64,000 nt of DNA from Synechococcus sp. NOUM97013 (GTDB lineage Bacteria; Cyanobacteriota; Cyanobacteriia; PCC-6307; Cyanobiaceae): positions 2,232,001 through 2,296,000 of the forward strand of contig NZ_CP047941.1 of the NCBI RefSeq assembly GCF_014279815.1. Direction: 5' to 3'. This document shows, piece by piece, positions 1-64,000 of this stretch. The notes under the pieces were generated by a model. The model ran no database searches. It worked only from the letters and a program-made list of their open reading frames with translations, and had not been told where the DNA came from. Each line of letters begins with the position of its first letter. Position 1 is the stretch's first letter. Made by a program: the position numbers and the translations under genes.

Positions 1-765
1 CACACCGAGCCATCGATCCATGGCAGGAGGCTTGGCGGTGAGGATCGCTGCACCCCGCCCGAAGCGCTGCAAATCCGACACCAGTTCAGGATCGCCAAGC
101 TGGTGCTGACTGTCCAGCTGGGAGACATCCAGCGCCTGTTCAAGCGCACCGCGTCCAGACGCCAACAACAACAGATCGTCGTCAATCAACGCCGTGGCGA
201 TCGGCTGCGGATCTCGGCCGAGCAGGGCACCACGACCACTGATCAGGCCCATGCCGCGGTAACGGGAAATCTGCAGATCGGTCCCTGCAAGGCTCCGGGT
301 TTGCCAAAAGCGCTGAAGAAAACGCTTGGCCCCGTCTTCATCACGGCTCGACAGCGCCAGCACCCAACTGTCGGAGGGTGGAGCACCGACCTGAGAGGAG
401 GGTGCCTGGAGCACCGCCAAGCTGACCTCAGGACCAATCCAGCCCGCCAGTTCACTGCTGAAGTCAAGCCCCGCCAGAGCAAACGCTCCATCGCGCAGCT
501 GGCGGGTGCTCTCATTGACCAAACGGCGCTGACGCACCGGCGCGACGGCCTGGGCATAAGCCGGAACCTGCCGTGGATCCACAAGCCAGTGGAGCGTCAG
601 CGCAGCATCCCGTGGCATGAAGCGTGCGGCCCGCGGCAACGCGAGGGGTTGGTCGACGATGCGAAGCGGACTTTGACGCGCCATGGCCGACCACACCCCC
701 AGCGCAAGGGTGAGCAGCACCATCGCCGTAGCGGCCAGGGCCAGCAGGAACGAACGTCCCTTCAT
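1..765 (-). CDS. DUF3352-type secreted/membrane-anchored protein, 3' end beyond window
   Basis: The reverse strand is open from ATG at 765 to the window edge with no stop (255 codons seen), so the C-terminus is missing. The first 25 residues are a hydrophobic signal or anchor segment starting MKGRSFLLALAATAMVLLTL. The rest has the look of the cyanobacterial DUF3352 family: a segment on abundance-like values (FMPRDAALTLHW), 'ELAGWIGPEVSLAVL' and 'SWVLALSSRDEDGAKRFL'. Function of the family is unknown; it is expected to sit in the periplasm or be anchored to a membrane. It is transcribed away from the rhodanese gene, with 75 bases between the two starts. Identification rests on recalled family phrases, not on an alignment. 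Confidence 0.75.
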   Translation of the reverse strand, partial: MKGRSFLLALAATAMVLLTLALGVWSAMARQSPLRIVDQPLALPRAARFMPRDAALTLHWLVDPRQVPAYAQAVAPVRQRRLVNESTRQLRDGAFALAGLDFSSELAGWIGPEVSLAVLQAPSSQVGAPPSDSWVLALSSRDEDGAKRFLQRFWQTRSLAGTDLQISRYRGMGLISGRGALLGRDPQPIATALIDDDLLLLASGRGALEQALDVSQLDSQHQLGDPELVSDLQRFGRGAAILTAKPPAMDRWLGV

Positions 766-840
766 GAACGGACGGTGATGCGGTTGGGTTCATCTTCATC
801 CATCCGCGGGGGATCGCCAGTCCAACGCCAAACTGAATCC

Positions 841-1191
841 ATGAACGGACAAACCCCCAAGCCCCTGAAAGCGACTGAATTGAAGGCCTGGCTGACCAAC
901 AGCCCTGACCTCACGCTGGTCGACGTGCGCGAAGACCAGGAACTGACGATCGCGCCGTTCCCCCACACCGTGGAGCACCTACCCCTCAGCCAAGCGGAGG
1001 ACTGGATGGGCAGCATCAACAAGACGCTTTCAGGAGATGGCCCCGTGGTGGTGATTTGTCACGCAGGAGTGCGCAGCTGGAATTTCGGCTGCTGGCTGCT
1101 TCAGCAGCAACCTTCAAGGGAGGTCTGGAATCTGGAGGGCGGGATTGATGCCTGGAGCGTGACGGTCGATCCGTCCGTTCCCCGGTATTGA
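841..1191 (+). CDS. Single-domain rhodanese-like sulfurtransferase
   Basis: The 116-residue protein is one rhodanese domain. It shows the N-terminal 'LTLVDVRE' strand and the active-site loop CHAGVRS (catalytic Cys followed by a loop with Arg), then the C-terminal 'NLEGGIDAW' motif. Such stand-alone rhodaneses transfer sulfane sulfur from thiosulfate or persulfide carriers in the cytoplasm; the physiological donor and acceptor cannot be told. ATG at 841 is chosen because the long open frame upstream of it, back to base 103, is antisense to the DUF3352 gene and has no family signal. Confidence 0.88.
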   Translation: MNGQTPKPLKATELKAWLTNSPDLTLVDVREDQELTIAPFPHTVEHLPLSQAEDWMGSINKTLSGDGPVVVICHAGVRSWNFGCWLLQQQPSREVWNLEGGIDAWSVTVDPSVPRY

Positions 1192-1277
1192 GGCCCGTGC
1201 GAAGGTTTTGAAGACCACATCTTCATGACGAGAGGAATCCCGAACAGGGAATTCTCCTTACGATCGCTGCCAATCAG

Positions 1278-2279
1278 GTGACTGCTGTGGAGCTGCTGCC
1301 CCGACGTCAACAGGAGGTTCTGCAGGCCACGGTGCACCACTACGTCGACACCATCGAACCGGTGGGGAGTCGCACTTTGGTACAGCGCTTCGGCATCAAA
1401 GCCAGTTCGGCCACCGTGCGCTCCGCCATGGGCGCCCTGGAACAACGGGGCCTACTCACCCAGCCCCACACCTCAGCAGGACGGGTTCCCAGTCCCCAGG
1501 GTTATCGGCACTACGTCGACTGCCTGTTGCCGGAGCCGGGTGCCGGAGCCCAGCACCTCGAGCGTGAGCTCACACAGCTCAGCCTGCGTTGGGCTGCCCT
1601 CGACGATCTGCTGCTGCAACTGGCCAAGCGCCTCAGCGACTTCACAGGCCTCATGAGCCTGATCACGCCACCGCAACGCTCCCAAAGCCAGCTGCGTGCC
1701 ATCCGTCTGGTGCCCAGCGAAGACCGCCTGCTGGTGATGGTGGTGGCGGACTCCAGTCAGGCCCATCACCTCAATCTGCGCCTACCCCACGGCAGTGCCC
1801 ATCAGGTGAAGGCCCTAGAGCGATGGACTGACGACCAACTGAAGGGCAGTGGCCAGCTTGACTGGAACTGCCTGCCTCAGCAGCTGCAATCCTGCGGCCA
1901 GGCCCTCCACGATGCGCTGCAGAGCCGGGATCCCCTGCGCGGCCCCGGTGACCAAAGGGCCCTAGTGCACGGCGTGTCGCGTCTGGTGGCTGAACCGGAA
2001 TTCAGTGACAGCGATCGGGTCAGACCACTGCTGGAATTGATGGACAGCAACCCGGCGGCTTTCGCTCCCAGCAGACAGGGCTTTGGCGGCCGTGTCTGGA
2101 TTGGAGGAGAGCACCCTCAAACAGCCTTGCAGCACTGCTCAGTGGTGCAAGCGAGTTACAGAAGCGGAGATGGAAGCACCGGCCAAGTTGCCCTAATCGG
2201 GCCGATGCGCATGGCCTATGCCACAGCTCGTGCAGCCGTGACGTGTGTCGCAAGGACCCTCAACCATCTGCTGAGCTGA
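1278..2279 (+). CDS. hrcA: Heat-inducible transcription repressor HrcA
   Basis: HrcA represses groESL and dnaK-type chaperone genes by binding CIRCE operators. The 333-residue protein (usual length about 340) starts with a winged-helix region (residues 5-75: 'RQQEVLQATVHHYVDT', 'PVGSRTLVQRFGI', 'SSATVRSAMGALE') with the typical 'TSAGRVPSPQGYRHYVD' that follows it, then the GAF-like effector domain. The end 'GQVALIGPMRMAYATARAAV' is also family-typical. The start is GTG. No CIRCE inverted repeat (TTAGCACTC-N9-GAGTGCTAA) was seen upstream, so autoregulation through CIRCE is not supported here. It ends 87 bases from the convergent trpB. Confidence 0.95.
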   Translation: MTAVELLPRRQQEVLQATVHHYVDTIEPVGSRTLVQRFGIKASSATVRSAMGALEQRGLLTQPHTSAGRVPSPQGYRHYVDCLLPEPGAGAQHLERELTQLSLRWAALDDLLLQLAKRLSDFTGLMSLITPPQRSQSQLRAIRLVPSEDRLLVMVVADSSQAHHLNLRLPHGSAHQVKALERWTDDQLKGSGQLDWNCLPQQLQSCGQALHDALQSRDPLRGPGDQRALVHGVSRLVAEPEFSDSDRVRPLLELMDSNPAAFAPSRQGFGGRVWIGGEHPQTALQHCSVVQASYRSGDGSTGQVALIGPMRMAYATARAAVTCVARTLNHLLS

Positions 2280-2366
2280 TGGGGTAGAGAGCAACAGCCG
2301 AGGATTCAAATGATCACGGCGAGCCAGTGGTTCTGGACTGCGTGATCGAGTCCATCTCTCCACCGG

Positions 2367-3617
2367 TCAGAGAGCGTCTCCCAAACGCTCCGCAACGGCA
2401 TTGACATCCTTGTCGCCGCGTCCGGAGCAATTGATCACCAGTTCCGTGCCATCGGCCAGGGTGGGACAGAGGGTTTCCAGCCAGGCAAAGGCGTGGGCGG
2501 TTTCCAAGGCTGGAATGATTCCCTCCAACCGACTGACCAGCTGCAGGGCCTCCAAGGCTTGCGTGTCAGTGACAGCGCCATATTCAGCACGGCCGATCTC
2601 ACGCAGGTAGCTGTGCTCGGGACCGACACCGGGGTAGTCCAATCCGGCACTGATCGAATGGGCTTCCTGAACCTGCCCGTCCTCATCCTGAAGCAGCAGG
2701 CTCATGGCACCGTGAAGAACGCCGACGCGGCCTTCGGTCATGGTGGCGGCATGACGCCCTGTGGCCACGCCATCTCCAGCGGCTTCAACGCCGATCAGGC
2801 GCACATCACGGCATTCCACAAATGGGTGGAACAGGCCCATGGCATTGGAACCACCACCCACACAGGCCATCAGCACGTCCGGGAGCCGTCCGAACGCCTC
2901 ACGGCATTGCGCCCGGGTCTCTTCGCCGATCACGGCATGGAAATCGCGCACCAACATTGGATAAGGGTGTGGCCCAGCCACAGAACCCAGGATGTAGTGG
3001 GTGGTTTCCACATTGGTGACCCAGTCTCGGATGGCCTCGCTGGTGGCGTCCTTCAACGTTGCGGTCCCTGCCGTCACCGGCTGGACCGTGGCACCGAGAA
3101 GACGCATGCGGAACACGTTCAGCGCCTGACGGCGCATGTCTTCAGCACCCATGTAGACGACGCACTCAAGCCCGAAACGGGCGCAGACCGTGGCAGTAGC
3201 CACGCCATGCTGGCCAGCGCCGGTTTCGGCGATGATCCGCTTCTTGCCCATCCGCAGCGCCAGCAATGCCTGCCCCAAGGCGTTGTTGATCTTGTGCGCG
3301 CCGGTGTGATTCAGGTCTTCACGCTTCAACCAGATGCGTGGGCCACCATCGGCTCGGCGGTAGTGGGCGGTCAAACGCTCCGCTTCATAAAGCGGGGTAG
3401 CGCGACCCACGTAGGTCTTGAGCAGCCGGTTCAATTCGGTGGTGAAGGCCGGATCCTTCCAGGCCTCTGCCGCGGCCACCTCCAGCTCGGCAAGCGCTGG
3501 CATCAGGGTTTCGGGCACGTACTGCCCACCAAAGCGGCCGAAGCGCCCGGAGGACGCTGGCCGAGAGGTCACGGCCAAATCCTGGGCAGTGGGCTGAGAA
3601 GGCAGGGTGCTGGTCAC
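2367..3617 (-). CDS. trpB: Tryptophan synthase beta chain
   Basis: TrpB condenses indole with serine to make tryptophan, in an alpha2-beta2 complex with TrpA. The 416-residue protein has the N-terminal '[19 protein letters not shown]', the PLP lysine motif [14 protein letters not shown], the '[12 protein letters not shown]' loop and the phosphate-binding 'VGGGSNAMG'. It is full length for the family. The start is GTG at 3617; the first 25 residues are poorly conserved. trpA is not adjacent, so trp genes are dispersed here (a trpG/pabA-type gene lies at 30448). Confidence 0.97.
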
Positions 3618-3656
3618 GAATGCAGCTGACCGCGTGACGGCCGTTGAAGCGTGCGA

Positions 3657-4616
3657 TCAGCGTAAGCAGGCGATCACGCGATGCCGCGGATCACAGGCGC
3701 TGATCTGCAGATCATGAAAGCCGGCCGCCTTCAACGCCGCTTCCATATCCAGGTTGAAGTACTGCTCGATGTACGGCTCAGTGCTCTTCAACAGCGTGGC
3801 CACGGCGGCGGGAAGACGCTGCAGCACGGACGACGCAGGGTCCTGATCCACCATCACCAGCGCACCGCCGGGACGCAATAGACGGGCGGCCTCAGCCAAC
3901 ACCGCATGGGTGGCCTCCTGCGGCAGTTCGTGGCACACGAACTGCAGGCTGATCAGATCAAATGAGTCTTTTGGCAGACCTGTGTCCTCCGCTGCCGCAT
4001 GCAACCACCCATCAACGAGCCCATCCGGGTCTCGCACGCGGGCCACGGCCAGCATGTCCGGTGACAGATCCAGTCCCTGAACGCGCGGACGGGGCTCCTG
4101 ACGGTCGTCCGCTCTCTGATGCAGCCAGCTGGCCAGATGCTGCGTGCTCACCCCGACTGAACAACCCAAATCCAGCACCTGCTGCATGGATCCATCAAGC
4201 AGGGGAGTAACGGCACCATGGATCGCATCCCGCAAGCGCGTCTGCGCCAGATCCGGCGACAGCACCTCTTCGGGCCAGATGCGCAGTGCCATCGCATCGG
4301 TGGCCTGTTCGGCTTCGGCAGCGGCCTGCCAACAGAGATTGCCCTGCTCGTAGGCATGGAAGCGAGCCAAGTAGTACTGAGGCGGCTGCAACCCAGCCAT
4401 GACGGAACTGGCACGCAATGACGCGGCCGCTTCATGCAACTCACGGCGTCGGGCACGCCAGGGGATGCCGTTGCGTTCCGCCGTCCGGATGATCAGCTGG
4501 CGAGCCTGAAAGAAGAGCGGACGCCGCAGCAAGCCAATGCTGATCAACCGTTCGATCCAGCGGCCGAGCCCTTGACTGGAATCAGCCCATTGGGGTGAAG
4601 GTGCGGAGTCGGTCAT
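3657..4616 (-). CDS. Class I SAM-dependent methyltransferase
   Basis: The protein is 319 residues from ATG at 4616. Residues about 1-140 are a helical N-terminal region found in cyanobacterial homologues; the Rossmann methyltransferase core follows, with motif I 'VLDLGCSVGVSTQHLA', motif II acidic end 'VQGLDLSPDML', 'FDLISLQFVCHELP' and the post-IV 'RLLRPGGALVMVDQDP'. The substrate is unknown. The frame stays open to 5024, but that extension is antisense to the SUI1 gene and unlike the family, so the start at 4616 is preferred. It lies head to head with SUI1, 39 bases apart. Confidence 0.85.
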   Translation of the reverse strand: MTDSAPSPQWADSSQGLGRWIERLISIGLLRRPLFFQARQLIIRTAERNGIPWRARRRELHEAAASLRASSVMAGLQPPQYYLARFHAYEQGNLCWQAAAEAEQATDAMALRIWPEEVLSPDLAQTRLRDAIHGAVTPLLDGSMQQVLDLGCSVGVSTQHLASWLHQRADDRQEPRPRVQGLDLSPDMLAVARVRDPDGLVDGWLHAAAEDTGLPKDSFDLISLQFVCHELPQEATHAVLAEAARLLRPGGALVMVDQDPASSVLQRLPAAVATLLKSTEPYIEQYFNLDMEAALKAAGFHDLQISACDPRHRVIACLR

Positions 4617-4655
4617 CACAGGGACGGCAGGATGGTGGGCGGATGGATCAAAGCG

Positions 4656-4982
4656 ATGCCCAAAGGAGGTTGGCAGGAATTCAGCAGCGCCGACAGTCTG
4701 AAGCGACCAAGCAACCCAGCGGCTGACTCCACCCCGAAGGCGCAGCAGATGGTGCGCGTACAGCCCACCCGAGGTGGCAAAGGTGGCAAAACCGTCACCG
4801 TGATCCGGGGACTCGAATTGGATCAGGCCGGCTTCAAGAACCTGCTCAAGAAGCTGAAGACACGCATCGGCAGCGGTGGCACGGCCAAGGATGGCGTGAT
4901 CGAACTGCAGGGCGATCAGGTGGATCTCGCGCTGGAGCTGCTCACCAAGGAGGGCTATCGACCCAAGCGCGCCGGTGGTTGA
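4656..4982 (+). CDS. SUI1/eIF1-like translation factor (YciH family)
   Basis: This 108-residue protein carries a C-terminal SUI1 fold: 'RGGKGGKTVTVIRGLE', 'LLKKLKTRIGSGGTAKDG' and 'IELQGDQVDLALELLTKEGYRPKRAGG'. Eukaryotic eIF1 guards start-codon selection; bacterial YciH proteins are thought to act on initiation-complex fidelity, but the role in cyanobacteria is not established. ATG at 4656 (MPKGGWQEF) is chosen over 4632 because the conserved N-terminus of the family starts there. It is followed closely by cysC, probably in one transcript. Confidence 0.9.
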   Translation: MPKGGWQEFSSADSLKRPSNPAADSTPKAQQMVRVQPTRGGKGGKTVTVIRGLELDQAGFKNLLKKLKTRIGSGGTAKDGVIELQGDQVDLALELLTKEGYRPKRAGG

Positions 4983-5027
4983 GGGACAATGGCGGACCGA
5001 GATGGCGGATCGAAACCGCCGCAACCC

Positions 5028-5675
5028 ATGACCGCTTCCTCCAGTTACGGCCAGCTCACCAACCAGGGTGCGTCAACCAACATCGCCTGGCACCACGCCT
5101 CAGTTGACAGGCAGGCCCGTGCTGGCCAGCGGGGACATCGCAGCGCGATTCTCTGGTTCACCGGTCTGAGCGGTGCTGGCAAAAGCACCCTGGCCAATGC
5201 GGTGAACCAGGCGCTGTTCGAGCGAGGGCTGACGACTTACGTGCTCGATGGCGACAACATCCGCCACGGCTTGTGCAAAGACTTGGGCTTTTCCGACGCG
5301 GATCGTGAAGAGAACATCCGCCGCATCGGGGAGGTGTCGAAACTGTTTCTGGATGCCGGAACGATTGTTCTGACCGCCTTTGTATCGCCGTTCCGGGCCG
5401 ATCGCGACAAAGCCAGGGCCCTTGTGGCCGAGGGGGATTTCATTGAAATCTTCTGTTCCGCCGACCTGAGTGTCTGCGAAGAGCGCGACACGAAGGGGCT
5501 ATATGCCAAGGCCCGCGCCGGTGAAATCAAGGAATTCACAGGGATCTCCAGCCCTTATGAGGCACCCGAAACGCCAGAACTCTCTGTCGACACCGGTGCC
5601 GCCGATTTGAACGCCTGTGTGGAGCAGGTGGTGAACGCACTGATCTCCAGGGACATCATTCCGACCCAGAGCTGA
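5028..5675 (+). CDS. cysC: Adenylylsulfate (APS) kinase
   Basis: CysC phosphorylates APS to PAPS in sulfate assimilation and for sulfotransfer. The P-loop GLSGAGKSTLA, the 'VLDGDNIRHGL' and 'RRIGEVSKLFLDAG' segments, 'AFVSPFRADRD' and 'KEFTGISSPYEAPETPEL' mark a complete kinase of about 215 residues. ATG at 5028 (MTASSSYGQL) is preferred; ATG at 4989 in the same frame, six bases after SUI1, would add 13 residues. The 3' end overlaps the convergent AI-2E permease gene by 20 bases. Confidence 0.95.
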   Translation: MTASSSYGQLTNQGASTNIAWHHASVDRQARAGQRGHRSAILWFTGLSGAGKSTLANAVNQALFERGLTTYVLDGDNIRHGLCKDLGFSDADREENIRRIGEVSKLFLDAGTIVLTAFVSPFRADRDKARALVAEGDFIEIFCSADLSVCEERDTKGLYAKARAGEIKEFTGISSPYEAPETPELSVDTGAADLNACVEQVVNALISRDIIPTQS

Positions 5676-6738
5676 ATGCCCCGGACGCCAGGGGAATCCC
5701 CTGGCGCGCGGCCCAGGCATCCACAAGCGTTTTGAAGCTGCTGGCGACAGGCACCGCCAGCAACAAACCCAGCAGTTCGCCGAACCCATAGAGATCTCCT
5801 GCCTTTGCACCCAAAGGCAGCGCGATCAGCAGCCAAGCCGGTTGCAACCCCACGATGCTTCCCATCAATCGGGGCTGAATGACCTGGTCGACAATCTGAC
5901 CCACCAGGATGGCGGCCACCAGAATCTCAAGCCCTGTGCCCAGGTCCTGGAAGGCCAGCAAAGCACTGACCGCAACGATGGTGAAGGCGCTGGCATAGGG
6001 GATCAGCGTGGTGAAGCCGATCAGCACAGCAAACAGAACTCCGTAGGGAATCTGCAGCACGGTGAAGACGACGATCTGACCCAGGGCCAAGATCAAGGCC
6101 AACAACACCTGACCAGCGAAATAACCACGGAACGTACGCACCATGGTGCGCACCACCAGATCGCGCCAGTCCTGCGGCAACCAGCGGGCAAGACCTGCCG
6201 TAATCGCCTCACCACCGAGCAGAAAAAACACCGCCAGCACCAGCACGATCACGGTGTTGATCGTGGTGCCAAGGGTGGCCCCGAGGATGCCCAGCAACCT
6301 CTGGCTCAACTGACTGGCCAGGCGGCTCAGGCGAGTGAGCAGGTCACTGCTGAGATCACCGAATTCACTGGGTAGTCCACGCTCTACGGCCCAATCCTGC
6401 AAACGATTGACCAGAGCCTCCGACGACGCCAAAAATCCGGGTAAGGCATTGATCAGCTGGCCGAGCTGATCAATCAGCAGCGGCACGAGCGTGACACCGG
6501 CGAAAACCAACGCACCGATGGTGAACAAGGTCACCATCACGATCGCGAGCCAGCGAGGCAGGCCTCGCCCCGTGAGCCAGCGGCAGGGGATGTCGAGCAG
6601 GAAGGCGATCAGTGCCGCGGTGAGGAACAAACCCGGGAACGGCGCCAGAGGCAACAGCAGCTGACGAAGGACATAGAGGTTGAGGGTCAGCAACGGCAGG
6701 GCCAGCCCCCATCGCATCCAGGCCGGCCAGGTGGTCAT
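5656..6738 (-). CDS. AI-2E family transporter (UPF0118 permease)
   Basis: A 360-residue integral membrane protein with seven or eight predicted hydrophobic segments arranged as in the AI-2 exporter (TqsA/YdiK) superfamily: two at the N-terminus, a soluble stretch (residues about 90-150), then 'LARWLPQDWRDLV', 'TFRGYFAGQVLLALILALG' and 'VDQVIQPRLMGSIVGLQP', which are typical of the family. In cyanobacteria the substrate is unknown; export of a small molecule or Na+/H+ exchange has been proposed for relatives. Transcribed in the same direction as, and 19 bases after, the 206-residue membrane protein gene. Confidence 0.9.
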   Translation of the reverse strand: MTTWPAWMRWGLALPLLTLNLYVLRQLLLPLAPFPGLFLTAALIAFLLDIPCRWLTGRGLPRWLAIVMVTLFTIGALVFAGVTLVPLLIDQLGQLINALPGFLASSEALVNRLQDWAVERGLPSEFGDLSSDLLTRLSRLASQLSQRLLGILGATLGTTINTVIVLVLAVFFLLGGEAITAGLARWLPQDWRDLVVRTMVRTFRGYFAGQVLLALILALGQIVVFTVLQIPYGVLFAVLIGFTTLIPYASAFTIVAVSALLAFQDLGTGLEILVAAILVGQIVDQVIQPRLMGSIVGLQPAWLLIALPLGAKAGDLYGFGELLGLLLAVPVASSFKTLVDAWAARQGIPLASGAFSSGSE

Positions 6739-6757
6739 TGCTGCACTGCGGCGATGT

Positions 6758-7378
6758 TCAAAAGGGGCTGAGCTTGGAGGAAGCGTTCACGTAATGGCAC
6801 CAGAAAGCAAGCCAGGCTGCAATGCCCAGAAATTTCGCCCCCTCCTCGAACAGCTGAACCGTTTCGTAAGACGCCGGGAACACTCCCTGGAACGCATCAA
6901 TCAACACGGATGAACCCAGCAGGATCACTGCGAGAACAAATGAATCGCCTCCGAACCGTCTCAAGGCTCCGCGAAAGCGAACCAACAACAAAACGCTGAA
7001 CACCGCATAGGTGACGTAAAGGAATGACTCGCCCAGATAACGGTCATGGACCAGGAACATGTCATCGAGACAGAGCCAGAGCGAGAAGCCACCACCACAG
7101 AACGCGAACTGTCGGTGCACCACAGATCCTTTGATCTGACCAGTGGACGCAGCGAACAAGGCGATCGCCGCTGCGGCCATCCAGAGCAGGTAACCGACGC
7201 TTGAGAGAAAGCCCTGGCCGAGTGGCGCACCACAATCCTGAGCCAGATCACGGAGCACCTTGGTGGAACTGATGCCTTCCGCCGCACTCCAGCTGAGCGC
7301 GACTCCGTAGATCACAGCCGCCGGCAACAGCGCCTTCAGCAACGTGGGGCGCAAGGTGGATGATTGGCCGCGTCGCAT
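6758..7378 (-). CDS. Multi-spanning membrane protein of unknown function, coupled to purE
   Basis: The 206-residue protein has about five to six hydrophobic segments (residues 13-30, 60-80, 90-105, 115-135, 147-165, 180-195) and a polar, acidic motif 'CLDDMFLVHDRYLGE' between two of them, which is its most distinctive feature. I do not recognise a named family. Its start codon overlaps the purE stop codon by one base (TGATG), so translation is probably coupled. It may form one transcription unit with purE and the AI-2E permease. Confidence 0.75.
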   Translation of the reverse strand: MRRGQSSTLRPTLLKALLPAAVIYGVALSWSAAEGISSTKVLRDLAQDCGAPLGQGFLSSVGYLLWMAAAAIALFAASTGQIKGSVVHRQFAFCGGGFSLWLCLDDMFLVHDRYLGESFLYVTYAVFSVLLLVRFRGALRRFGGDSFVLAVILLGSSVLIDAFQGVFPASYETVQLFEEGAKFLGIAAWLAFWCHYVNASSKLSPF

Positions 7379-7965
7379 CAGCGCATCTGGTCGAGATAGT
7401 CCTGACTGCCCAACTGCATCAGGCGGGCGTCCTTGGTCACCACCGTGTCATGAAGCGTCTGGCGATAGGTCTCCAGCCGTTCAGCCAACGCCCCGCCCTC
7501 CACCGCAAGAATCTGGGCGGCCAGCAATCCGGCATTCAAACCACCGCCGATGGCCACTGTCGCCACTGGGATCCCGCCCGGCATCTGCACGATGGAGTGG
7601 AGGGAATCAACACCGGAGAGTGCACGGCTCTGCACCGGCACGCCGATCACCGGCAAGGTGGTCAGAGACGCCACCATCCCCGGTAGGTGAGCGGCGCCTC
7701 CAGCACCGGCCACGATCACCTTGAAACCTCGGGTGCGAGCCTGCTGGGCAAAAGCCACCATTTCCAAGGGCGTGCGGTGGGCCGAGAGCACCCGCACCTC
7801 GACGCTGATCCCCAGCTGCTGCAGGATCTCGACGGCCGGATGCAGGCTGGGGAGATCGGAATCACTGCCCATGATCACGGCGACCTGTGGCGTGGCTTCT
7901 GAATCGGAGGAGACGGAGGACGACACGGGAGCGGGCAAGAACCAGGTGGACAGCAAGACTGCCAT
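7378..7965 (-). CDS. purE: N5-carboxyaminoimidazole ribonucleotide mutase
   Basis: PurE converts N5-CAIR to CAIR in purine synthesis. The 195-residue protein has the class I signatures '[12 protein letters not shown]', 'VLSAHRTP' (catalytic His), '[17 protein letters not shown]' and '[27 protein letters not shown]' in part. The first 27 residues are not conserved, so the true start could lie slightly downstream. It is divergent from nagA with 32 bases between the starts, and its stop overlaps the next membrane-protein start. Confidence 0.95.
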
Positions 7966-7997
7966 CGTCCCGCACCGGCATCAGCCGGACCACCTGC

Positions 7998-9152
7998 ATG
8001 CGTCGGATCACTGATGTACGGCTGCCGCAACGTCCCGGGCACCGGGAGGGCACCGGACTGCACTGGCTGACCGTCGATGATCAGGGACGGATCGCTGCCG
8101 CAGGTCCCATGCCGTCCGGCAGGGCAATGGAGGGCGAAAGCTGGGCAGGAGACCGCCTGAGCCCCAGAGGCATCGACCTGCAGATCAACGGGGGACTCGG
8201 ACTGGCATTCCCCGAACTTGAGGGAAGCGATGTTCCAAGGATTGAACAGCTCCTGGAGCTGCTGTGGCGCGATGGCGTGGAGGCGATTGCGCCAACACTG
8301 GTGACTTGTGCCGTGGAGCCTCTGCGCCGTGCATTGACAGTGCTGCGTGAGGCGCGCAATAGGCACCAACCTGGACGGTGCCGCCTGCTGGGGGCCCATC
8401 TGGAGGGACCCTTTCTGGCGGAAGCACGCCGTGGCGCCCACCCCGCCGAACACATCGCCGCCCCGAGCCTGCAGGCCCTGGAGCAACGCATCAGTGGTTT
8501 CGAAGCTGACATCGCCCTGATCACCCTGGCGCCGGAACAAGCAGGCGGTGAGCAGCTGGTGCAACATCTCGGCGCACTGGGAATCACGACGGCACTGGGT
8601 CACAGCACGGCCGATGCCGACCAGGCTGCACAGGCCTTTGATCAAGGCGTGCGCATGCTCACCCACAGCCTCAATGCCATGCCGGGCCTGCACCACCGCG
8701 CCCCAGGGCCGGTGGGAGAAGCCTGCAGGCGAGGCAATGTTGCCCTGGGCCTGATCGCGGATGGCGTGCATGTTCACCCCACCATGGCGGTGCTGCTGCA
8801 ACGCCTCGCAGGAGATCAACTGGTGCTGGTGAGCGATGCCCTGGCGCCCTATGGACTCGACGATGGCGAGCACCGCTGGGATGAACGGGTGCTGCTAGTG
8901 CATGACGGCACCTGCCGGCTCGAGGACGGCACACTCGCGGGCGTCACGCTTCCGCTGTTGGAAGGAAGCTGCCGTCTAGCCCGGTGGAGCGGTGATGCAG
9001 ATGGGGCGATCTGGGCCGCCACCATGGCGCCACGTTTCGTTCTCGATCCATCCGGCGCTGAGCCACAGCTCATCGGCACCACCTTGAACAACCTGCTCCG
9101 CTGGCATTGGAACGCGCAGGATCAACAGTTGAGCTGGCAAGAGGCTGCATAA
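7998..9152 (+). CDS. nagA: N-acetylglucosamine-6-phosphate deacetylase
   Basis: NagA removes acetate from GlcNAc-6-P, a step in amino-sugar recycling and chitin use. The 384-residue amidohydrolase shows metal-ligand motifs HLEGPFL and 'TALGHSTAD', the substrate loop 'RGAHPAEH', 'THSLNAM' and the catalytic Asp in 'VSDALAPYG'. ATG at 7998 is chosen since the open frame upstream is antisense to purE and arginine-rich. No nagB or GlcNAc transporter lies beside it. The presence of a carbohydrate-binding protein at 45661 makes a link to amino-sugar use conceivable but unproven. Confidence 0.93.
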   Translation: MRRITDVRLPQRPGHREGTGLHWLTVDDQGRIAAAGPMPSGRAMEGESWAGDRLSPRGIDLQINGGLGLAFPELEGSDVPRIEQLLELLWRDGVEAIAPTLVTCAVEPLRRALTVLREARNRHQPGRCRLLGAHLEGPFLAEARRGAHPAEHIAAPSLQALEQRISGFEADIALITLAPEQAGGEQLVQHLGALGITTALGHSTADADQAAQAFDQGVRMLTHSLNAMPGLHHRAPGPVGEACRRGNVALGLIADGVHVHPTMAVLLQRLAGDQLVLVSDALAPYGLDDGEHRWDERVLLVHDGTCRLEDGTLAGVTLPLLEGSCRLARWSGDADGAIWAATMAPRFVLDPSGAEPQLIGTTLNNLLRWHWNAQDQQLSWQEAA

Positions 9153-9157
9153 ACCAA

Positions 9158-9225
9158 GCGCTGCTCAGAAACAAGCACTGCTGAGAACAGAACGCTGCTC
9201 TCGAACGAGAAGCTGCGTAGGATCC
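9158..9225 (+). repeat. Imperfect 17-bp tandem repeats upstream of chlM
   Basis: Three consecutive 17-base units at 9158-9174, 9175-9191 and 9192-9208 share the pattern G/A-C-A/G-CTGCTC/G-A/T-C/G-A-A-ACA/GA; a fourth weaker unit follows at 9209-9225. They fill most of the gap between nagA and chlM. Function unknown; they may be a chance duplication or direct repeats for a regulator. Confidence 0.5.
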
Positions 9226-9247
9226 CGCCGACGCAAACCCTTCCGCC

Positions 9248-9961
9248 ATGGCCCCCGATCAACTGCTGGAGCAGAAACAGGCCGAGAAGAAAGAGGTGAA
9301 GGGCTATTTCGAAACCACCGGTTTCGACCGCTGGAACCGCATTTACAGCGACAGCGATGACGTGAACAAGGTGCAGCGCAACATTCGCATCGGTCACCAA
9401 AAGACCGTGGATGAAGTGCTGGCCTGGATCAAGGAGAGCGGTGAACTCAGCGACGTGAGTTTCTGCGATGCCGGCTGCGGCGTGGGCAGTCTCAGCCTGC
9501 CGCTGGCGACCATGGGTGCCGGCTCGATCAACGCCAGCGACATTTCCTCGGCCATGGCCGAGGAAGCGGAGCGCCGGGCCCGTGAGGCCGGCCTCGACAT
9601 GGCAAAGCTGAACTTTTTCGCCAGCGACCTGGAAAGCCTGAGCGGCTCCTTCCACACGGTTTGCTGCCTAGATGTGTTCATCCATTACCCCCAGGAGCCT
9701 GCAGAGGAGATGGTGAAACACCTCTGCAGCCTCACCGAAGAGCGGCTGATCGTGAGCTTTGCGCCCTACACGCCTTTGCTGGCGCTGCTGAAGGGCATTG
9801 GCCAGCTGTTCCCCGGCCCCAGCAAAACCACCCGGGCTTACACCTTGAAGGAAGACGGCATCGTCAAGGCGGCGGAAGCCTGCGGTTTCAAGCTGGTGCG
9901 CCGCAGCCTGAACAAAGCCCCCTTCTACTTCTCCCGCTTGATCGAGTTCCGCAAGGCTTGA
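9248..9961 (+). CDS. chlM: Mg-protoporphyrin IX methyltransferase
   Basis: ChlM methylates the C13 propionate of Mg-protoporphyrin IX using SAM, a step of chlorophyll synthesis at the thylakoid or plasma membrane. The 237-residue protein starts with the typical 'VKGYFETTGFDRWNRIYSD', followed by 'TVDEVLAWI', motif I 'FCDAGCGVGSLSLPLA', 'ASDISSAM', 'CLDVFIHYP' and the C-terminal 'FYFSRLIEFRKA'. It is full length. Its promoter region holds the 17-base repeats. It converges on the pseudouridine synthase gene 21 bases away. Confidence 0.97.
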   Translation: MAPDQLLEQKQAEKKEVKGYFETTGFDRWNRIYSDSDDVNKVQRNIRIGHQKTVDEVLAWIKESGELSDVSFCDAGCGVGSLSLPLATMGAGSINASDISSAMAEEAERRAREAGLDMAKLNFFASDLESLSGSFHTVCCLDVFIHYPQEPAEEMVKHLCSLTEERLIVSFAPYTPLLALLKGIGQLFPGPSKTTRAYTLKEDGIVKAAEACGFKLVRRSLNKAPFYFSRLIEFRKA

Positions 9962-9982
9962 GTTCTCGCTCCAGGTCGCCGT

Positions 9983-10945
9983 TCATCCAAAGGACGCGCC
10001 TGGTTCGCAGCACAAGGACAGGCCATCCAGAGACAAGCGCCAGGCATGGAGCCGGTATCCGCCGTCTCCTGGCGTGGCCTGTTCGTTGATCTGTTGGTTC
10101 TGCAGATAAAGGGGATCGCCGAGCAGGGGAGATCCCAACTGCGCAAGGTGGATTCGAATCTGATGTGGACGTCCTGTGGTGATGGCGACCTGCAGGCGAT
10201 CACCCTCTGACGTTCGCTCTAGAAGGCTGACTTCGCTGTGGGCTTGCAGACGCCGGCGAACGGTCACGGCGGCTGGAGGCTCCGGCCCCCACACCCAGCC
10301 GAGCAGCGGGTGGGGCCTTTCGATCACATCGGTGTCCACCCGCAACGTCACACCGGGGTCCAAGTCGTTCACTCGGTGCGCCCAGGCCTGATAGAGCTTG
10401 CAGCTACCACCATCCGGCCGGAACGCGCGCGACAGCCTGGCGCGGGTTTCGCCACGACGCGCGCACACCTGAAGACCGGAGGTGAAGCGTCCCAGCCGAT
10501 GGACAGGTTTGGGCACCTGCTCCTCACAGGCATCAAGGCAGCGCTGAACCAGCAACCGCTCCAAAGTGTGTTCCAGGAAGCCACCCCCTGGCATCACCGG
10601 CAGACCGGAGGGCTTATGGATCACCAGCACGTCGCCGTCATCGTGAATCACGTGCCAGGAGTCGGGGATGGCCGGCTCCACCCATGGGGGGCGTGACCAG
10701 TGCAACTCCGCCGCAGCGGGCAGTGGCTGATCACAGGCCAGAAGCGCGCCATTGAGGCGAAGTTCGCCACGTTGAATCCTCTGTTTCCAGTCCTCAATCG
10801 ACGAATGACGATGGCGGTCCGCCAGGAGTGCAGACACCATCTGTCCTTGCTCGCGCTGACCGGTTCGGTCGCTGTAGGTCCAGCCCTGATTGAGCGCCGC
10901 TGGACGCCATCCCTCGGCGGATGCGTCCTGCGTGGGAGGCGTCAC
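9983..10945 (-). CDS. RluA-family pseudouridine synthase with HRLG in place of HRLD
   Basis: The 320-residue protein has the RluA layout: an N-terminal S4-like segment ('LNGALLACDQPL'), 'HVIHDDGDVLVIHKPSGLPVMP', the active-site motif, and the C-terminal 'TGRPHQIRIHLAQLGSPLLGDPLY'. In RluA enzymes the motif HRLDxxTSG holds the catalytic aspartate; here residues 149-157 read HRLGRFTSG, with glycine at position 152 (codon GGA, bases 10490-10492). The rest of the fold is intact, so it may be a subfamily with altered chemistry or an RNA-binding relative. The RNA target is unknown. It overlaps the Rre1-like gene by four bases. Confidence 0.88.
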   Translation of the reverse strand: MTPPTQDASAEGWRPAALNQGWTYSDRTGQREQGQMVSALLADRHRHSSIEDWKQRIQRGELRLNGALLACDQPLPAAAELHWSRPPWVEPAIPDSWHVIHDDGDVLVIHKPSGLPVMPGGGFLEHTLERLLVQRCLDACEEQVPKPVHRLGRFTSGLQVCARRGETRARLSRAFRPDGGSCKLYQAWAHRVNDLDPGVTLRVDTDVIERPHPLLGWVWGPEPPAAVTVRRRLQAHSEVSLLERTSEGDRLQVAITTGRPHQIRIHLAQLGSPLLGDPLYLQNQQINEQATPGDGGYRLHAWRLSLDGLSLCCEPGASFG

Positions 10946-11655
10946 TCCACCAGCCGATGCTGCAACGCGTAGCGCACCAGTTCCGTACGACTGGAGGTTC
11001 CGGTCTTGATGAAGAGCCGACTCACGTATTTCTCCACGTTGCGAATCGATGTTTCCAACTGACGCGCGATCTCCTTATTCATTAAACCTTCAGCCACCAA
11101 TTGGAGAACACTCGCTTCTCTGGGCGTGAAATTGTGCTGCACAGGTTCCGTGGAAGGCAGCGCTTCCGCCTGGGCCAGCAACGATCGAATCTCAGTGATC
11201 TGTTTGGCCATCTGACCCATGTCGGCATCAGCAAAACGCGCAGCCTCCTGAAGCAAGCGTTGCTGCCGTTGAGCCACGTTGCTGACGCGAGCCACCAACT
11301 CATCCGGGTCGAAGGGCTTGGGGATGTAGTCATCCACGCCGGCGAGATAGCCCTGAGTGCGGTCCGCGGTCATGCCCTTGGCCGTCAGAAAGATCACCGG
11401 GGTGCCGCCAAGACGTTCATCGGCCCTCAGTTTGTTGAGCAGTCCGTAGCCATCCAGGCGCGGCATCATCACATCGCTGATGACCACATCCGGCAGCATT
11501 TGCTGGGCTTTGGTGTATCCGTCCTCGCCATCAACGGCGGTCGTGACATCAAAGCCCTCGTCTTCGAGGTAGGCCTGCACGGCAGAACGCAGACCCGGTT
11601 CATCGTCCACGAGCAACAGACGCACCGGAGGCTGATCAGGCTGGGATGTGGTCAT
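10942..11655 (-). CDS. NarL/LuxR-family response regulator, Rre1/Ycf29-like
   Basis: The 237-residue protein has a receiver domain (residues 10-125) with acidic pocket 'LLVDDEPG', phospho-acceptor in 'VVISDVMMPRLDGYG', conserved 'FLTAKG' and 'DDYIPKPFDPDEL', then a linker and a LuxR-type HTH (residues 175-237: 'FTPREASVLQLVAEGLMNKEIARQL', quoted in part). This arrangement and linker match the Ycf29/Rre1 group of cyanobacteria and red-algal plastids, whose Rre1 member controls chaperone genes under heat and light stress. The assignment to that group is from recall. The stop overlaps the start of the RluA-family gene, so both are likely co-transcribed. Confidence 0.87.
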   Translation of the reverse strand: MTTSQPDQPPVRLLLVDDEPGLRSAVQAYLEDEGFDVTTAVDGEDGYTKAQQMLPDVVISDVMMPRLDGYGLLNKLRADERLGGTPVIFLTAKGMTADRTQGYLAGVDDYIPKPFDPDELVARVSNVAQRQQRLLQEAARFADADMGQMAKQITEIRSLLAQAEALPSTEPVQHNFTPREASVLQLVAEGLMNKEIARQLETSIRNVEKYVSRLFIKTGTSSRTELVRYALQHRLVE

Positions 11656-11688
11656 GGCCAGACCTCGTCTTGGCGGAATCTAGAGGCG

Positions 11689-12198
11689 TCATGGTGCTGG
11701 CAACCGCAACACTTCCTCGGATTCAATCAACTGGGTCGAATAGCCGAGTTCTCTGGCCTGCTCGCCCAGAGTTTCCGGTTCCTTGCCGGCCAAGGTGGGG
11801 TGACAGGCCGCCCACCACACCAGATGATCCTCACGGGTTGAGAGGCGCAGCGGCCCACCGGGATTGAGCTTGCGGATGTAAATCGCGTCGTTGTCACGGG
11901 TCATCCGCAACGGTTCCTCACGACTGCAACTCACCGATTCGGACGGAACCACGAGATCATCGGCGTATTCCTGCCACAACTTGAATCGCCTGAGCTCAGG
12001 ATCCGCTGGGTCGCGGTTGATGGCAAAAATTCCGAGGGTGTATGCATCGGCACCATCACGTTGATCCAGGACCACAAGGTCCACAGGACGCATGGCCTTC
12101 ATCTGTTCCAGCAACGACTCACGATCAACCGGAACGGCGTGAACAACACCAGAAGCCATCAGCAGGCTCAGACTGGAGATCCAATGAATGGCACGCAT
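11689..12198 (-). CDS. Hypothetical secreted protein
   Basis: From ATG at 12198 the product is 169 residues with a signal peptide (MRAIHWISSLSLLMASGVVHA, cleavage expected after 'VHA') and a soluble, acidic remainder with paired features 'FKLWQEYADDLVVP' and 'LVWWAACHP'. Two cysteines may form a disulfide. I do not recognise the family; it looks like a lineage-specific periplasmic protein. The frame extends to 12231, but the extra 11 residues would hide the signal peptide. It is divergent from the cysteine desulfurase gene, with 23 bases between starts. Confidence 0.68.
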   Translation of the reverse strand: MRAIHWISSLSLLMASGVVHAVPVDRESLLEQMKAMRPVDLVVLDQRDGADAYTLGIFAINRDPADPELRRFKLWQEYADDLVVPSESVSCSREEPLRMTRDNDAIYIRKLNPGGPLRLSTREDHLVWWAACHPTLAGKEPETLGEQARELGYSTQLIESEEVLRLPAP

Positions 12199-12221
12199 CG
12201 CGACAGAAAGCGACTCATCCC

Positions 12222-13406
12222 ATGCTGCCAACCCCTGCCGAAGGATCGCTCAACAACGGTGTGATCAACCTCGACCATCAGGCCACCACCCCCTGCCATC
12301 CTGCCGTGATCGAGGCGATGGAACCCTGGTGGCGAGAGCAATGGGGCAATGCCTCAAGCCGTCAACACCGCCTGGGGCTTACTGCAGCCGCAGCCGTGAG
12401 CTCCGCCAGGAACACCCTGGCCGACAGCCTCGGAGTCGAAAGCGACGAGGTGATCTTCACCAGTGGCGCCACCGAAGCCAACAACCTGGCCCTGCTCGGC
12501 CACGCGCGGTTTCGCGCCCGGACCGCTGGAGGCCCTGGGCACTTGATCAGCGTGGCCAGCGAGCATCATGCGGTGCTCGATCCCCTGCAGCAACTCAGAC
12601 AGGAAGGCTTCGAACTGACGCTGCTCACGCCCAGGCCCGATGGCCTAATTGAGACGACACAACTGGAACAGGCCATCCAGCCGAATACGCAACTGGTGAG
12701 CGTGATGGTGGCCAACAACGAAATCGGTGTGATCCAACCGGTACAAGAGCTGAGCACGATCTGCCGCAACCATGGGATCACGATGCACACGGATGCGGCG
12801 CAGGCCTACGGGCATCTACCGGTGAACATGCAACACCTGGGCTGCTCGCTGCTCAGTGTTAGCGCCCACAAATTCAACGGTCCCAAGGGAATCGGGGCTC
12901 TCGTGGCACGGAAAGGGACCGGTCTTGACCCCCTGTTCTGGGGCGGAGGTCAGGAGCAAGGGCTACGTCCGGGAACCCTGCCTGTGCCATTAATCGTGGG
13001 ACTGGCTGCCGCCGCGACCCTGGCGAAGGCGGATCAGGCGGCCAGGCTGACACGGCTCGGCGCCCTGAGGGATCAGCTCTGGCATGACCTGAAGCAGCGC
13101 AACCCTGGTCTCCTGCTCAACGGCACGCTGCACCCACGCCTCGCCCACAACCTCAACATCACCGTGCCGGGAATCTCTGGAAGCCGCCTGCAGCGGGCGC
13201 TGAAATCCCAATTGGCCTGCAGCAGTGGCTCAGCCTGCAGCAGTGGGGCTCCCTCCCATGTTCTGCGTGCGATCGGGCGCAGTCGCACCGAAGCAGAAGC
13301 CTCGCTGCGACTGAGCCTCGGCCGCGACACCACAGCAATCGACATCGAGCGTGCCGTTGCAGTACTCACAGAAACGATTCAGGCAGGTGCGACGGGCCGG
13401 CCTTGA
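12222..13406 (+). CDS. Cysteine desulfurase (NifS/IscS family)
   Basis: A PLP enzyme that takes sulfur from cysteine as an enzyme persulfide for Fe-S clusters and thiolation. The 394-residue protein has the N-terminal 'NLDHQATTPCHP', 'EVIFTSGATEANNLAL', the PLP lysine in 'LLSVSAHKFNGPKGIGAL', and the active-site cysteine loop 'ACSSGSACSSGAPSHVL'. It belongs with the IscS/NifS branch rather than SufS. ATG at 12222 is chosen as the frame upstream is antisense to the secreted protein gene. Confidence 0.94.
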   Translation: MLPTPAEGSLNNGVINLDHQATTPCHPAVIEAMEPWWREQWGNASSRQHRLGLTAAAAVSSARNTLADSLGVESDEVIFTSGATEANNLALLGHARFRARTAGGPGHLISVASEHHAVLDPLQQLRQEGFELTLLTPRPDGLIETTQLEQAIQPNTQLVSVMVANNEIGVIQPVQELSTICRNHGITMHTDAAQAYGHLPVNMQHLGCSLLSVSAHKFNGPKGIGALVARKGTGLDPLFWGGGQEQGLRPGTLPVPLIVGLAAAATLAKADQAARLTRLGALRDQLWHDLKQRNPGLLLNGTLHPRLAHNLNITVPGISGSRLQRALKSQLACSSGSACSSGAPSHVLRAIGRSRTEAEASLRLSLGRDTTAIDIERAVAVLTETIQAGATGRP

Positions 13407-13475
13407 AGCCCCATCGATCAAACGTGGAAAAAGCTGTCAAAGCGGCTACGTTCCGCCCAGGATCGAACGTTGCTC

Positions 13476-14225
13476 ATGACCGAGACCCCAGCTGGCAAGA
13501 GACTTCACGTGCTGAAAGCTGTGGAGGATGGCTGGAGCGCCTTCATACGGGCACCTTGGCCTTTCGTGCTGTTCGCACTGCTGTACGGCGTGTTGGCAAT
13601 CCTGTTCCAGCTGCTGCCCGAGTTCCTCCTCGACATCACGACCAATCCCTCAGTCAGTGCCGCGGTGATCAGCCTGATTGTCTCGATGGTGGGCAGCGTC
13701 CTGATCAGCCTCTGGGGAACCATGGGCTTGATCCGAGGCGCCTGGAAAGCACTCGACGGGGAGAAGCTTGGCTTTTCAACTATGACGCGCTGGGACGGCG
13801 ATGCCGCAGGGCGCCTGTTCATCAATCAGATCGTTCTGATCATCCTGGGCCTGATTATCAGCGGCATCAGCCTCGCCTTAATGGTGGCCCTGTCGCAGGC
13901 CAATGAGGTTCTCGGCTACATCCCTTTCATCACGGCAGCCGTGGTGTTCATCTATCTGATGGTGAACCAGACCTTCCTGCCGTTTCTTGCTCTTCTCCAG
14001 GACGAGCCACCCTTGAGCAACCTTGGACGCGGTCGGGAGGTGGTCGATCCATCCTGGCGATGGGTGCTGCTGCTACTGATCGTGGAGATGGCGATTCTGT
14101 TGATAGGCATGGTGTTGTGCGGAGTGGGTCTGCTCGCTGCTTTCCCAGTGACGCTGTGTGTCTCAACGGCGGCCTACCGGCAACTGTTTGACGACACCGA
14201 CAACACCGGCTTCCTCGCCGAGTAG
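13476..14225 (+). CDS. Multi-spanning membrane protein of unknown function
   Basis: This 249-residue protein has about six hydrophobic stretches (residues 28-48, 62-90, 112-140, 150-170 and a long pair near 190-230), arranged like glycerophosphoryl-diester-phosphodiesterase-type or DUF975/YIPF-type integral membrane proteins with a repeated two-helix unit. No catalytic motif is visible. ATG at 13476 (MTETPAGKR) is preferred to the upstream TTG. It ends 8 bases before the convergent rsmH. Function unknown. Confidence 0.75.
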   Translation: MTETPAGKRLHVLKAVEDGWSAFIRAPWPFVLFALLYGVLAILFQLLPEFLLDITTNPSVSAAVISLIVSMVGSVLISLWGTMGLIRGAWKALDGEKLGFSTMTRWDGDAAGRLFINQIVLIILGLIISGISLALMVALSQANEVLGYIPFITAAVVFIYLMVNQTFLPFLALLQDEPPLSNLGRGREVVDPSWRWVLLLLIVEMAILLIGMVLCGVGLLAAFPVTLCVSTAAYRQLFDDTDNTGFLAE

Positions 14226-14233
14226 GTCCTGCT

Positions 14234-15151
14234 TCAGTCAGGCAGTCGACGCCTGGCCAGTCGCAGTTTTGCACTGCGACTGCGGGCATTCAGCTCCTGT
14301 TCAGCCTCGCTGGCCACCAGAGGCTTGCGGGTGATGCGCTGCAGGCGTTCATCGGTGAGGAAAGCCGTCTTGACCCGTCTGTCTTCCAGGGAATGAAAGC
14401 TGATGATCGCCATCACCCCTCCTGGCTGAAGCCAGCCGGGGGCTTTCTCTAGCAGCTGATCGAGCACCCCGAGCTCATCATTGACGGCGATGCGCAGGGC
14501 CTGGAACGTCCGGGTCGCTGGATGAATGCGCCCGCGGCGCGCCTTGGGGGGATAGCAACCCGCGACGGCATAGGCCAAGGCGGCTGTGCCGTCGTAGGCG
14601 CCACGTTCCTTCAGATCCGCCTTGATGCGACGGGCAATCCGCCTGGACAGTCGCTCTTCGCCGTAGCGAAAGATCAGATCGGCCAGGTCAGACTCCTCCA
14701 AGCGCGCAATCAACTCAGCGGCCGTTTCAGCACCCCCTCCAGGGTTCATGCGCATGTCGAGGGGGCCATCCAGGCGGAAGCTGAATCCCCGTTCCGCCAC
14801 ATCCAGCTGCGGACTGCTGACCCCGAGATCCGCCAGCAGCAGTGCGACCGGTGCGGCAGGGGTGTAATCCGCGAAATTGGTGGCCACGATTGTGACCCGA
14901 TCGGCATGGGGCTCCAGACGCTGGGCCGCTGCGACTCTGGCCGTGGCGTCCTGATCGAGGCCCACCAGATGCAGCGCTGGATAACGATCCAACAGCAATT
15001 GGCTGTGCCCACCACCGCCGAGCGTGGCATCCACAAACAGACCGCTCTGCCAGTGATCACTGGGGTCCTGAGCCAGCGTTTGCAGAAGCGGTTCCGCCAG
15101 AACTGGCACATGGGTGAAGGTCTGATCGGAGCTGAAAGGCTGATCGGGCAT
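14234..15151 (-). CDS. rsmH: 16S rRNA (cytosine1402-N4)-methyltransferase
   Basis: RsmH (MraW) methylates C1402 of 16S rRNA in the decoding centre. The 305-residue protein has '[15 protein letters not shown]', motif I '[14 protein letters not shown]', '[13 protein letters not shown]', '[17 protein letters not shown]' and '[18 protein letters not shown]', all diagnostic. It is full length. It is divergent from ndhH and not in a dcw cluster; murG is also alone at 57960, so cell-wall genes are dispersed here. Confidence 0.97.
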
Positions 15152-15195
15152 GGGTCCTTCCTAAGATCCCGTCACCAACGTTGTTCCTCGGCCCC

Positions 15196-16380
15196 ATGAC
15201 GCAGCTGGAAACGCGCACGGAGCCGATGGTGGTCAACTTCGGCCCGCATCACCCGTCCATGCACGGGGTGCTGAGGCTGGTGGTGACGCTCGACGGCGAA
15301 GACGTGGTGGATTGTGAGCCAGTGATCGGCTATCTCCACCGCGGCATGGAGAAGATTGCGGAGAACCGCACGAACGTGATGTTCGTGCCCTATGTGAGCC
15401 GCATGGACTACGCGGCAGGCATGTTCTACGAAGCGATCGTGGTGAACGCTCCGGAAAAGCTGGCCGACATTCCCGTCCCCAAGCGCGCCAGTTACATCCG
15501 GGTGTTGATGCTGGAACTGAACCGCATCGCCAATCACCTGCTTTGGCTTGGCCCCTTCCTCGCCGATGTCGGTGCCCAGACGCCTTTCTTCTACATCTTC
15601 CGTGAGCGGGAGATGATCTACGACCTCTGGGAAGCCGCCACGGGTCAACGCCTGATCAACAACAACTATTTCCGTATCGGTGGTGTGGCCGCCGATCTCC
15701 CCTGGGGCTGGCTTGAAAAATGCCGCGATTTCTGCGACTGGTTCGGCCCGAAGATTGATGAATACGAGAAGCTGATCACCAACAACCCGATTTTTCGTCG
15801 CCGGATTGAAGGCCTGGGTGTGATCGGCAAAGAGGACGCGATCAACTGGAGCCTGTCAGGGCCGATGCTGCGTGCCTCCGGGGTGCCCTGGGATCTGCGC
15901 AAGGTGGATCATTACGAGTGCTACGACGACTTCGACTGGGATGTGGCCTGGGAGAAGGAAGGTGACTGCTTCGCCCGCTATCGGGTGCGGATCGAGGAGA
16001 TGCGCCAGTCCCTCAAGATCCTGCGCCAAGCCTGCGACATGATTCCCGGTGGCCCGACCGAAAATCTGGAAGCCAAGCGCATGGCGGAAGGCAAGGACAG
16101 CGAATTCGCCGGCTTCGACTATCAATACGTGGCCAAGAAAGTCGCCCCCACCTTCAAGATCCCCAACGGCGAGCTCTACACCCGCCTCGAATCAGGCAAG
16201 GGTGAGATCGGCGTGTTCCTGCAAGGCAACAACGACGTCACACCCTGGCGCTTCAAGATCCGCGCGGCTGACTCCAACAACCTGCAGATCCTTCCTCACA
16301 TCCTCAAGGGACACAAAGTGGCCGACATCATGGCGATCCTGGGATCGATCGACGTGATCATGGGGTCGGTGGACCGCTGA
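15196..16380 (+). CDS. ndhH: NAD(P)H-quinone oxidoreductase subunit H
   Basis: NdhH is a peripheral-arm subunit of the thylakoid NDH-1 complex, which accepts electrons from ferredoxin for respiration, cyclic flow and CO2 uptake. The 394-residue protein is almost plastid-identical in style: '[17 protein letters not shown]', '[14 protein letters not shown]', '[20 protein letters not shown]' in part, and the C-terminal '[18 protein letters not shown]'. ATG at 15196 ([11 protein letters not shown]) is the family start; a TTG at 15181 lies in frame upstream. The gene is alone on its strand. Confidence 0.98.
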
Positions 16381-16381
16381 T

Positions 16382-16396
16382 TCAGTGATTCACTGA
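16382..16396 (+). terminator. Short hairpin immediately after ndhH
   Basis: TCAGTG at 16382-16387 pairs with CACTGA at 16391-16396 across an ATT loop, directly after the ndhH stop codon. No strong T-tract follows (TTGTTCG), so a terminator role is only suggestive. Confidence 0.3.
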
Positions 16397-16399
16397 TTG

Positions 16400-16561
16400 T
16401 TCGTCGTCCTCGACAAGTCCCTTCAGCAAGACAGTGAACACTGGCCGACGTGCTCACGCGAAGCGTCGTGATTTAGTCCACAGAGAGGATAAAAAAAAGA
16501 TGAAACAACGAACAGCAAAATAAGCCGTTCCTAGTCTTAGAAGAGTGATTTTCATCCGTGA
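16400..16561 (+). promoter_or_regulatory. AT-rich leader upstream of the propeller gene
   Basis: This is the largest gene-free gap in the window. It contains an A-tract (about 16490-16500) and AT-rich sequence up to the ATG at 16562, in contrast to the GC-rich surroundings. A promoter is expected here, but I see no convincing -35/-10 pair or operator. Confidence 0.35.
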
Positions 16562-18427
16562 ATGTCAGTTCTCAGAGGACATTTACTGTCAAGCAACCAA
16601 GGCATTCAAAGCGAGAACGTCAATCTCTACGAGATTCCTGAGTCGACATCGGAAAAATCCAGGCTGATTGCATCGACATCCAGTGATGCCGCCGGCCTCT
16701 TTGCTTTTGAGGATGTCAATCTTTCCTCCAAGCGGACCTATTACATCTCAGCCAATGACGGCACCAACCATCTTCTGGGATTACTGCGAGACAGTGACAC
16801 GAAAAACCTGATCGTCAACGATCTCACTACAGCCGCAGGCGCCTACACCTTCAATCGATTCATCGATGGCGAAGCCCTGAGCGGAAGCGCCGCCTCCGTC
16901 CGCTCCGGTTGGATGACTTACCAAAACCTGGTCAATCCAGACGGCAGCATTGCAAACGTCGCCAGCAACAATGCTGCAACAGCTGAGCGACTGAATTTAC
17001 TGGGCAACATCAATGCGGCAGCCATCAGAGATCTGACTTTTCGAAAGACACTCTTTGAGCTCACATCCCCAAGCGAAGGAGAAATCAATCAAACCAATCT
17101 TGAGGCCCTTGCATCGATCGGAACGAATCCTGCCAAGAATGCCAGGAAACTGTTTGAACTTGCCGAAACTGCTCCGGCGATTTATCCCGCCGATCGTGAG
17201 TCAATTTCACAACGCGACTCATGGCTTCTGTATTTCGAGCATTTCGGAGCTGCCGACGAATCAGAGTCTGTGTTTTTCGGCCCTGGGAACATTGCCATTG
17301 ATCGCAATGGCGACTTATGGATTGCCAATAACTTCAGGCCTGGAACCGAAGACTTAGACCCCCCACTTCCAGGCAACACCCTGCCTCGCATGCAACCGAA
17401 CGGCGAATTGACCGGAGGCGAACCCCTTCGAGGTGGCGGAATCTATGGATCTGGATTCGGCGTCAGCATTGACCCTCAAGACCGAGTTTGGGTTGGAAAT
17501 TTCGGTTTCGGCACCTCGAAAATTCCTTTGCGCGGCAACGGAAACAGCGTGTCGCTGTTCTCCAGTGAAGGCAAACCACTGTCTCCGGGCCGATCGTTTT
17601 TCGTCCCTCCCCGCCAACCATCCGGCGGCTTCACCCAGGGTGGCCTGCTTGGCGTGCAAGGCGTGACCAGTGATCAAGATGGCAACATCTGGATCGCAAG
17701 CTTCCGAGACACACGCAAAAACCCAAGCAAGATCGTGGTTTATCCAGAGGGCCAACCCCAACGGTTTGACAGCTACCAACACCCTTCCTTGACCTCACCA
17801 TTTGACATCGCCATCGACCAAGATGGCGATGCCTGGGTGAGCTACCGCAGCGGCGGAAGCAACAAACAAGGCGGCATTGGCCAATACCGCTTCGACGAGA
17901 AAGACGGCATCCGCCTGATCCAAACCATTGAGTCTGAAGAGCTCAATGTTCCCTTTGGCGTGGCAACTGCAACGGATGGATCGGTCTGGGTGGCCAACAA
18001 CGGTGGATCGCCGTTCTATCGATCCAACACCGTGAGCAGGATCGATCCGATCACAGGGAACCTGGATACCTTCTCAATGAACACGAAACAGGATGCAGGC
18101 CCTTGGGGCATCAATCTGGATGGCGAGAACAACGTTTATGTCGCCAACTTCGAAGAGCTCTCAATCTCCGTTTTGAAGGGATCCAAGGTCGATTCCCGTG
18201 ACGGCCAAAAAGTTGGAACGGCACTCTCACCCAAGGGCGGATACAACTTTGATGACAACATCATGCGACCGACTGGTCTGGAGGTCGACAGCGCCGGAAA
18301 CGTCTGGATCACCAACAACTACAACTCCGATGCTCAGGACTTCGGCCAGAAAAGTGTGTTTCAGGCCATAGGCCTGGCCGATCCCGTCGTGACGCCACTC
18401 ATCGGTCCCGTGGACCCGCTGTTTTGA
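16562..18427 (+). CDS. Seven-repeat NHL/Vgb-like beta-propeller protein with N-terminal Ig-like domain
   Basis: The 621-residue protein has three parts. Residues 1-75 resemble a carboxypeptidase-regulatory/CNA-B-like sandwich ('SSDAAGLFAFEDVNL'). Residues 85-230 are of unknown type. Residues 240-600 hold seven copies of a blade motif of the form G-I/V-x-x-D-x-x-G-x-I/V-W-I/V-A-N (for example 'GNIAIDRNGDLWIANN', 'FGVSIDPQDRVWVGNF', 'TGLEVDSAGNVWITNN'), as in virginiamycin B lyase and NHL propellers. There is no signal peptide or membrane segment. The gene is visibly AT-richer than its neighbours, which suggests transfer or relaxed origin. Antibiotic lyase activity is not implied; a binding or structural role is as likely. 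Confidence 0.8.
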   Translation: MSVLRGHLLSSNQGIQSENVNLYEIPESTSEKSRLIASTSSDAAGLFAFEDVNLSSKRTYYISANDGTNHLLGLLRDSDTKNLIVNDLTTAAGAYTFNRFIDGEALSGSAASVRSGWMTYQNLVNPDGSIANVASNNAATAERLNLLGNINAAAIRDLTFRKTLFELTSPSEGEINQTNLEALASIGTNPAKNARKLFELAETAPAIYPADRESISQRDSWLLYFEHFGAADESESVFFGPGNIAIDRNGDLWIANNFRPGTEDLDPPLPGNTLPRMQPNGELTGGEPLRGGGIYGSGFGVSIDPQDRVWVGNFGFGTSKIPLRGNGNSVSLFSSEGKPLSPGRSFFVPPRQPSGGFTQGGLLGVQGVTSDQDGNIWIASFRDTRKNPSKIVVYPEGQPQRFDSYQHPSLTSPFDIAIDQDGDAWVSYRSGGSNKQGGIGQYRFDEKDGIRLIQTIESEELNVPFGVATATDGSVWVANNGGSPFYRSNTVSRIDPITGNLDTFSMNTKQDAGPWGINLDGENNVYVANFEELSISVLKGSKVDSRDGQKVGTALSPKGGYNFDDNIMRPTGLEVDSAGNVWITNNYNSDAQDFGQKSVFQAIGLADPVVTPLIGPVDPLF

Positions 18428-18451
18428 GCGCAACGGATCAAGTCAGGACGA

Positions 18452-18958
18452 TCAGGTCAGCCGCCGGCGTTCATGCCGGCTGAACCACAACAGCAGCACC
18501 ACCACCACTGGCGTCAGCAGATCGGTGTAAAGCACGCTCCCCGCATTGGAGGGTGCCTGATTGTTGTCGACCACAAGCGACACCACATGACCAACGCCGT
18601 CGGCGAAGTACCAGCTGCTAAAAGCGACCATCGCCGCCAGCAGATAGTCGCGTTTCCGATACCAAAAGCTGCTGAAACCAAGAATGCTCACAGTGAGATT
18701 GGCGTAGGCCACCTCGAACTGGAAAGGACTGTTGGGCCAACCGATCTGCTCGGCGATGAACGGAGCGAACAGCAGATGCGCGATGAAGCCGTAAAGACCC
18801 GCAACCCCCATCACCCAGAAGGCGATCCAGAGCAATGACGCTTCCGACCAACGGCTGACGCTTCCCTGCCTTCGGGTCTGCAGGGCACCCAACAACAGGG
18901 CCAGCACCAACGTCCACACCCCTGTGTCTTGAAGCAAAAAGCGCACAAGCCCTGCCAT
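18452..18958 (-). CDS. DUF6790-like integral membrane protein
   Basis: The 168-residue protein has four to five transmembrane segments (residues 12-30, 42-65, 82-98, 105-130, 140-160). Its features 'GFIAHLLFAPFIAEQIGWPNSPFQFEVAYANL' (quoted loosely: 'FIAEQIGWPNSPFQFEVA') and 'YRKRDYLLAAMVAFSSWYFAD' match the DUF6790 family from memory. Function is unknown; the family is found widely in bacteria as a single-gene unit. It lies between the propeller gene (convergent) and the thioesterase gene (divergent). Confidence 0.75.
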   Translation of the reverse strand: MAGLVRFLLQDTGVWTLVLALLLGALQTRRQGSVSRWSEASLLWIAFWVMGVAGLYGFIAHLLFAPFIAEQIGWPNSPFQFEVAYANLTVSILGFSSFWYRKRDYLLAAMVAFSSWYFADGVGHVVSLVVDNNQAPSNAGSVLYTDLLTPVVVVLLLWFSRHERRRLT

Positions 18959-19003
18959 TCGCTTTGTGATGCACTGGTGCCAAGGTGACAGTGCGCTGCC
19001 GTG

Positions 19004-19474
19004 ATGACAACAGCCGTGATGACGTCACCCACCTGGTTGCAACTGCACCGTGTGGTGCGCTTCGGCGACACCGACGCGGCCGGCGTGATGCATTTCCATC
19101 AACTGCTGCGCTGGTGCCACGAAGCCTGGGAAGAAAGCCTGGAGGCCCAGGGCATTGCCGCCGAAGCGGTGTTCCCCGGCTGCCGCGACCAGGAACGCTG
19201 GCCTGACGTGGCGTTGCCGGTGGTGCACTGCCATGCGGACTTTCTCAGACCCGTGCATGGCGGTGATCAACTGAGCGTGCACCTGAGCCCACAACGGCTG
19301 GATCCCAGCAGCTTTGAGGTGCAGCACCGATTTCTGCTGGGGGATCAAGATGTGGCCCGGGGATGCATCCGCCACGTCGCCATCAGCACCGCGACACGAC
19401 GGCGCTGCACCCTGCCCGACACGATTGAACGCTGGCTGGAAGCCGCCCAGATCGGACGGATCAGCGAACTTTGA
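19004..19474 (+). CDS. 1,4-dihydroxy-2-naphthoyl-CoA hydrolase (hotdog thioesterase)
   Basis: This 4HBT-type hotdog thioesterase (about 156 residues) has the catalytic-type motif 'RFGDTDAAGVMHFHQLLRW' with Asp in the DxDAAGVM loop and 'AWEESLEAQGI'. Cyanobacterial members hydrolyse DHNA-CoA in phylloquinone synthesis, and its position next to menE, menC, menA and menF supports that. The start is uncertain: GTG 19001, ATG 19004 or ATG 19019 (MTSPTWLQL). The 3' end overlaps the small membrane-protein gene on the other strand by 14 bases. Confidence 0.85.
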   Translation: MTTAVMTSPTWLQLHRVVRFGDTDAAGVMHFHQLLRWCHEAWEESLEAQGIAAEAVFPGCRDQERWPDVALPVVHCHADFLRPVHGGDQLSVHLSPQRLDPSSFEVQHRFLLGDQDVARGCIRHVAISTATRRRCTLPDTIERWLEAAQIGRISEL

Positions 19475-19676
19475 GACGTTGATCACCAGCCCGTGGACGG
19501 GGTGAGCGTCCCAAAGCCCACACCAGAGCAGTGATCTGCACGGGCAGCATCGCCATGGCCAGCATCAGGGGATGGAAGCCGGCATGACCCTGCTGCGACC
19601 ACAGCCAGCCGCTGATGCCGGCCGCCACCACAAGCCACAGGGTTGGGAGTGCACTGGGCAAGCGCTTCGTTGGCAT
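19461..19676 (-). CDS. Small two-helix membrane protein
   Basis: A 71-residue product from ATG at 19676 with two hydrophobic helices (residues 9-25 and 34-55) and a basic C-terminus. It sits 7 bases downstream of the TM2-domain gene on the same strand, so the two small proteins are probably co-transcribed with menE. I do not recognise the family. The frame is open to 19763, but that extension is antisense-like and covers the TM2 gene end. Confidence 0.55.
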   Translation of the reverse strand: MPTKRLPSALPTLWLVVAAGISGWLWSQQGHAGFHPLMLAMAMLPVQITALVWALGRSPRPRAGDQRLKVR

Positions 19677-19683
19677 GGTCAGC

Positions 19684-19962
19684 TCAGAACCATTCCTGCT
19701 GATGATCGAGATAAGTCTCCCGGAATTCGTCGGGAGTTTTGGTGAGGTAAATGACCCCCTCAATCAATCCGATCAGAGACATCACACCAGCAGCAAGTCC
19801 GCAGGTGATGACACCGCCGGCCACTCCCACCAGCAACATAACGATGCCGGCCTGGTTGTACCCCAACACAAACTTGTGCACCCCCAGTGCACCGAAAAAG
19901 ATGGCCAGCAGTCCTGCAGCAAGCTTTTTGTTGCTGACTTCCGTATCAGACAACGTCGACAT
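19684..19962 (-). CDS. TM2 domain-containing membrane protein
   Basis: The 92-residue protein has the TM2 signature: 'NKKLAAGLLAIFFGALGVHKFVLGYNQAGIVML' in two helices with the short connecting turn 'GALGVHKFYLG'-type and 'GLIEGVIYLTKTPDEF' at the end. TM2 proteins are small bacterial membrane proteins of unclear function. ATG at 19962 is used; it overlaps the 3' end of menE by 17 bases, which suggests co-expression with the phylloquinone genes. Confidence 0.88.
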   Translation of the reverse strand: MSTLSDTEVSNKKLAAGLLAIFFGALGVHKFVLGYNQAGIVMLLVGVAGGVITCGLAAGVMSLIGLIEGVIYLTKTPDEFRETYLDHQQEWF

Positions 19963-21235
19963 CCTGTTCCTGTTGCTGAGCTGATTGTTGCGAGAGCAGC
20001 CAGGTCTGCCAACGCCGGCGATCCCACTTCCCTGCCCGCGAAGGCGCCAGATCCGCACAGGGCACCCAGCGCCGTGGTCGTTCGGCCGCAGGCCAGCCAG
20101 ACACCAACGCCCTCAACGCATCCATCCCCGCAGGCACTCGATCAGGGGTCGACCAGCGCACCAGGGCCACCAATTGCGCCCCCCACTCGGGATCGGGCAG
20201 CCCGAGCATCAGCACCGCTGAGAGGGGCAATCCAGCCCGATCCGCCAGCGACAGCAGACGATCCTCCAGTTGCTCAGGGAAGACCGTGACGCCACCGGAC
20301 TGCAACGCACCATCGCGGCGACCCACAACCTGCAGATCAGGGGCGACCTGAGCGTCGCCAAGTGTCGCCAGATCACCGGTGCGCCACCATCCCTGCTCAT
20401 CCACCAGCGCCTGGAGACCACCGGTCGGATCAAGCCTGGCCACAGCCAGGCGGTCACAGTGCACGGCCAGTGCTCCATCGGGATCCAGCCGCAGTCGCAC
20501 ACCCTCGAGAGGCTGGCCGCAGCTGCGATGGCCGGCGAGGAAAGCCTGCGGGGTCTGAACCGTCACCATCGCCGCAGTTTCTGTGGCGCCGTAACAGGGG
20601 GCCAAGCGCAAACCCGCCTGGCGGGAGAGCGCCGCGAGATCCATCGGCAAAGCGGCTCCCCCAACCCAGATGACGTCCATGGCCTGAAGCCAGCTGCAGC
20701 CCTCGGGGTGAGCCAGCAAGCGCCGCAATTGTGTGGGCACCAGCGACAGAAGCATCGGACGCTTCCGCCAGTCAGGGTGCTGGCGGCAATGCACCTGCAG
20801 AACAGACGGCTGCTTCATCAGCTCAGGCGCCAGCCAGCCATGGCGTGCTCCCCACTGACGCGCGCGCCACCAGGGCATCAGTCCACTCACATGCTGAAAG
20901 GGCAGGGGATTCCAGACCAAACAGGTCTCGGGATCCAGCCCCAGCCGTTGCAGCCATCGGCCACACACTTCAGCTGAGCGTTCGAGATTGGCGAGCGGAT
21001 GCAGACAGAGCGAGCGGCCACCGCTGCTGCCACCGGTCGACAGCACCAGACCGGGTCCCTCAGGCCACAGCGCCGACGGCTGCTGAAGCGTGGGCAGTTG
21101 CTCCTCCCCTTGAAGCGCCCCCTCTTGAGGCCCCACCAACCGCACCCAGCCCCGGCACTGCAGCAGCTCCAGCAACGCCGTGGCCGTGCGCTCCGGAGCT
21201 GCAAGATCGCAAGACAAGGTCACCCAGTCGTGCAT
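19946..21235 (-). CDS. menE: 2-succinylbenzoate-CoA ligase
   Basis: MenE activates o-succinylbenzoate with ATP and CoA in phylloquinone synthesis. The 429-residue AMP-binding enzyme has the P-loop-like 'LVLSTGGSSGGRSL', 'CLVWNPLPFQHVSGLMPWWRAR' in part, 'LAPCYGATETAAMVTV', 'WWRTGDLATL' and 'VVGRRDGALQSGGVTVFPEQLE'. It is shorter than many ligases of the class (about 450-500), as usual for marine picocyanobacteria. Its ATG at 21235 overlaps the menC stop (TGATG), which indicates translational coupling; GTG at 21241 is an alternative start. Confidence 0.93.
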   Translation of the reverse strand: MHDWVTLSCDLAAPERTATALLELLQCRGWVRLVGPQEGALQGEEQLPTLQQPSALWPEGPGLVLSTGGSSGGRSLCLHPLANLERSAEVCGRWLQRLGLDPETCLVWNPLPFQHVSGLMPWWRARQWGARHGWLAPELMKQPSVLQVHCRQHPDWRKRPMLLSLVPTQLRRLLAHPEGCSWLQAMDVIWVGGAALPMDLAALSRQAGLRLAPCYGATETAAMVTVQTPQAFLAGHRSCGQPLEGVRLRLDPDGALAVHCDRLAVARLDPTGGLQALVDEQGWWRTGDLATLGDAQVAPDLQVVGRRDGALQSGGVTVFPEQLEDRLLSLADRAGLPLSAVLMLGLPDPEWGAQLVALVRWSTPDRVPAGMDALRALVSGWPAAERPRRWVPCADLAPSRAGKWDRRRWQTWLLSQQSAQQQEQDVDVV

Positions 21236-22212
21236 CAACACGCTCCTCCAGCGGCCGCCCAGACCTGATCAGGCTCCGCACTGAACAGGGGACCTTCAGG
21301 ACACCAACCGGGCGCCAGACCAGGCGCTGCAGGTGTTGGACCCTGCCATTGCAGTCGCGACAACAGGGCCAACCAGCGGAACCCGATGCCCGTCTCAAAG
21401 GCGGTGCTCAGCATCAGCCGAGGCCGGCCCTGCTGCAACTGCCGCAACAAGGCTCTGGGATCGCCTTCCAAAAGGGGGCGTCGCACTTGCCATCCCTGCC
21501 ACTGCTCACGCCAAGCAGGGTGCGCCTGCAGGGACTCATCCAGGGCCACGGGAAGGCGTTTAGCCAGCCGATTCAGACCATCCAGATCATCCACCGCGAG
21601 GGGCTGCTCCAACCATTGCAAACGCGGATCAGCGGCCAGCACCTCCACCCAGCGGTCCGCCTCCGCACGGTTCCAGCCGGCATTGGCATCCAGGCGCAGC
21701 CGCGCCGTCGCAGGGAGGCGTTCCAGCAACTGGTGGAGCAGCAACCATTCGAGCTCTGGATCCGCCGCCGCCACTTTCCATTTGACGGTGATCCCCGGCG
21801 CAGCCACCGGTGACGCCAACAGGCGTTCAAGCTCCGGCAGCATCGACGATCCAGCCGGCAGCAGATGCGCTGCAGGGGGAGCCGGATGCCATGGACCCAG
21901 ATCAGCGTCCAGTTCAGCCAGGGCAGCGCCAACCGCAAAAGCGACGGCTGGCGGCAGCTGCGGCAGCACAAGCTCCAATTGGTCGCGGTTGACCCCAAGC
22001 TCGGCCGTCTTCTGCCAGTCAGCCAGGGCCTGCTCACAGGCCTTGCGCGCCTGTGGCTGCAAGGGAGCCACCTCACCCCAGCCCACACGTCCTGTCTGCG
22101 AGCAGACGATGCGCAGCAACCAGCCGTCTCGCTGTTGCCAGGAGCCAGTGGCAGTCGTCAGTGGACGGGACAGCAGGAAGCCATAGGGACGAAGCGCCAG
22201 AGAGAGCCCCAT
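21235..22212 (-). CDS. menC: o-Succinylbenzoate synthase
   Basis: MenC dehydrates SHCHC to o-succinylbenzoate. The 325-residue enolase-superfamily protein keeps the KxK motif (K144, K146 in 'TVKWKV'), and the metal ligands D175 ('RLDANAGW'), E202 ('LEQPL') and D225 ('ALDES'). The second catalytic Lys expected in 'KP' after the last ligand is Arg here (R245, 'QVRRPLLEG', codon CGC at 21478-21480). Coupled to menE downstream and 4 bases from menA upstream, so menA-menC-menE form one operon. Confidence 0.92.
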   Translation of the reverse strand: MGLSLALRPYGFLLSRPLTTATGSWQQRDGWLLRIVCSQTGRVGWGEVAPLQPQARKACEQALADWQKTAELGVNRDQLELVLPQLPPAVAFAVGAALAELDADLGPWHPAPPAAHLLPAGSSMLPELERLLASPVAAPGITVKWKVAAADPELEWLLLHQLLERLPATARLRLDANAGWNRAEADRWVEVLAADPRLQWLEQPLAVDDLDGLNRLAKRLPVALDESLQAHPAWREQWQGWQVRRPLLEGDPRALLRQLQQGRPRLMLSTAFETGIGFRWLALLSRLQWQGPTPAAPGLAPGWCPEGPLFSAEPDQVWAAAGGAC

Positions 22213-22216
22213 GCGG

Positions 22217-23197
22217 TCAGGGGCTCCCAGCGATCGAGGAACCGAACCAGGGCCCCATCGCCAAACCGAGGCTCAAGCCAAGTCCATTGAGGCCCTGAAA
22301 ACGCAAGGCGAGAAACTTGCTGCCCTGGATGCGTTCCGGCTCAGCGTGATGGCTGCGCAGCAAACGAATCAGTGCTGCAGCCGCGGGTAGTCCCAAAGCT
22401 CCAAGCAACGCAGTCGGAGGCCAATCGCCATGGAGCACGGGAGTCCACTCCAACGCCAGGGTTCCCGCAACGAACCAAGGCACCAGCGCCGACGCCCGTG
22501 CGGTGCCCAGACGCACCACAGGGGACTGCTTGCCGTGGGCCGCATCCTCCTCAACCTGATGGAAATGCGAGCAGAACAGCACCAGCGAGGTGGCCAGAGC
22601 GGGACCCGATCCCAGCAGTAAGGCCACATCCCATGGCACCGCCGCCCATGCAGTGGTCTCTGCTGCGGGAGCCACCACCAACAGCGCAGCTGCTGTGGCA
22701 AAAGGGCCAAAGGCCAGCCAGCAGAGCGGTTCACCCAGACCCAGATAGCCGAGGCGGAATGGTGGTCCTTGGTAGAGGTAGCCGATGCCGCAGCTCACCA
22801 GCACCAGCGCCAGCACCGAAATGCTGCTCTGAAGAGCCATCAGCAGCATCATCAGCAGGCCAGCCAGGAGCACCAGGGTCGACAGACGACGGACCGGACG
22901 GCGACGACCGAGCAGGGCCACCACCGAATGGGGCTTGGCGGTGGTATCGATCCCGGTATCGGCATCAAACAGGTCGTTGCTGAGGTTCTCCCAGAGCAAC
23001 AACAGCACCGCTGCCAGCAGAAATCCAAGCGCCTGGCCCCAGCGCACCGGCAGCCCCACTCCAACGCGCCAGCCAACCGCGAGAAGCAGCGGCATGACCG
23101 CAACGGAGTACATCGGCCATTTGATTGCGGCTTTCCAAAGATGCCGCCGCTCAGCGCGCGGGGAGTGAAGGGTTGCAACAGCCTGGCGATCTTGCAT
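22217..23197 (-). CDS. menA: 1,4-dihydroxy-2-naphthoate phytyltransferase (MenA)
   Basis: MenA attaches the phytyl chain to DHNA, giving demethylphylloquinone. The 326-residue UbiA-superfamily membrane protein has the first prenyl-diphosphate motif as 'NLSNDLFDADTGID' and the second as 'HFHQVEEDAAHGKQSPVVRLG', with about eight to nine helices. ATG at 23197 (MQDRQAV) is chosen; the frame is open to 23224. It is divergent from menF with 70 bases between the starts, forming a likely shared regulatory region. Confidence 0.93.
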   Translation of the reverse strand: MQDRQAVATLHSPRAERRHLWKAAIKWPMYSVAVMPLLLAVGWRVGVGLPVRWGQALGFLLAAVLLLLWENLSNDLFDADTGIDTTAKPHSVVALLGRRRPVRRLSTLVLLAGLLMMLLMALQSSISVLALVLVSCGIGYLYQGPPFRLGYLGLGEPLCWLAFGPFATAAALLVVAPAAETTAWAAVPWDVALLLGSGPALATSLVLFCSHFHQVEEDAAHGKQSPVVRLGTARASALVPWFVAGTLALEWTPVLHGDWPPTALLGALGLPAAAALIRLLRSHHAEPERIQGSKFLALRFQGLNGLGLSLGLAMGPWFGSSIAGSP

Positions 23198-23267
23198 GGA
23201 CTGGGCGCACTCAGCCCGCTTCAAGACCCATACATTTGAGCAGTCCCCTGCTCGATCTGCTGACCGG

Positions 23268-24701
23268 ATGTCGGCCGCACCCCACGACAGCTGCGTTGCG
23301 ATGTCCTTCAGCGACTTGCTGGAGCGAGCACAACGCGCATGGGCGCAGCGCTCCCTTGAGGATGGAGTGCTGAGCCTGGCGCTGCCGGTGCAGGGCCTCG
23401 ACCCCCTGCACCAGCTGGTGGATCTGGAGGCGCACGACCCCTTCCGTTTTCTGTGGGACAGCGCGCCGGGGCTTTGCCTAGCGGCAGCAGGACGCTGCCA
23501 TCACCTGGAACTGTCCAGCGCCAAACGCTTCGAACTGGCGCAACGCTTCAGTGATGTGACTCTGGGGCGGATTCTGGATGGCAGTCCAGACGCACCGGCG
23601 CAGGCGCGCTCACGCATTCTTCTCGCGTTTTCCTTCTTCGAGCAGACCGGCGAGCAGCAACCCCAGGGGGGCATGCCCTCAGTGCAGGCGGTGCTGCCCC
23701 GTTGGCAGCTCAGCCGTCATGGGCGCCAGGGATGGCTGCGCGTGCATGGCGTGGCTCAACAGGCCAGTGATGTGCGCACGCTGACGGAATCGCTGTGGGT
23801 GATGGCGGAACGGTTGCGTTCCCGGCAGCACGCCAGGACTCCATCCATGGACACCGTGAGCGGCAGCATCACACCCGGAGCCTGGGAGCAGAACTACACG
23901 CCGGCCCTGGAACGCGGCCTGGAATTGGTTAACAGCGGTGAACTGCACAAACTGGTGCTGGCGGTACGCCAGACGGTCAGCCTCAAGGAGCCTCTTGATC
24001 CGCAACCGCTGTTGCAGCGGCTCCGCCTTCAGCAGGCGGGCAGCTGCCGCTTCCTTTGGCAAAAAGACGCCCACGACAGTTTCTTCGGCGCCTCGCCAGA
24101 GCGACTGCTGAGCCTGCGCAACGGTCAACTGCGCTGCGATGCTTTGGCCGGCACCGCGGGCAGGAACGACCAGGCGGACGCGTTGCTCAGTTCGGACAAG
24201 GATCGTCGGGAGCATGAACTGGTCGCTAAGGCGATCACCGACCACCTGATCGATCGCGGGCTGCAGCCACGACGCCCGCGACGCCCCCAACTGGCCCGTC
24301 ATGGGCAACTGGTGCATCTGCATACCCCCATCACCACCTCGGCCCCGGGACAATCCCCGCTTGCCCTGGCCGGCGTGCTGCACCCGACACCGGCAGTGGC
24401 CGGTCTGCCACGGCGCGAAGCCATGGGGTGGTTGCGCAGCCTCGAACCGTTCGACCGGCAGGGCTATGCCGCTCCGATCGGCTGGATCGACAGTGCGGGG
24501 GATGCGGAATTGCGCGTTGCCATCCGCTGCGGACATGCCCATGGCACGCAACTCGATCTGACTGCAGGTGCCGGTCTGGTGCGCGGATCCGTGGCCGACC
24601 GTGAATTGCAGGAAGTAGGACTGAAACTCACGGTGCTGGCGGATCAGCTGGATCTGATGTCAGGGAGTCGGCAGGGAACGCAATCGCCATTGCATCGATG
24701 A
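23268..24701 (+). CDS. menF: Isochorismate synthase
   Basis: MenF isomerises chorismate to isochorismate, the entry to phylloquinone. The 477-residue protein has the chorismate-binding fold: 'LAVRQTVSLKEPLDPQPLLQRL', 'FFGASPERLLSLRNGQL', 'DALAGTAGR', 'SDKDRREHELV', 'LHPTPAVAGLPR' and 'YAAPIGWIDSAGDAELRVAIR'. Start is 23268 (MSAAPHD) or 23301 (MSFSDLLER); both are in frame. The 3' end overlaps the convergent S9 peptidase gene by 42 bases. menD and menB are not in this window. Confidence 0.93.
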   Translation: MSAAPHDSCVAMSFSDLLERAQRAWAQRSLEDGVLSLALPVQGLDPLHQLVDLEAHDPFRFLWDSAPGLCLAAAGRCHHLELSSAKRFELAQRFSDVTLGRILDGSPDAPAQARSRILLAFSFFEQTGEQQPQGGMPSVQAVLPRWQLSRHGRQGWLRVHGVAQQASDVRTLTESLWVMAERLRSRQHARTPSMDTVSGSITPGAWEQNYTPALERGLELVNSGELHKLVLAVRQTVSLKEPLDPQPLLQRLRLQQAGSCRFLWQKDAHDSFFGASPERLLSLRNGQLRCDALAGTAGRNDQADALLSSDKDRREHELVAKAITDHLIDRGLQPRRPRRPQLARHGQLVHLHTPITTSAPGQSPLALAGVLHPTPAVAGLPRREAMGWLRSLEPFDRQGYAAPIGWIDSAGDAELRVAIRCGHAHGTQLDLTAGAGLVRGSVADRELQEVGLKLTVLADQLDLMSGSRQGTQSPLHR

Positions 24702-26678
24702 CTGGTCCAGGGTCGTTCCAAACGGTTCAGCCCTGCCGCCAAGATGCTCGCTGAGGAAGGCCTCCTGGAGCGCGGTCATCGCCAGCGCATTGCGTGGATT
24801 GGCGAATCCGTGACCTTCATCGGGGAACACCACGAAATCAATCGGCAGATTGCGTTTCGCCATCGCGGCCGCAATGGCCTCACTTTCGCTGAGCTTGACC
24901 CTGGGGTCATTGGCGCCATGCCCCAGCAGCAGCGGCCGCTGAATCCGGTCCACGTGCTGAAGCGGTGAAATGGCATCCAGATCCACCGTCCCCACACCGA
25001 TCATCCGCTCGAAATTGATCCGGAGGGATTCCCAGTAGGGGGGAATCGAATCAATCAGGGTGCGCAGATTGGACGGACCCACCTCAGCGATGGCGGCAGC
25101 GAACAGCTCCGGATCGCGGGTGAGACCAGCCAGCGCGGCATAGCCCCCGTAGGAGGCCCCCATGATCGCCACGCGATCAGGGTCGGCGATCCCTTCATCG
25201 ATCGCCCAGCGGACGGCATCCACCAGATCGTCCTGCATCGCGGCATACCACTCGCCTTCGCCCGCCAGGAGATGCTGCTTACCGAATCCGGTGGAGCCGC
25301 GGTAGTTCACGCTGAGGGCGTGGTAGCCACGATTCGCCAGCAACTGATGGGTGGAGCTGTAACCCCAGAAATCGCGCGCTTGAGGCCCCCCATGCACCAG
25401 CAGCACCAAGGGCTGGGGCTCCATTCCTGAAGCCAGCGGTGTGCGGGTCAGGTAAGCCGGCAGGCGCCGACCATCTCTGGCCCGCAGGTCCAGGCTCTCC
25501 ATCGGTGCCAGCGCGTAGTCGTCGAGCCTGGGCTGCACGGAGAACAGCTTGCGGATCTCATCTGCCTCCCGTTCCCAGAGCCAATACTGAGGCCCCTGAC
25601 GATCGGACCCAATGGCCACCAGCCAGCGACGCCCCTCCAGATCTTGATCGACCACCGCAAAGTCGTTGGCCCCTGCCAGCTGCTTCAGCCGGGCCAGGTC
25701 AGGCTCCACGGCAGGATCCAACACCACCAGGCGAGAGCGAAGATCCACTTCCTGAAGGGCGGTGGGAACTCCCGTTTCGAGATCACTCAGCGCCACGCCC
25801 AGGGCACCGGCCGATGATCGATGCACCACTTCGGGAATGCAGTCGCTTCCGCAGGTCTCCAGCTGCTCGCGGCTCCAGCGCACCAGGCGCGGCAGATCGT
25901 CACCGGTGCTGAGGACGCCGTAGAGCCATTGGCCATCGCGGCTGAAGCCTCCAGGGCCCGAGCCGGTGATTGTGTCGTCGAAGTCGAACCGCAGAAAGGA
26001 GCGCCATTCCGACTCACCCGGGAGGCGCAGCTCATGGGCACTGCCACCATCAGGCAGCAGCTGCGAGCGAATCACGGGATTCCAGGCACCATCGATCCAC
26101 AGAATCGAGACGTCGCGACCGTCGTCGGTGGATTGGTAAAGGAGACGACGCTCGCCAGTCTCCACTTCAATCACATAGGTGTCGTGATAGCGGGGATCAC
26201 GATCGTTCAAGGCCACCAGCAGCTCATTGGGGGCCTCCCGATCGGCCCCGATCCAAACCGCCTTCACCCCTTGGGGCGGCGTCAGGTCCTTGCGCTCACC
26301 GGTGCGAGGGTTGATTCGCACCAGAACGGTGTTCTCATCGCCATCACCATCCCGGGATGAAATCAGGAAGCGGCCGTCGGCCGTCCAGTACCCCGGCCTT
26401 TGAGGACGAGCCCGCTGCTGGGTGAGCACCCTGGCTGGAGCTTGGCTATCCAGATCGCGGACCCAGAGATTCAGCACGCCCTGATCCGGGGCCAGATACG
26501 CGATCCAGCGCCCATCTGGGCTGAGATTGACGCTCATGATCTCCGGGTTACCGAAGAGCACCTCCCGAGGAATGAGCGGTGGCAACTCGCGGGAGCGAAC
26601 TGCAGAGCCAGCAGTCCAGGCAGTTCCGGCGAGGCCAACCAGAAGCGCCGCACCCCAGCACAGTCCTCGTTTCAGCAC
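24660..26678 (-). CDS. Secreted S9-family serine peptidase (prolyl oligopeptidase/acyl-peptidase type)
   Basis: The 672-residue protein has an N-terminal signal peptide (MLKRGLCWGAALLVGLAGTA), a beta-propeller of WD/PD40-type repeats (residues 35-390, for example 'SVNLSPDGRWIAYLAPD') and a C-terminal alpha/beta-hydrolase domain. The catalytic triad is visible as Ser in 'GASYGGYAAL', Asp in 'GHGANDPRV' and His in 'DEGHGFANP'. It probably cleaves short peptides in the periplasm. Its end overlaps menF on the other strand. Confidence 0.93.
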   Translation of the reverse strand: MLKRGLCWGAALLVGLAGTAWTAGSAVRSRELPPLIPREVLFGNPEIMSVNLSPDGRWIAYLAPDQGVLNLWVRDLDSQAPARVLTQQRARPQRPGYWTADGRFLISSRDGDGDENTVLVRINPRTGERKDLTPPQGVKAVWIGADREAPNELLVALNDRDPRYHDTYVIEVETGERRLLYQSTDDGRDVSILWIDGAWNPVIRSQLLPDGGSAHELRLPGESEWRSFLRFDFDDTITGSGPGGFSRDGQWLYGVLSTGDDLPRLVRWSREQLETCGSDCIPEVVHRSSAGALGVALSDLETGVPTALQEVDLRSRLVVLDPAVEPDLARLKQLAGANDFAVVDQDLEGRRWLVAIGSDRQGPQYWLWEREADEIRKLFSVQPRLDDYALAPMESLDLRARDGRRLPAYLTRTPLASGMEPQPLVLLVHGGPQARDFWGYSSTHQLLANRGYHALSVNYRGSTGFGKQHLLAGEGEWYAAMQDDLVDAVRWAIDEGIADPDRVAIMGASYGGYAALAGLTRDPELFAAAIAEVGPSNLRTLIDSIPPYWESLRINFERMIGVGTVDLDAISPLQHVDRIQRPLLLGHGANDPRVKLSESEAIAAAMAKRNLPIDFVVFPDEGHGFANPRNALAMTALQEAFLSEHLGGRAEPFGTTLDQSSMQWRLRSLPTP

Positions 26679-26714
26679 AGCGCTCCTGCCCGGTCAGCCC
26701 TTCATTGTGATCGC

Positions 26715-27638
26715 TCAGATCAGATCACGCAGGCGCTCGAGCACTTGATCCGCCAAGGGCTGATTCATCAACCGCTCCACCTCGCGAATGCCCGTCGGAC
26801 TGGTGACGTTGATCTCGCTCAGCATCCCGCCGATCACATCAATCCCCACGAAGAACAGGCCTTCGGCACGCAGCGCAGGGGCCAGAGCGGCACAGATTTG
26901 ATGCTCCCGTGACGTCAGTTCCGTGGCTTCGGCCTGACCTCCCACCGCCAGGTTGCTGCGGAATTCACCGGCGGCCGGCCGGCGGTTGATGGCACCCAAC
27001 GGCTCTCCATCCACCAGCAGGATGCGCTTGTCCCCTTCACTGACGGATGGGAGGAAGCACTGCGCCATCACCGGAAGGCGCTCCTGCTCGGTGACCAGTT
27101 CCAGCAGAGCTTTCAGCCCCGGGGCCTGCGCGGACACGCGGATCACACCGAGACCAGCACGACCGCCCAGAGGCTTGAGCACGATTTCGTTGTGCGTTTC
27201 AGCAAAGGCGCTGAGCTCCTGAACGCGACCCGACACCAACGTTGGAGCCATCCAGCGGCTGAAGCGCAGCGCGCCGAGCTTCTCGTTCCAGCTGCGCAGC
27301 GAATCGGGGCGATTGAGCACACGCACTCCAGCGCGCTCAGCCACATCCAGCAGATGGGTGGCGTAGAGATACGCCTCATCCACAGGCGGATCTTTGCGCA
27401 TCCAGATCACCTGGAAGGTGGCCAGCGGAAGACGCTCACGCTCACCGACGCTGATCCATGGGTCCGGTTGAACCGGTGTAGCCATGGCGAGCGGTTCATC
27501 ACCCAGAGCGATCAGATCCGCTGGCGTGCAGGCCCAAACCTCCAGGGAGGCACGACTCGCGGCCTGCATCAGGGCAGCCGTTGAATCCTTGAGCGGATTG
27601 ATGCGATCCAGAGGATCCAGCACGAACAGGTGACGCAT
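26715..27638 (-). CDS. gshB: Glutathione synthetase
   Basis: GshB adds glycine to gamma-glutamylcysteine. The 307-residue ATP-grasp protein shows '[23 protein letters not shown]' in part, '[18 protein letters not shown]' (ATP-grasp loop), '[31 protein letters not shown]' in part and '[21 protein letters not shown]'. ATG at 27638 (MRHLFVLDP) is preferred to the TTG six bases upstream. It follows grxC on the same strand by 36 bases, a functional pair since glutaredoxin uses glutathione. Confidence 0.96.
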
Positions 27639-27674
27639 GAGCAACGGTCGTGTCAGTGGGATCGAGTAGGGAAA

Positions 27675-27929
27675 TCAGGAGAGCAGTGCATCGAGCTCAC
27701 CGGCTCGCTCCAGGGCATGCAGATCATCACAACCACCGATATGGCGGTCATCGATGAAGATCTGCGGAACACTGCGACGGCCATCGCCCCGGGCAGCCAT
27801 GGCGTCACGGCCCGGCTCATCCCCATCCACGGAATGCTCGGTGTAAGCGACACCCTTGCGATCCAGAAGCTGTTTGGCGCGCACGCAGAAGGGGCAGGTG
27901 CGCCAGGTGTAGATCTCGACGCTCGGCAT
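27675..27929 (-). CDS. grxC: Glutaredoxin (GrxC type)
   Basis: The 84-residue dithiol glutaredoxin has the active site CPFC in 'YTWRTCPFCVRAKQLL', the cis-Pro 'SVPQIFIDDRHIGGCDDLHAL' and the usual single-domain length. It reduces disulfides and mixed glutathione disulfides in the cytoplasm. It is upstream of gshB in the same direction and divergent from prfB, with about 100 bases between the starts. Confidence 0.95.
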   Translation of the reverse strand: MPSVEIYTWRTCPFCVRAKQLLDRKGVAYTEHSVDGDEPGRDAMAARGDGRRSVPQIFIDDRHIGGCDDLHALERAGELDALLS

Positions 27930-28032
27930 GGGGCCTTCAACGGGGGACCTGAATCCTATTCAGCACCGGTCGGCAACCCCGGATGCAGCATTCCGCACTG
28001 ATAACGTCGCGACACCCGTCCAACGCACTCCG

Positions 28033-29161
28033 TTGCTCGACCTCACCGACTTCAAGCGCGACCTTTCCGAGCTCACTGACCGCCTGGGCAATGCCCAGGA
28101 CTGTCTTTGACGTTCCTGCACTGAACGCACGACAGCAGGACCTCGAACAGCTCGCCGCACAACCGGATTTCTGGGACGACCAGCAGAACGCCCAGAAGCA
28201 GATGCGACGCCTCGATGAGGTGAAAGCGCAACTCCAGCAGCTCACGTCCTGGCAGGGCGCGGTCGGCGATGCCCAGGCCACGCTCGAGCTTTACGACCTG
28301 GAGCCCGACGACGACATGCTTGCCGAAGCCCAGGGTGGCCTCGATCAACTGCGCAAGGAGCTAGATCGTTGGGAGCTGGAACGTCTGCTCAGCGGTGAAT
28401 ACGACAAAGAGGGAGCGGTGCTCTCGATCAATGCCGGAGCCGGTGGCACGGATGCTCAGGACTGGGCTCAGATGCTGCTACGGATGTACACCCGCTGGGC
28501 AGAAGACCAGGGCATGAAGGTGTCCGTCGACGAACTCAGCGAAGGGGAGGAAGCGGGAATCAAGAGCGCCACGATCGAAATCGAGGGTCGCTATGCCTAC
28601 GGCTACTTGCGCAATGAGAAAGGCACCCATCGCCTGGTGCGCATCTCTCCGTTCAACGCCAACGACAAGCGTCAGACCAGCTTCGCGGGCGTTGAGGTGA
28701 TGCCCAAGCTGGAAGAAGAAGTCGACATCGACATCCCTGAGAAGGATCTGGAAGTCACCACCAGCCGCTCCGGCGGTGCCGGCGGTCAGAACGTGAACAA
28801 GGTGGAAACCGCCGTTCGCATCCTGCACATCCCCACAGGGCTCGCGGTGCGCTGCACCCAGGAACGTTCCCAGCTGCAAAACAAAGAAAAAGCCATGGCC
28901 TTGCTCAAGGCCAAGCTGCTAGTGATTGCCCAGGAACAGAGGGCGGCAGAAATCGCCGACATCCGTGGCGACATCGTGGAAGCGGCCTGGGGTAACCAGA
29001 TCCGCAACTACGTGTTTCACCCTTATCAGATGGTCAAGGATCTCCGCACCCAGGAGGAGACCAACGATGTGCAGGCCGTGATGAACGGCGAGCTGGATTC
29101 CTTCATCCAGGCTCTGTTGCGCCAGGGTGTGGACAGCCCAGGACAAGACGACGAGAGCTGA
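28033..29161 (+). CDS. prfB: Peptide chain release factor 2, programmed +1 frameshift
   Basis: RF2 ends translation at UGA and UAA. The zero frame from a probable TTG at 28033 reads [19 protein letters not shown] and stops at TGA 28108-28110; the +1 frame from 28109 continues [19 protein letters not shown] to the stop at 29159. The join is the classic CTT TGA C site. The main frame has the GGQ loop '[18 protein letters not shown]' and the codon-recognition segment. No in-frame ATG lies near the conserved N-terminus (the next is at 27928, overlapping grxC), so the start is unsettled. It is followed by DUF3285, three bases on. Confidence 0.95.
28105..28111 (+). other. Programmed +1 frameshift site of prfB
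   Basis: The sequence CTT TGA C sits at 28105-28111. An AGGA (28097-28100) lies four bases before the CTT and may act as the stimulatory Shine-Dalgarno-like element. Slippage on CTT skips T28108, so that decoding resumes at GAC 28109. This autoregulatory device depends on RF2 level at the UGA. Confidence 0.93.
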
Positions 29162-29163
29162 CC

Positions 29164-29367
29164 ATGAGCGACAAGCCTGAAGCGATCGCCACCCCGGCCG
29201 ACGCCCCAACTACCACCACACCCCCGCCCAGCTTCGTGAAGCAGGCCATGCGCAACATGGTGCGCAAAGGCAGCAAGAGCCTGTTTCACTTCGGACTGAC
29301 CGCAGCCGGTTTCATCGGCTTCATCCTGGTGGTGGCCTGGCTTGGCAGACCCACACTGCCCCAGTGA
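29164..29367 (+). CDS. DUF3285 small membrane protein
   Basis: The 67-residue protein has a Pro/Thr-rich N-terminus (residues 8-24), a basic segment 'MRNMVRKGSKSLFHFGLTA' and one transmembrane helix at residues 46-62. The basic segment and helix match the DUF3285 family, which is conserved in cyanobacteria and of unknown function. It starts three bases after the prfB stop, and the ybeY start overlaps its stop (GTGA), so it belongs to the prfB-ybeY-dgkA-trpG run. Confidence 0.9.
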   Translation: MSDKPEAIATPADAPTTTTPPPSFVKQAMRNMVRKGSKSLFHFGLTAAGFIGFILVVAWLGRPTLPQ

Positions 29368-29993
29368 CATCAGCCGTGACATCCGCACCGCTGCCCTCGG
29401 CCGATGCCCCCAGCTTTGCGCTGGATCTGGCCTTCACACCGGCCGACATGAGCCTGGTGAAGGCGATCGCTGGCAGCGCCGAGCATCAACGGCTCTGCTG
29501 CGGCGAAGCCTGGGATGCAACCCTGCGACTCTGGCTCCGCCACCTTGCCCAGACCGGTGGTGACGCCGTGCCCGAGCCCCTGCTGAACTGCGAAGAAGTC
29601 TGCCTGGGCCTGCAGTTCGTCAATGACGAGGAGATCGCCGAGCTGAATCAACGCTGGCGCAACAAAGCCAGTGCCACCGATGTTCTCTCCTTCTCAGCGC
29701 TGGAAGCCGAGATGCCCCTTGAGGGCGATCCCAGCGTGGAACTCGGGGACATCATCGTGTCGGTGCCGACTGCGGAACGCCAGGCGCTGGAACAGAACCA
29801 CAGCCTGGAGCGGGAGCTCTGCTGGCTGGTGAGCCATGGGCTGCTGCATCTGCTGGGATGGGACCATCCCGACGACGCCTCCTTAATGACCATGCTGCAG
29901 TGCCAGGAGCAGCTGCTTGCCATGGCCGGTATGGTTCATTCCCATGGTGAGATCGACTGTGAATCAGCAGATGAAATCACTGCTGGACCCTGA
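29364..29993 (+). CDS. ybeY: Endoribonuclease/rRNA maturation factor YbeY
   Basis: YbeY is a zinc-dependent RNase for 16S rRNA 3'-end processing and ribosome quality control. The 209-residue protein has the zinc motif HGLLHLLGWDH, 'NDEEIAELNQRWRNKASATDVLSF' in part and 'ELGDIIVS'. The first 50 residues are a lineage-specific extension. The start is GTG at 29364, overlapping the DUF3285 stop. Its 3' end overlaps the dgkA start region. Confidence 0.95.
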   Translation: MTSAVTSAPLPSADAPSFALDLAFTPADMSLVKAIAGSAEHQRLCCGEAWDATLRLWLRHLAQTGGDAVPEPLLNCEEVCLGLQFVNDEEIAELNQRWRNKASATDVLSFSALEAEMPLEGDPSVELGDIIVSVPTAERQALEQNHSLERELCWLVSHGLLHLLGWDHPDDASLMTMLQCQEQLLAMAGMVHSHGEIDCESADEITAGP

Positions 29994-30444
29994 AGACGAA
30001 GCATCGGTGTCTGAGGAGATCACCCAGCGCGGCACCCGACGTGCCCACCACGCCGCCCATCGCGGAGCCTGGAAGATCGCGGGCGACCTGCCCTCCAGCT
30101 TCCGCTATGCCGCCCAAGGCCTGGGCTACGGCTTCGTTAGCCAACGCAACTTCCGCATCCACGTCAGCATCGGCAGCGTGGTGTTCGGCCTGGCGCTCTG
30201 GCTGGGGCTTCCCTCGATTCAACTGGCGGTGCTGGTGCTCACAGTGGCCGCCGTGCTGGTGCTCGAACTGCTGAACACCGCCATCGAGTCGGTGGTGGAT
30301 CTGGCCATCGGCCGGCGGTTCCATCCGCTGGCGAGAATCGCCAAAGACTGTGCCGCCGCCGCGGTTCTGGTGGCCGCGATCAGCTCGCTGGTGATCGCGC
30401 TACTGCTGCTGCTCCCTCCCCTGCTCTCTCGTCTCAGCCTCTAA
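29971..30444 (+). CDS. dgkA: Diacylglycerol kinase, prokaryotic type
   Basis: DgkA or undecaprenol kinase phosphorylates lipid alcohols in the membrane. From ATG at 29971 the product is 157 residues, with three helices (about 66-84, 88-105, 125-150), the 'GYGFVSQRNFRIHVSIG' entry and the signature 'LELLNTAIESVVD' followed by 'KDCAAAAVLVAAI'. Upstream in-frame ATGs at 29917 and 29944 would overlap ybeY more. The N-terminal 40 residues are charged and variable. In cyanobacteria the true lipid substrate is not certain. Confidence 0.92.
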   Translation: MKSLLDPEDEASVSEEITQRGTRRAHHAAHRGAWKIAGDLPSSFRYAAQGLGYGFVSQRNFRIHVSIGSVVFGLALWLGLPSIQLAVLVLTVAAVLVLELLNTAIESVVDLAIGRRFHPLARIAKDCAAAAVLVAAISSLVIALLLLLPPLLSRLSL

Positions 30445-30447
30445 GCG

Positions 30448-31056
30448 ATGCTCCTGGTCATCGACAACTACGACAGCTTCACCTTCAACCTGGTGCAGTA
30501 CTTCGGCGAGCTGGCGGCGCAGCATCCCCTGGCCGCGGAACTGCGCGTGGAGCGCAACGATGCCTTGACGGTGGCTGAGATTCGCGATCTGAAACCGGAC
30601 GCGATCCTGCTCTCACCGGGCCCCGGCGATCCCGATCAAGCCGGCATCTGCCTGCAGGTGCTGAAGGAACTCTCTCCAGCGATTCCCACCCTGGGCGTCT
30701 GCCTGGGCCATCAGGCCCTCGCCCAGGCCTACGGCGGACGGGTGGTGCGCGCAGCCGAGCTGATGCATGGCAAAACCTCACCGGTGTTGCACCGGGGCGA
30801 AGGCGTCTTTGCCGGGCTGCCGCAACCGCTCACAGCCACCCGATATCACAGCCTGATCGCCGAGCGGGAGACTCTCCCGGAGTGCCTCGAGGTCACCGCC
30901 TGGCTCGAGGACAACACGGTGATGGGACTGCGCCACCGGCAGTACCCCCATCTCCAGGGCGTGCAATTCCACCCCGAAAGTGTGCTCACCGAGGCCGGGC
31001 ACAAGCTGCTGGCCAACTTCCTGCGTCAGGCCGAAGCCCGGGTTCAACACTGCTAA
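30448..31056 (+). CDS. trpG: Anthranilate/aminodeoxychorismate synthase glutamine amidotransferase
   Basis: This class I glutamine amidotransferase delivers ammonia to anthranilate synthase (and probably to p-aminobenzoate synthase as a shared subunit). The 202-residue protein has '[17 protein letters not shown]', '[13 protein letters not shown]', the nucleophile in '[15 protein letters not shown]', 'RYHSLIAE' and the His/Glu motif '[12 protein letters not shown]'. It starts 3 bases after dgkA. Whether it serves Trp, folate or both cannot be told from sequence. Confidence 0.94.
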
Positions 31057-31082
31057 CTTCCTGGGCCAGCGGCCTCTCCTCC

Positions 31083-31826
31083 ATGACTCTCCTTCCGCAG
31101 CGCCAGGGTCCTGGACGCACCGTGAGCGCTCTTGCCGCCGGGTTGACGCTGGGCGTACTGGTCGGAATGCCCGGTCACACCGGAGGAGTGTCCATCACCA
31201 GCTACGGCCACAGCGCCCTGTTGATTCGCGGAGGTGGCCAGTCGGTGCTGGTGAATCCCTTCCGGGCTGTGGGTTGTGCCAAAGGCCTGGCCGAGCCGCG
31301 CGTCAGCGCCACGGTCACCCTGGCCAGCTCAGAACTTCCCGACGAAGGAGCCCGCCTCGGCGGTGGGACCTACCTATCGAAGCCAGGCTCCTATCGCGTC
31401 GGCGGCCTGGATCTGGAAGGTTTCGCCGCTCCCCATGACCGCGTGGGCGGACGCCGCTTCGGGGACGCCACAATCTGGCGCTGGCAACAAGGCGGCCTGA
31501 ACTTTGCCCACCTGGGCGGAACCGCAGCCCCCCTGAGCGGGGAGGACAAGGTGCTGCTCGGCCGGCCGGATGTGTTGATCCTCGGCGTGGGAGGCGGCGG
31601 CAAGGTGTACGACGGCGAGGAGGCCGCGGAGGTGGTGCGTCAGCTCAACCCCAGGCGGGTGATTCCTGTGCAGTACGTCACCGGCGATGCCCCGGCAGGA
31701 TGCGACCAGGGGGGCGTTCAGCCCTTTCTGGATGCCCTGCGTGGCGCCGAAGTGCGCCGCGTAGGACCGAGCCTGACCCTCCCCGGCACTCTGGGGGACG
31801 GAACCGTGGTTGACGTGATGCGCTGA
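31083..31826 (+). CDS. Secreted MBL-fold metallo-hydrolase-like protein
   Basis: The 247-residue protein begins with a hydrophobic segment (residues 13-30) likely to be a signal or anchor, then a metallo-beta-lactamase-like core of the UlaG/YtkL type: 'SITSYGHSALLIRGGGQSVLVNPF', 'FAAPHDRVGG', 'LNFAHLGGTA', 'PDVLILGVGGG' and 'LNPRRVIPVQYVTG'. The canonical HxHxDH is missing, with a few His kept ('GHSAL', 'APHD', 'HLGG'), as in several UlaG-like relatives, so catalysis is uncertain. The start at 31083 is chosen because upstream residues are antisense-free but shared with trpG. Confidence 0.83.
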   Translation: MTLLPQRQGPGRTVSALAAGLTLGVLVGMPGHTGGVSITSYGHSALLIRGGGQSVLVNPFRAVGCAKGLAEPRVSATVTLASSELPDEGARLGGGTYLSKPGSYRVGGLDLEGFAAPHDRVGGRRFGDATIWRWQQGGLNFAHLGGTAAPLSGEDKVLLGRPDVLILGVGGGGKVYDGEEAAEVVRQLNPRRVIPVQYVTGDAPAGCDQGGVQPFLDALRGAEVRRVGPSLTLPGTLGDGTVVDVMR

Positions 31827-31837
31827 GTGGGCAGCGC

Positions 31838-32947
31838 TCAGCTCTCGAGCTGCGCGTAGGTCGTCCAGAAACGCTGCATCTGTTCGAGGGTGCCGATGCT
31901 CACACGCAACGCACCATCAATCTGTGGCTTGCCGGCCATGCCGCGCACCAGGATGCCGGCGCTGCGCAGCTGCTGCTCCACGGCTTCGGCCGATCGCCGC
32001 GGCCAGACCAGCAAGTAGTTACCACCGTCGCAATGGAAGACGGCACCAGATTGCGTTAATTGCGAAACGAGATAGTCTCGAGCACGTGCCACCTCAGCCA
32101 CATAGTGATCGGTGTAGTCCTGATCGCCCAGAGCTGCAAACGCCGCTGTTACCGCCAGGCTGTTGACGTCATAGGGACCGGTGACCCGGCTGACCCGGTC
32201 GACCACCCCCGCGGCACCGATGGCAAATCCCATGCGCAAACCAGCGAGACCGGCGGTCTTGGCCAGGGAGCGCAGCACCAGCAGATTGGCGTGGACATTG
32301 AAGTCCACCTTGGGCAGCACACTGTCGCCGGTGAACGCCTCATAGAGCTCGTCCACCACCAGCAGGGTGCCTGGCGCCGCCGCGGCCAGCTCCAGCACCT
32401 GCTCTGCGGGAACACGGGTGCCCGTGGGGTTGTTGGGGTTGCAGAGCATCAAAATTTTTGGCCTGCGCTGCAGGGCCGTGCGCATCGCCTCCAGCGGAAA
32501 GCGAAAACCCGGAAGGTCATGGGGCAGGGCCTCGATGGCCATCCCCTGCATACCCGCACACGGGGCGTAATAACCGAAGGTGGGACTGGTGGTCAGCAGC
32601 GTGTCACCGGCCGATCCGTAGGCATGGATCACCGCATGGATCGCAGCATCCACACCGTTGAAGAGCCCCACCTGGTCGATGGTCAGGGGATGGGCAAGCC
32701 CGGCTGGCGAGGCCTGCAGGTTGGCGATTAAGGCCTCTCGTAATCCGTCATATTCCGGGTACACCGCGACCTGATCAGCCGGGTAGGAGCGAAGCGCCTC
32801 CGTGACCGCAGGGCTGGGACCAATGGTGTTCTCGTTGAAGTCGAGACGCAGCAGACCCCGGCGCCCCTCCAGAGGCGCGCTGTAACCCCGAAGGCGTTCC
32901 ACATCGGGACGAGCTTCGGGAGCAGGAATCGGTTCAGGCATGGCCAT
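31838..32947 (-). CDS. hisC: Histidinol-phosphate aminotransferase-like PLP enzyme
   Basis: The 369-residue class I/II aminotransferase has 'LRLDFNENTIGPSPAV', 'YPEYDGLREALIA', 'LCNPNNPTGTRVP', 'LLVVDELYEAF' and the PLP lysine in 'LRSLAKTAGLAGLRMGFAIG'. These fit HisC, which transaminates imidazole-acetol phosphate. A second, CobD-like member of the superfamily is at 59064. No his gene is next to it. ATG at 32947 or 32941 may be the start. Confidence 0.82.
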   Translation of the reverse strand: MAMPEPIPAPEARPDVERLRGYSAPLEGRRGLLRLDFNENTIGPSPAVTEALRSYPADQVAVYPEYDGLREALIANLQASPAGLAHPLTIDQVGLFNGVDAAIHAVIHAYGSAGDTLLTTSPTFGYYAPCAGMQGMAIEALPHDLPGFRFPLEAMRTALQRRPKILMLCNPNNPTGTRVPAEQVLELAAAAPGTLLVVDELYEAFTGDSVLPKVDFNVHANLLVLRSLAKTAGLAGLRMGFAIGAAGVVDRVSRVTGPYDVNSLAVTAAFAALGDQDYTDHYVAEVARARDYLVSQLTQSGAVFHCDGGNYLLVWPRRSAEAVEQQLRSAGILVRGMAGKPQIDGALRVSIGTLEQMQRFWTTYAQLES

Positions 32948-33049
32948 CAGCGATGAATCGCATCTCCTGGAGGGTGGTGCCGAAGCAAGGCAAAGAGATG
33001 AACCACCCCAAACTATTCACAGCCACCCAACAGAGCGCAGCGTCAGCCT

Positions 33050-34792
33050 GTGCCCACCGATGATGCAAGCACTGCAGCAATCGGCCGGATGACCGCCAGC
33101 TCCAGCGCATCGACGCCAGCCACCACCTCCAGCTTCGCTGAGTTCGCTCAGCAGGTGGATTACTCGCTGATGCGGCAACTGCGGCCCGATCCGCAGTCCA
33201 CTCCGGATGGACAGGATCACCGCGCACGACAAGTGCGTTCCGGCCACTACGTGCCAGTGACGCCGACACCGCTTCCCAATCCCGAGTACATCGCCCACAG
33301 CCCTGAGCTCTTCGCTGCGCTGGGCTTGGACGAAACCCTGGTCCACGACGGCGACTTCCGCAGTGTGTTCTCCGGCGAGCTCAGCCACATGAGCGAACCG
33401 ATGCGCCCCCATGGCTGGGCGACTGGCTACGCCTTGTCGATCTACGGCACGGAATACGTGCAGCAGTGCCCCTTCGGCAATGGCAACGGCTACGGCGATG
33501 GGCGCGCCATCTCCGTGGTTGAAGGGGTGTTTGAGGGTCAGCGCTGGGAGATGCAGCTGAAGGGCGGCGGACCGACGCCCTATTGCCGTGGTGCTGATGG
33601 TCGGGCTGTGCTCCGGTCGAGCGTGCGCGAATTCCTGGCCCAGGAGTTCATGCATGCCCTGGGGATTCCCACGTCCCGCTCCCTGACGCTTTACGTCTCC
33701 CACGACGAGACCGTGCGTCGCCCCTGGTATTCGGGCGCCTCACCCTCCATGGACCCCGACATCCTGGTCGACAATTCAGCGGCGATCACCACGCGAGTGG
33801 CGCCATCGTTCCTGCGGGTGGGTCAGCTGGAGCTGTTCGCACGACGGGCCCGCAGCGAAGCGCACCCTGAGGCCAATCAGGAGCTGGAGATGATCGTGCA
33901 GCATCTGATCGAGCGGAATTACAGAGAAGAGATTGATGGCGCCCTGCCGTTCCCGGCGCAGGTGGTGCAGCTGGCGCGGTTGTTCCGGGAACGCCTAATC
34001 AGCCTGGTGTGCCATTGGATGCGCGTGGGCTATTGCCAGGGCAACTTCAATAGCGACAACTGCGCCGCCGGCGGCTTCACCCTCGACTACGGACCGTTCG
34101 GCTTCTGCGAACTATTCGACCCACGCTTTCAGCCCTGGACCGGCGGGGGAATTCATTTCTCCTTTTTCAACCAACCGAAAGCGGCGGAGACCAACTACCG
34201 AATGTTCTGGTCAGCGCTCAAAACGCTGCTGAAGGATTACCCCACCGAAACAGCGGAACTGGATGCACTGCATGCAACCTTCAGCGAAGCCATCAAGGCC
34301 GAACTGGATGCCATGTGGGCTCGCAAGCTCGGCCTGGCCAGCGTGGCTCCGGAGCTGATCGGCGATCTGCTGCAGCTGATGGTGGCCTCAAAGGCGGATT
34401 ACACGATTGTTTTCCGTGAATTGGCATCCCTGCCCAACGAGGTCACGCCGCTGAAGCGGGGCTTCTACGTACCCAGCGATGCAGAGCTCGAGGCGCAATG
34501 GAACGCCTGGCTGAGGCGTTGGCACCAGCAGCTGAGTGGCAGTGGCGAACCCGAAGAGATCGCCGCTGCGATGCGACATACCAATCCCGCCATCACCTGG
34601 CGCGAATGGTTGATCGCCCCGGCCTATGAGCAGGCGGCTCACGGTGATTACAGCCTGGTGCGCGAACTGCAGACGGTGTTCCGCAACCCCTATGAACCGC
34701 TCTCAGCCGAACTCGCTGATCGCTACGACCAACTGCGACCACGGGAGTTCTTTGGCGCCGGAGGCATCTCCCACTACAGCTGTTCGTCTTAA
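33050..34792 (+). CDS. selO: Protein adenylyltransferase SelO (YdiU family)
   Basis: SelO is a pseudokinase-fold enzyme that transfers AMP to proteins in redox defence. The protein has 'SHMSEPMRPHGWATGYALSIYGTEY' in part, 'WEMQLKGGGPTPYCRGADGRAVLRSSVREFLAQEFMHAL' in part, and the catalytic/metal segment 'GNFNSDN' then 'LDYGPFGF'. The first residue of the usual HGxxNxDN motif is Gln here (codon 34037-34039). It ends 'SCSS', keeping the C-terminal Cys that is selenocysteine in animal SelO. GTG 33050 is used; ATG at 33089 is an alternative since the first 30 residues are low complexity. It overlaps the convergent asparaginase gene by four bases. Confidence 0.92.
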   Translation: MPTDDASTAAIGRMTASSSASTPATTSSFAEFAQQVDYSLMRQLRPDPQSTPDGQDHRARQVRSGHYVPVTPTPLPNPEYIAHSPELFAALGLDETLVHDGDFRSVFSGELSHMSEPMRPHGWATGYALSIYGTEYVQQCPFGNGNGYGDGRAISVVEGVFEGQRWEMQLKGGGPTPYCRGADGRAVLRSSVREFLAQEFMHALGIPTSRSLTLYVSHDETVRRPWYSGASPSMDPDILVDNSAAITTRVAPSFLRVGQLELFARRARSEAHPEANQELEMIVQHLIERNYREEIDGALPFPAQVVQLARLFRERLISLVCHWMRVGYCQGNFNSDNCAAGGFTLDYGPFGFCELFDPRFQPWTGGGIHFSFFNQPKAAETNYRMFWSALKTLLKDYPTETAELDALHATFSEAIKAELDAMWARKLGLASVAPELIGDLLQLMVASKADYTIVFRELASLPNEVTPLKRGFYVPSDAELEAQWNAWLRRWHQQLSGSGEPEEIAAAMRHTNPAITWREWLIAPAYEQAAHGDYSLVRELQTVFRNPYEPLSAELADRYDQLRPREFFGAGGISHYSCSS

Positions 34793-35790
34793 AGGCGCGT
34801 GATTGGGAGGAGTTCCAACAACTGCTCCCGATCCATCCCGGCCATCACAGCGAGCGATAACAACACACGCGCTTTCTGGGGGTTGAGCACACCAGCCGGG
34901 AGCAAGCCCAATTGGGCATCATGCTCAGCAAGATGCACAGGCCCAGACCCGCAGCGGTTGGCCCGCAGCATCAGCGGCCGCGGGCTAGCCCATGCCTCCA
35001 ACACACGGCATTCGCCAGCTGACAACTGGCCGGCGCCAGTGCCAGTGAACACCAGGCCCGCAACACCGGCATTGAGACAGGCGCTCAGCACAATTGGCTC
35101 AGGCTCTACGCAGCCGTAAACGATCGGCACCTGGGGCCATTGCTCCGGTAAATCGAGCCCAGCGAAGGGCACATGCCGAGGTCCGCTCGCCATTGGCAGA
35201 TGAACGCCAACGTCGTCCACCCAGCCCAACGGCCCTCTGCCGGGACTGGCGAAGGCCCCCACCCCCTGGGTGGCCACCTTGGTGACATCGCGAGCGCCAT
35301 GGATCTGGCCATCCATCACCACCAGCACACCCTGCCCACGCGCCTCCGGGCTGACTGCCACATGCACCGCCTGGAACAGATTCAATGGCCCATCGGCACT
35401 GAGAGCTGTGGCCGGGCGCATCGCTCCCACCAGCACCACCGGTCGACGGTCATCAATGAGCAACTGCAGCAACCAGGCGGTTTCCTCGAGGGTGTTGGTG
35501 CCATGGGTGATCACCACTCCGGCTAGCTCCGGGTTTGTCGCGAAGGCAGCGCGAATGCGCCGCACCAAGGCACGCCAGTGCGCAAACAGCAGGTCGGCGC
35601 TGTCGACGTTGGCGACTTGCTCCACAGTGATCGCCGCAAGGCCCTGCAGCTGGGGCACCGCCGCCACCAGGGCATCGCCCCCAAAAACGCCCGCGGTGTA
35701 GTCGTTCAGCGTGGCGCTGTCGGCTGCACAGCCGGCAATGGTGCCACCCGTGGCCAGCAGCAGCAGCCGGGGCAAGCCGGATCTGCTCAC
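34789..35790 (-). CDS. ansA: L-asparaginase
   Basis: The 333-residue protein has the first active-site motif '[10 protein letters not shown]', the second '[17 protein letters not shown]' and '[22 protein letters not shown]', as in L-asparaginase I/II. It lacks a signal peptide, so it is expected to be cytoplasmic. It hydrolyses Asn to Asp and ammonia. The start overlaps the argS stop by four bases, so it follows argS in one transcript. Confidence 0.92.
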
Positions 35791-37574
35791 ATCCGCTCCA
35801 ACGTGGCAATGCCGAGCAGGCCGAGGCCGGCCTTGAGCGTGTCGGCGGTGAGACGGCAGAGGGCCAGGCGCGAAGGCAGCGCCTCAGCGTCAGCCTTGAG
35901 TACGGGCACCTGGTCGTAGAAGCGGTTGAACACCTGGCTGAGCTCGAACAGATAGCTGCACAACCGGTTGGGGAGCAGCTCCTCCTCCACCTCGGCGATC
36001 ACGGCATCGAACTTGAGCAGCTCCCGCACCAGGGCCCACTCCTGGGGCTCGCTGAACTGGAGTTGGTCGGCCGCCACATCGAGATCGCCACCCTTGCGAG
36101 CGATCCCGGCAATGCGCACCACCGCGTAGAGCAGATAGGGAGCGGTGTTGCCCTGGAGGGCCAACATGCGATCGAAGGAGAACTGATAATTGGTGATCCG
36201 GTTCTGGCTGAGGTCGGCGTATTTCACCGCCGCCAAACCCACGGTGCCGGCCACGTGCTGGATGAACTCCTCCGGCTCGCTGCGCTCCTCCTCCTTGAGG
36301 CGCGAGCGCAGGTCCGCCTCCGCACGTTCCACGGCCTCATCGAGCAGATCCCGCAGACGCACGGTGTCACCGGCGCGGGTCTTGAGCTTCTTGCCGTCTT
36401 CCCCTTGCACCAATCCAAAGGGCACGTGCTCCAGGCGAGCGCCGTCAGGGATCCAGCTAGCCCGTTCGGCCACCTGGAACACCCCTGCAAAGTGATTGGC
36501 CTGACCGGAATCGGTCACGTAGATCACCCGACGGGCCGCATCGCCATCAGGGGCCTCTGCGAACCGGTAACGAATCGCAGCCAGGTCTGTGGTGGCGTAA
36601 TTGAAGCCACCATCGCTCTTCTGAACGATCACCGGTAGCGGTTTTCCGTCCTTGCCGCTGACCCCCTCCAGGAAAACGCACTCCGCACCGTCATCGGTGA
36701 CCAGCAAACCCGTCTGCTTCAGCCCATCGATCACCGCCGGCAAGAAAGGGTTGTAGAACGACTCCCCACGTTCGCTGAGGCGAATGTCGAGCCGGTCGTA
36801 GATCTTCTGGAACTCGCGCCGCGACTGATCGCAGAGGAGACCCCAGGCCTTCAACGACAGAGGATCACCACCCTGCAGCTTCACCACCTCCTCGCGGGAT
36901 GTGGTCTGGAACGCCTCGTCATCATCGAAGCGCTTCTTCGCCTCGCGGTAAAAGGCCACCAGGTCACCGAGGTCGATGGCATCCGCGGTGTCGAGCGCTT
37001 CGGGAGCCACCTGCTTGAGATGGGTGATCAGCATCCCGAACTGGGTGCCCCAGTCGCCCACATGGTTGAGCCGCAGCACCGGGTGCCCACGGAACTCCAG
37101 CACCCGCGCCAACGAGTCACCGATGATCGTGGAGCGCAGGTGCCCCACATGCATCTCCTTGGCGATGTTGGGACTGGAGAAGTCCACCACCACCGGCGCC
37201 GCGTTGCTCACCGCCGGCACACCAAGCCGTTCGTCCCCCAGCCGTGCCGACACCTCCTGGGCTAGCCGCTCTGGACGGATCGTGAGGTTGATGAAGCCAG
37301 GCCCGGCGATCTGAGGGTCCAGACACAACTCGGTGAAAGCCGCATCCGCTTGCAGCTGCTCCACGATGGCCGTCGCGATCTGGCGCGGCGCCTGCTTCAG
37401 CGGCTTGGCCAGGGGCAAGGCACCATTGGCCTGGAAATCGCCGAATTCCGGCTTGCTCGCTGGCGCCAACTGGGGATCCAAACCAGCCTCCCCTGCCTCA
37501 GCCCAGGCCTCGGGGAAGGCCCGTTGCAAGGCACCACGCAATTGGGTTTCAAGGGCGTTGGCGATGCGCAGCAT
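35787..37574 (-). CDS. argS: Arginyl-tRNA synthetase
   Basis: The class I enzyme (595 residues from ATG at 37574) has the N-terminal '[13 protein letters not shown]' (Add1 domain), the HIGH-like '[19 protein letters not shown]', '[11 protein letters not shown]', and the DALR C-terminus beginning '[19 protein letters not shown]' in part and ending '[12 protein letters not shown]'. In the KMSK position it reads '[13 protein letters not shown]'. The frame extends to 37595, but MLRIANALE is the usual start. Confidence 0.97.
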
Positions 37575-37634
37575 GGACAGCAGCGAGAAATGCAATCCGC
37601 CTGATCATCCCCCGGCACGGGCAGCGCCCGGCCA

Positions 37635-38516
37635 TCAGTCCTGACCCGCCGCACTGAAGCGCATGCTCAGATCCAGCCAGGCACTGCGTGTCACCGGAGC
37701 ACTGGTGGAAATCAGATCGATGCCGGTGGCCGCATAAGCCTGCAACTCGGAAGGCTGAATACCGGAGGCCTCCAGCACCACCGCACCTGGCTGAGGCCGC
37801 TGCAGGGCGAGCTGACGCAAGCGAGGCACGAGCTCGCTCAGCGCCTCAGGACGAAACTCGTCGAGCAACACACCATTGGCACCGGCGGCCACTGCCGCCA
37901 TCGCTTCCGTCTCGGTTTCCGCCTCAACAATCACCTGAGCCGGCCAGGGAGCTGCAGCACGTACGGCCGCGATCGCCGCCTCGACGCCTCCGGACCAGGC
38001 CAGATGGTTCTCCTTGAGCATGGCGGCATCATCGAGGCCGAGGCGGTGATTCACACCACCGCCGCAGCGCACGGCGTACTTCTCCAGCACCCGCAAGCCT
38101 GGGGTGGTCTTGCGGGTGTCGGCAAGGCGCACGCCGCTTCCCTGAAGTTGCTTCACCAGTTCCGCCGTGGCCGTGGCGATGCCAGACAGACGCATCGCCA
38201 GATTCAGCGCCGTGCGCTCTGCGGCCACCAACGCCGCCGCCTCGGCCTCCAGATTCAACAGGCGTTGCCCTGGGCTTACCGGGTCACCATCGGCGACCAA
38301 AAGCTGCACGCTGGCAGCGGGATCGAGCAGCCGAAACACAACATCCAGCAGCGAACCGCCACAAAACACCCCTGACGCCTTGCTGATCCAATGCGCCCGG
38401 CAGCGACCGGGGGGCAAGGCAGGGGCACTGAGATCACCGCGACCAAGATCTTCCTGCAGCCAGTCACGCAGTTGTTGCTGAAGAGCTGGCGTCAATGGCA
38501 GCGATGCGGCGCTCAT
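37635..38516 (-). CDS. nadC: Nicotinate-nucleotide pyrophosphorylase (carboxylating)
   Basis: NadC (QPRTase) makes nicotinate mononucleotide from quinolinate and PRPP. The 293-residue protein has 'LREDLGRGDLSA'-type N-terminus ('WLQEDLGRGDLSAPAL'), 'RTALNLAMRLSGIATAT', 'LADTRKTTPGLRVLEKYAVRCGGGVNHRLGL' in part, 'IVEAETETEA' and 'VVLEASGIQPSELQAYAATGIDLISTSAPVT' in part. Full length. It lies 38-60 bases upstream of argS on the same strand. Confidence 0.97.
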   Translation of the reverse strand: MSAASLPLTPALQQQLRDWLQEDLGRGDLSAPALPPGRCRAHWISKASGVFCGGSLLDVVFRLLDPAASVQLLVADGDPVSPGQRLLNLEAEAAALVAAERTALNLAMRLSGIATATAELVKQLQGSGVRLADTRKTTPGLRVLEKYAVRCGGGVNHRLGLDDAAMLKENHLAWSGGVEAAIAAVRAAAPWPAQVIVEAETETEAMAAVAAGANGVLLDEFRPEALSELVPRLRQLALQRPQPGAVVLEASGIQPSELQAYAATGIDLISTSAPVTRSAWLDLSMRFSAAGQD

Positions 38517-38558
38517 TCTGAATTCAGCGTGATGGACCCATGGGCAGCTTGGCTCAGC

Positions 38559-39578
38559 TCATTGCGGCCATTCGGGCTCCCTGCCACGAGGACGCACGTT
38601 GAAGCGTTCACGCACCTGATCAAGGGGATCGGCGAAATGCTCCCAGGGATTGATGCCAGCGATCAGATCCGCCGTGACCGAAGTGCCATGCTCAATGCCC
38701 GCAAACAATCGGTCCACATCCAAGGCCTGCCGCTCCCCTTGGATGAAGGGGGTTGCCCCAAACCCCAACTCAAATTCAGCCAGAGCGAACAACACGACAT
38801 AAAAGGGATCGAGGCGCTCAAATCCGGCCTGGAAACCGAGCACAGCGCCCTCTTCAGCAGCGGTGGTGCCGTAACCGCCCAGCACGTGACAGCAGTCGTG
38901 GTGCATCACCGGCGGCGGTGGTCCACCGACCTCCCCAGGAAAGCCGAAGTGATTGCGGTCAATAAACGTGGCATAGGCCCGACCAAAGCTGCCTGGCGGA
39001 TAGTCCCGTAAGGCTTGATAGCGCTCAGCCATGACAGGGTCTCCTTGCGCCAGCAGAACCCTCGCGACTGCCAAGACCCCACGCAATCCCTCCTGCTGGA
39101 GGGTGACTTTCACCGCAGAGCCCATGAAACCGCGCCGCGCGATATCCAGTCGAATCAGACCCAGACGCTGATCCATCACCTGCTGAAACGTCCGCACTGG
39201 GGCGGGGTCAACCTGCATCGCCGCAGCGGCTTGCTCCAGAAGTTGTAGTTGCCTTGCCGAAGGCTCCCCATCGAAGAGGGCGACCAAGGTCATGCCACGC
39301 AGGATCCGCTCACGCCACTGGGGATCAGAATTCGCCGCCCGCACCTGCTCGGCCAACATCTGCGGCGTTATCAGAGGCAACGACTCCAGCGCCACATCAA
39401 TGCGAAGCAAGTGATCGCGAACCCCACATATGGCCGCCAGGGCCCTAGGGGAGGGGTCTCCGTCACAACGGGCGATCGCCAGGAGCGCTGCCAAACCGGC
39501 TTGCCCGATGACTTGGCGCTGTTCGAGGGGCACCGCGACGTTGAAATCAATCACGCAATCCACGTCTTGGCATCCCAT
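38559..39578 (-). CDS. COQ4-like protein with N-terminal TerB-like domain
   Basis: The 339-residue protein has two parts. Residues 15-130 resemble TerB: two blocks of 'LLAIARCDGDPSPRALAAI' and 'LVALFDGEPSARQLQLLEQ' style. Residues 165-330 match COQ4, with 'YPPGSFGRAYATFIDRNH' and the metal motif HDxxHx11E (H227, D228, H231, E243 in 'HHDCCHVLGGYGTTAAEEG'). COQ4 acts in ubiquinone synthesis in eukaryotes and some bacteria, in C1 decarboxylation/hydroxylation. Cyanobacteria make plastoquinone and phylloquinone, so the role here is open. It is convergent-free and lies between nadC and mnmE on the same strand. Confidence 0.85.
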   Translation of the reverse strand: MGCQDVDCVIDFNVAVPLEQRQVIGQAGLAALLAIARCDGDPSPRALAAICGVRDHLLRIDVALESLPLITPQMLAEQVRAANSDPQWRERILRGMTLVALFDGEPSARQLQLLEQAAAAMQVDPAPVRTFQQVMDQRLGLIRLDIARRGFMGSAVKVTLQQEGLRGVLAVARVLLAQGDPVMAERYQALRDYPPGSFGRAYATFIDRNHFGFPGEVGGPPPPVMHHDCCHVLGGYGTTAAEEGAVLGFQAGFERLDPFYVVLFALAEFELGFGATPFIQGERQALDVDRLFAGIEHGTSVTADLIAGINPWEHFADPLDQVRERFNVRPRGREPEWPQ

Positions 39579-39607
39579 GCTGAGATGTGGAAGTCACGGT
39601 GTCAGCC

Positions 39608-41002
39608 CTACTTGCCGATACAGAAGCGGGAAAAGATCCGGTCCAGAACCGATTCGGTGAGCTCTTCGCCCGTGATTTCACCAAGGCTGTGGATCGCCTG
39701 ACGCAGATCAATCGTCCAGAAATCCCAAGGCAAACCATCGGCCGCCACTTGCTCACCGCGCTGCAAGGCATCTGCAGCCGCGGCCGCCAGATCACCCTGG
39801 CGCTGATTGAGCGCCACCAGCAAGGCGCCATCCGTGAGCGCACCGCAGCGTTCCAACAGGCCCTGCACCAGCTCTGCCTCGCCAACACCGGTGGCTGCAC
39901 TGAAGCGCACATCGGCATGCCGATCGTCTGCGGCCACTGAAGCTGCCGAACCCTCCCCTTCCACCAGATCAGCCTTGTTGCCAACACGCAACCAGGGGAC
40001 CCCTGCGGGAATGAGCTGGCGCAAGCTTTCGTCGTCAGCCGTCCAGCCGACACTCAGATCGAAAAGCAGCACCACCAGATCGGCGCTGACCAAGGCATCG
40101 TGGCTCCGAGCAATGCCCATCTGCTCCACCGCATCCTGCGTGGCGCGGATGCCCGCGGTGTCGAGCAGCGTGATCGGCACGCCCTCCAGCACGATCTCGC
40201 TTTCCAAAAGATCGCGAGTGGTTCCGGGAAGATCGGTCACGATCGCTCGCTCGCGCCGACTGAGGCGATTGAGCAAGGAGCTCTTGCCCACATTGGGACG
40301 ACCGACCAGTGCCACCCGCAACCCCTGGCGCAAAGCGACACTGCGTTGCCCGTCCTCCACGAGCTGCAACAGCGCACGTCGCACATCCAGCAGCTCCTGC
40401 AGCAACGCCACCGCATCGAGGGGCGGAAGATCCTCTTCGAAATCCACCCTGGCCTCCAGTTCACTGAGCTGGTCGAGCAGCCGTTGCCGCAGCGCTTCAA
40501 TCCGCTGCTGCACGCCACCATCCACGCCCGCCATCGCCAGCTGAGCGGCTCGCTGACTGCGCGCGGCCACCAGGTCGCTGATCGCCTCGGCGCGGGTGAG
40601 ATCGAGACGACCATTGAGCACCGCCCTCTGGCTGAACTCCCCGGGCTGGGCGCGACGAACGCCGGGCTGAGCCAGCACCTGTTCCAGCACGCGCTGGACG
40701 GCCATCACACCGCCGTGGCAGTGGATCTCCACCACGTCTTCACCGGTGAAGCTGCGCGGCGCCAGCATCAGCAACACCAGCACTTCATCGATCCGCTCAG
40801 TCCCTCCCTGGGCGAGCACATGGCCGTACAAGACGCGATGGCTCTCCCAGGGCTGATCCCCCGGGATGCAGGTCACCGCGCGCACCGCGTTCTGGGCCTG
40901 AGGACCCGACAGACGAATCACTGCAATGCCGCCCTGACCGGGCGCCACGGCCGTTGCCACAGCCGCAATCGTTAGGCGCTCCCCGTTGATCTCCTGCATC
41001 AC
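39608..41002 (-). CDS. mnmE: tRNA modification GTPase MnmE
   Basis: With MnmG, MnmE modifies the wobble uridine of some tRNAs. The 464-residue protein has the N-terminal tetrahydrofolate-binding domain 'IAAVATAVAPGQGGIAVIRLSG', the G1 'GRPNVGKSSLLNRL', 'DLPGTTRDLLESEI' (G3 region), 'DTAGIRATQDAVEQMGI' and the C-terminal 'FSRFCIGK'. The last Cys-Ile-Gly-Lys is diagnostic. Full length. Confidence 0.98.
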   Translation of the reverse strand: MMQEINGERLTIAAVATAVAPGQGGIAVIRLSGPQAQNAVRAVTCIPGDQPWESHRVLYGHVLAQGGTERIDEVLVLLMLAPRSFTGEDVVEIHCHGGVMAVQRVLEQVLAQPGVRRAQPGEFSQRAVLNGRLDLTRAEAISDLVAARSQRAAQLAMAGVDGGVQQRIEALRQRLLDQLSELEARVDFEEDLPPLDAVALLQELLDVRRALLQLVEDGQRSVALRQGLRVALVGRPNVGKSSLLNRLSRRERAIVTDLPGTTRDLLESEIVLEGVPITLLDTAGIRATQDAVEQMGIARSHDALVSADLVVLLFDLSVGWTADDESLRQLIPAGVPWLRVGNKADLVEGEGSAASVAADDRHADVRFSAATGVGEAELVQGLLERCGALTDGALLVALNQRQGDLAAAAADALQRGEQVAADGLPWDFWTIDLRQAIHSLGEITGEELTESVLDRIFSRFCIGK

Positions 41003-41088
41003 AGCGGCGCAGCGGCCCCTTCTTTCTCCTTCCTACGATCACATCCCATTTCTCGAGGCCAAGACCACTGAGCACTTCTTGGGGCCGG

Positions 41089-41535
41089 ATGCTGCGTCGA
41101 ACGCGGAAGCGGTTGCAACAGGGGCTGCAGTGGCTGTGGGAGCAGGAGGGAACACCGGGCCAGAGAGCCCGGGGGCTCGCGGCCGGAATCTTCTGCGGCT
41201 GCTTTCCGATCTTTGGCCTGCAAACCCTGGCGGGCATCACGTTGGCCAGCGTGGTGCGCGGCAATCACCTGCTAGCAGCAGCTGGCACCTGGATCAGCAA
41301 TCCCTTCACCTACGTGCCGCTGTATTGGTTCAACTACCGCATCGGGGCCTTGTTCCTGGGCCCCGGAAGTCAATGGTCCGGTCTGGACAGCCTGCGCCAG
41401 GAGGGCTTCGGTGCAACGGGGTGGAGTGTGCTCAGCCGCTTGCTGTTGGGGTCCACCATCACCGGGGCCATCTGCGCTGCACTGGGCTGGTGGCTGAGCC
41501 TGCGATGGCTGCGGCAGCAACGACGCAGCTCTTGA
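41089..41535 (+). CDS. DUF2062 membrane protein
   Basis: The 148-residue protein has the DUF2062 pattern 'GTPGQRARGLAAGIFCGCFPIFGLQT' in two pieces, then 'ASVVRGNHLLAAAGTWISNPFTYVPLYWFNY' in pieces, with a C-terminal helix (residues 118-138). The family is a small integral membrane protein of unknown function, often near lipid or glycosyl-transfer genes. It is divergent from mnmE and converges on relA, 36 bases away. Confidence 0.9.
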   Translation: MLRRTRKRLQQGLQWLWEQEGTPGQRARGLAAGIFCGCFPIFGLQTLAGITLASVVRGNHLLAAAGTWISNPFTYVPLYWFNYRIGALFLGPGSQWSGLDSLRQEGFGATGWSVLSRLLLGSTITGAICAALGWWLSLRWLRQQRRSS

Positions 41536-41571
41536 GCGGCAACGCAATGGCTGACAGGCAAGGCATAGCGG

Positions 41572-43905
41572 TCAGTTGCCGCAGTTGCGCGCAATGTCGA
41601 TCACATCAGCCATCGAACGGATCTGGTGCATTGTGCGCTGCAGTTGATCAGCACTGGCGAGCTCGAGGCGGAGATCGATGCGAGCTGGTCGGCCATGACT
41701 GGTCTTCACGCGCGCATCGCTGACGTTGATGCGGCCATCGGACAAGCGCATCAGGATGTCTTTGAGGATCCCCACCCGGTCGATCACCTCGATACGGAGC
41801 TGCGCCGGGAAGCGCTGCCCTTGGGTGGCAACATCTGGGTTCCAGCGCACAGGCAATCGCCGTTCGCTGGGAATCGCCTCCACATTGGAGCAATCCTGAC
41901 GATGCACGGTGATGCCGTGGTTGCCGAGGGCGACGGTGCCGACGATTGCTTCACCCGGCAAGGGGCTGCAACAGCCGCCGAGGCGGTAGTCAAGACCTTC
42001 AACGCCGAGGATCGGTTCGTCCTGTTCAGCGCCGGATCGGGGAGTGCCGCTTTCAGCTTGCTCAACGAGCTGACGGGCGACATCTTCATTGGTGAGCGGC
42101 TCCTCTTCGGCAGCCGTCTGCAGGCGAATCTCCTCGCGCAAACGGTTGAGCACCTGATGGAGCGTCACGGCACCGAAACCAAGAGCCGCAAGCAGATCCT
42201 CCGTGCTCTGCAGATTGCAGCGCTCGGCGACGCGCGTCATCGCCTCGCTGTTCAGCAGAGAGTCGAAGCCGCTGCGCCCCAGCTCCCGCTCCAGCAGATC
42301 CTTGCCCCGCTGAATCGTTTCATCGCGATGGCTGCGCTTGTACCACTGACGAATGCGATTGCGCGCCGTGGGAGTGCCTACGAAGTTGAGCCAATCAAGA
42401 CTGGGATGCGCCGTCTTGCTGGTGAGAATGTTGACGAAGTCGCCGTTCTGCAGGGGTGTTGAGAGGGGCGACAGGCGATCGTTGATGCGAACGCCATGGC
42501 AGTGATTGCCCACTTCGGAGTGAATCCGATAGGCGAAATCCACTGCCGTGGATCCCTTGCGCAGGCCGACCACTTCCCCTTTGGGAGTGAACACGAACAC
42601 CTCCTCGTCAAAGAGGTCTTCCTTGATGGACGCCAAGTAATCGTTGTGATCGTCGGCACCGCCTTCCTGTTGCCAATCAACCAGCTGACGGAGCCAGTTG
42701 AACCGCTCGGTGTCGCCACCCGCAGCCGGTGAGCCGCCCTCTTTGTATTTCCAGTGGGCCGCGATGCCGAATTCCGCCACGCGGTGCATATCGAGCGTGC
42801 GGATCTGCACTTCGATCGGGCGATGACGGCCAATCACAGCCGTGTGCAACGACTGATAGCCGTTGGGTTTCGGCAGACCGATGTAGTCCTTGAAGCGCCC
42901 GGGAATCGGACGGAAGGTGTCATGCACCACGGCCAGAGCCCTATAACAGGCCTCAACGCTTGGCGTCAGGATGCGCAGGGCAGCCACGTCGTAGATCTCG
43001 TGGAACGCCTTCTGCTGGCGTTCCATCTTGGTCCAGATGCCATAGAGATGCTTCGGCCGACCGCTCACCTCGCAGTTCTCGAGCCCAACGGCGGAGAGGC
43101 GATCACTGAGCAGCTGAACGGTGACACCCAAACGCTGCTCGCGCTCACTGCGCTTGGTGGCCACCTCTTGCTGAATCTCGCGAAACGCATCCGGCTCCAG
43201 CAGCTTGAAGGAGAGGTCCTCGAGTTCCCACTTGAAACGACCGATGCCAAGACGATTGGCAAGGGGGGCATAGATCTCTCGGGTTTCACGCGCAATGCGC
43301 TGACGTTTTTCTTCCCGCAGCGCCCCGAGTGTTCGCATGTTGTGCAAACGGTCGGCGAGTTTGACCAACACCACGCGGATGTCACTGGCCATTGCCAAGA
43401 ACATCTTGCGCAGGTTTTCCGCCTGGGCCTCGGTGCGGGTGGTGAAGTGAATTCCGCCAAGCTTGGTCACACCCTCCACCAGCTCGCGCACCTCAGGGCC
43501 GAAGTGGCTCTCCAGCTGTTCCGGCGTGACATCGGTGTCTTCCACCACATCGTGCAGAAAGCCCGCCGCAATCACACTGGCGCTGGCACCGATATCCCGC
43601 AGCAAGTCAGCCACCGCCACCGGATGAACGATGTAGGGATCACCGCTGGCTCGGAATTGCCCCTCATGCAGCTGAAACGCGAAATCAAAGGCCGCCGCCA
43701 GCAGTGCCTCTGCATCCGTCGGGCAACTGTGACCAATCCCAGGCGGAACATGGTCGATGCACTCCCGCAACCAGGGCGGCAGTTCGATTCCGTAATCGTC
43801 GGCGGACCGGATGGGACGGTCCCTCAGCGCCACTAAACCGCAGGCGGGGGCTGCGGATCCTCCTGGAACCTGCGATGCAGCCGTCGCGGAGGTGGCGTTC
43901 AGCAT
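41572..43905 (-). CDS. spoT: Bifunctional (p)ppGpp synthetase/hydrolase
   Basis: The 777-residue Rel protein makes and degrades the stringent alarmone. It has an N-terminal HD domain ('HPVAVADLLRD', 'AAGFLHDVVEDT'), the 'KLADRLHNMRTL' and 'ETREIYAPLANRLGI' segments, the synthetase core ('YDVAALRIL', 'GLPKPNGYQSLHTAVIG'), a TGS domain ('VFTPKGEVVGLRKGSTAVDFAYRIHSEVG' in part) and a C-terminal ACT domain. Hydrolase residues in the HD domain look intact, so both activities are expected. ATG at 43905 (MLNATSAT) is chosen. Confidence 0.95.
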   Translation of the reverse strand: MLNATSATAASQVPGGSAAPACGLVALRDRPIRSADDYGIELPPWLRECIDHVPPGIGHSCPTDAEALLAAAFDFAFQLHEGQFRASGDPYIVHPVAVADLLRDIGASASVIAAGFLHDVVEDTDVTPEQLESHFGPEVRELVEGVTKLGGIHFTTRTEAQAENLRKMFLAMASDIRVVLVKLADRLHNMRTLGALREEKRQRIARETREIYAPLANRLGIGRFKWELEDLSFKLLEPDAFREIQQEVATKRSEREQRLGVTVQLLSDRLSAVGLENCEVSGRPKHLYGIWTKMERQQKAFHEIYDVAALRILTPSVEACYRALAVVHDTFRPIPGRFKDYIGLPKPNGYQSLHTAVIGRHRPIEVQIRTLDMHRVAEFGIAAHWKYKEGGSPAAGGDTERFNWLRQLVDWQQEGGADDHNDYLASIKEDLFDEEVFVFTPKGEVVGLRKGSTAVDFAYRIHSEVGNHCHGVRINDRLSPLSTPLQNGDFVNILTSKTAHPSLDWLNFVGTPTARNRIRQWYKRSHRDETIQRGKDLLERELGRSGFDSLLNSEAMTRVAERCNLQSTEDLLAALGFGAVTLHQVLNRLREEIRLQTAAEEEPLTNEDVARQLVEQAESGTPRSGAEQDEPILGVEGLDYRLGGCCSPLPGEAIVGTVALGNHGITVHRQDCSNVEAIPSERRLPVRWNPDVATQGQRFPAQLRIEVIDRVGILKDILMRLSDGRINVSDARVKTSHGRPARIDLRLELASADQLQRTMHQIRSMADVIDIARNCGN

Positions 43906-43962
43906 CCAGCCGGTCAAGTGAATCCATGGTATGTAGCCGTGAGCCCCTGCGCTTCTCCTGCG

Positions 43963-45570
43963 ATGAGTCCCGCACCAGACGCTGTGCTGGAGATGAGCCA
44001 CTTCCGACTGCGCTATCCGAGCAGCCAGAGCTGGACGCTGGATGGCCTCGACCTGCGCCTCCAGGCGGGAGAACGACTGGCCTTGGTCGGTCCCTCAGGC
44101 TGCGGCAAGAGCACGATCGCCCGCGCTGCCCTTCAGCTCCTGCCCCCTGGCAGCCAATGCTCAGGAGATCTAAGCCTGATGGGATGCGATCCACGCGGCC
44201 TGGCGCTGCCGGAGCTTCGATCCCTGCGCGGCGAGTCCGTCGGCCTGGTGTTCCAGGACCCGATGACACGACTCAATCCCTTGATGACAGTGGGGGATCA
44301 CCTGCTGGATACCCTGCGCGCGCACCGGCCGGACATGAATCCATCGGAACGTCGCCATCGCGCCCAAACACTGCTGGAACAGGTGGGCATCGGCGCCGGC
44401 CGCTTCCGCGCCTATCCCCATGAGTTCAGCGGCGGCATGCGCCAACGACTGGCCATTGCTCTAGCCATTGCCCTGCGCCCTCCGCTGGTAATTGCGGATG
44501 AACCCACCACAAGCCTGGATGTGGCCGTCGCCGGCCAGGTGATGGCCGTCCTGCGGGACCTCTGTGACGAGCTGGGCAGTGCGCTGCTGCTCATCAGTCA
44601 CGACCTGGCCATGGCCAACCGCTGGTGTGAACGAATGGCCGTGATGGACGGCGGCAAGGTCGCCGAAATCAACAGCAGCGATGTGGTTCTCACCTATCCC
44701 AGCTCCAGGGTGGGTCAGCGTCTGCTCTCTGCCGCACGCGCACGGGAGGGCAGCCAAACACCCGCGGCTCCAGAGGCCGACGTGGTGCTGGATGTGCAGG
44801 AACTGCGCTGCTGGCACAACCTGGGGGGCCTGCCCTGGAGGCCCAACTGGCTCAGAGCCGTCGACGGCATCAGCTTTCAGCTTCAGGCGGGCGAGACCCT
44901 GGGTGTGGTGGGGGGCTCCGGTTGCGGGAAAAGCACCCTCTGCCGAGCCCTGATGGGACTGACGCCCATCCGTGGCGGACAGGTCAAGCTGCTGGGGCAA
45001 CCGCTGCTGCGTCTGCAAGGGAGCGAAGAACGCCAGGCACGACGAACGATCCAGATGGTGTTTCAAGACCCACTTGCTTGTCTCAACCCAGCGATGACCG
45101 TGGCAGAAGCCATTGGCGATCCGCTGCTGATTCATGGGCTGGCCTCGCCGGCCGAAGCACGCCGTCAGGCCCGGGACCTGCTGGAACGCGTGGGGCTGAC
45201 GCCAGCGGAACGGTTCCAGAACCGATTGCCGCGGCAGCTGTCAGGAGGACAGCAACAGCGGGTGGCGATCGCACGCGCCCTTGCCCTGGGACCGAAGGTG
45301 CTGATCTGCGATGAAAGCGTGAGCATGCTGGACGCTGAAATCCAGGCCGAAGTGCTGGCGCTGCTGCGCCAACTGCAACAGGAACTCGGGCTGGCCATGA
45401 TCTTCGTGACCCATGACCTGTCCGTCGCCAGCGGCTTCTGCCACCGACTGCTGGTGCTGGATCGGGGGCATGTGGTGGAGGAAGGACCAGGAGACCGACT
45501 GCTGCATCAGCCGCAGGCGCAGATCACCCAGACCCTGGTCGAAGCCTGTCCACGTTTGCCCGAAGCCTGA
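43963..45570 (+). CDS. Dual-ATPase ABC transporter subunit, oligopeptide/nickel (Dpp/Opp/GsiA) type
   Basis: About 535 residues holding two ABC ATPase domains in one chain. First half: Walker A 'GPSGCGKSTIARA', 'VFQDPMTRLNPLMTVGDHLLD', signature 'EFSGGMRQRLAIALA', Walker B 'LVIADEPTTSLD'. Second half: Walker A 'GGSGCGKSTLCRA', 'VFQDPLACLNPAMTVAEAIGDPL' in part, signature 'QLSGGQQQRVAIARA'. The layout is that of DppDF/OppDF fused, as in GsiA. No permease or binding protein is near, so partners lie elsewhere. It starts 57 bases from the divergent spoT start. ATG 43963 or 43993 may be the start. Confidence 0.9.
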   Translation: MSPAPDAVLEMSHFRLRYPSSQSWTLDGLDLRLQAGERLALVGPSGCGKSTIARAALQLLPPGSQCSGDLSLMGCDPRGLALPELRSLRGESVGLVFQDPMTRLNPLMTVGDHLLDTLRAHRPDMNPSERRHRAQTLLEQVGIGAGRFRAYPHEFSGGMRQRLAIALAIALRPPLVIADEPTTSLDVAVAGQVMAVLRDLCDELGSALLLISHDLAMANRWCERMAVMDGGKVAEINSSDVVLTYPSSRVGQRLLSAARAREGSQTPAAPEADVVLDVQELRCWHNLGGLPWRPNWLRAVDGISFQLQAGETLGVVGGSGCGKSTLCRALMGLTPIRGGQVKLLGQPLLRLQGSEERQARRTIQMVFQDPLACLNPAMTVAEAIGDPLLIHGLASPAEARRQARDLLERVGLTPAERFQNRLPRQLSGGQQQRVAIARALALGPKVLICDESVSMLDAEIQAEVLALLRQLQQELGLAMIFVTHDLSVASGFCHRLLVLDRGHVVEEGPGDRLLHQPQAQITQTLVEACPRLPEA

Positions 45571-45597
45571 CGGTCACCCGCGGTCACATCACCCACC

Positions 45598-45649
45598 CCA
45601 GGCAGTCACGGGTGAGTCATCAGCCTCCGTTGAACTGAAGGCTGCCTGG
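45598..45649 (+). other. Inverted-repeat structure upstream of the CBM2 protein gene
   Basis: CCAGGC (45598-45603) pairs with GCCTGG (45644-45649), and inside it AGCCT (45622-45626) pairs with AGGCT (45639-45643). The inner stem abuts the outer right arm, giving a hairpin with a large left-hand bulge, 11 bases before the ATG at 45661. It could be a leader structure or the end of the ABC gene transcript; no T-tract follows. Confidence 0.4.
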
Positions 45650-45660
45650 ATTCCTGTGAC

Positions 45661-46896
45661 ATGGACACCATCCACCACGAGCACGCGTCAGCCGGCCATA
45701 CGCACCACGGCAGCGCCGATTCCGATTTCATTGACATCACCGCCTGGGGAAGCTTTCACGGCTCGAATCACAACTCCGAACACAACGAACTGGTAGGCGG
45801 CCGGACACCCATCACCACGGAAGCACTCGTTGCCTACAACGGCCTGCGTGCCTTTGCTGGGCTCGAGGCGGTTGCCCTAGACGATGTTGGGCGGTGGGCC
45901 TTCGCCGAAGGACTCACGAACAATTCCCAGGCCTGGGGGAACGATTTACTTGGAGTCGGACTCTGGTATGCCATGCAGGGCGCCAAGGTCGGCTGGATCG
46001 CGGACAACTCCTATCGCCCCCAGCTGCTTGCCGATCTGCAACGCACCGCACGCCTCGGCAGCAGCGAGGCGGTGATGACCATGGTGCGGGAGGTCAGCCA
46101 TGACGGTTTCGCCGATTTTCTGATCAACCAAGGCCTACAGGAGGCCTTCATCAACACGCTCAAGATGGAGCCCCACTACGGCGGATGGATGCATGGCCGC
46201 ACCCACGGCTTCCTCCCGATCGAAAGCGGTGCCATCGCCCATGACATCAATCACCTGACCGTTCTCGGCTGGGATCAAAACCAGCCATTCATGAACGACA
46301 CCTTCGATTGGCCGCAATGGCCGGCACTGGAGGTGAGCGATAACAGAGTGATCAACTATTTCCAGAGCATGGTTGCCCTGGGAGCCCCTCTCGAAAGCAA
46401 CCTCGATGGTCTGGGGACCGGCGCACCTGCACCACCAACCCAACCTCAACCTGACAGTCCCCCACCAACCGGGGTCAGTGACGGCGAGGTCAGCGACGAG
46501 GAGCCCTGGGTGGACACCAACCCGGAATCCACCACCAATCCGGACCCAGTCACCGGAGTGGATGTGGAGGTTGGCGGTCAACTGTGGTGGGGAGGACTGA
46601 CTGCATCCCTCGAGGTGACCAACACCAGCGACCAAACCGTGGAGAACTGGGGCGTGCAGTTCTCCAGTGACCATCGCTTCTATGGCGAAGCCTGGGGCGT
46701 GAACGTGGACACTCAGGCTCTGGAGGATGGCGGATACCTCTACGAAGTCTCAGGCCTCGACTGGGGGCAGACCCTGGCGGCTGGCCAGACGATCCAGGTG
46801 GGCTTCAACGCGCTCACAGGAATCACGGAGAACGTCAACATCCCACTCACCGAAGCTCTGTTGGTTGCCGACGGCAGCGCCATGACGGTGATCTGA
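45661..46896 (+). CDS. Protein with unknown N-terminal domain and C-terminal CBM2 carbohydrate-binding module
   Basis: The 411-residue protein starts with a His-rich stretch (eight His in residues 5-33 such as HHEH and HTHH), then a domain at residues 46-250 that I do not recognise ('GLWYAMQGAKVGWIADNSY', 'KMEPHYGGWMHGRTHGF'), a Pro/Asp/Thr linker (251-300), and a CBM2-like module (301-390) with conserved Trp near 309, 330, 345 and 368. CBM2 binds cellulose or chitin. No classical signal peptide is seen, so secretion (if any) must be by another route. Function unknown; attachment to chitinous particles is a testable idea. Confidence 0.82.
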   Translation: MDTIHHEHASAGHTHHGSADSDFIDITAWGSFHGSNHNSEHNELVGGRTPITTEALVAYNGLRAFAGLEAVALDDVGRWAFAEGLTNNSQAWGNDLLGVGLWYAMQGAKVGWIADNSYRPQLLADLQRTARLGSSEAVMTMVREVSHDGFADFLINQGLQEAFINTLKMEPHYGGWMHGRTHGFLPIESGAIAHDINHLTVLGWDQNQPFMNDTFDWPQWPALEVSDNRVINYFQSMVALGAPLESNLDGLGTGAPAPPTQPQPDSPPPTGVSDGEVSDEEPWVDTNPESTTNPDPVTGVDVEVGGQLWWGGLTASLEVTNTSDQTVENWGVQFSSDHRFYGEAWGVNVDTQALEDGGYLYEVSGLDWGQTLAAGQTIQVGFNALTGITENVNIPLTEALLVADGSAMTVI

Positions 46897-46898
46897 GG

Positions 46899-46925
46899 TC
46901 CTGGCCAACGATGCCATCGCCAGGA
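46899..46925 (+). terminator. Hairpin after the CBM2 protein gene
   Basis: TCCTGGC (46899-46905) pairs with GCCAGGA (46919-46925) with a 13-base loop that itself contains GATG-C-CATC. It begins three bases after the stop codon. No U-run follows, so intrinsic termination is uncertain; it lies between two convergent genes. Confidence 0.45.
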
Positions 46926-46982
46926 GTGAAGACGACGGCAGCCACGTCAAGCTGAACAGCATCTGGCTGTGCCAGTAAGGCC

Positions 46983-47978
46983 TCACGCAGCGCGACGCCT
47001 GAGGACGGACAAAAGTTTCTCCATCACCGGCGGGACCGGAGCTTCAAACAGCATCCGGTCCCGTGTGATCGGGTGATCCAGCCCCAGCTGAAAAGCATGC
47101 AGGGCCTGTCCTGGCAGCTCAATGGGCAATTTGCGGCAACGGCTATAGGTGGGGTCCCCCACCACCGGATGGTTCATGTGCGCGCAATGCACACGAATCT
47201 GATGGGTTCGGCCCGTGTCGAGCTTGAAACGCAGCAACGAGTAATCACCAAGTCGTTCCTGCAAGCTCCAGTGCGTGCAGGCGTAACGCCCGTTCTCACC
47301 GCTGACCACGGCGTATTTTTTGCGATCGGCGGGATGACGGCCGATGGCCCCCACGATCGTGCCGCTGTCTCCTGCAGGCACCCCGTGCACCACCGCCAGA
47401 TACTCCCGTGAGGCGATGCGCTTCTGGATCTGCACCTGCAGCTTCACAAGCGCTTCCTGAGACTTGGCGATCACGATGCAGCCCGTGGTGTCCTTGTCCA
47501 GGCGATGCACGATCCCCGGCCGCAGCTTGCCACTGATCCCCGGCAGGTCCGGACAGTGATGCAACAGGCCGTTCACCAGGGTGCCGTCCTTGTTGCCCGG
47601 CGCCGGATGCACCGTGAGGCCTGCCGGCTTATTGATCACGATCAGGTGCTCATCCTCAAAGAGCACATCCAGATCCATCGGCTCTGGTTTCAGATAAGGC
47701 AGCGGTTCCGGTGGAGGCATCCACAGCTGCACTTCATCACCGGTGCGCAGTGGCGTCTTCGCCTTGCCGGTCTTGCCGTTCACCCGCACGTAACCGGCAT
47801 CGATGAATTTCTGAATCCGGGCACGACTTTGCTCCGAGCGCTGACTGACGAGCCAGCGGTCCAAGCGCATCGGCAGCGGCTTGGGATACGTCAGGCTCAC
47901 AAGCTCGCCCTCTCCCTCCCCGAATCCATTAGTGAAGGTCTCCTCAGGCAGGGGCGGCCGTCGCCAGGCAGGGCTCAT
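46983..47978 (-). CDS. rluD: 23S rRNA pseudouridine synthase (RluD type)
   Basis: RluD forms pseudouridines in helix 69 of 23S rRNA. The 331-residue protein has an N-terminal S4 domain ('RLDRWLVSQRSEQSRARIQKFI' in part), 'VLFEDEHLIVINKPAGLTVHP', the catalytic 'GIVHRLDKDTTGCIVIAK' with intact Asp, and 'LDTGRTHQIRVHCAHMNHPVVGD'. The intact HRLD here contrasts with the HRLG of the paralogue at 9983. Its start overlaps the rbgA stop by four bases. Confidence 0.94.
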   Translation of the reverse strand: MSPAWRRPPLPEETFTNGFGEGEGELVSLTYPKPLPMRLDRWLVSQRSEQSRARIQKFIDAGYVRVNGKTGKAKTPLRTGDEVQLWMPPPEPLPYLKPEPMDLDVLFEDEHLIVINKPAGLTVHPAPGNKDGTLVNGLLHHCPDLPGISGKLRPGIVHRLDKDTTGCIVIAKSQEALVKLQVQIQKRIASREYLAVVHGVPAGDSGTIVGAIGRHPADRKKYAVVSGENGRYACTHWSLQERLGDYSLLRFKLDTGRTHQIRVHCAHMNHPVVGDPTYSRCRKLPIELPGQALHAFQLGLDHPITRDRMLFEAPVPPVMEKLLSVLRRRAA

Positions 47979-48841
47979 GCAGGCAACTCCAGGGCAATGC
48001 TGCCCAAAGCCGATTTGCGGAAGTCATCCAGCAGCCGCTGCGCCATCCGTGCCGTATCGGAGGAGGTGTGGCGCTGCGCCACCGCCTCGAGCCAGAGGGC
48101 TGGATCGTCTGTCGCTCCGGCCAGGGCCGTGCCGTAGCGTTTTTCCAGCACCGAAAGAGCCACTCCGGATGCACCCTCCGGCTCAAGCGCTCGGAGCTGA
48201 CGCAGAAAGGCCTGGGCCACCAGCTCACCGTCGTAGGCCGCCTGACCGATGTCATCACACAGGGCGAGATGCAGCGCCGCCTGCTGGTCATCCAGACGCG
48301 GAGGCAACACACCCGGTGCATCCAACAGGTCGAGATCCTGGCCGAGACGCACCCAGCGCAGCGTGCGCGTCACCCCGGCGCGTCGGGCGCTGGCCACCAC
48401 CTTCTGCTTCACCAATCGGTTGATCAACGCCGACTTGCCCACATTGGGAAATCCCAGGGTGAGCGCCCGCACCGGCCTGGGGCGCATGCCACGGTTACGC
48501 CGCCGTTCGTTGAGCTGGTCACCAGCGCGGATCGCGGCCTGCTGCACCTGCTTGACCCCCGTGCCGGCTTTGGCATCACACCACACCGTGCGTTGCCCCT
48601 TGGCCTTGAACCAGGCCTCCCAGGCCAGGCGAGCGTCAGCCGTGACCATGTCGCGACGGTTGATCACCAGCAGGTGCTGTTTGCCCTTGATCCAACGACT
48701 GAGGTGGGGGTGCCCGGTGGCCAGAGGGATGCGCGCATCCCTCACCTCAATCACCAGATCCACCTTGTCGAGATTGCGGCGCAGCTGCTGTTCCGCCTTG
48801 GCGATGTGGCCCGGATACCACTGAATCGGCGGCGAACTCAC
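47975..48841 (-). CDS. rbgA: Ribosome biogenesis GTPase (YlqF/RbgA)
   Basis: RbgA/YlqF helps late maturation of the 50S subunit. The 288-residue protein has the circularly permuted GTPase order: '[34 protein letters not shown]' in part, G4 'VINRRDMV', then G1 '[15 protein letters not shown]' and G3 '[11 protein letters not shown]'. The C-terminal domain is typical. It is between usp and rluD with 4-base overlaps on both sides, so the three form one operon. Confidence 0.95.
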
Positions 48842-49221
48842 GGCACCACCAGCACTGGACAGGGCGCGAGCTGAATCACCCGCGCTGCGGTGCTTCCGGC
48901 TTCGGCTTCAAGCTTCACGCCGCGCGTCCCCATCACGATCACATCCACATTCAACTCATCGGCCACATCGCAGATCACAAAGGCTGGCTTGCCCTCACGC
49001 TCCACCTCGTCGCAGGCCACCCCTGCCTGTTCAAAACGCTCCCGCGTCTGCGACAACAACGCGGCCACCGCCTCGTGGTCGTGCATTTCCGGGCGTTCGG
49101 GCTGCACCACCGAGAGCAGCACCAGCCGGCTGCTGTGACTGCGCGCAAGCTCTAACGCCTTGCCTGCGGTCTCCAGAGCCTGACGGCTCTGGTCAATGGG
49201 AAACAAAACGGTCTCGAACAT
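48838..49221 (-). CDS. Universal stress protein (UspA family)
   Basis: The 127-residue protein has '[22 protein letters not shown]' in part, and the nucleotide-binding C-terminus '[33 protein letters not shown]'. The GxxGxxx-GS motif (here '[14 protein letters not shown]') indicates an ATP-binding member. ATG at 49221 is chosen over TTG 49227. Role: stress resilience, unspecified. Confidence 0.9.
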
Positions 49222-49281
49222 GTCCAAGTCCTACGGCCAACGCCCCTGCTGTCAGTCCTAGCTCCGGGACCGCAGAACTCG

Positions 49282-49288
49282 TATTAAT
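49282..49288 (+). promoter_or_regulatory. Possible -10 element of the pgk promoter
   Basis: TATTAAT at 49282-49288 lies 35 bases before the pgk ATG, in the gap between the divergent usp and pgk genes. No clear -35 was seen, so this is a weak call. Confidence 0.25.
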
Positions 49289-49322
49289 CTCACCGCGTTT
49301 TCTTACCGCACGACACAACCCT

Positions 49323-50528
49323 ATGGCGAAGCGTTCCCTGGCCAGCCTCTCCGGCGCCGACCTCAGCGGAAAGCGTGTTCTCGTGCGGGTTGACTTCAAC
49401 GTGCCCCTGAATGACGCCGGCGCGATCACGGACGACACCCGCATCCGCGCTGCCCTCCCCACCATCAACGACCTGATCGGCAAGGGCGCCAAGGTGATCC
49501 TCTCCGCCCACTTCGGTCGCCCCAAAGGCCAGGTGAACGACGCCATGCGCCTCACGCCTGTGGCTGCACGCCTGAGCGAACTGCTGGGCAAGCCCGTGGC
49601 CAAGACCGACAGCTGCATCGGCCCCGACGCTGAAGCCAAGGTGGGCGCCATGGCCGACGGCGACGTGGTGCTGCTGGAGAACGTGCGCTTCTTCGCAGAG
49701 GAAGAGAAGAACGAAGCCGGTTTCGCTGAAAAGCTGGCCAGCCTGGCTGAGGTGTATGTGAACGACGCCTTCGGCGCCGCCCACCGCGCCCACGCCTCCA
49801 CCGAAGGCGTGACCAAGTTCCTCAAGCCTTCCGTCGGCGGCTTCCTGATGGAGAAGGAGCTTCAGTATCTGCAGGGTGCCATCGACGCTCCCAAGCGCCC
49901 CCTGGCCGCCATCGTGGGCGGCTCCAAGGTGAGCTCCAAAATCGGCGTGCTCGAAGCGCTGATGGACAAGTGCGACAAGATCCTTGTCGGCGGCGGCATG
50001 ATCTTCACCTTTTACAAAGCTCGCGGCCTGGCCGTCGGCAAGAGCCTGGTGGAAGAAGACAAGCTGGAACTGGCCAAGGAGCTGGAGGCCAAGGCCAAAG
50101 CCAAAGGCGTGGAACTGCTGCTTCCCACTGACGTTGTGCTGGCCGACAACTTCGCCCCCGACGCCAACAGCCAGACCGCGCCTGTGACCGCCATCCCCGA
50201 CGGCTGGATGGGCCTGGACATCGGCCCCGACTCCATCAAGGTGTTTCAGGACGCCCTGGCCGATTGTCAGACCGTGATCTGGAACGGCCCCATGGGTGTT
50301 TTCGAGTTCGACAAATTCGCCGCCGGCACCAACGCCATCGCCACCACCCTGGCCGACCTGAGCGCCAAGGGCTGCTGCACGATCATCGGCGGTGGTGACT
50401 CCGTCGCAGCCGTTGAGAAGGCTGGCCTGGCCGAGAAGATGTCCCACATCTCCACCGGCGGTGGTGCCAGCCTCGAACTGCTGGAAGGCAAGGTGCTGCC
50501 TGGCGTGGCCGCCCTCGACGCCGCCTGA
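49323..50528 (+). CDS. pgk: Phosphoglycerate kinase
   Basis: Pgk interconverts 1,3-bisphosphoglycerate and 3-phosphoglycerate in the Calvin cycle and glycolysis. The 401-residue protein has '[14 protein letters not shown]', 'SAHFGRPKG', '[15 protein letters not shown]', '[15 protein letters not shown]' and '[13 protein letters not shown]', with the C-terminal '[21 protein letters not shown]' in part. Full length. Its codon use looks highly biased, as for an abundant protein. A terminator follows at 50577. Confidence 0.98.
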
Positions 50529-50576
50529 TCACCGGCCGCATGGCGGCGTCACACCGCCCGAATCCTCAACCGATTC

Positions 50577-50603
50577 AGCCGCTCCTTCAAAGGGCGGCTT
50601 TTT
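50577..50603 (+). terminator. Rho-independent terminator of pgk
   Basis: AGCCGC (50577-50582) pairs with GCGGCT (50594-50599) across an 11-base loop, followed by TTTT (to 50603). It is the clearest intrinsic terminator in the window. Confidence 0.8.
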
Positions 50604-50619
50604 GCTGGGCGGTCGTGTG

Positions 50620-50649
50620 TTGATCAGGCTTTGAAGTTGATCAGGCTTT
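50620..50649 (+). repeat. 13-bp direct repeat at the end of the HupE-like operon
   Basis: TTGATCAGGCTTT occurs at 50620-50632 and 50637-50649, separated by four bases. The second copy includes the stop codon of the third HupE-like gene (minus strand). It looks like a small tandem duplication. Confidence 0.7.
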
Positions 50650-51189
50650 AAGCAACAGGCCGAGCGACAGCAGCCCTGCGGCAGCGATCCAACTGCCAGC
50701 CACACGCACCGCCATGCGAAAACCAGTGCTGTGGGTTGCCGCCACCTGAGCACTGATCAACACCGACAACACCGCCACGGCACTGACCACCCCCAACACA
50801 TCCAGGGGCAACCCGCTCGATGCGGAGGGCATCGTGAACCCGTTGATCAGACCAAAGAGCAGACCGGAGCCAGCCACCGTGAAGGCGAGCAGCTGCACCG
50901 ACAGGCGCAGTGACAACGCCACCAGCACACCCACCGCGGTGAACAGCACAGTGGAGAGCAACGCCAGCGTGAGATCCAGGCCCCAACGCTGACCGATCGC
51001 AAGCCCGATCCACCAGCTCAACGGCAGCAGCGTCAGCAGCAGGCGACCTCCCTGAGGACCCTGCTGACCGGCGAGCAACGCCAGACCCAGCACCAGCAAC
51101 AGATCCGATGGCGTCAGGAACAGGTGCGCGATGCCGTCGTAGAAGCCACCGAAACCGGTCTGCATCAGGTGCGCAAACAACAGGGGCAT
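50641..51189 (-). CDS. HupE/UreJ-related membrane protein, divergent
   Basis: The 182-residue protein has about six transmembrane helices and opens with 'GFYDGIAHLFLTPSDLLLVLGLALLAG', which aligns with the start of HupE/UreJ proteins but lacks the Hx5DH metal-binding motif. It begins at ATG 51189, overlapping the stop of the neighbouring HupE gene (TGATG). It is the last gene of the five-gene operon. Probable membrane partner or paralogue of the HupE permease; the substrate is not known. Confidence 0.78.
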   Translation of the reverse strand: MPLLFAHLMQTGFGGFYDGIAHLFLTPSDLLLVLGLALLAGQQGPQGGRLLLTLLPLSWWIGLAIGQRWGLDLTLALLSTVLFTAVGVLVALSLRLSVQLLAFTVAGSGLLFGLINGFTMPSASSGLPLDVLGVVSAVAVLSVLISAQVAATHSTGFRMAVRVAGSWIAAAGLLSLGLLLKA

Positions 51190-51779
51190 CACGCGGCTCC
51201 CACCTGGATCAACGACCAGACCCCAACCACTGCGATCACGGCACCGACCACCTGCAGCAGGCGATGCCCCCAGGCCAGACGCCGCGCTTCACCCAGGCCG
51301 ATTCCCACCAGATGGAGCAAACCGGTGGCAGCAACGAAGGCCAGGCTGAACAGCAACGCATCAGCACCATCCGGAAGCTCCACGCCGTGGGCATAACCGT
51401 GAAACAAGGCAAACAGACCCACCAGCACGGCAGCCAGCGCGAGCGGCAGGCGCTGCTGCAGCATCACCAACACCCCCAGCACCAGAGCCGACAGGGCAAT
51501 GCCGGTCTCGACGCCGGGCAACGGCAGATCGAGCAGGCCCATCAGGCCACCGAAGGCCATCACCATCGGGAAGGCCACGGGCAGCAGCCAGATTGCCGGC
51601 GCTCCCAACACCGCACCCCAGAGGCCGACGGCCACCATCGCCACCACGTGATCGATGCCGGTCACGGGATGAAGCAGGCCAGCCATCACGCTGCCGGCTC
51701 CACCCTCCGGCACATGGGCCAAGGCAGCCGAGGGAAGCAATGACAGCAGCAGAGCCAACAGCAACCAACGCCAACGCAT
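51189..51779 (-). CDS. HupE/UreJ family permease-like protein
   Basis: The 196-residue membrane protein has a signal peptide (MRWRWLLLALLLSLLPSAALA), after which the mature protein would begin with His (HVPEGG). It has the family motif HPVTGIDH (H-x5-DH) and 'FHGYAHG'. HupE and UreJ proteins are nickel permeases of hydrogenase and urease operons, but many relatives have no such neighbours. ATG at 51779 follows the HupE_UreJ_2 stop by one base. Confidence 0.88.
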   Translation of the reverse strand: MRWRWLLLALLLSLLPSAALAHVPEGGAGSVMAGLLHPVTGIDHVVAMVAVGLWGAVLGAPAIWLLPVAFPMVMAFGGLMGLLDLPLPGVETGIALSALVLGVLVMLQQRLPLALAAVLVGLFALFHGYAHGVELPDGADALLFSLAFVAATGLLHLVGIGLGEARRLAWGHRLLQVVGAVIAVVGVWSLIQVGAA

Positions 51780-51780
51780 T

Positions 51781-52797
51781 TCAAACACCTCCTTTGATCA
51801 GGGACACCGTGGTCTCAATCGTCCAGTAAGCACCGGCACAACCGATGGTCCAGGCGGGAACGCGCCGGACCCAAAGAGGCCAGCGGATCTGCAGCTGTCG
51901 GAACGCACGCTCCAGCGCCAGCACCAACACCACAAACACGTCTTGACCGATCTCGATGCCCACGTTGAACAGCAACAGGGCCAGCAGCAGTTCGTGATGC
52001 GGCAAGCCCAGCTCCGCGAGCCCACGGGCATACCCGAAGCCGTGCAAAAGCCCGAAACCGCAGGCCAGCACCCAGGGATGACGGAGCGTGAAACTGGTCT
52101 GTCCACGCATGAACCGCACCACTTCCGTGCCGATGAACAGGATCGACAAGGCGATGGCTGCATTCAGTGGTGCTGCGGGCACCTGAACGATGCCGATGGC
52201 AGACACCGACAGGGTGATGCTGTTGGCGAGCGTGAATGCCGTGACGGTTTTCAGCAGCATCCATCCATCGCGCACGATCAGCACAAGACCCAGCAGCAGC
52301 AGCAGGTGGTCGACACCCAGAAGGATGTGCTCGATCCCCAGGCGCAGATACGACCAGACGCCGGGTTGCTGATCCGCCTCGGAGGCGGTGGGAATGACCG
52401 CTTCGGGCTGCTCCGGTTGGATCAACAGGGTCTGCAGCGCTTCCGTCTGCCACGGGCGCACCCGCAGCAGCACCTCCGTGCCGGCGGAGGCCAACCCATC
52501 AATCCTGATCACGCGACCTTCCAACGGCTGACGGCAACTGAGCTCGGCCTCGTAGACGAGGGCCGTGGCCTCCTGACGGCTGTCGGGTGCCCCCTGCAGG
52601 GCACAGTCTTCGGGGAAACGTGGTGCGATTGGTAGCCGTTGCCCCTGCAGCAGCGGCAACTTCCAGAGCACCTGATAGGTGCTGGCACCTGTGGCCTGCA
52701 ATTCGAGAAAACCAGGGAACAGGTCGTGGGCTGCAACCAACCGCGGCATCAGCAGGGCCACGACCATCAGCAAGGGCAGCAGAACGCGACGCACCAT
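51781..52797 (-). CDS. HupE/UreJ_2-type membrane protein with periplasmic N-terminal domain
   Basis: The 338-residue protein has a signal peptide ending 'RLVAA', after which the mature N-terminus is His (HDLFPGF). Residues 24-145 are an extracytoplasmic beta-rich domain; residues 150-338 form a HupE-like bundle with the motif 'HILLGVDHLLLLLG' (H-x5-DH) and 'HGFGYARG'. This is the HupE_UreJ_2 architecture. It follows ppiC by two bases and precedes the HupE gene by one. Likely metal or proton-coupled transport; unproven. Confidence 0.88.
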   Translation of the reverse strand: MVRRVLLPLLMVVALLMPRLVAAHDLFPGFLELQATGASTYQVLWKLPLLQGQRLPIAPRFPEDCALQGAPDSRQEATALVYEAELSCRQPLEGRVIRIDGLASAGTEVLLRVRPWQTEALQTLLIQPEQPEAVIPTASEADQQPGVWSYLRLGIEHILLGVDHLLLLLGLVLIVRDGWMLLKTVTAFTLANSITLSVSAIGIVQVPAAPLNAAIALSILFIGTEVVRFMRGQTSFTLRHPWVLACGFGLLHGFGYARGLAELGLPHHELLLALLLFNVGIEIGQDVFVVLVLALERAFRQLQIRWPLWVRRVPAWTIGCAGAYWTIETTVSLIKGGV

Positions 52798-52799
52798 GG

Positions 52800-53654
52800 T
52801 CAGAACTGGGGCACGCGCACGCTGTAACGGGCCAGCAGATCGCGGTAATAGCTCTCCTGATGCTCCTGCCGCTGCACGTCTTGCCAGTCACGCAAGACGC
52901 CATCACGCACATGATCCAGGGGCGGGAGTTCAGCGGGGACGATGGACGACACGCGCACCAGATGAATGCCGTAGGCCGAGCTGATCGGACCGACCCAGCG
53001 GCCCTTCGGTTGTTGTTGCAGGGCGTCGGTGAAGGTGGAGCCGAACTGCGCCAGCAATTCACTGCGGCTCTCGCCCTCCCTGCTGGCTGAGACCATCGCC
53101 AGGGGGTCCCCCAGGGACGACGGATCAGCTGCGGCATCACCCTGGTTGAGCTGAGCCAGCAACGCCTCGGCATCACGCGTCAACTGCTCACCCCGGCGGG
53201 ATGGATCAAGGAACACCTGCTGGAAGCTGAAGCGGGGCTCGCTGCTGAAACGCTCCGGATGGGCCTCGAGATGGGCCTGCAGCTGCTGATCGCTGGGGGT
53301 TGGCAGGGGCTGCTCGCCATGGCTGACGAATTCCATTTTCTGACGCAACCGGCGACGCACGATCGTGTCGTTGCGATCCAACCCAAGGGCCATCGCCTCG
53401 CGCACGAACACCTCCGTGCGCACGTGTTCATCGAACAACCGCTCCAGCTCCTCCTGCGAGGGGGGACGTTGCCAGGTGCGTGCAAACGCCTGGACCATGG
53501 CCACCGCTTGGTCGTTGCTGACAACGATCTGCGTGTCTCCCTTGGGAGCCTTCGCATCCAAGGCTCCCTGCAGACCAAACAGGCCAGCACCCACGATCAG
53601 AAATGGAACGATCGGTTCCTGAACCAGCGTGCGCAGTCGATCAGGCCAGGACAT
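52800..53654 (-). CDS. Parvulin-type (PpiC/SurA-like) peptidyl-prolyl isomerase, membrane-anchored
   Basis: The 284-residue protein has an N-terminal hydrophobic anchor (residues 15-32), a helical chaperone-like region, and a parvulin domain at about 140-250 with 'RFSFQQVFLDPSRRG', 'SLGDPL' and 'GPISSAYGIHLVRVSS'. It would fold proteins outside the cytoplasm; the operon partners (a lipoprotein and HupE-type proteins with outer domains) are natural clients. Its start overlaps the DUF3604 stop by one base. Confidence 0.9.
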   Translation of the reverse strand: MSWPDRLRTLVQEPIVPFLIVGAGLFGLQGALDAKAPKGDTQIVVSNDQAVAMVQAFARTWQRPPSQEELERLFDEHVRTEVFVREAMALGLDRNDTIVRRRLRQKMEFVSHGEQPLPTPSDQQLQAHLEAHPERFSSEPRFSFQQVFLDPSRRGEQLTRDAEALLAQLNQGDAAADPSSLGDPLAMVSASREGESRSELLAQFGSTFTDALQQQPKGRWVGPISSAYGIHLVRVSSIVPAELPPLDHVRDGVLRDWQDVQRQEHQESYYRDLLARYSVRVPQF

Positions 53655-55567
53655 CAGGAGGGGTTGTACCAGATCGGGCTGGTGTAAGCCCGCTCCTGAC
53701 TGGTGTACGGAGCCGTTGCAGGCATCTCGTCGTAGAGGTTGTAGTTCTTGCGGTCATAGGCGAGCCAGGTCGGTGTGGGGATCTCGATGACACGGACGTA
53801 ATAGAACGCCTTCTGGCTGGGATCGAACGCAGGATCCTTCCAGTAGCCCGTCAAGGTCGGAGCGCCAATGGTGTTGGTGTAAGTGGCCTCACGCTCATTC
53901 ACGCTCGAACCGACCGATGGCACCTTGCCGTCGGCACCACGCATGCGCTGATCCGGATCACTCCACGACACATCGAACACCTGTTCATGGGTTTCGCCAT
54001 CGGCATCCAGCCAGCCCTTGACCACCTGAATCCGATCGAGATTGGCGCCATCCGGATCCTTCCGGGCCTGCACCAGCAAGGAGGGAATCTGACCCTCGCT
54101 GGCCGCCATCAGATCACCACCCATCGGCACCCCATCGGCACAGACCTGCTGGGCCCAGTCCGCCGCCTTGAGCTCCTCACCGGTGTAGTCGTACCCGCCG
54201 TAGACACGGACGGTGAGGCGGGTGCCACTGGTGCCGAACACCTCCTTGCGCGCCATCGCATCCCAGAGGGCCGTGCGGGTGTTGCCGGAAGCCCAGACCC
54301 CAGCAAGACCGGACGCCCCCAGCTGCAGGGCGGTGAGGTCGAGGGAGGCATCCTTCGCGGACTTGATCAGGACGTCTTTCCAACGCTCGGGGCTGGGCTC
54401 CAGCATCGGAGCCTTGCCCCACCAATTGTCTTCAGCGGTGGAGGGAAGGCTGGAGTGGGAGTCGGTGGAGCCGACCATCCCGAACTTGAACGGGTTCACG
54501 CCAAGCTGCTGCTCGAGCTGCAGACCTTGCCTTAGGGCTGCACGGGCGTACTCATAGGGGTACATGTCCGGCGTGATGGGTTTGGTGCCGCCCAGGTTGG
54601 TGTGATCGACAATGTTGAAGCCAGCGAACTCGTCTTCCGGCGACAGCAGCGGGTGGGTCTCTCCGGTGCCCTTGGCCTGCGTCACCTCCACCAGCGGCTC
54701 AAAGCGATGGCGCATCCGGGCGTAATCGGCATCAATCGGCTCGCCGGTTTTTTGATGACGCGGCAGGAACATGGTGCCGCTGGAGAGGTTGCCGTTGTGG
54801 GGGATGGCCAGCACCCGCCCACCGGTGTTCTCCTCGTAGTAGTTCATGAAGGCCCAGAGATCCTCCACGTCTTCGGAATCAAAAGCGGAGAACGGCAGGA
54901 TCTGATCCGCCAGTGCCTTGTTGTCGCGGAAGACGACCACCCGGTGGAGATTGCCGCCGCCAGGTTGGCTGGTCCACTCGTAGCCAATCAAGGTGCTGAA
55001 CTTGCCAGGAGCGTTGTATCGCTCCGCCACCTCGGTGTTGTATTCCCAGACGCTGCGCATGTAAGCGTCATTGGAGATCAGGGCGTCGCGACCACCACCC
55101 ATCTTCTGGACCAACAAGTTGAAGGCTTCCAACCCCTTGCCTGCTTTCAACAGGTCGTTGAGCTGTTGGCCTAAGGGTGATTTGAGCAGCTCAGGATCCG
55201 ACTTCTCCATGCCCTGAGCAAGGCCCAGGTTTTCGGCATGATCGGCCACCACGAGAAAGTCGAGCGGTCGCTTCAAAGCCGCCTGCTGACCGGAATTGCT
55301 GGTGACCGTTTCACCCCTGGCAAAGCGATAGGCCTCGTCGAGTCCCAGCTTGGTGCCCGCCAGACCGGCGTCAGGCGACAAGGCCGTGTGGAGGTGGGTG
55401 TCACCGAAGTAAGCACGGTTGCCACTGGCGCACTGCGGGTCCTCGATCACCGACGATGCCGCGGCCTTCGACTCCAAAGGAGTGCCAGGTCCACTGGTGC
55501 AGGAGGACAGGCCGGAGGCCAGAGCGATAACGCCGGTGAGGGCCAGAGCACGAACACGACTGGGCAT
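53654..55567 (-). CDS. DUF3604 lipoprotein, PHP-like predicted metallohydrolase
   Basis: From ATG at 55567 the product is 637 residues with a lipobox (LSSC, Cys23), so it is expected to be a lipoprotein. It carries PHP-like metal motifs: 'GDTHLHTALSPDAG', 'FLVVADHAENLG', 'IPHNGNLSSG' and 'GSTDSHSSLPS'. DUF3604 is a family of unknown function with the look of a PHP-type phosphoesterase. It is the first gene of a tightly spaced five-gene operon (TGATG overlap with ppiC). The frame extends to 55603, but this start gives the signal peptide. Confidence 0.9.
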   Translation of the reverse strand: MPSRVRALALTGVIALASGLSSCTSGPGTPLESKAAASSVIEDPQCASGNRAYFGDTHLHTALSPDAGLAGTKLGLDEAYRFARGETVTSNSGQQAALKRPLDFLVVADHAENLGLAQGMEKSDPELLKSPLGQQLNDLLKAGKGLEAFNLLVQKMGGGRDALISNDAYMRSVWEYNTEVAERYNAPGKFSTLIGYEWTSQPGGGNLHRVVVFRDNKALADQILPFSAFDSEDVEDLWAFMNYYEENTGGRVLAIPHNGNLSSGTMFLPRHQKTGEPIDADYARMRHRFEPLVEVTQAKGTGETHPLLSPEDEFAGFNIVDHTNLGGTKPITPDMYPYEYARAALRQGLQLEQQLGVNPFKFGMVGSTDSHSSLPSTAEDNWWGKAPMLEPSPERWKDVLIKSAKDASLDLTALQLGASGLAGVWASGNTRTALWDAMARKEVFGTSGTRLTVRVYGGYDYTGEELKAADWAQQVCADGVPMGGDLMAASEGQIPSLLVQARKDPDGANLDRIQVVKGWLDADGETHEQVFDVSWSDPDQRMRGADGKVPSVGSSVNEREATYTNTIGAPTLTGYWKDPAFDPSQKAFYYVRVIEIPTPTWLAYDRKNYNLYDEMPATAPYTSQERAYTSPIWYNPS

Positions 55568-55663
55568 CACCTTCTCTCGTGATTCAACGCTCAGGCTGAG
55601 CAAAGACGCTGATCAAGGCAACGCAACAGCGGCGGATGGCTTCCAAACTTTGCACTGATGGGA

Positions 55664-56077
55664 TCAGCCCCAGTGCGGCTCGCCCCCGAAGGATCCCTGG
55701 GAACGGCGTGATCGACGTTCCGGCAACAACGGCAGACCCAGACGACGGCGTTCCGCATTCATCACCTGCTGTCCCTCACGGAACAGGCGGCGCAAGGCTT
55801 GCCGTTGCTCCTGCTTGCAAGCCCGGAAGGCGTCGGTCGTGCGTGCACGCTCCGTGCAGTCCCGTCCTGAATTGAGCAAGGCCAGGCGTTGGTCATAGCT
55901 GTCGAGCTCCCAGCGGCGACGGGTCTGAAACAACTGCTGCTTCTGGGCATCAGTGAGCGTCCCATCACGCTGCCCGGCCACCGAATCGGCAGGCCCCATG
56001 CCCTGCTGCAGCGTGGCCGCTGCAAACGCCACACAAGGAATCAGCAGCGCCTTACGCCAGCGATGGGTGAGCACCAT
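55664..56077 (-). CDS. Hypothetical secreted, Arg/Gln-rich protein
   Basis: The 137-residue protein has a signal-like N-terminus (MVLTHRWRKALLIPCVAFAAATLQ) and a charged helical body with many Arg and Gln, such as 'QQLFQTRRRWELDSYDQRLALL' in part and 'CKQEQRQALRRLFREGQQVMNAERRRL' in part. It contains two Cys that could pair. It resembles Spy/CpxP-like periplasmic proteins only in general character. Function unknown. ATG at 56077 is chosen. Confidence 0.6.
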   Translation of the reverse strand: MVLTHRWRKALLIPCVAFAAATLQQGMGPADSVAGQRDGTLTDAQKQQLFQTRRRWELDSYDQRLALLNSGRDCTERARTTDAFRACKQEQRQALRRLFREGQQVMNAERRRLGLPLLPERRSRRSQGSFGGEPHWG

Positions 56078-56206
56078 GACGAGCCAATGGGGAGAACTCC
56101 CCCAGGTTGCTGCGGTCAAGCGGCCCAGATCTGACTGAACCGCGCGCGAGATGTGACGGAATCCGACCCACCGGCCGCCAGGATCGATCGCAGATGGCCT
56201 TAACCC

Positions 56207-57097
56207 ATGCTCACCTCAGACCTGACGCCCCCGGCTTCCCTGGCCTGCATCGGCCTGGGGGCTCTGGGGTTACCCATGGCGGCCAACCTGCAGGCCGCCG
56301 GCTACGACCTGCGCGTTCACACCCGCAGCCGTACGGCCGAGTCCGATGCATCCCTGGTTGGCGCCACCCCTGCCCGCGCTCCCGCGGCAGCCGTGGTCGG
56401 CTGCAAAGCGCTGTTGCTGTGCGTCAGCGACGACGACGCAGTGGAGTCGGTGCTGTGGGGTGAGCAGGGCGCAGGGCCGGCACTGGCCCCCGGAAGCCTG
56501 GTGATCGACTGCTCGACCATCAGCCCGGCCACCGCCCGAGCGATGGCTGATCGGCTCGCCGAGCGGGAGGTGCAGTTCATCGATGCCCCGGTGACCGGCG
56601 GAACCGAAGGCGCGAAAGCCGGCCGACTGAGCGTGCTCTGCGGCGGCGACATCAGCAATCTGGAGCGAGCCCGACCCGTGCTGGAGGTGATCGGTGGGTC
56701 GATCCACCATTTCGGGGCCGTGGGCAGCGGACAGCAGGTGAAGGCCATCAACCAGGTGCTGGTGGCCGGCAGCTATGCGGCAGTGGCGGAAGCGATCGCC
56801 TTAGGGCAGCACCTGCAACTGCCGATGCCCGCCGTGATTGAAGCCCTCCGCCATGGGGCCGCAGGCTCCTGGGCCCTTGAGCATCGCTCCACCGCGATGC
56901 TCAACGACCACTACCCGCTGGGCTTCAAGTTGGCGCTGCACCACAAGGATCTGAGCATTGCCCTCGAGGCAGCACAGCAGGCTGGCCTGCACTTGCCGAT
57001 CACCCAAGCCGTGCAGGAACAGGAGCAGGCTTTGATGCAGGCCGGCTTCGGAGACGCCGATGTGTCGGTGCTGCGCCGCAGCCTGCCTGAGGCGTGA
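56207..57097 (+). CDS. NAD(P)-dependent beta-hydroxyacid dehydrogenase (GLYR/3-HIBADH family)
   Basis: The 296-residue protein has the N-terminal dinucleotide fold 'CIGLGALGLPMAANLQAAGYDL', 'LVIDCSTISPATARAMA', the substrate loop 'DAPVTGGTEGAKAGRLSVLCGG', and the catalytic Lys in 'GSGQQVKAINQVLVAGSYAA'. It most resembles glyoxylate/succinic semialdehyde reductases and 2-hydroxy-3-oxopropionate reductase. A role in photorespiratory glyoxylate disposal is possible. The substrate is not assigned. Confidence 0.87.
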   Translation: MLTSDLTPPASLACIGLGALGLPMAANLQAAGYDLRVHTRSRTAESDASLVGATPARAPAAAVVGCKALLLCVSDDDAVESVLWGEQGAGPALAPGSLVIDCSTISPATARAMADRLAEREVQFIDAPVTGGTEGAKAGRLSVLCGGDISNLERARPVLEVIGGSIHHFGAVGSGQQVKAINQVLVAGSYAAVAEAIALGQHLQLPMPAVIEALRHGAAGSWALEHRSTAMLNDHYPLGFKLALHHKDLSIALEAAQQAGLHLPITQAVQEQEQALMQAGFGDADVSVLRRSLPEA

Positions 57098-57137
57098 GCC
57101 AACGCACGCCAACCGTTGCGCCTCAATGCGCCATCAC

Positions 57138-57905
57138 TCAAGGCGTGAGTTGCTGGCGATCGTCGACCACCTGCACCTGTTTGCTCACGGTGATCACGCC
57201 ATCGGGATGCACGAGCAGGGCGGCCCAGGTTTGAACGCCGGGCTGAAACGGCGCCTGCACCGATTTGAACAGGCCACCTCCACCCAAGGGAGCTAACTGG
57301 ATGATCGGGCTCTTCTGCGCCAGCACCTGCTCCGCAGTCACCGCCGTGAGCCCCCCGGCCAACAGAGCCTTACCGAGGGGTTCATCGACCACCACATCGA
57401 CGTCGTAACGCGAGCCGGTCAGCACCGTGTCGGGAATCATCAACGAGATCGGCAGCGGCTTCTTGGCACTGGTCAGCACCGACTGGTCACTCAGCACCTG
57501 CTGCCCTGTGATCAGCCCAGCCTTGGTGGAGAGCGCCAGGCGCTGATAAGCACGGAAGGAATAGCTGAGTCCATCCTGTTGACGCGTACCCGTCACCGCC
57601 AGCTGCACAGTGGGCCTGCCATCCTCCATCGCCTCGCCAGGACTGACCCGCCAACGGGTTTCTGGGAAGCGGCTGCTGAAACGCCGAAAGCTGTCGAGCA
57701 GGGTCGCCGCCTGCTCGGGATCCATCAACGCCGATAACGCTTCGACGTTGTCATCGGCATTGAGAGCCTGCTGCAGTTGCGTGCTGAGCGCTGCCGCATC
57801 GGCACTGACCGACCAGGCGGGCTTGCCAAGCAGCAGGGATGCACCGGTGAGCACCGCAGCCTTTGCGATCAAGGACGCCAATGAGGCTCGCGAACGCGGA
57901 ACCAT
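57138..57905 (-). CDS. Hypothetical secreted protein
   Basis: The 255-residue protein has a signal peptide (residues about 10-32, 'LIAKAAVLTGASLLLGKPAWS') and a soluble region with 'FRRFSSRFPETRWRVSPGEAMEDGRPTVQLAV' in part, and two beta-rich segments. Similar proteins occur in marine picocyanobacteria; I cannot name the family. It is convergent with the dehydrogenase gene and divergent from murG. Confidence 0.68.
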   Translation of the reverse strand: MVPRSRASLASLIAKAAVLTGASLLLGKPAWSVSADAAALSTQLQQALNADDNVEALSALMDPEQAATLLDSFRRFSSRFPETRWRVSPGEAMEDGRPTVQLAVTGTRQQDGLSYSFRAYQRLALSTKAGLITGQQVLSDQSVLTSAKKPLPISLMIPDTVLTGSRYDVDVVVDEPLGKALLAGGLTAVTAEQVLAQKSPIIQLAPLGGGGLFKSVQAPFQPGVQTWAALLVHPDGVITVSKQVQVVDDRQQLTP

Positions 57906-57959
57906 GGATCAGCCTCTGCAGTCGAACTAAGTTAGGCCGCGCTTCCAAGGTCCGCCGCC

Positions 57960-59054
57960 ATGCCCCGGCTTCTGATCGCCGCCAGTGGCACCGGCGGACA
58001 CCTGTTTCCCGCCCTGTCCGTGGCCGAAGCCCTCCCCAGCCCCTGGAACGTGCGCTGGCTGGGTGTTCCGGATCGGCTCGAAACCGAGCTGGTGCCTGAG
58101 CGCTATGGGCTGGTGACCGTGAAAGCTGGCGGGCTCCAGGGCCGGGGCTTGCGCAAGTTGTTTCAGCTGATTCGGCTGCTGGCGGCCAGCCGCGATGTGC
58201 GCCGCCTGATTCGCCGCGAGCACATTGATGCGGTTTTTACCACCGGGGGTTACATCGCTGCGCCCGCAATCCTCGGGGCCCGCTGGTGCGGCGTGCCCGT
58301 GGTGTTGCATGAGTCCAATGCCATTCCGGGCCGAGTAACGCGCTTGCTGGGAAGCCACTGCACCCGGGTGGCCGTCGGGTTGGATGCGGCCGTCCCCCGG
58401 ATTCCAGGCTGCACCGCCGTGGTCACCGGCACCCCGGTGCGGGAAAGCTTCCTGCATCCGCAACCCTTGCCGGATTGGGTGCCAACAGGAGAGGGGCCCC
58501 TACTGGTGGTGATGGGCGGCAGCCAGGGGGCTCTGGGCCTCAATCGCATGGTGCGGGTGCTGCTGCCGGAGCTGCTCAGCCAGGGCTGCCGGGTGGTGCA
58601 TCTCACAGGCAGCAACGATCCGGACGTGAACAGCATCGAGCATCCCGGCCTGGCGGAACGCCCCTTCAGCGACGCGATCCCGGCCTTGCTGCAACACGCG
58701 GATCTGGCCATCAGTCGTGCCGGTGCCGGAAGCCTGAGCGAACTGGCAGTAAGCGGAACCCCGACGATTCTGGTGCCCTTCCCCCAGGCCGCCGATCGCC
58801 ATCAGGATGCCAACGCAGCCTGCGCGGCCGCCCTTGGCGCAGCCGTGATCGTGCATCAACACGACCCCGACCACCCCGCGCTGCGCGACACCTTGCACCG
58901 GCTGCTCAAGCCAAGGTTGCGTGACGCCACAGCCGGCGACGATGCCGCACCGGCCGCAAACCCCCTCCCGGCAATGGCTACCGCCATGCAGGCCTTGGCG
59001 GTGAAGGATGCCGATCAACAGCTTGCGGATCTGCTGCAAACCCTGGCGGCCTGA
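57960..59054 (+). CDS. murG: UDP-GlcNAc:lipid I N-acetylglucosaminyltransferase
   Basis: MurG makes lipid II on the inner face of the plasma membrane. The 364-residue GT28 protein has '[20 protein letters not shown]', '[16 protein letters not shown]', '[17 protein letters not shown]', the G loop '[18 protein letters not shown]' and '[32 protein letters not shown]' in part. Full length. It stands outside any dcw cluster and converges on the CobD-like gene 10 bases away. Confidence 0.96.
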
Positions 59055-59063
59055 AATCAGGCG

Positions 59064-60158
59064 TCAGCCGAGCTCAACTGCCAACGCCCGCAGAATGCGC
59101 CGATTGCCTCGGCGGTTTTGCAGACCGATGCGCAGCCATTGCTCCCCGAGCCCTTCGAAGGATCGGCAGTCGCGCAGTAGCACCCCACGACGGGCAACAC
59201 GCTCCCGCAACTCCACCAGGGACGCATCACTGCGGATCAAGCAGAAGTTTGTGCTGGAGGGCATCGGGGTGATTCCCGGCAACTGCATCAGCTGGTGCTG
59301 GAACCAGGAGCCTTCATCCGCGACCCAGGCTTCCACTCGCCGCGACCAGCGCTTGAGCCCGGGCCGATCAGCGATGACGGCCTGCCCGGCAGCAAGCGCC
59401 AGGCCATTCACCGGCCATGGATCGCGCCAACGTTGCCAGCGCTGCAAGCGATCTGCCGCGGCCACGGCGTAACCGAGCCGCAAGCCAGCCACTGCCAACA
59501 GCTTGGTGAGGCTGCGGATCACCACCAGATTGGGATGAGTGGCGACCAAGGGCAGCAGCGATTGCTGCTCACCCCCAGGGACCAAGGGAAGGAAAGCTTC
59601 ATCGCAGATCACCAACGCATAGCGATCCAGCAGACGTTCCAGGGACGACCGGCTCCAGAGCTGCCCCGTGGGGTTATGGGGATTGGTGAGCCAGAGCGTG
59701 CCCACACGGCTGTCGGAATCCAGCGGTGTCGGGAAGGCCTCGGGTCCGGATCCCGTCCAGTCGAGACGGAGGGGCAAGGAGCAGACACCTGCGTCCCAGC
59801 AGGACAGAGCACGGCGGTAATCGGCAAACCCCGGTTGGGGCAGACCGCTGATCCCATGCGCCGCTGCATCCCGTGCGGCCCAGGTGAACAGCTCTGCTGC
59901 TCCATTGCCCGGCAAAACGCAGGCGACATCGACGTCATGCCAATCGGCGATGGCCTGGCGCAACGCAATCTGACTGCGATCCGGATAGTCACGCAGTGCA
60001 GTGCCGGCGATCGCGCGCCGCAACGCTGCACGCATCACGCGGGGCGGCTGAAAGGGCACTAACGATGCACTGGCATCCAGCAGCTGATCTGCTCGAAGGC
60101 CAAGGCGTCTGGCCTCCTGACTGAGGTTGCCCCCATGCGGTGGAAGGCCGCTGCCCAC
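59064..60158 (-). CDS. CobD-like L-threonine-O-3-phosphate decarboxylase/aminotransferase
   Basis: This PLP enzyme (about 364 residues from GTG 60158) has 'HGGNLSQEARRLGL', 'LDASASLVPFQPP', 'LPGNGAAELF', 'TNPHNPTGQLW', 'YALVICDEAFLPLVPGG' and the PLP lysine in 'RSLTKLLAVAGLRLGYAVA'. That is the layout of CobD in cobamide synthesis, and of HisC-like relatives. Cyanobacteria make pseudocobalamin, so a CobD role fits but is not proven. The frame is open to 60308, overlapping the pentapeptide gene; the start is unsettled. Confidence 0.82.
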   Translation of the reverse strand: MGSGLPPHGGNLSQEARRLGLRADQLLDASASLVPFQPPRVMRAALRRAIAGTALRDYPDRSQIALRQAIADWHDVDVACVLPGNGAAELFTWAARDAAAHGISGLPQPGFADYRRALSCWDAGVCSLPLRLDWTGSGPEAFPTPLDSDSRVGTLWLTNPHNPTGQLWSRSSLERLLDRYALVICDEAFLPLVPGGEQQSLLPLVATHPNLVVIRSLTKLLAVAGLRLGYAVAAADRLQRWQRWRDPWPVNGLALAAGQAVIADRPGLKRWSRRVEAWVADEGSWFQHQLMQLPGITPMPSSTNFCLIRSDASLVELRERVARRGVLLRDCRSFEGLGEQWLRIGLQNRRGNRRILRALAVELG

Positions 60159-60277
60159 GATCAATCCACCCGACAGATCTCCATCCTGCCCAGTGACGCT
60201 CGACGCAAGCCACCGGGACCGATACAACCCGAAGGATCGCTGCGCTGCTGAGATGCCAGCCCACGATGGGACTCCGC

Positions 60278-60307
60278 TCCGGATCAACACCATCCGGATC
60301 AACACCA
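60278..60307 (+). repeat. Perfect 15-bp tandem duplication at the pentapeptide gene start
   Basis: TCCGGATCAACACCA occurs twice in tandem at 60278-60292 and 60293-60307. The last base of the second copy is the A of the ATG at 60307. It lies in the divergent gap with the CobD-like gene. Confidence 0.85.
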
Positions 60308-61104
60308 TGTGGGCATCGCTGATGCTTGGTGGACTGCTCGGTCTTGGAGCAGGGGCCGCTCAAGCCAATGAAGCGCTGCTTCAACTCCTGCAGGAACGAA
60401 GCTGTCGCGGATGCCGGCTGGCCGATGTGGACCTCGTCCATGCAGACCTACGCGATGCCGATCTGCGTGAAGCCCGGCTGATGCGTGCCAACCTCAGCCG
60501 GGCCCAACTGGACGGCGCTGATCTCAATGGCGCCGATCTCAGCTTCACCAGCCTGCGCGGCGCATCACTGCGCGGAGCGGATCTGAGAGGGAGCCAGCTC
60601 TACGGAACGGATCTGCGAGACGCCAATCTCAGCGGTGCTCAGCTCGACCCGGACGCCCTTGAGCAGGCGCATTGGCAAGGAGCCCAGGGAATTGCAGGGG
60701 GAAGTCGCAGCCATGCAGCGCTGCATAACGCTGGAGTGGAGGCGTTCTTAGCCGGAAACTGGACATCGGCAGAAACGCTATTTAGCGATGCCATCCGCAG
60801 CCAACCGCAAGAACCCCTGAGCTGGGTGGCCCGTGGCATCAGCCGCAGCGAACAGGCCAAAGACGACCTGGCGGCAGCCGATTTCAACTACGCCGCTTCG
60901 CTGTATCAGCAACAAGGGAGCTCAGCCTGGGCTGATCAGCTCAAGGCAGCAGCTGATGCCATCAGCCAGCGCCGATTCGAAGAGAACGCAACGGAGGAAG
61001 GAAGCGGTATCGGCAGTCAACTGCTGGGCGGCGCCATTTCAGGGCTGCGCATGATCGCGCCGCTGGCCGCCAAAGCATTCATGCCATTCGGATTGGGGCT
61101 CTAA
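60307..61104 (+). CDS. Secreted pentapeptide-repeat protein with TPR-like region
   Basis: From ATG at 60307 the product is 265 residues: signal peptide (MWASLMLGGLLGLGAGAAQA), a CxxC entry motif 'RSCRGCRLADVDL', pentapeptide repeats of A(D/N)Lxx type (residues 38-116: 'ADLREARLMRANLSRAQLDGADL' in part), then TPR-like helices at 135-215 ('NAGVEAFLAGNWTSAETLFSDAI' in part, 'ARGISRSEQAKDDLAAADFNYA' in part), and a glycine-rich hydrophobic C-terminus. ATG at 60253 is in frame upstream. A structural or scaffolding role outside the cytoplasm is likely; the exact function is unknown. Confidence 0.85.
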   Translation: MWASLMLGGLLGLGAGAAQANEALLQLLQERSCRGCRLADVDLVHADLRDADLREARLMRANLSRAQLDGADLNGADLSFTSLRGASLRGADLRGSQLYGTDLRDANLSGAQLDPDALEQAHWQGAQGIAGGSRSHAALHNAGVEAFLAGNWTSAETLFSDAIRSQPQEPLSWVARGISRSEQAKDDLAAADFNYAASLYQQQGSSAWADQLKAAADAISQRRFEENATEEGSGIGSQLLGGAISGLRMIAPLAAKAFMPFGLGL

Positions 61105-61116
61105 AAGAAGCTCCAA

Positions 61117-63321
61117 TCAGTAGCCACTCATCACCTGTCGAGCCGCTGGAAGATTTGGACGATATCCATAACCAAAGCTCCCACCTTGAACATCATCGAT
61201 AATTCGAGGCGTAACTAAGACGACCAACTCCCTTTTTGATCTACTTCCAGCGCTCTGCCTGAAGAACTGGCCAATGAGCGGGATATCACCCAAAATCGGC
61301 CACTTTCTGACAACTTGAGCATCGTTTTCTGAGATCACACCCGTAAGAATCAACGTCTGACCGTCTCTAACCCTTAACGAGCCTGTATCAAGACGTCGGA
61401 GACTGAGGATGCTGACAGGGCCACAACCCTCAATTACCTGCGTACGCGTCACCGCAGCAATCGATGGAGAAAGAGCAAAACTAACGAATCCATTATCATC
61501 AATCTTCGAAACTCTTGCGCCGAATGTCAGCCCTGCTGTTTGAAATTCAGGCTGGCAAGAATTAGGAGCTCCATTTTGACCCGCACGCACAGTGTAATCA
61601 ACAATTTCCTGAGTACCAACAGTCACAAAAGACTCATTGGCCCTATCTCGTCCAATCGTTCCGCTTGACAAAGCCCGATCAGCATCCGAAACGCTGTCAG
61701 ACGAACCGCCCTGCAGCTCTACTGGTGACTCGGAAAGAATGAGCGTTGGAGACGCCAGTGTCTTTGTACTGTTCGACTCAATCTTGGCCCTCAAAAAATC
61801 CAGAAATTCATTCTCAGGGAAATAATCACCTGGGTTAATTCTTGCAGGAGCGACAGGAGGCAAAACTTCCTGAGCAACAGCAGCATTCTCACCAGTCGCC
61901 GTGATTGTTTGAGGCTTTCCACTTTCAGCCTCCCCCGCGATCACATCAAAATTACCTTCATTTGGAGGCAGCAAAGAACCCGACACACCGATGAGCTCCC
62001 CACGATCACTAACAATAAAGTTATTGCCACTCCTAAAAGCAAAACTATTGGCGATAGAAGAGTCATTATCGAGCGCGATATCCAAAATCTTCACCGAAAG
62101 AGCCACTTGCCTCTGACGGAGATCCACTTGACGCAAATAACCCTCCGCAATTCTGACCAATCCAGAATCACCCACAAGAGTAATTGCTTGCAACCTGGAA
62201 TCTGTAGTAATCACAAGCCCCCGCAAGGGACCAACCGAAGCGCCGAAAGATTCAGCAGTAGTAATCGTTGAACTTTCCTGCGATGTTCGATTACTAATCT
62301 CAGCGGTGCCTTGCGAAGCGGGATCCCCAGAAGTCACTCGGATCGTATTCGTAAAATTAACAGTAGCACCAAGATTCCCAAGATACTCAGCAGCTGCTTT
62401 TGCGCTGACTTGGTTGAGTCGAATGACCTTCGAAAACTGAGGCCCAAACGTTTTGGAAGCTGCAGCAGGGCCCACCAACAATGTGCGTCCATCAAGCTTG
62501 CCCTGCAGCCCCGAAGCCAGCAGAACACCATTCAGCGCACGCGCGTAGCTTTCATCTCGAAAAGCCATCGACACCAAAGCGTCCTGATCGTTTGGGCCTG
62601 AATCCGCAGAACTCGCAGTCGGATCCGCCACAAACACAAAGCCATACCCCCCCAAACGCGCCAATGCCATCAGGGCATCCTTCGCAGGCGCGTTATTAAG
62701 TGTGAGTGTCACGGGGGGGCCACTGACATTCACAAAGCTGCGGTTCTGCAACACCATCGAACCGACCGCCATATCGCCCAGGGGCGGCGCGACAGCTCTG
62801 GGGCGCAGCTGTGGGGCGTAGCGGCTTTGGGGAACGGCCCCAGGCGTTGCAAGATCGAGCTGTCCGACCTGACGCGACGAAGCAACGCGCAAGCCAGAAA
62901 ACTGAAGGATCAAAGAGTTCCCGGCAGCGCTCACAACAGGAGCTTGAAGAAGCTGACCACCTTCGGCAGTGACACGCAGGTTGAATTGATCACCAGAACC
63001 ACTGAGGGCGACTCGCTCCAGACCTGCCTGGGGATCTGACAACTGTTGAAGACCTTCTCGAAGCCCCCTTGGGCCCTGGGTCTGCAAACGCCCTTCCCAG
63101 ACCTGGCCATTGAGACGCTGCTGCAGCACCGGCTGCGCACCCACGCCATCGATCACCACCTCCACAGCATCCTGCGTGCGACGGATCTGCAGGGACAGCA
63201 TTCCTTGGGCCATCGCGACTGCGGAGCCGCCCTGGGTTATGCCGTGCAGCAGACCCAAATCACCAGCACTAAGGCCGGCCACCAGCATCAATGCGCTCAG
63301 CCGGGAAAGGTTGCAAGACAT
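61117..63321 (-). CDS. pilQ: Type IV pilus secretin PilQ/GspD
   Basis: The outer-membrane secretin channel of the type IV pilus or competence machine. From ATG at 63321 the product is about 734 residues: signal peptide, AMIN-like N-terminal domain ('LSLQIRRTQDAVEVVIDGVGA' in part), STN/secretin N0-type domain ('NAPAKDALMALARLGGYGFVF' in part), N1 domain ('VIRLNQVSAKAAAEYLGNLGA' in part), and the secretin core with 'VFLTGVISENDAQVVRKWPILGDIPLIGQFF'-type end. The C-terminal part is visibly AT-richer than the N-terminal third. The frame is open to 63408. It lies downstream of pilO. Confidence 0.9.
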   Translation of the reverse strand: MSCNLSRLSALMLVAGLSAGDLGLLHGITQGGSAVAMAQGMLSLQIRRTQDAVEVVIDGVGAQPVLQQRLNGQVWEGRLQTQGPRGLREGLQQLSDPQAGLERVALSGSGDQFNLRVTAEGGQLLQAPVVSAAGNSLILQFSGLRVASSRQVGQLDLATPGAVPQSRYAPQLRPRAVAPPLGDMAVGSMVLQNRSFVNVSGPPVTLTLNNAPAKDALMALARLGGYGFVFVADPTASSADSGPNDQDALVSMAFRDESYARALNGVLLASGLQGKLDGRTLLVGPAAASKTFGPQFSKVIRLNQVSAKAAAEYLGNLGATVNFTNTIRVTSGDPASQGTAEISNRTSQESSTITTAESFGASVGPLRGLVITTDSRLQAITLVGDSGLVRIAEGYLRQVDLRQRQVALSVKILDIALDNDSSIANSFAFRSGNNFIVSDRGELIGVSGSLLPPNEGNFDVIAGEAESGKPQTITATGENAAVAQEVLPPVAPARINPGDYFPENEFLDFLRAKIESNSTKTLASPTLILSESPVELQGGSSDSVSDADRALSSGTIGRDRANESFVTVGTQEIVDYTVRAGQNGAPNSCQPEFQTAGLTFGARVSKIDDNGFVSFALSPSIAAVTRTQVIEGCGPVSILSLRRLDTGSLRVRDGQTLILTGVISENDAQVVRKWPILGDIPLIGQFFRQSAGSRSKRELVVLVTPRIIDDVQGGSFGYGYRPNLPAARQVMSGY

Positions 63322-63424
63322 ACCCGGGGCTGAAACGCCACGCAACTTGGCGGATGGTATCGATCGCGATCGTGGAGAGCCAGCCCTGGCGGCAGAGCTG
63401 ACATCCAACCGTCAGAAGGAAGTG

Positions 63425-64000
63425 TCAGGAAGGCTCTTGCGCTTGAGCCTCCGCGTCGGCCCCTGACACAGAGCCATCCGACCCAGCAGCCTCATCAGAA
63501 CCAACCGCTCCGTCAGAGTCAGCAGCCTTGTCGAAGAAATTCAGGGTGAGCTTCAAGCGCGTGCGCGGTGGGCTGATGGGCCCGGTCTGCTCATCATCGG
63601 CAGGCTCCTGTTGTTCCAACGCCGTGAGCTCCAGATCAACGGGCTGCACCAGCAGCTCCAGTTGTTCCATGCGCCTCAGGAACTGCAGCAAGCCCACATA
63701 GGGCCCATCCACCTGCAACAGCACCGAACTTTTGTCATAGCCACGCGCCTGCAGTGCTCCCGCAGCCCCTCTAGGACCAGAATCACTCTGCGCATCAGCC
63801 CCCGACGGAGACTGGGCGCCTGAGCTCTCGGACTCAGCTATCGGCACAGGCACTGGTTCATAGAGCTTGATCACCACTCCGGTTGCTGCAGCTTCACGAC
63901 TGAGTTGGGCCAGGAAGGTCTCCATAGAGCCGCGGCCAGCGACCAGATCCACCAGCACGGCCTGCTGCAGTTCCAGCTCGGCGAGGCTCGCATCAGTTGA
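63425..64000 (-). CDS. pilO: Type IV pilus assembly protein PilO, 5' end beyond window
   Basis: The frame is open on the minus strand from the edge (64000) to the stop at 63425, so the N-terminus is cut off. The visible part has 'LVAGRGSMETFLAQLSREAAATGV' in part, a Gln/Ser/Pro-rich insertion (residues about 55-80), 'GPYVGLLQFLRRMEQLELLVQPVDLELTAL' in part (the PilO ferredoxin-like fold), and an acidic repetitive tail. PilO with PilN and PilM aligns the inner-membrane platform under PilQ, which follows 104 bases later. Confidence 0.85.
   Translation of the reverse strand, partial: STDASLAELELQQAVLVDLVAGRGSMETFLAQLSREAAATGVVIKLYEPVPVPIAESESSGAQSPSGADAQSDSGPRGAAGALQARGYDKSSVLLQVDGPYVGLLQFLRRMEQLELLVQPVDLELTALEQQEPADDEQTGPISPPRTRLKLTLNFFDKAADSDGAVGSDEAAGSDGSVSGADAEAQAQEPS

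Follow-up and report, generated by a model that had tools for sequence, protein, structure and literature searches.

A mobile operon of a marine Synechococcus in which a secreted DUF3604 enzyme and two helper proteins probably work as one unit

It is a general question how secreted metalloenzymes obtain the correct metal beyond the cytoplasm, and an operon of the marine cyanobacterium Synechococcus sp. NOUM97013 that joins a DUF3604 gene to genes for a PpiC-type protein and HupE/UreJ-type membrane proteins bears upon it. DUF3604 is a widespread secreted family, the sole mention of which in our literature search was a row in a Chlamydia transposon table, and a search for the gene set as a whole found nothing. 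Linking DUF3604 to a specific PpiC-type protein and to a permease of anglerase-like build offers a first way into the metal, maturation, and substrate of the family, and gives one HupE_UreJ_2 permease subtype a defined client.

In the window, by which we mean the whole stretch of 64,000 nucleotides that was analysed, five open reading frames (ORFs) lie on the minus strand at 55567-53654, 53654-52800, 52797-51781, 51779-51189, and 51189-50641, here named g1 to g5. With ATG starts the junctions are a 1-nt overlap, a 2-nt gap, a 1-nt gap, and a 1-nt overlap, and the ORF coordinates thereby confirm the five same-strand genes and junctions given in a preliminary description of this DNA. Alternative in-frame GTG starts are present for g4 and g5, and AAAGGAGG lies upstream of g4. 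All five proteins exceed curated Pfam cut-offs. The five-gene order was seen again in other genomes and is for this reason more than chance. The operon is mobile; in this genus it is an accessory insertion adjoining pgk, found in 6 of 27 genomes. The features are as follows, the consensus scan behind the last having returned 6 sites over the region, where chance alone would give 4.4.

53654..55567, minus strand: g1, secreted or lipoprotein PHP-fold protein of DUF3604 (PF12228), 637 aa from an ATG start (Pfam, AF2 model, fold match)
55499..55501, minus strand: Cys23 of g1, in a lipobox-like LSSC at residues 20-23 (read from the sequence)
52800..53654, minus strand: g2, N-terminally membrane-anchored PpiC/SurA-like protein, 284 aa (Rotamase_2; anchor by eye)
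51781..52797, minus strand: g3, signal peptide, beta ectodomain, and HupE_UreJ_2 membrane domain, 338 aa (Pfam, AF2, fold search, alignment A3)
52384..52728, minus strand: g3 ectodomain, residues 24-138, from the presumed N-terminal His24 (V-A-A|H; alignment, VIA-align)
52306..52329, minus strand: HX5DH motif of g3 (H157..D163 H164) in the first membrane helix, invariant in 25/25 sequences
51189..51779, minus strand: g4, canonical HupE/UreJ permease-type protein, ATG start with GTG at 51788 possible (Pfam, 182 bits)
51648..51671, minus strand: HPXXGXDH signature of g4 (HPVTGIDH; from the sequence, motif as defined in PMC7689651)
50641..51189, minus strand: g5, divergent HupE/UreJ-type protein, ATG start with GTG at 51192 possible (Pfam HupE_UreJ, 36 bits)
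50577..50599, plus strand: weak terminator-like hairpin in the stretch that separates pgk from the end of the convergent operon (consensus scan)

The g1 protein matched DUF3604 over its full length (781 bits, profile positions 4-591 of 591, over the Pfam cut-off), and its AF2 model (pLDDT 89.9) matched the folds of 2anu (Z 16.9) and 3e38 (Z 16.1) well above the unrelated entries, while no solved chain matched it by sequence at E 1 with the single sequence or at E 0.1 with a profile. Residues D56, H58, H60, H110, E197, H208, H257, D369, and H371 were invariant in 48/48 sequences, and D109, next to H110, was kept in 47. These HxH, H, E, H, H, and DxH positions, which we take to be the PHP metal-ligand motifs, bear out the PHP-like metal motifs of the preliminary description. 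The model and alignment together show g1 as a predicted PHP fold with a signal sequence and a full complement of metal-ligand positions, all of them conserved, and the enzyme is probably metal-dependent. A C-terminal beta domain spans residues about 450-637, and many relatives of g1 carry, by eye, an AxA-type signal in place of the lipobox. One DUF3604 match was also seen in IMG/VR.

The second protein had been described as an extracytoplasmic foldase, and a foldase-type g2 is supported by its Rotamase_2 match (59.9 bits, cut-off 27) and N-terminal membrane anchor. The catalytic motif HIL of parvulins sits at the first strand, where g2 in the window reads FSFQQVFL; among the 13 aligned g2 sequences none has HIL and one (L029) has HVF. 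Isomerase activity is doubtful because this usual motif is absent, and g2 may instead act as a chaperone.

Pfam matches of 139 bits (g3, HupE_UreJ_2, residues 150-301), 182 bits (g4), and 36 bits (g5) uphold the earlier reading of three HupE/UreJ-like proteins. Anglerases are described in the available text of PMC12537917 as a metal-binding domain with an N-terminal His, fused to a HupE/UreJ-2 permease (structure 9gce), and g3 shares the N-terminal-His feature, the position of His24 being occupied by His in 20 of the 25 aligned sequences and by Asp in the other 5, with the cleavage site placed by eye. In the AF2 model (pLDDT 87.6) the ectodomain aligned with ZrgA (8f1b_F) at VIA-align Z 9.4 over 103 residues and 8% identity, with a Foldseek E of only 5e-3, and with Ang-1 (9gce) at Z 7.5 over 103 residues, the first aligned pair being model residue 24 and chain residue 1. 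Sequence searches between the g3 ectodomain and anglerases gave hmmsearch E of 0.2 or worse both ways and an hhalign probability of 2.4, the A3 profile search did not find 9gce, and the one solved structure matching g3 by sequence was a chance-level match of no use. The g3 protein, as modelled, is like the anglerases in its architecture and fold but unlike them in the sequence of its ectodomain. A similarity of its membrane part to TOC-TIC subunits (VIA-align Z 9.4) was rejected, this level being untrustworthy for a helical bundle.

The g4 protein carries HPVTGIDH and FHGYAHGVE, the first motif being kept in 12 of 13 aligned sequences, which are all those reaching it. The g5 proteins form a coherent family (13 aligned sequences, including that of the window) without HPXXGXDH; the window has HLFLTPSD, and the aligned sequences keep the first H, while their last position is mostly D or H, with Q in L081.

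Which of these genes belong together was read from their co-occurrence, in statistics that, Fisher values included, ignore genome kinship. PF13795 proved too wide as a marker, being over cut-off in 108 of the 149 genomes in the order of G642 (the genome of locus L074, Ruegeria) versus 20 with DUF3604; its presence in 37 of 40 DUF3604 genomes is for this reason weak as evidence, and we turned to the A3 model. The other HupE_UreJ_2 subtypes are not all independent of DUF3604, one of about 430 aa (L162, L163) having been seen in the DUF3604 carriers G749 and G692. In the order of G642, the 20 carriers of full-length DUF3604 (leaving out the broken G785 and seven genomes whose matches were weak, none above 28 bits) were the same 20 genomes that carry the g3 subtype at E <= 1e-60, weaker relatives being uncounted. 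At the same threshold, the 145 genomes in the order of G634 (the genome of L054, marine gammaproteobacterium HTCC2080) included 37 with both DUF3604 and g3, 3 with DUF3604 only, and 6 with the g3 subtype only. Among 400 same-family cyanobacteria, all 10 DUF3604 carriers (leaving out G409, 20 bits) were among the 12 g3 carriers (leaving out matches under 100 bits, with a score step from 116 to 32 bits); the two extra carriers have g3 on a 3.56-kb contig starting inside g2 and at a contig end, respectively. The g3 match of G766 is partial (251 bits, positions 3-228). Since, in the other bacteria sampled, DUF3604 is hardly ever without its two closest helpers or they without it, the DUF3604 enzyme, g2, and g3 probably work as one unit.

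A co-functional unit had been proposed in the preliminary description, and it is borne out by genes that co-occur tightly and are often adjacent, in several phyla; the genes are not scattered in all other genomes. In a locus survey for which the g2-g5 models were built iteratively on the same loci, a scripted count placed g2 directly before g3 in 35 of 79 DUF3604 loci, the pair lay within 300 nt of a DUF3604 in 26, and the flanks of the remaining 44 had no pair. PpiC was beside other HupE_UreJ_2 subtypes in none of the 12 regions read. The g4-g5 pair is recurrent but optional (7/79 sampled loci), and the five-gene system first described is hence retained as a strict core of DUF3604, PpiC, and the ectodomain-bearing HupE_UreJ_2, with the plain and divergent HupE proteins as optional members.

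Genes might also travel together on plasmids and islands with no functional dependence, and horizontal spread is evident in the DUF3604 tree, which mixes phyla, in a DUF3604-bearing plasmid typed conjugative, and in the accessory insertion at pgk. Shared mobility alone is nonetheless very improbable, given that co-occurrence persists without adjacency, g3 and every full-length DUF3604 being on different contigs in G642, G647, G690, G700, G729, and G791 (with no DUF3604 within 12.5 kb around g3 in the five of these six that were read), that remnants of g1, g2, and g3 stand side by side in G785 as a joint decay, and that DUF3604 and g3 copy numbers are unequal. The order of G642 has 43 full-length DUF3604 copies, two of which have an in-frame stop, in 20 genomes, and one g3 per genome, with up to five DUF3604 copies to a single g3; because of this dosage g2-g3 looks like a shared helper.

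We propose that g1-g3, joined by g4-g5 in the loci that have them, make up a single extracytoplasmic metalloenzyme system for the folding and metal supply of secreted PHP-type enzymes, a reading to which we give an even chance and which is in keeping with the metal link first suggested for the operon, a link that our results support. Sec would export the DUF3604 protein unfolded, and the membrane-anchored g2 would help it to fold; the N-terminal-His ectodomain of the anglerase-like g3 would capture a divalent transition metal, and the HupE_UreJ_2 domain of g3 would move or hand on the metal, jointly with g4, the canonical HupE, and its partner g5 wherever these occur, yielding a correctly metallated secreted PHP enzyme. 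A single g2-g3 pair would serve every DUF3604 enzyme of a cell. Two sister contexts speak for the model: in L174 g2-g3-g4-g5 is divergent from another secreted PHP-like protein, and a plasmid cluster (L206) combines PpiC-HupE with a PHP-like protein of that type. HupE proteins whose function is known import Ni or Co, according to the available text of PMC7689651 and PMC4284471 and to Brito 2010 as cited in PMC12537917, which counts against this metallation model because uptake alone does not load a periplasmic enzyme. Also against it stand the 3 gammaproteobacterial genomes with DUF3604 only, the 6 with the g3 subtype only, some of which have no metallohydrolase beside g3, the 44 loci without a flanking pair, and the negative riboswitch and Zur-like results given below.

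The neighbourhoods bear on a second reading, in which a secreted PHP enzyme degrades a metal-binding organic ligand, g3 with g4/g5 imports the freed metal, and PpiC folds the secreted parts. Anglerases are proposed as metal-fishing importers in the available text of PMC12537917, the HPXXGXDH signature is kept in g4, and the sister plasmid cluster L206 also encodes a protein annotated as NikR, a TonB receptor, and a PCu(A)C chaperone. We consider metal acquisition rather unlikely, however, as a single g3 alongside as many as five DUF3604 copies suits a helper more than an importer that one enzyme feeds, no metal regulator occurs among the neighbour families recurring in at least 3 DUF3604 loci (DUF1254/1214, sulfatases, and porins are among them), and a metal riboswitch was absent from the surroundings of 34 of the 35 pair-bearing loci.

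Rfam gave no riboswitch in 49-57 kb of the window, leaving a cobalt/B12 link of the operon unsupported; another HupE of this genome, unlike the operon, adjoins a cobalamin riboswitch match. No riboswitch exceeded the gathering score at those 34 loci or at L206 (L072 and L174 left out), and the Rfam matches at relatives' loci were tRNA and 6S RNA only, plus tmRNA and a cobalamin riboswitch in L136. No sigma-70 promoter-like site was found in 50.4-56.3 kb, and a scan with consensus strings gave no convincing Pho-box, Zur-like, or Fur-like site upstream of g1 in 8 cyanobacterial loci.

The lack of a Pho-box-like repeat at these 8 loci leaves the phosphoester scavenging of the preliminary description without support. 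Such scavenging of organic phosphorus or carbon, with DUF3604 hydrolysing external (phospho)esters and the HupE-type proteins incidental or importing products, would agree with the PHP fold being common to phosphoesterases, with the sulfatases (6 loci) and porins at some DUF3604 loci, and with a metallophosphoesterase and phytase-like protein adjoining g2-g3 in L168, from a g3-bearing genome without DUF3604. PHP folds, however, also serve reactions other than phosphoester hydrolysis. Other HupE_UreJ_2 ectodomains, moreover, bind metal in the available text of PMC12537917, and we regard scavenging as improbable. Returning to metallation, its tentative and somewhat doubtful extension is that PpiC and the anglerase-like permease may be a general extracytoplasmic metallation-and-folding machine for secreted PHP-type enzymes (DUF3604 in most hosts, other PHP-like proteins in sister clusters), with one copy per paralogous hydrolase set and the permease acting as a periplasmic metal donor, not a nutrient importer.

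Compared with anglerases, of which Ang-1 occurs particularly in Pseudomonadota and Ang-2 in Actinomycetota (PMC12537917, available text), g3 has an ectodomain of about 115 rather than about 175 aa, is partnered with PpiC and DUF3604, and occurs alongside DUF3604 in Cyanobacteriota, Pseudomonadota, Planctomycetota, Gemmatimonadota, and Verrucomicrobiota. The g4 protein is like the HupE/UreJ Ni/Co permeases of hydrogenase, urease, and B12 systems in HPXXGXDH, an FHGXAHGXE-type second motif, and PF04955, whereas the operon has no cobalamin riboswitch and, as was first described, no hydrogenase or urease nearby, neither family being among the 10 neighbour proteins scanned in 39.6-63.4 kb nor in 2 further neighbours. 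ZrgA of ZrgABCDE is alike in ectodomain fold but is a separate periplasmic zinc-binding protein feeding an ABC transporter (PMC9820375, available text). The PHP proteins of known structure (2anu, 3e38, RNase AM) share the fold and ligand pattern of g1, which differs in being secreted with a C-terminal beta domain. The SodN-SodX-SodT set of marine picocyanobacteria, as presented in the available text of PMC4284471, likewise clusters a metalloenzyme, a maturation protein, and a dedicated metal permease, from protein families that are different throughout.

The five minus-strand reading frames and junctions proposed in the preliminary description were borne out, given in-frame ATG starts for g4 and g5, as were its family names, all five proteins exceeding Pfam cut-offs. 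The window comes from a genome of one 2.55-Mb contig, and the features considered here are as follows:

50641-55567, minus strand: operon of g1 (DUF3604 secreted protein/lipoprotein), g2 (PpiC/SurA-like), g3 (ectodomain plus HupE_UreJ_2), g4 (HupE/UreJ) and g5 (divergent HupE/UreJ type)
55664-56119: small gene
45661-46896, plus strand: 411-aa protein, N-terminus His-rich, C-terminal CBM_2 domain
61117-63408, minus strand: Secretin family gene

The N-terminus of g1 comprises a signal sequence plus an LSSC that resembles a lipobox; in many relatives a type I signal is seen instead (read by eye). Its structure, predicted from 48 sequences (pLDDT 89.9), clearly matches PHP-fold proteins (2anu, Z 16.9; 3e38, Z 16.1); the expected His/Asp/Glu positions, which we take to be the PHP ligand set, are invariant in 48/48 sequences, and a distinct beta domain spans residues about 450-637. 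A hydrophobic N-terminal segment precedes the Rotamase_2 domain of g2, and the usual parvulin HIL motif was not found in 13 aligned g2 sequences, that of the window included. In g3, His24 comes directly after a signal peptide ending V-A-A; next are a beta ectodomain and the HupE_UreJ_2 membrane domain, in which HX5DH is invariant (25/25 sequences). The best VIA-align match of model residues 145-338, the membrane part, was a TOC-TIC chain (Z 9.4, 182 residues, 8% identity), likely reflecting a common helical arrangement. The HupE signature is retained by g4, and g5 belongs to a divergent yet coherent family without it.

A DUF3604 profile scan of genome contigs gave at least 583 relatives, of which the best 80, representing 79 distinct loci from several phyla, were retained as a sample of the closest relatives and scored with g2-g5 models built iteratively from the very ORFs being scored. 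An adjacent g2-g3 pair was present in 35 of these 79 loci, and in 26 it lay within 300 nt of a DUF3604 gene (same strand in 25, downstream in 21). The pair was absent from the flank in 44/79, nine of which had less than 3 kb of downstream sequence; among the 44, g3 and g2 bracket two DUF3604 genes in L052, and L088 has g2 only. Both g4 and g5 accompanied the set, in variable order, in seven loci (L029, L037, L051, L059, with partial ORFs, L081, L084 and L103), the window's order being matched by L037 (Gemmatimonadota) and L029 (Prochlorococcus sp. MIT 0701). All five genes stood in that order in eight of the 10 members of the family whose DUF3604 is full-length, namely the window's genome, G303, G370, G141, whose DUF3604 (L140) is almost identical to the L029 copy, G225, G459, G485 and G442. 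The likeness of the G141 and L029 copies places the window in the marine picocyanobacterial family. The g4 ORF was not called in G451, and G269 is without g4 and g5. G303 has one PpiC-g3-g4-g5 set amid three DUF3604 matches (L137:6250-16005), which belong to different clades of the DUF3604 tree. When 85 loci were clustered, recurrent neighbors at heterotroph DUF3604 loci (L026, L034, L036, L042, L050, L058, L089, L101 and others) were Crp-type regulators (9 loci), DUF1254/DUF1214 proteins (8), sulfatases (6) and porins of the Phenol_MetA_deg family (5).

In genome-wide searches of two orders, the g3 subtype was called by the A3 model, built for this subtype, at E <= 1e-60. Among 149 genomes of the order of G642, a Ruegeria bearing L074 (presumably Rhodobacterales), full-length DUF3604 and g3 were each found in 20, and these were the identical 20 genomes. 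Among 145 genomes of the order of G634, the marine gammaproteobacterium HTCC2080 (L054), DUF3604 occurred in 40, g3 in 43 and both in 37; G819 (partial match), G831 and G885 had DUF3604 without g3, and G865, G884, G887, G889, G901 and G940 the reverse. HupE_UreJ_2 exceeded 100 bits in 12 of 400 same-family cyanobacteria, including all 10 with full-length DUF3604. Of the other two among these 12, the 3.56-kb contig of G547 starts inside g2, exactly where DUF3604 would precede, and the HupE_UreJ_2 match of G329 lies at a contig end. Fisher p values, which ignore kinship, were 3e-25, 1e-24 and 3e-18 for the G642 order, the G634 order and the cyanobacterial family.

In the G642 order, the 20 carriers together had 43 copies of full-length DUF3604, two of them interrupted by an in-frame stop, but a single g3 match apiece, that of G766 being partial; in six carriers g3 and all full-length DUF3604 are on separate contigs. 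In G785 (L164) DUF3604, PpiC and HupE_UreJ_2 are all broken, their remnants adjoining. This copy-number mismatch, contig separation and joint decay suggest that the g2-g3 pair serves the DUF3604 enzyme as a shared helper. PF13795 overall was far commoner than DUF3604 in this order (108/149 over cut-off). Other HupE_UreJ_2 subtypes, of about 240 aa and 380-490 aa, scored 91-181 bits with the g3 model (12 regions) versus 426-454 bits for the g3 subtype (7 regions, same order), and PpiC stood beside none in the 12 regions read; one longer protein matches the Ang-1 structure 9gce (E 2e-28). A subtype of about 420-430 aa lies directly 3' of a 600-633-aa ORF without Pfam match in two DUF3604-bearing genomes (L162:3204-6282, L163:3025-6190), possibly a parallel enzyme-permease pair.

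Other putative enzymes also adjoin these genes at some loci. At L174, g2-g3-g4-g5 and a spermidine-synthase-like gene are divergent from a secreted protein with PHP-type motifs (by eye) and no Pfam match, whose plasmid relatives include ones annotated phosphoesterase and histidinol-phosphatase; the source genome, G929, also carries DUF3604 elsewhere. The Comamonadaceae plasmid L206 (3052-14714) combines this PHP-like type (377 bits), a spermidine-synthase-like gene, PpiC and HupE (304 bits) with annotated NikR, TonB receptor, PCu(A)C chaperone and 2OG-Fe(II) oxygenase family protein; together these may form a metal system regulated by nickel. At L168 the genes flanking g2-g3 encode a metallophosphoesterase and a phytase-like protein. 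Counting against the pattern, such an enzyme was missing next to the pair in other g3-only genomes: L167, without g2, has a metallo-beta-lactamase-fold protein 2.4 kb off, and L170 and L173 adjoin guaB-like genes (by eye).

Of 31 genomes in the genus, 27 yielded a pgk locus, and six of these have the operon no more than 1.5 kb from pgk; in the remaining 21, pgk is followed by core neighbors without the operon, and G364 lacks it with a PGK 99% identical. Two of the carriers, G225 and G451, have the small gene between pgk and g5, which is not so in the other four; insertion or rearrangement has therefore occurred more than once at this one place. The DUF3604 tree mixes phyla, with cyanobacterial copies scattered in several places, and a Sinorhizobium medicae plasmid typed as conjugative bears a copy of the set.

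The analysis establishes which family each protein belongs to, the predicted folds, the conservation of motifs, co-occurrence and dosage; we propose that g1 would be exported via Sec, g2 would assist folding, and g3 would capture metal that would be supplied to g1. The least secure part of this mechanism is the direction of transport, because characterized HupE proteins import metal, and we therefore retain two alternatives, import and scavenging. Under the first, g1 would free ligand-bound metal for uptake by g3-g5; under the second, DUF3604 enzymes would scavenge organic phosphorus or carbon by external (phospho)ester hydrolysis. No riboswitch match pointing to a particular metal was found at the operon (Rfam, 49-57 kb) or in the 34 of 35 pair-bearing loci scanned, nor was a Zur-like site, or a Pho-like site pointing to phosphorus, found upstream in eight cyanobacterial loci. 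The window genome's other HupE/UreJ gene (G000:C1:about 2051985-2052777; L136:8986-9777) has a cobalamin riboswitch match at its start (52 bits) and is thus a separate, probably cobalt-linked HupE.

No published description of the five-gene set was found in the literature searched; DUF3604 is named as a table row (PMC11925237), and the HupE signature, a cobalt role in Synechocystis and SodT are covered (PMC7689651, PMC4284471). The fold of the g3 ectodomain resembles that of ZrgA (Z 9.4; PMC9820375) and that of the Ang-1 domain (Z 7.5) of the anglerases, which PMC12537917 describes with an N-terminal His and a proposed role in metal fishing; the likeness to Ang-1 is one of fold, whereas profile comparisons found no sequence relation.
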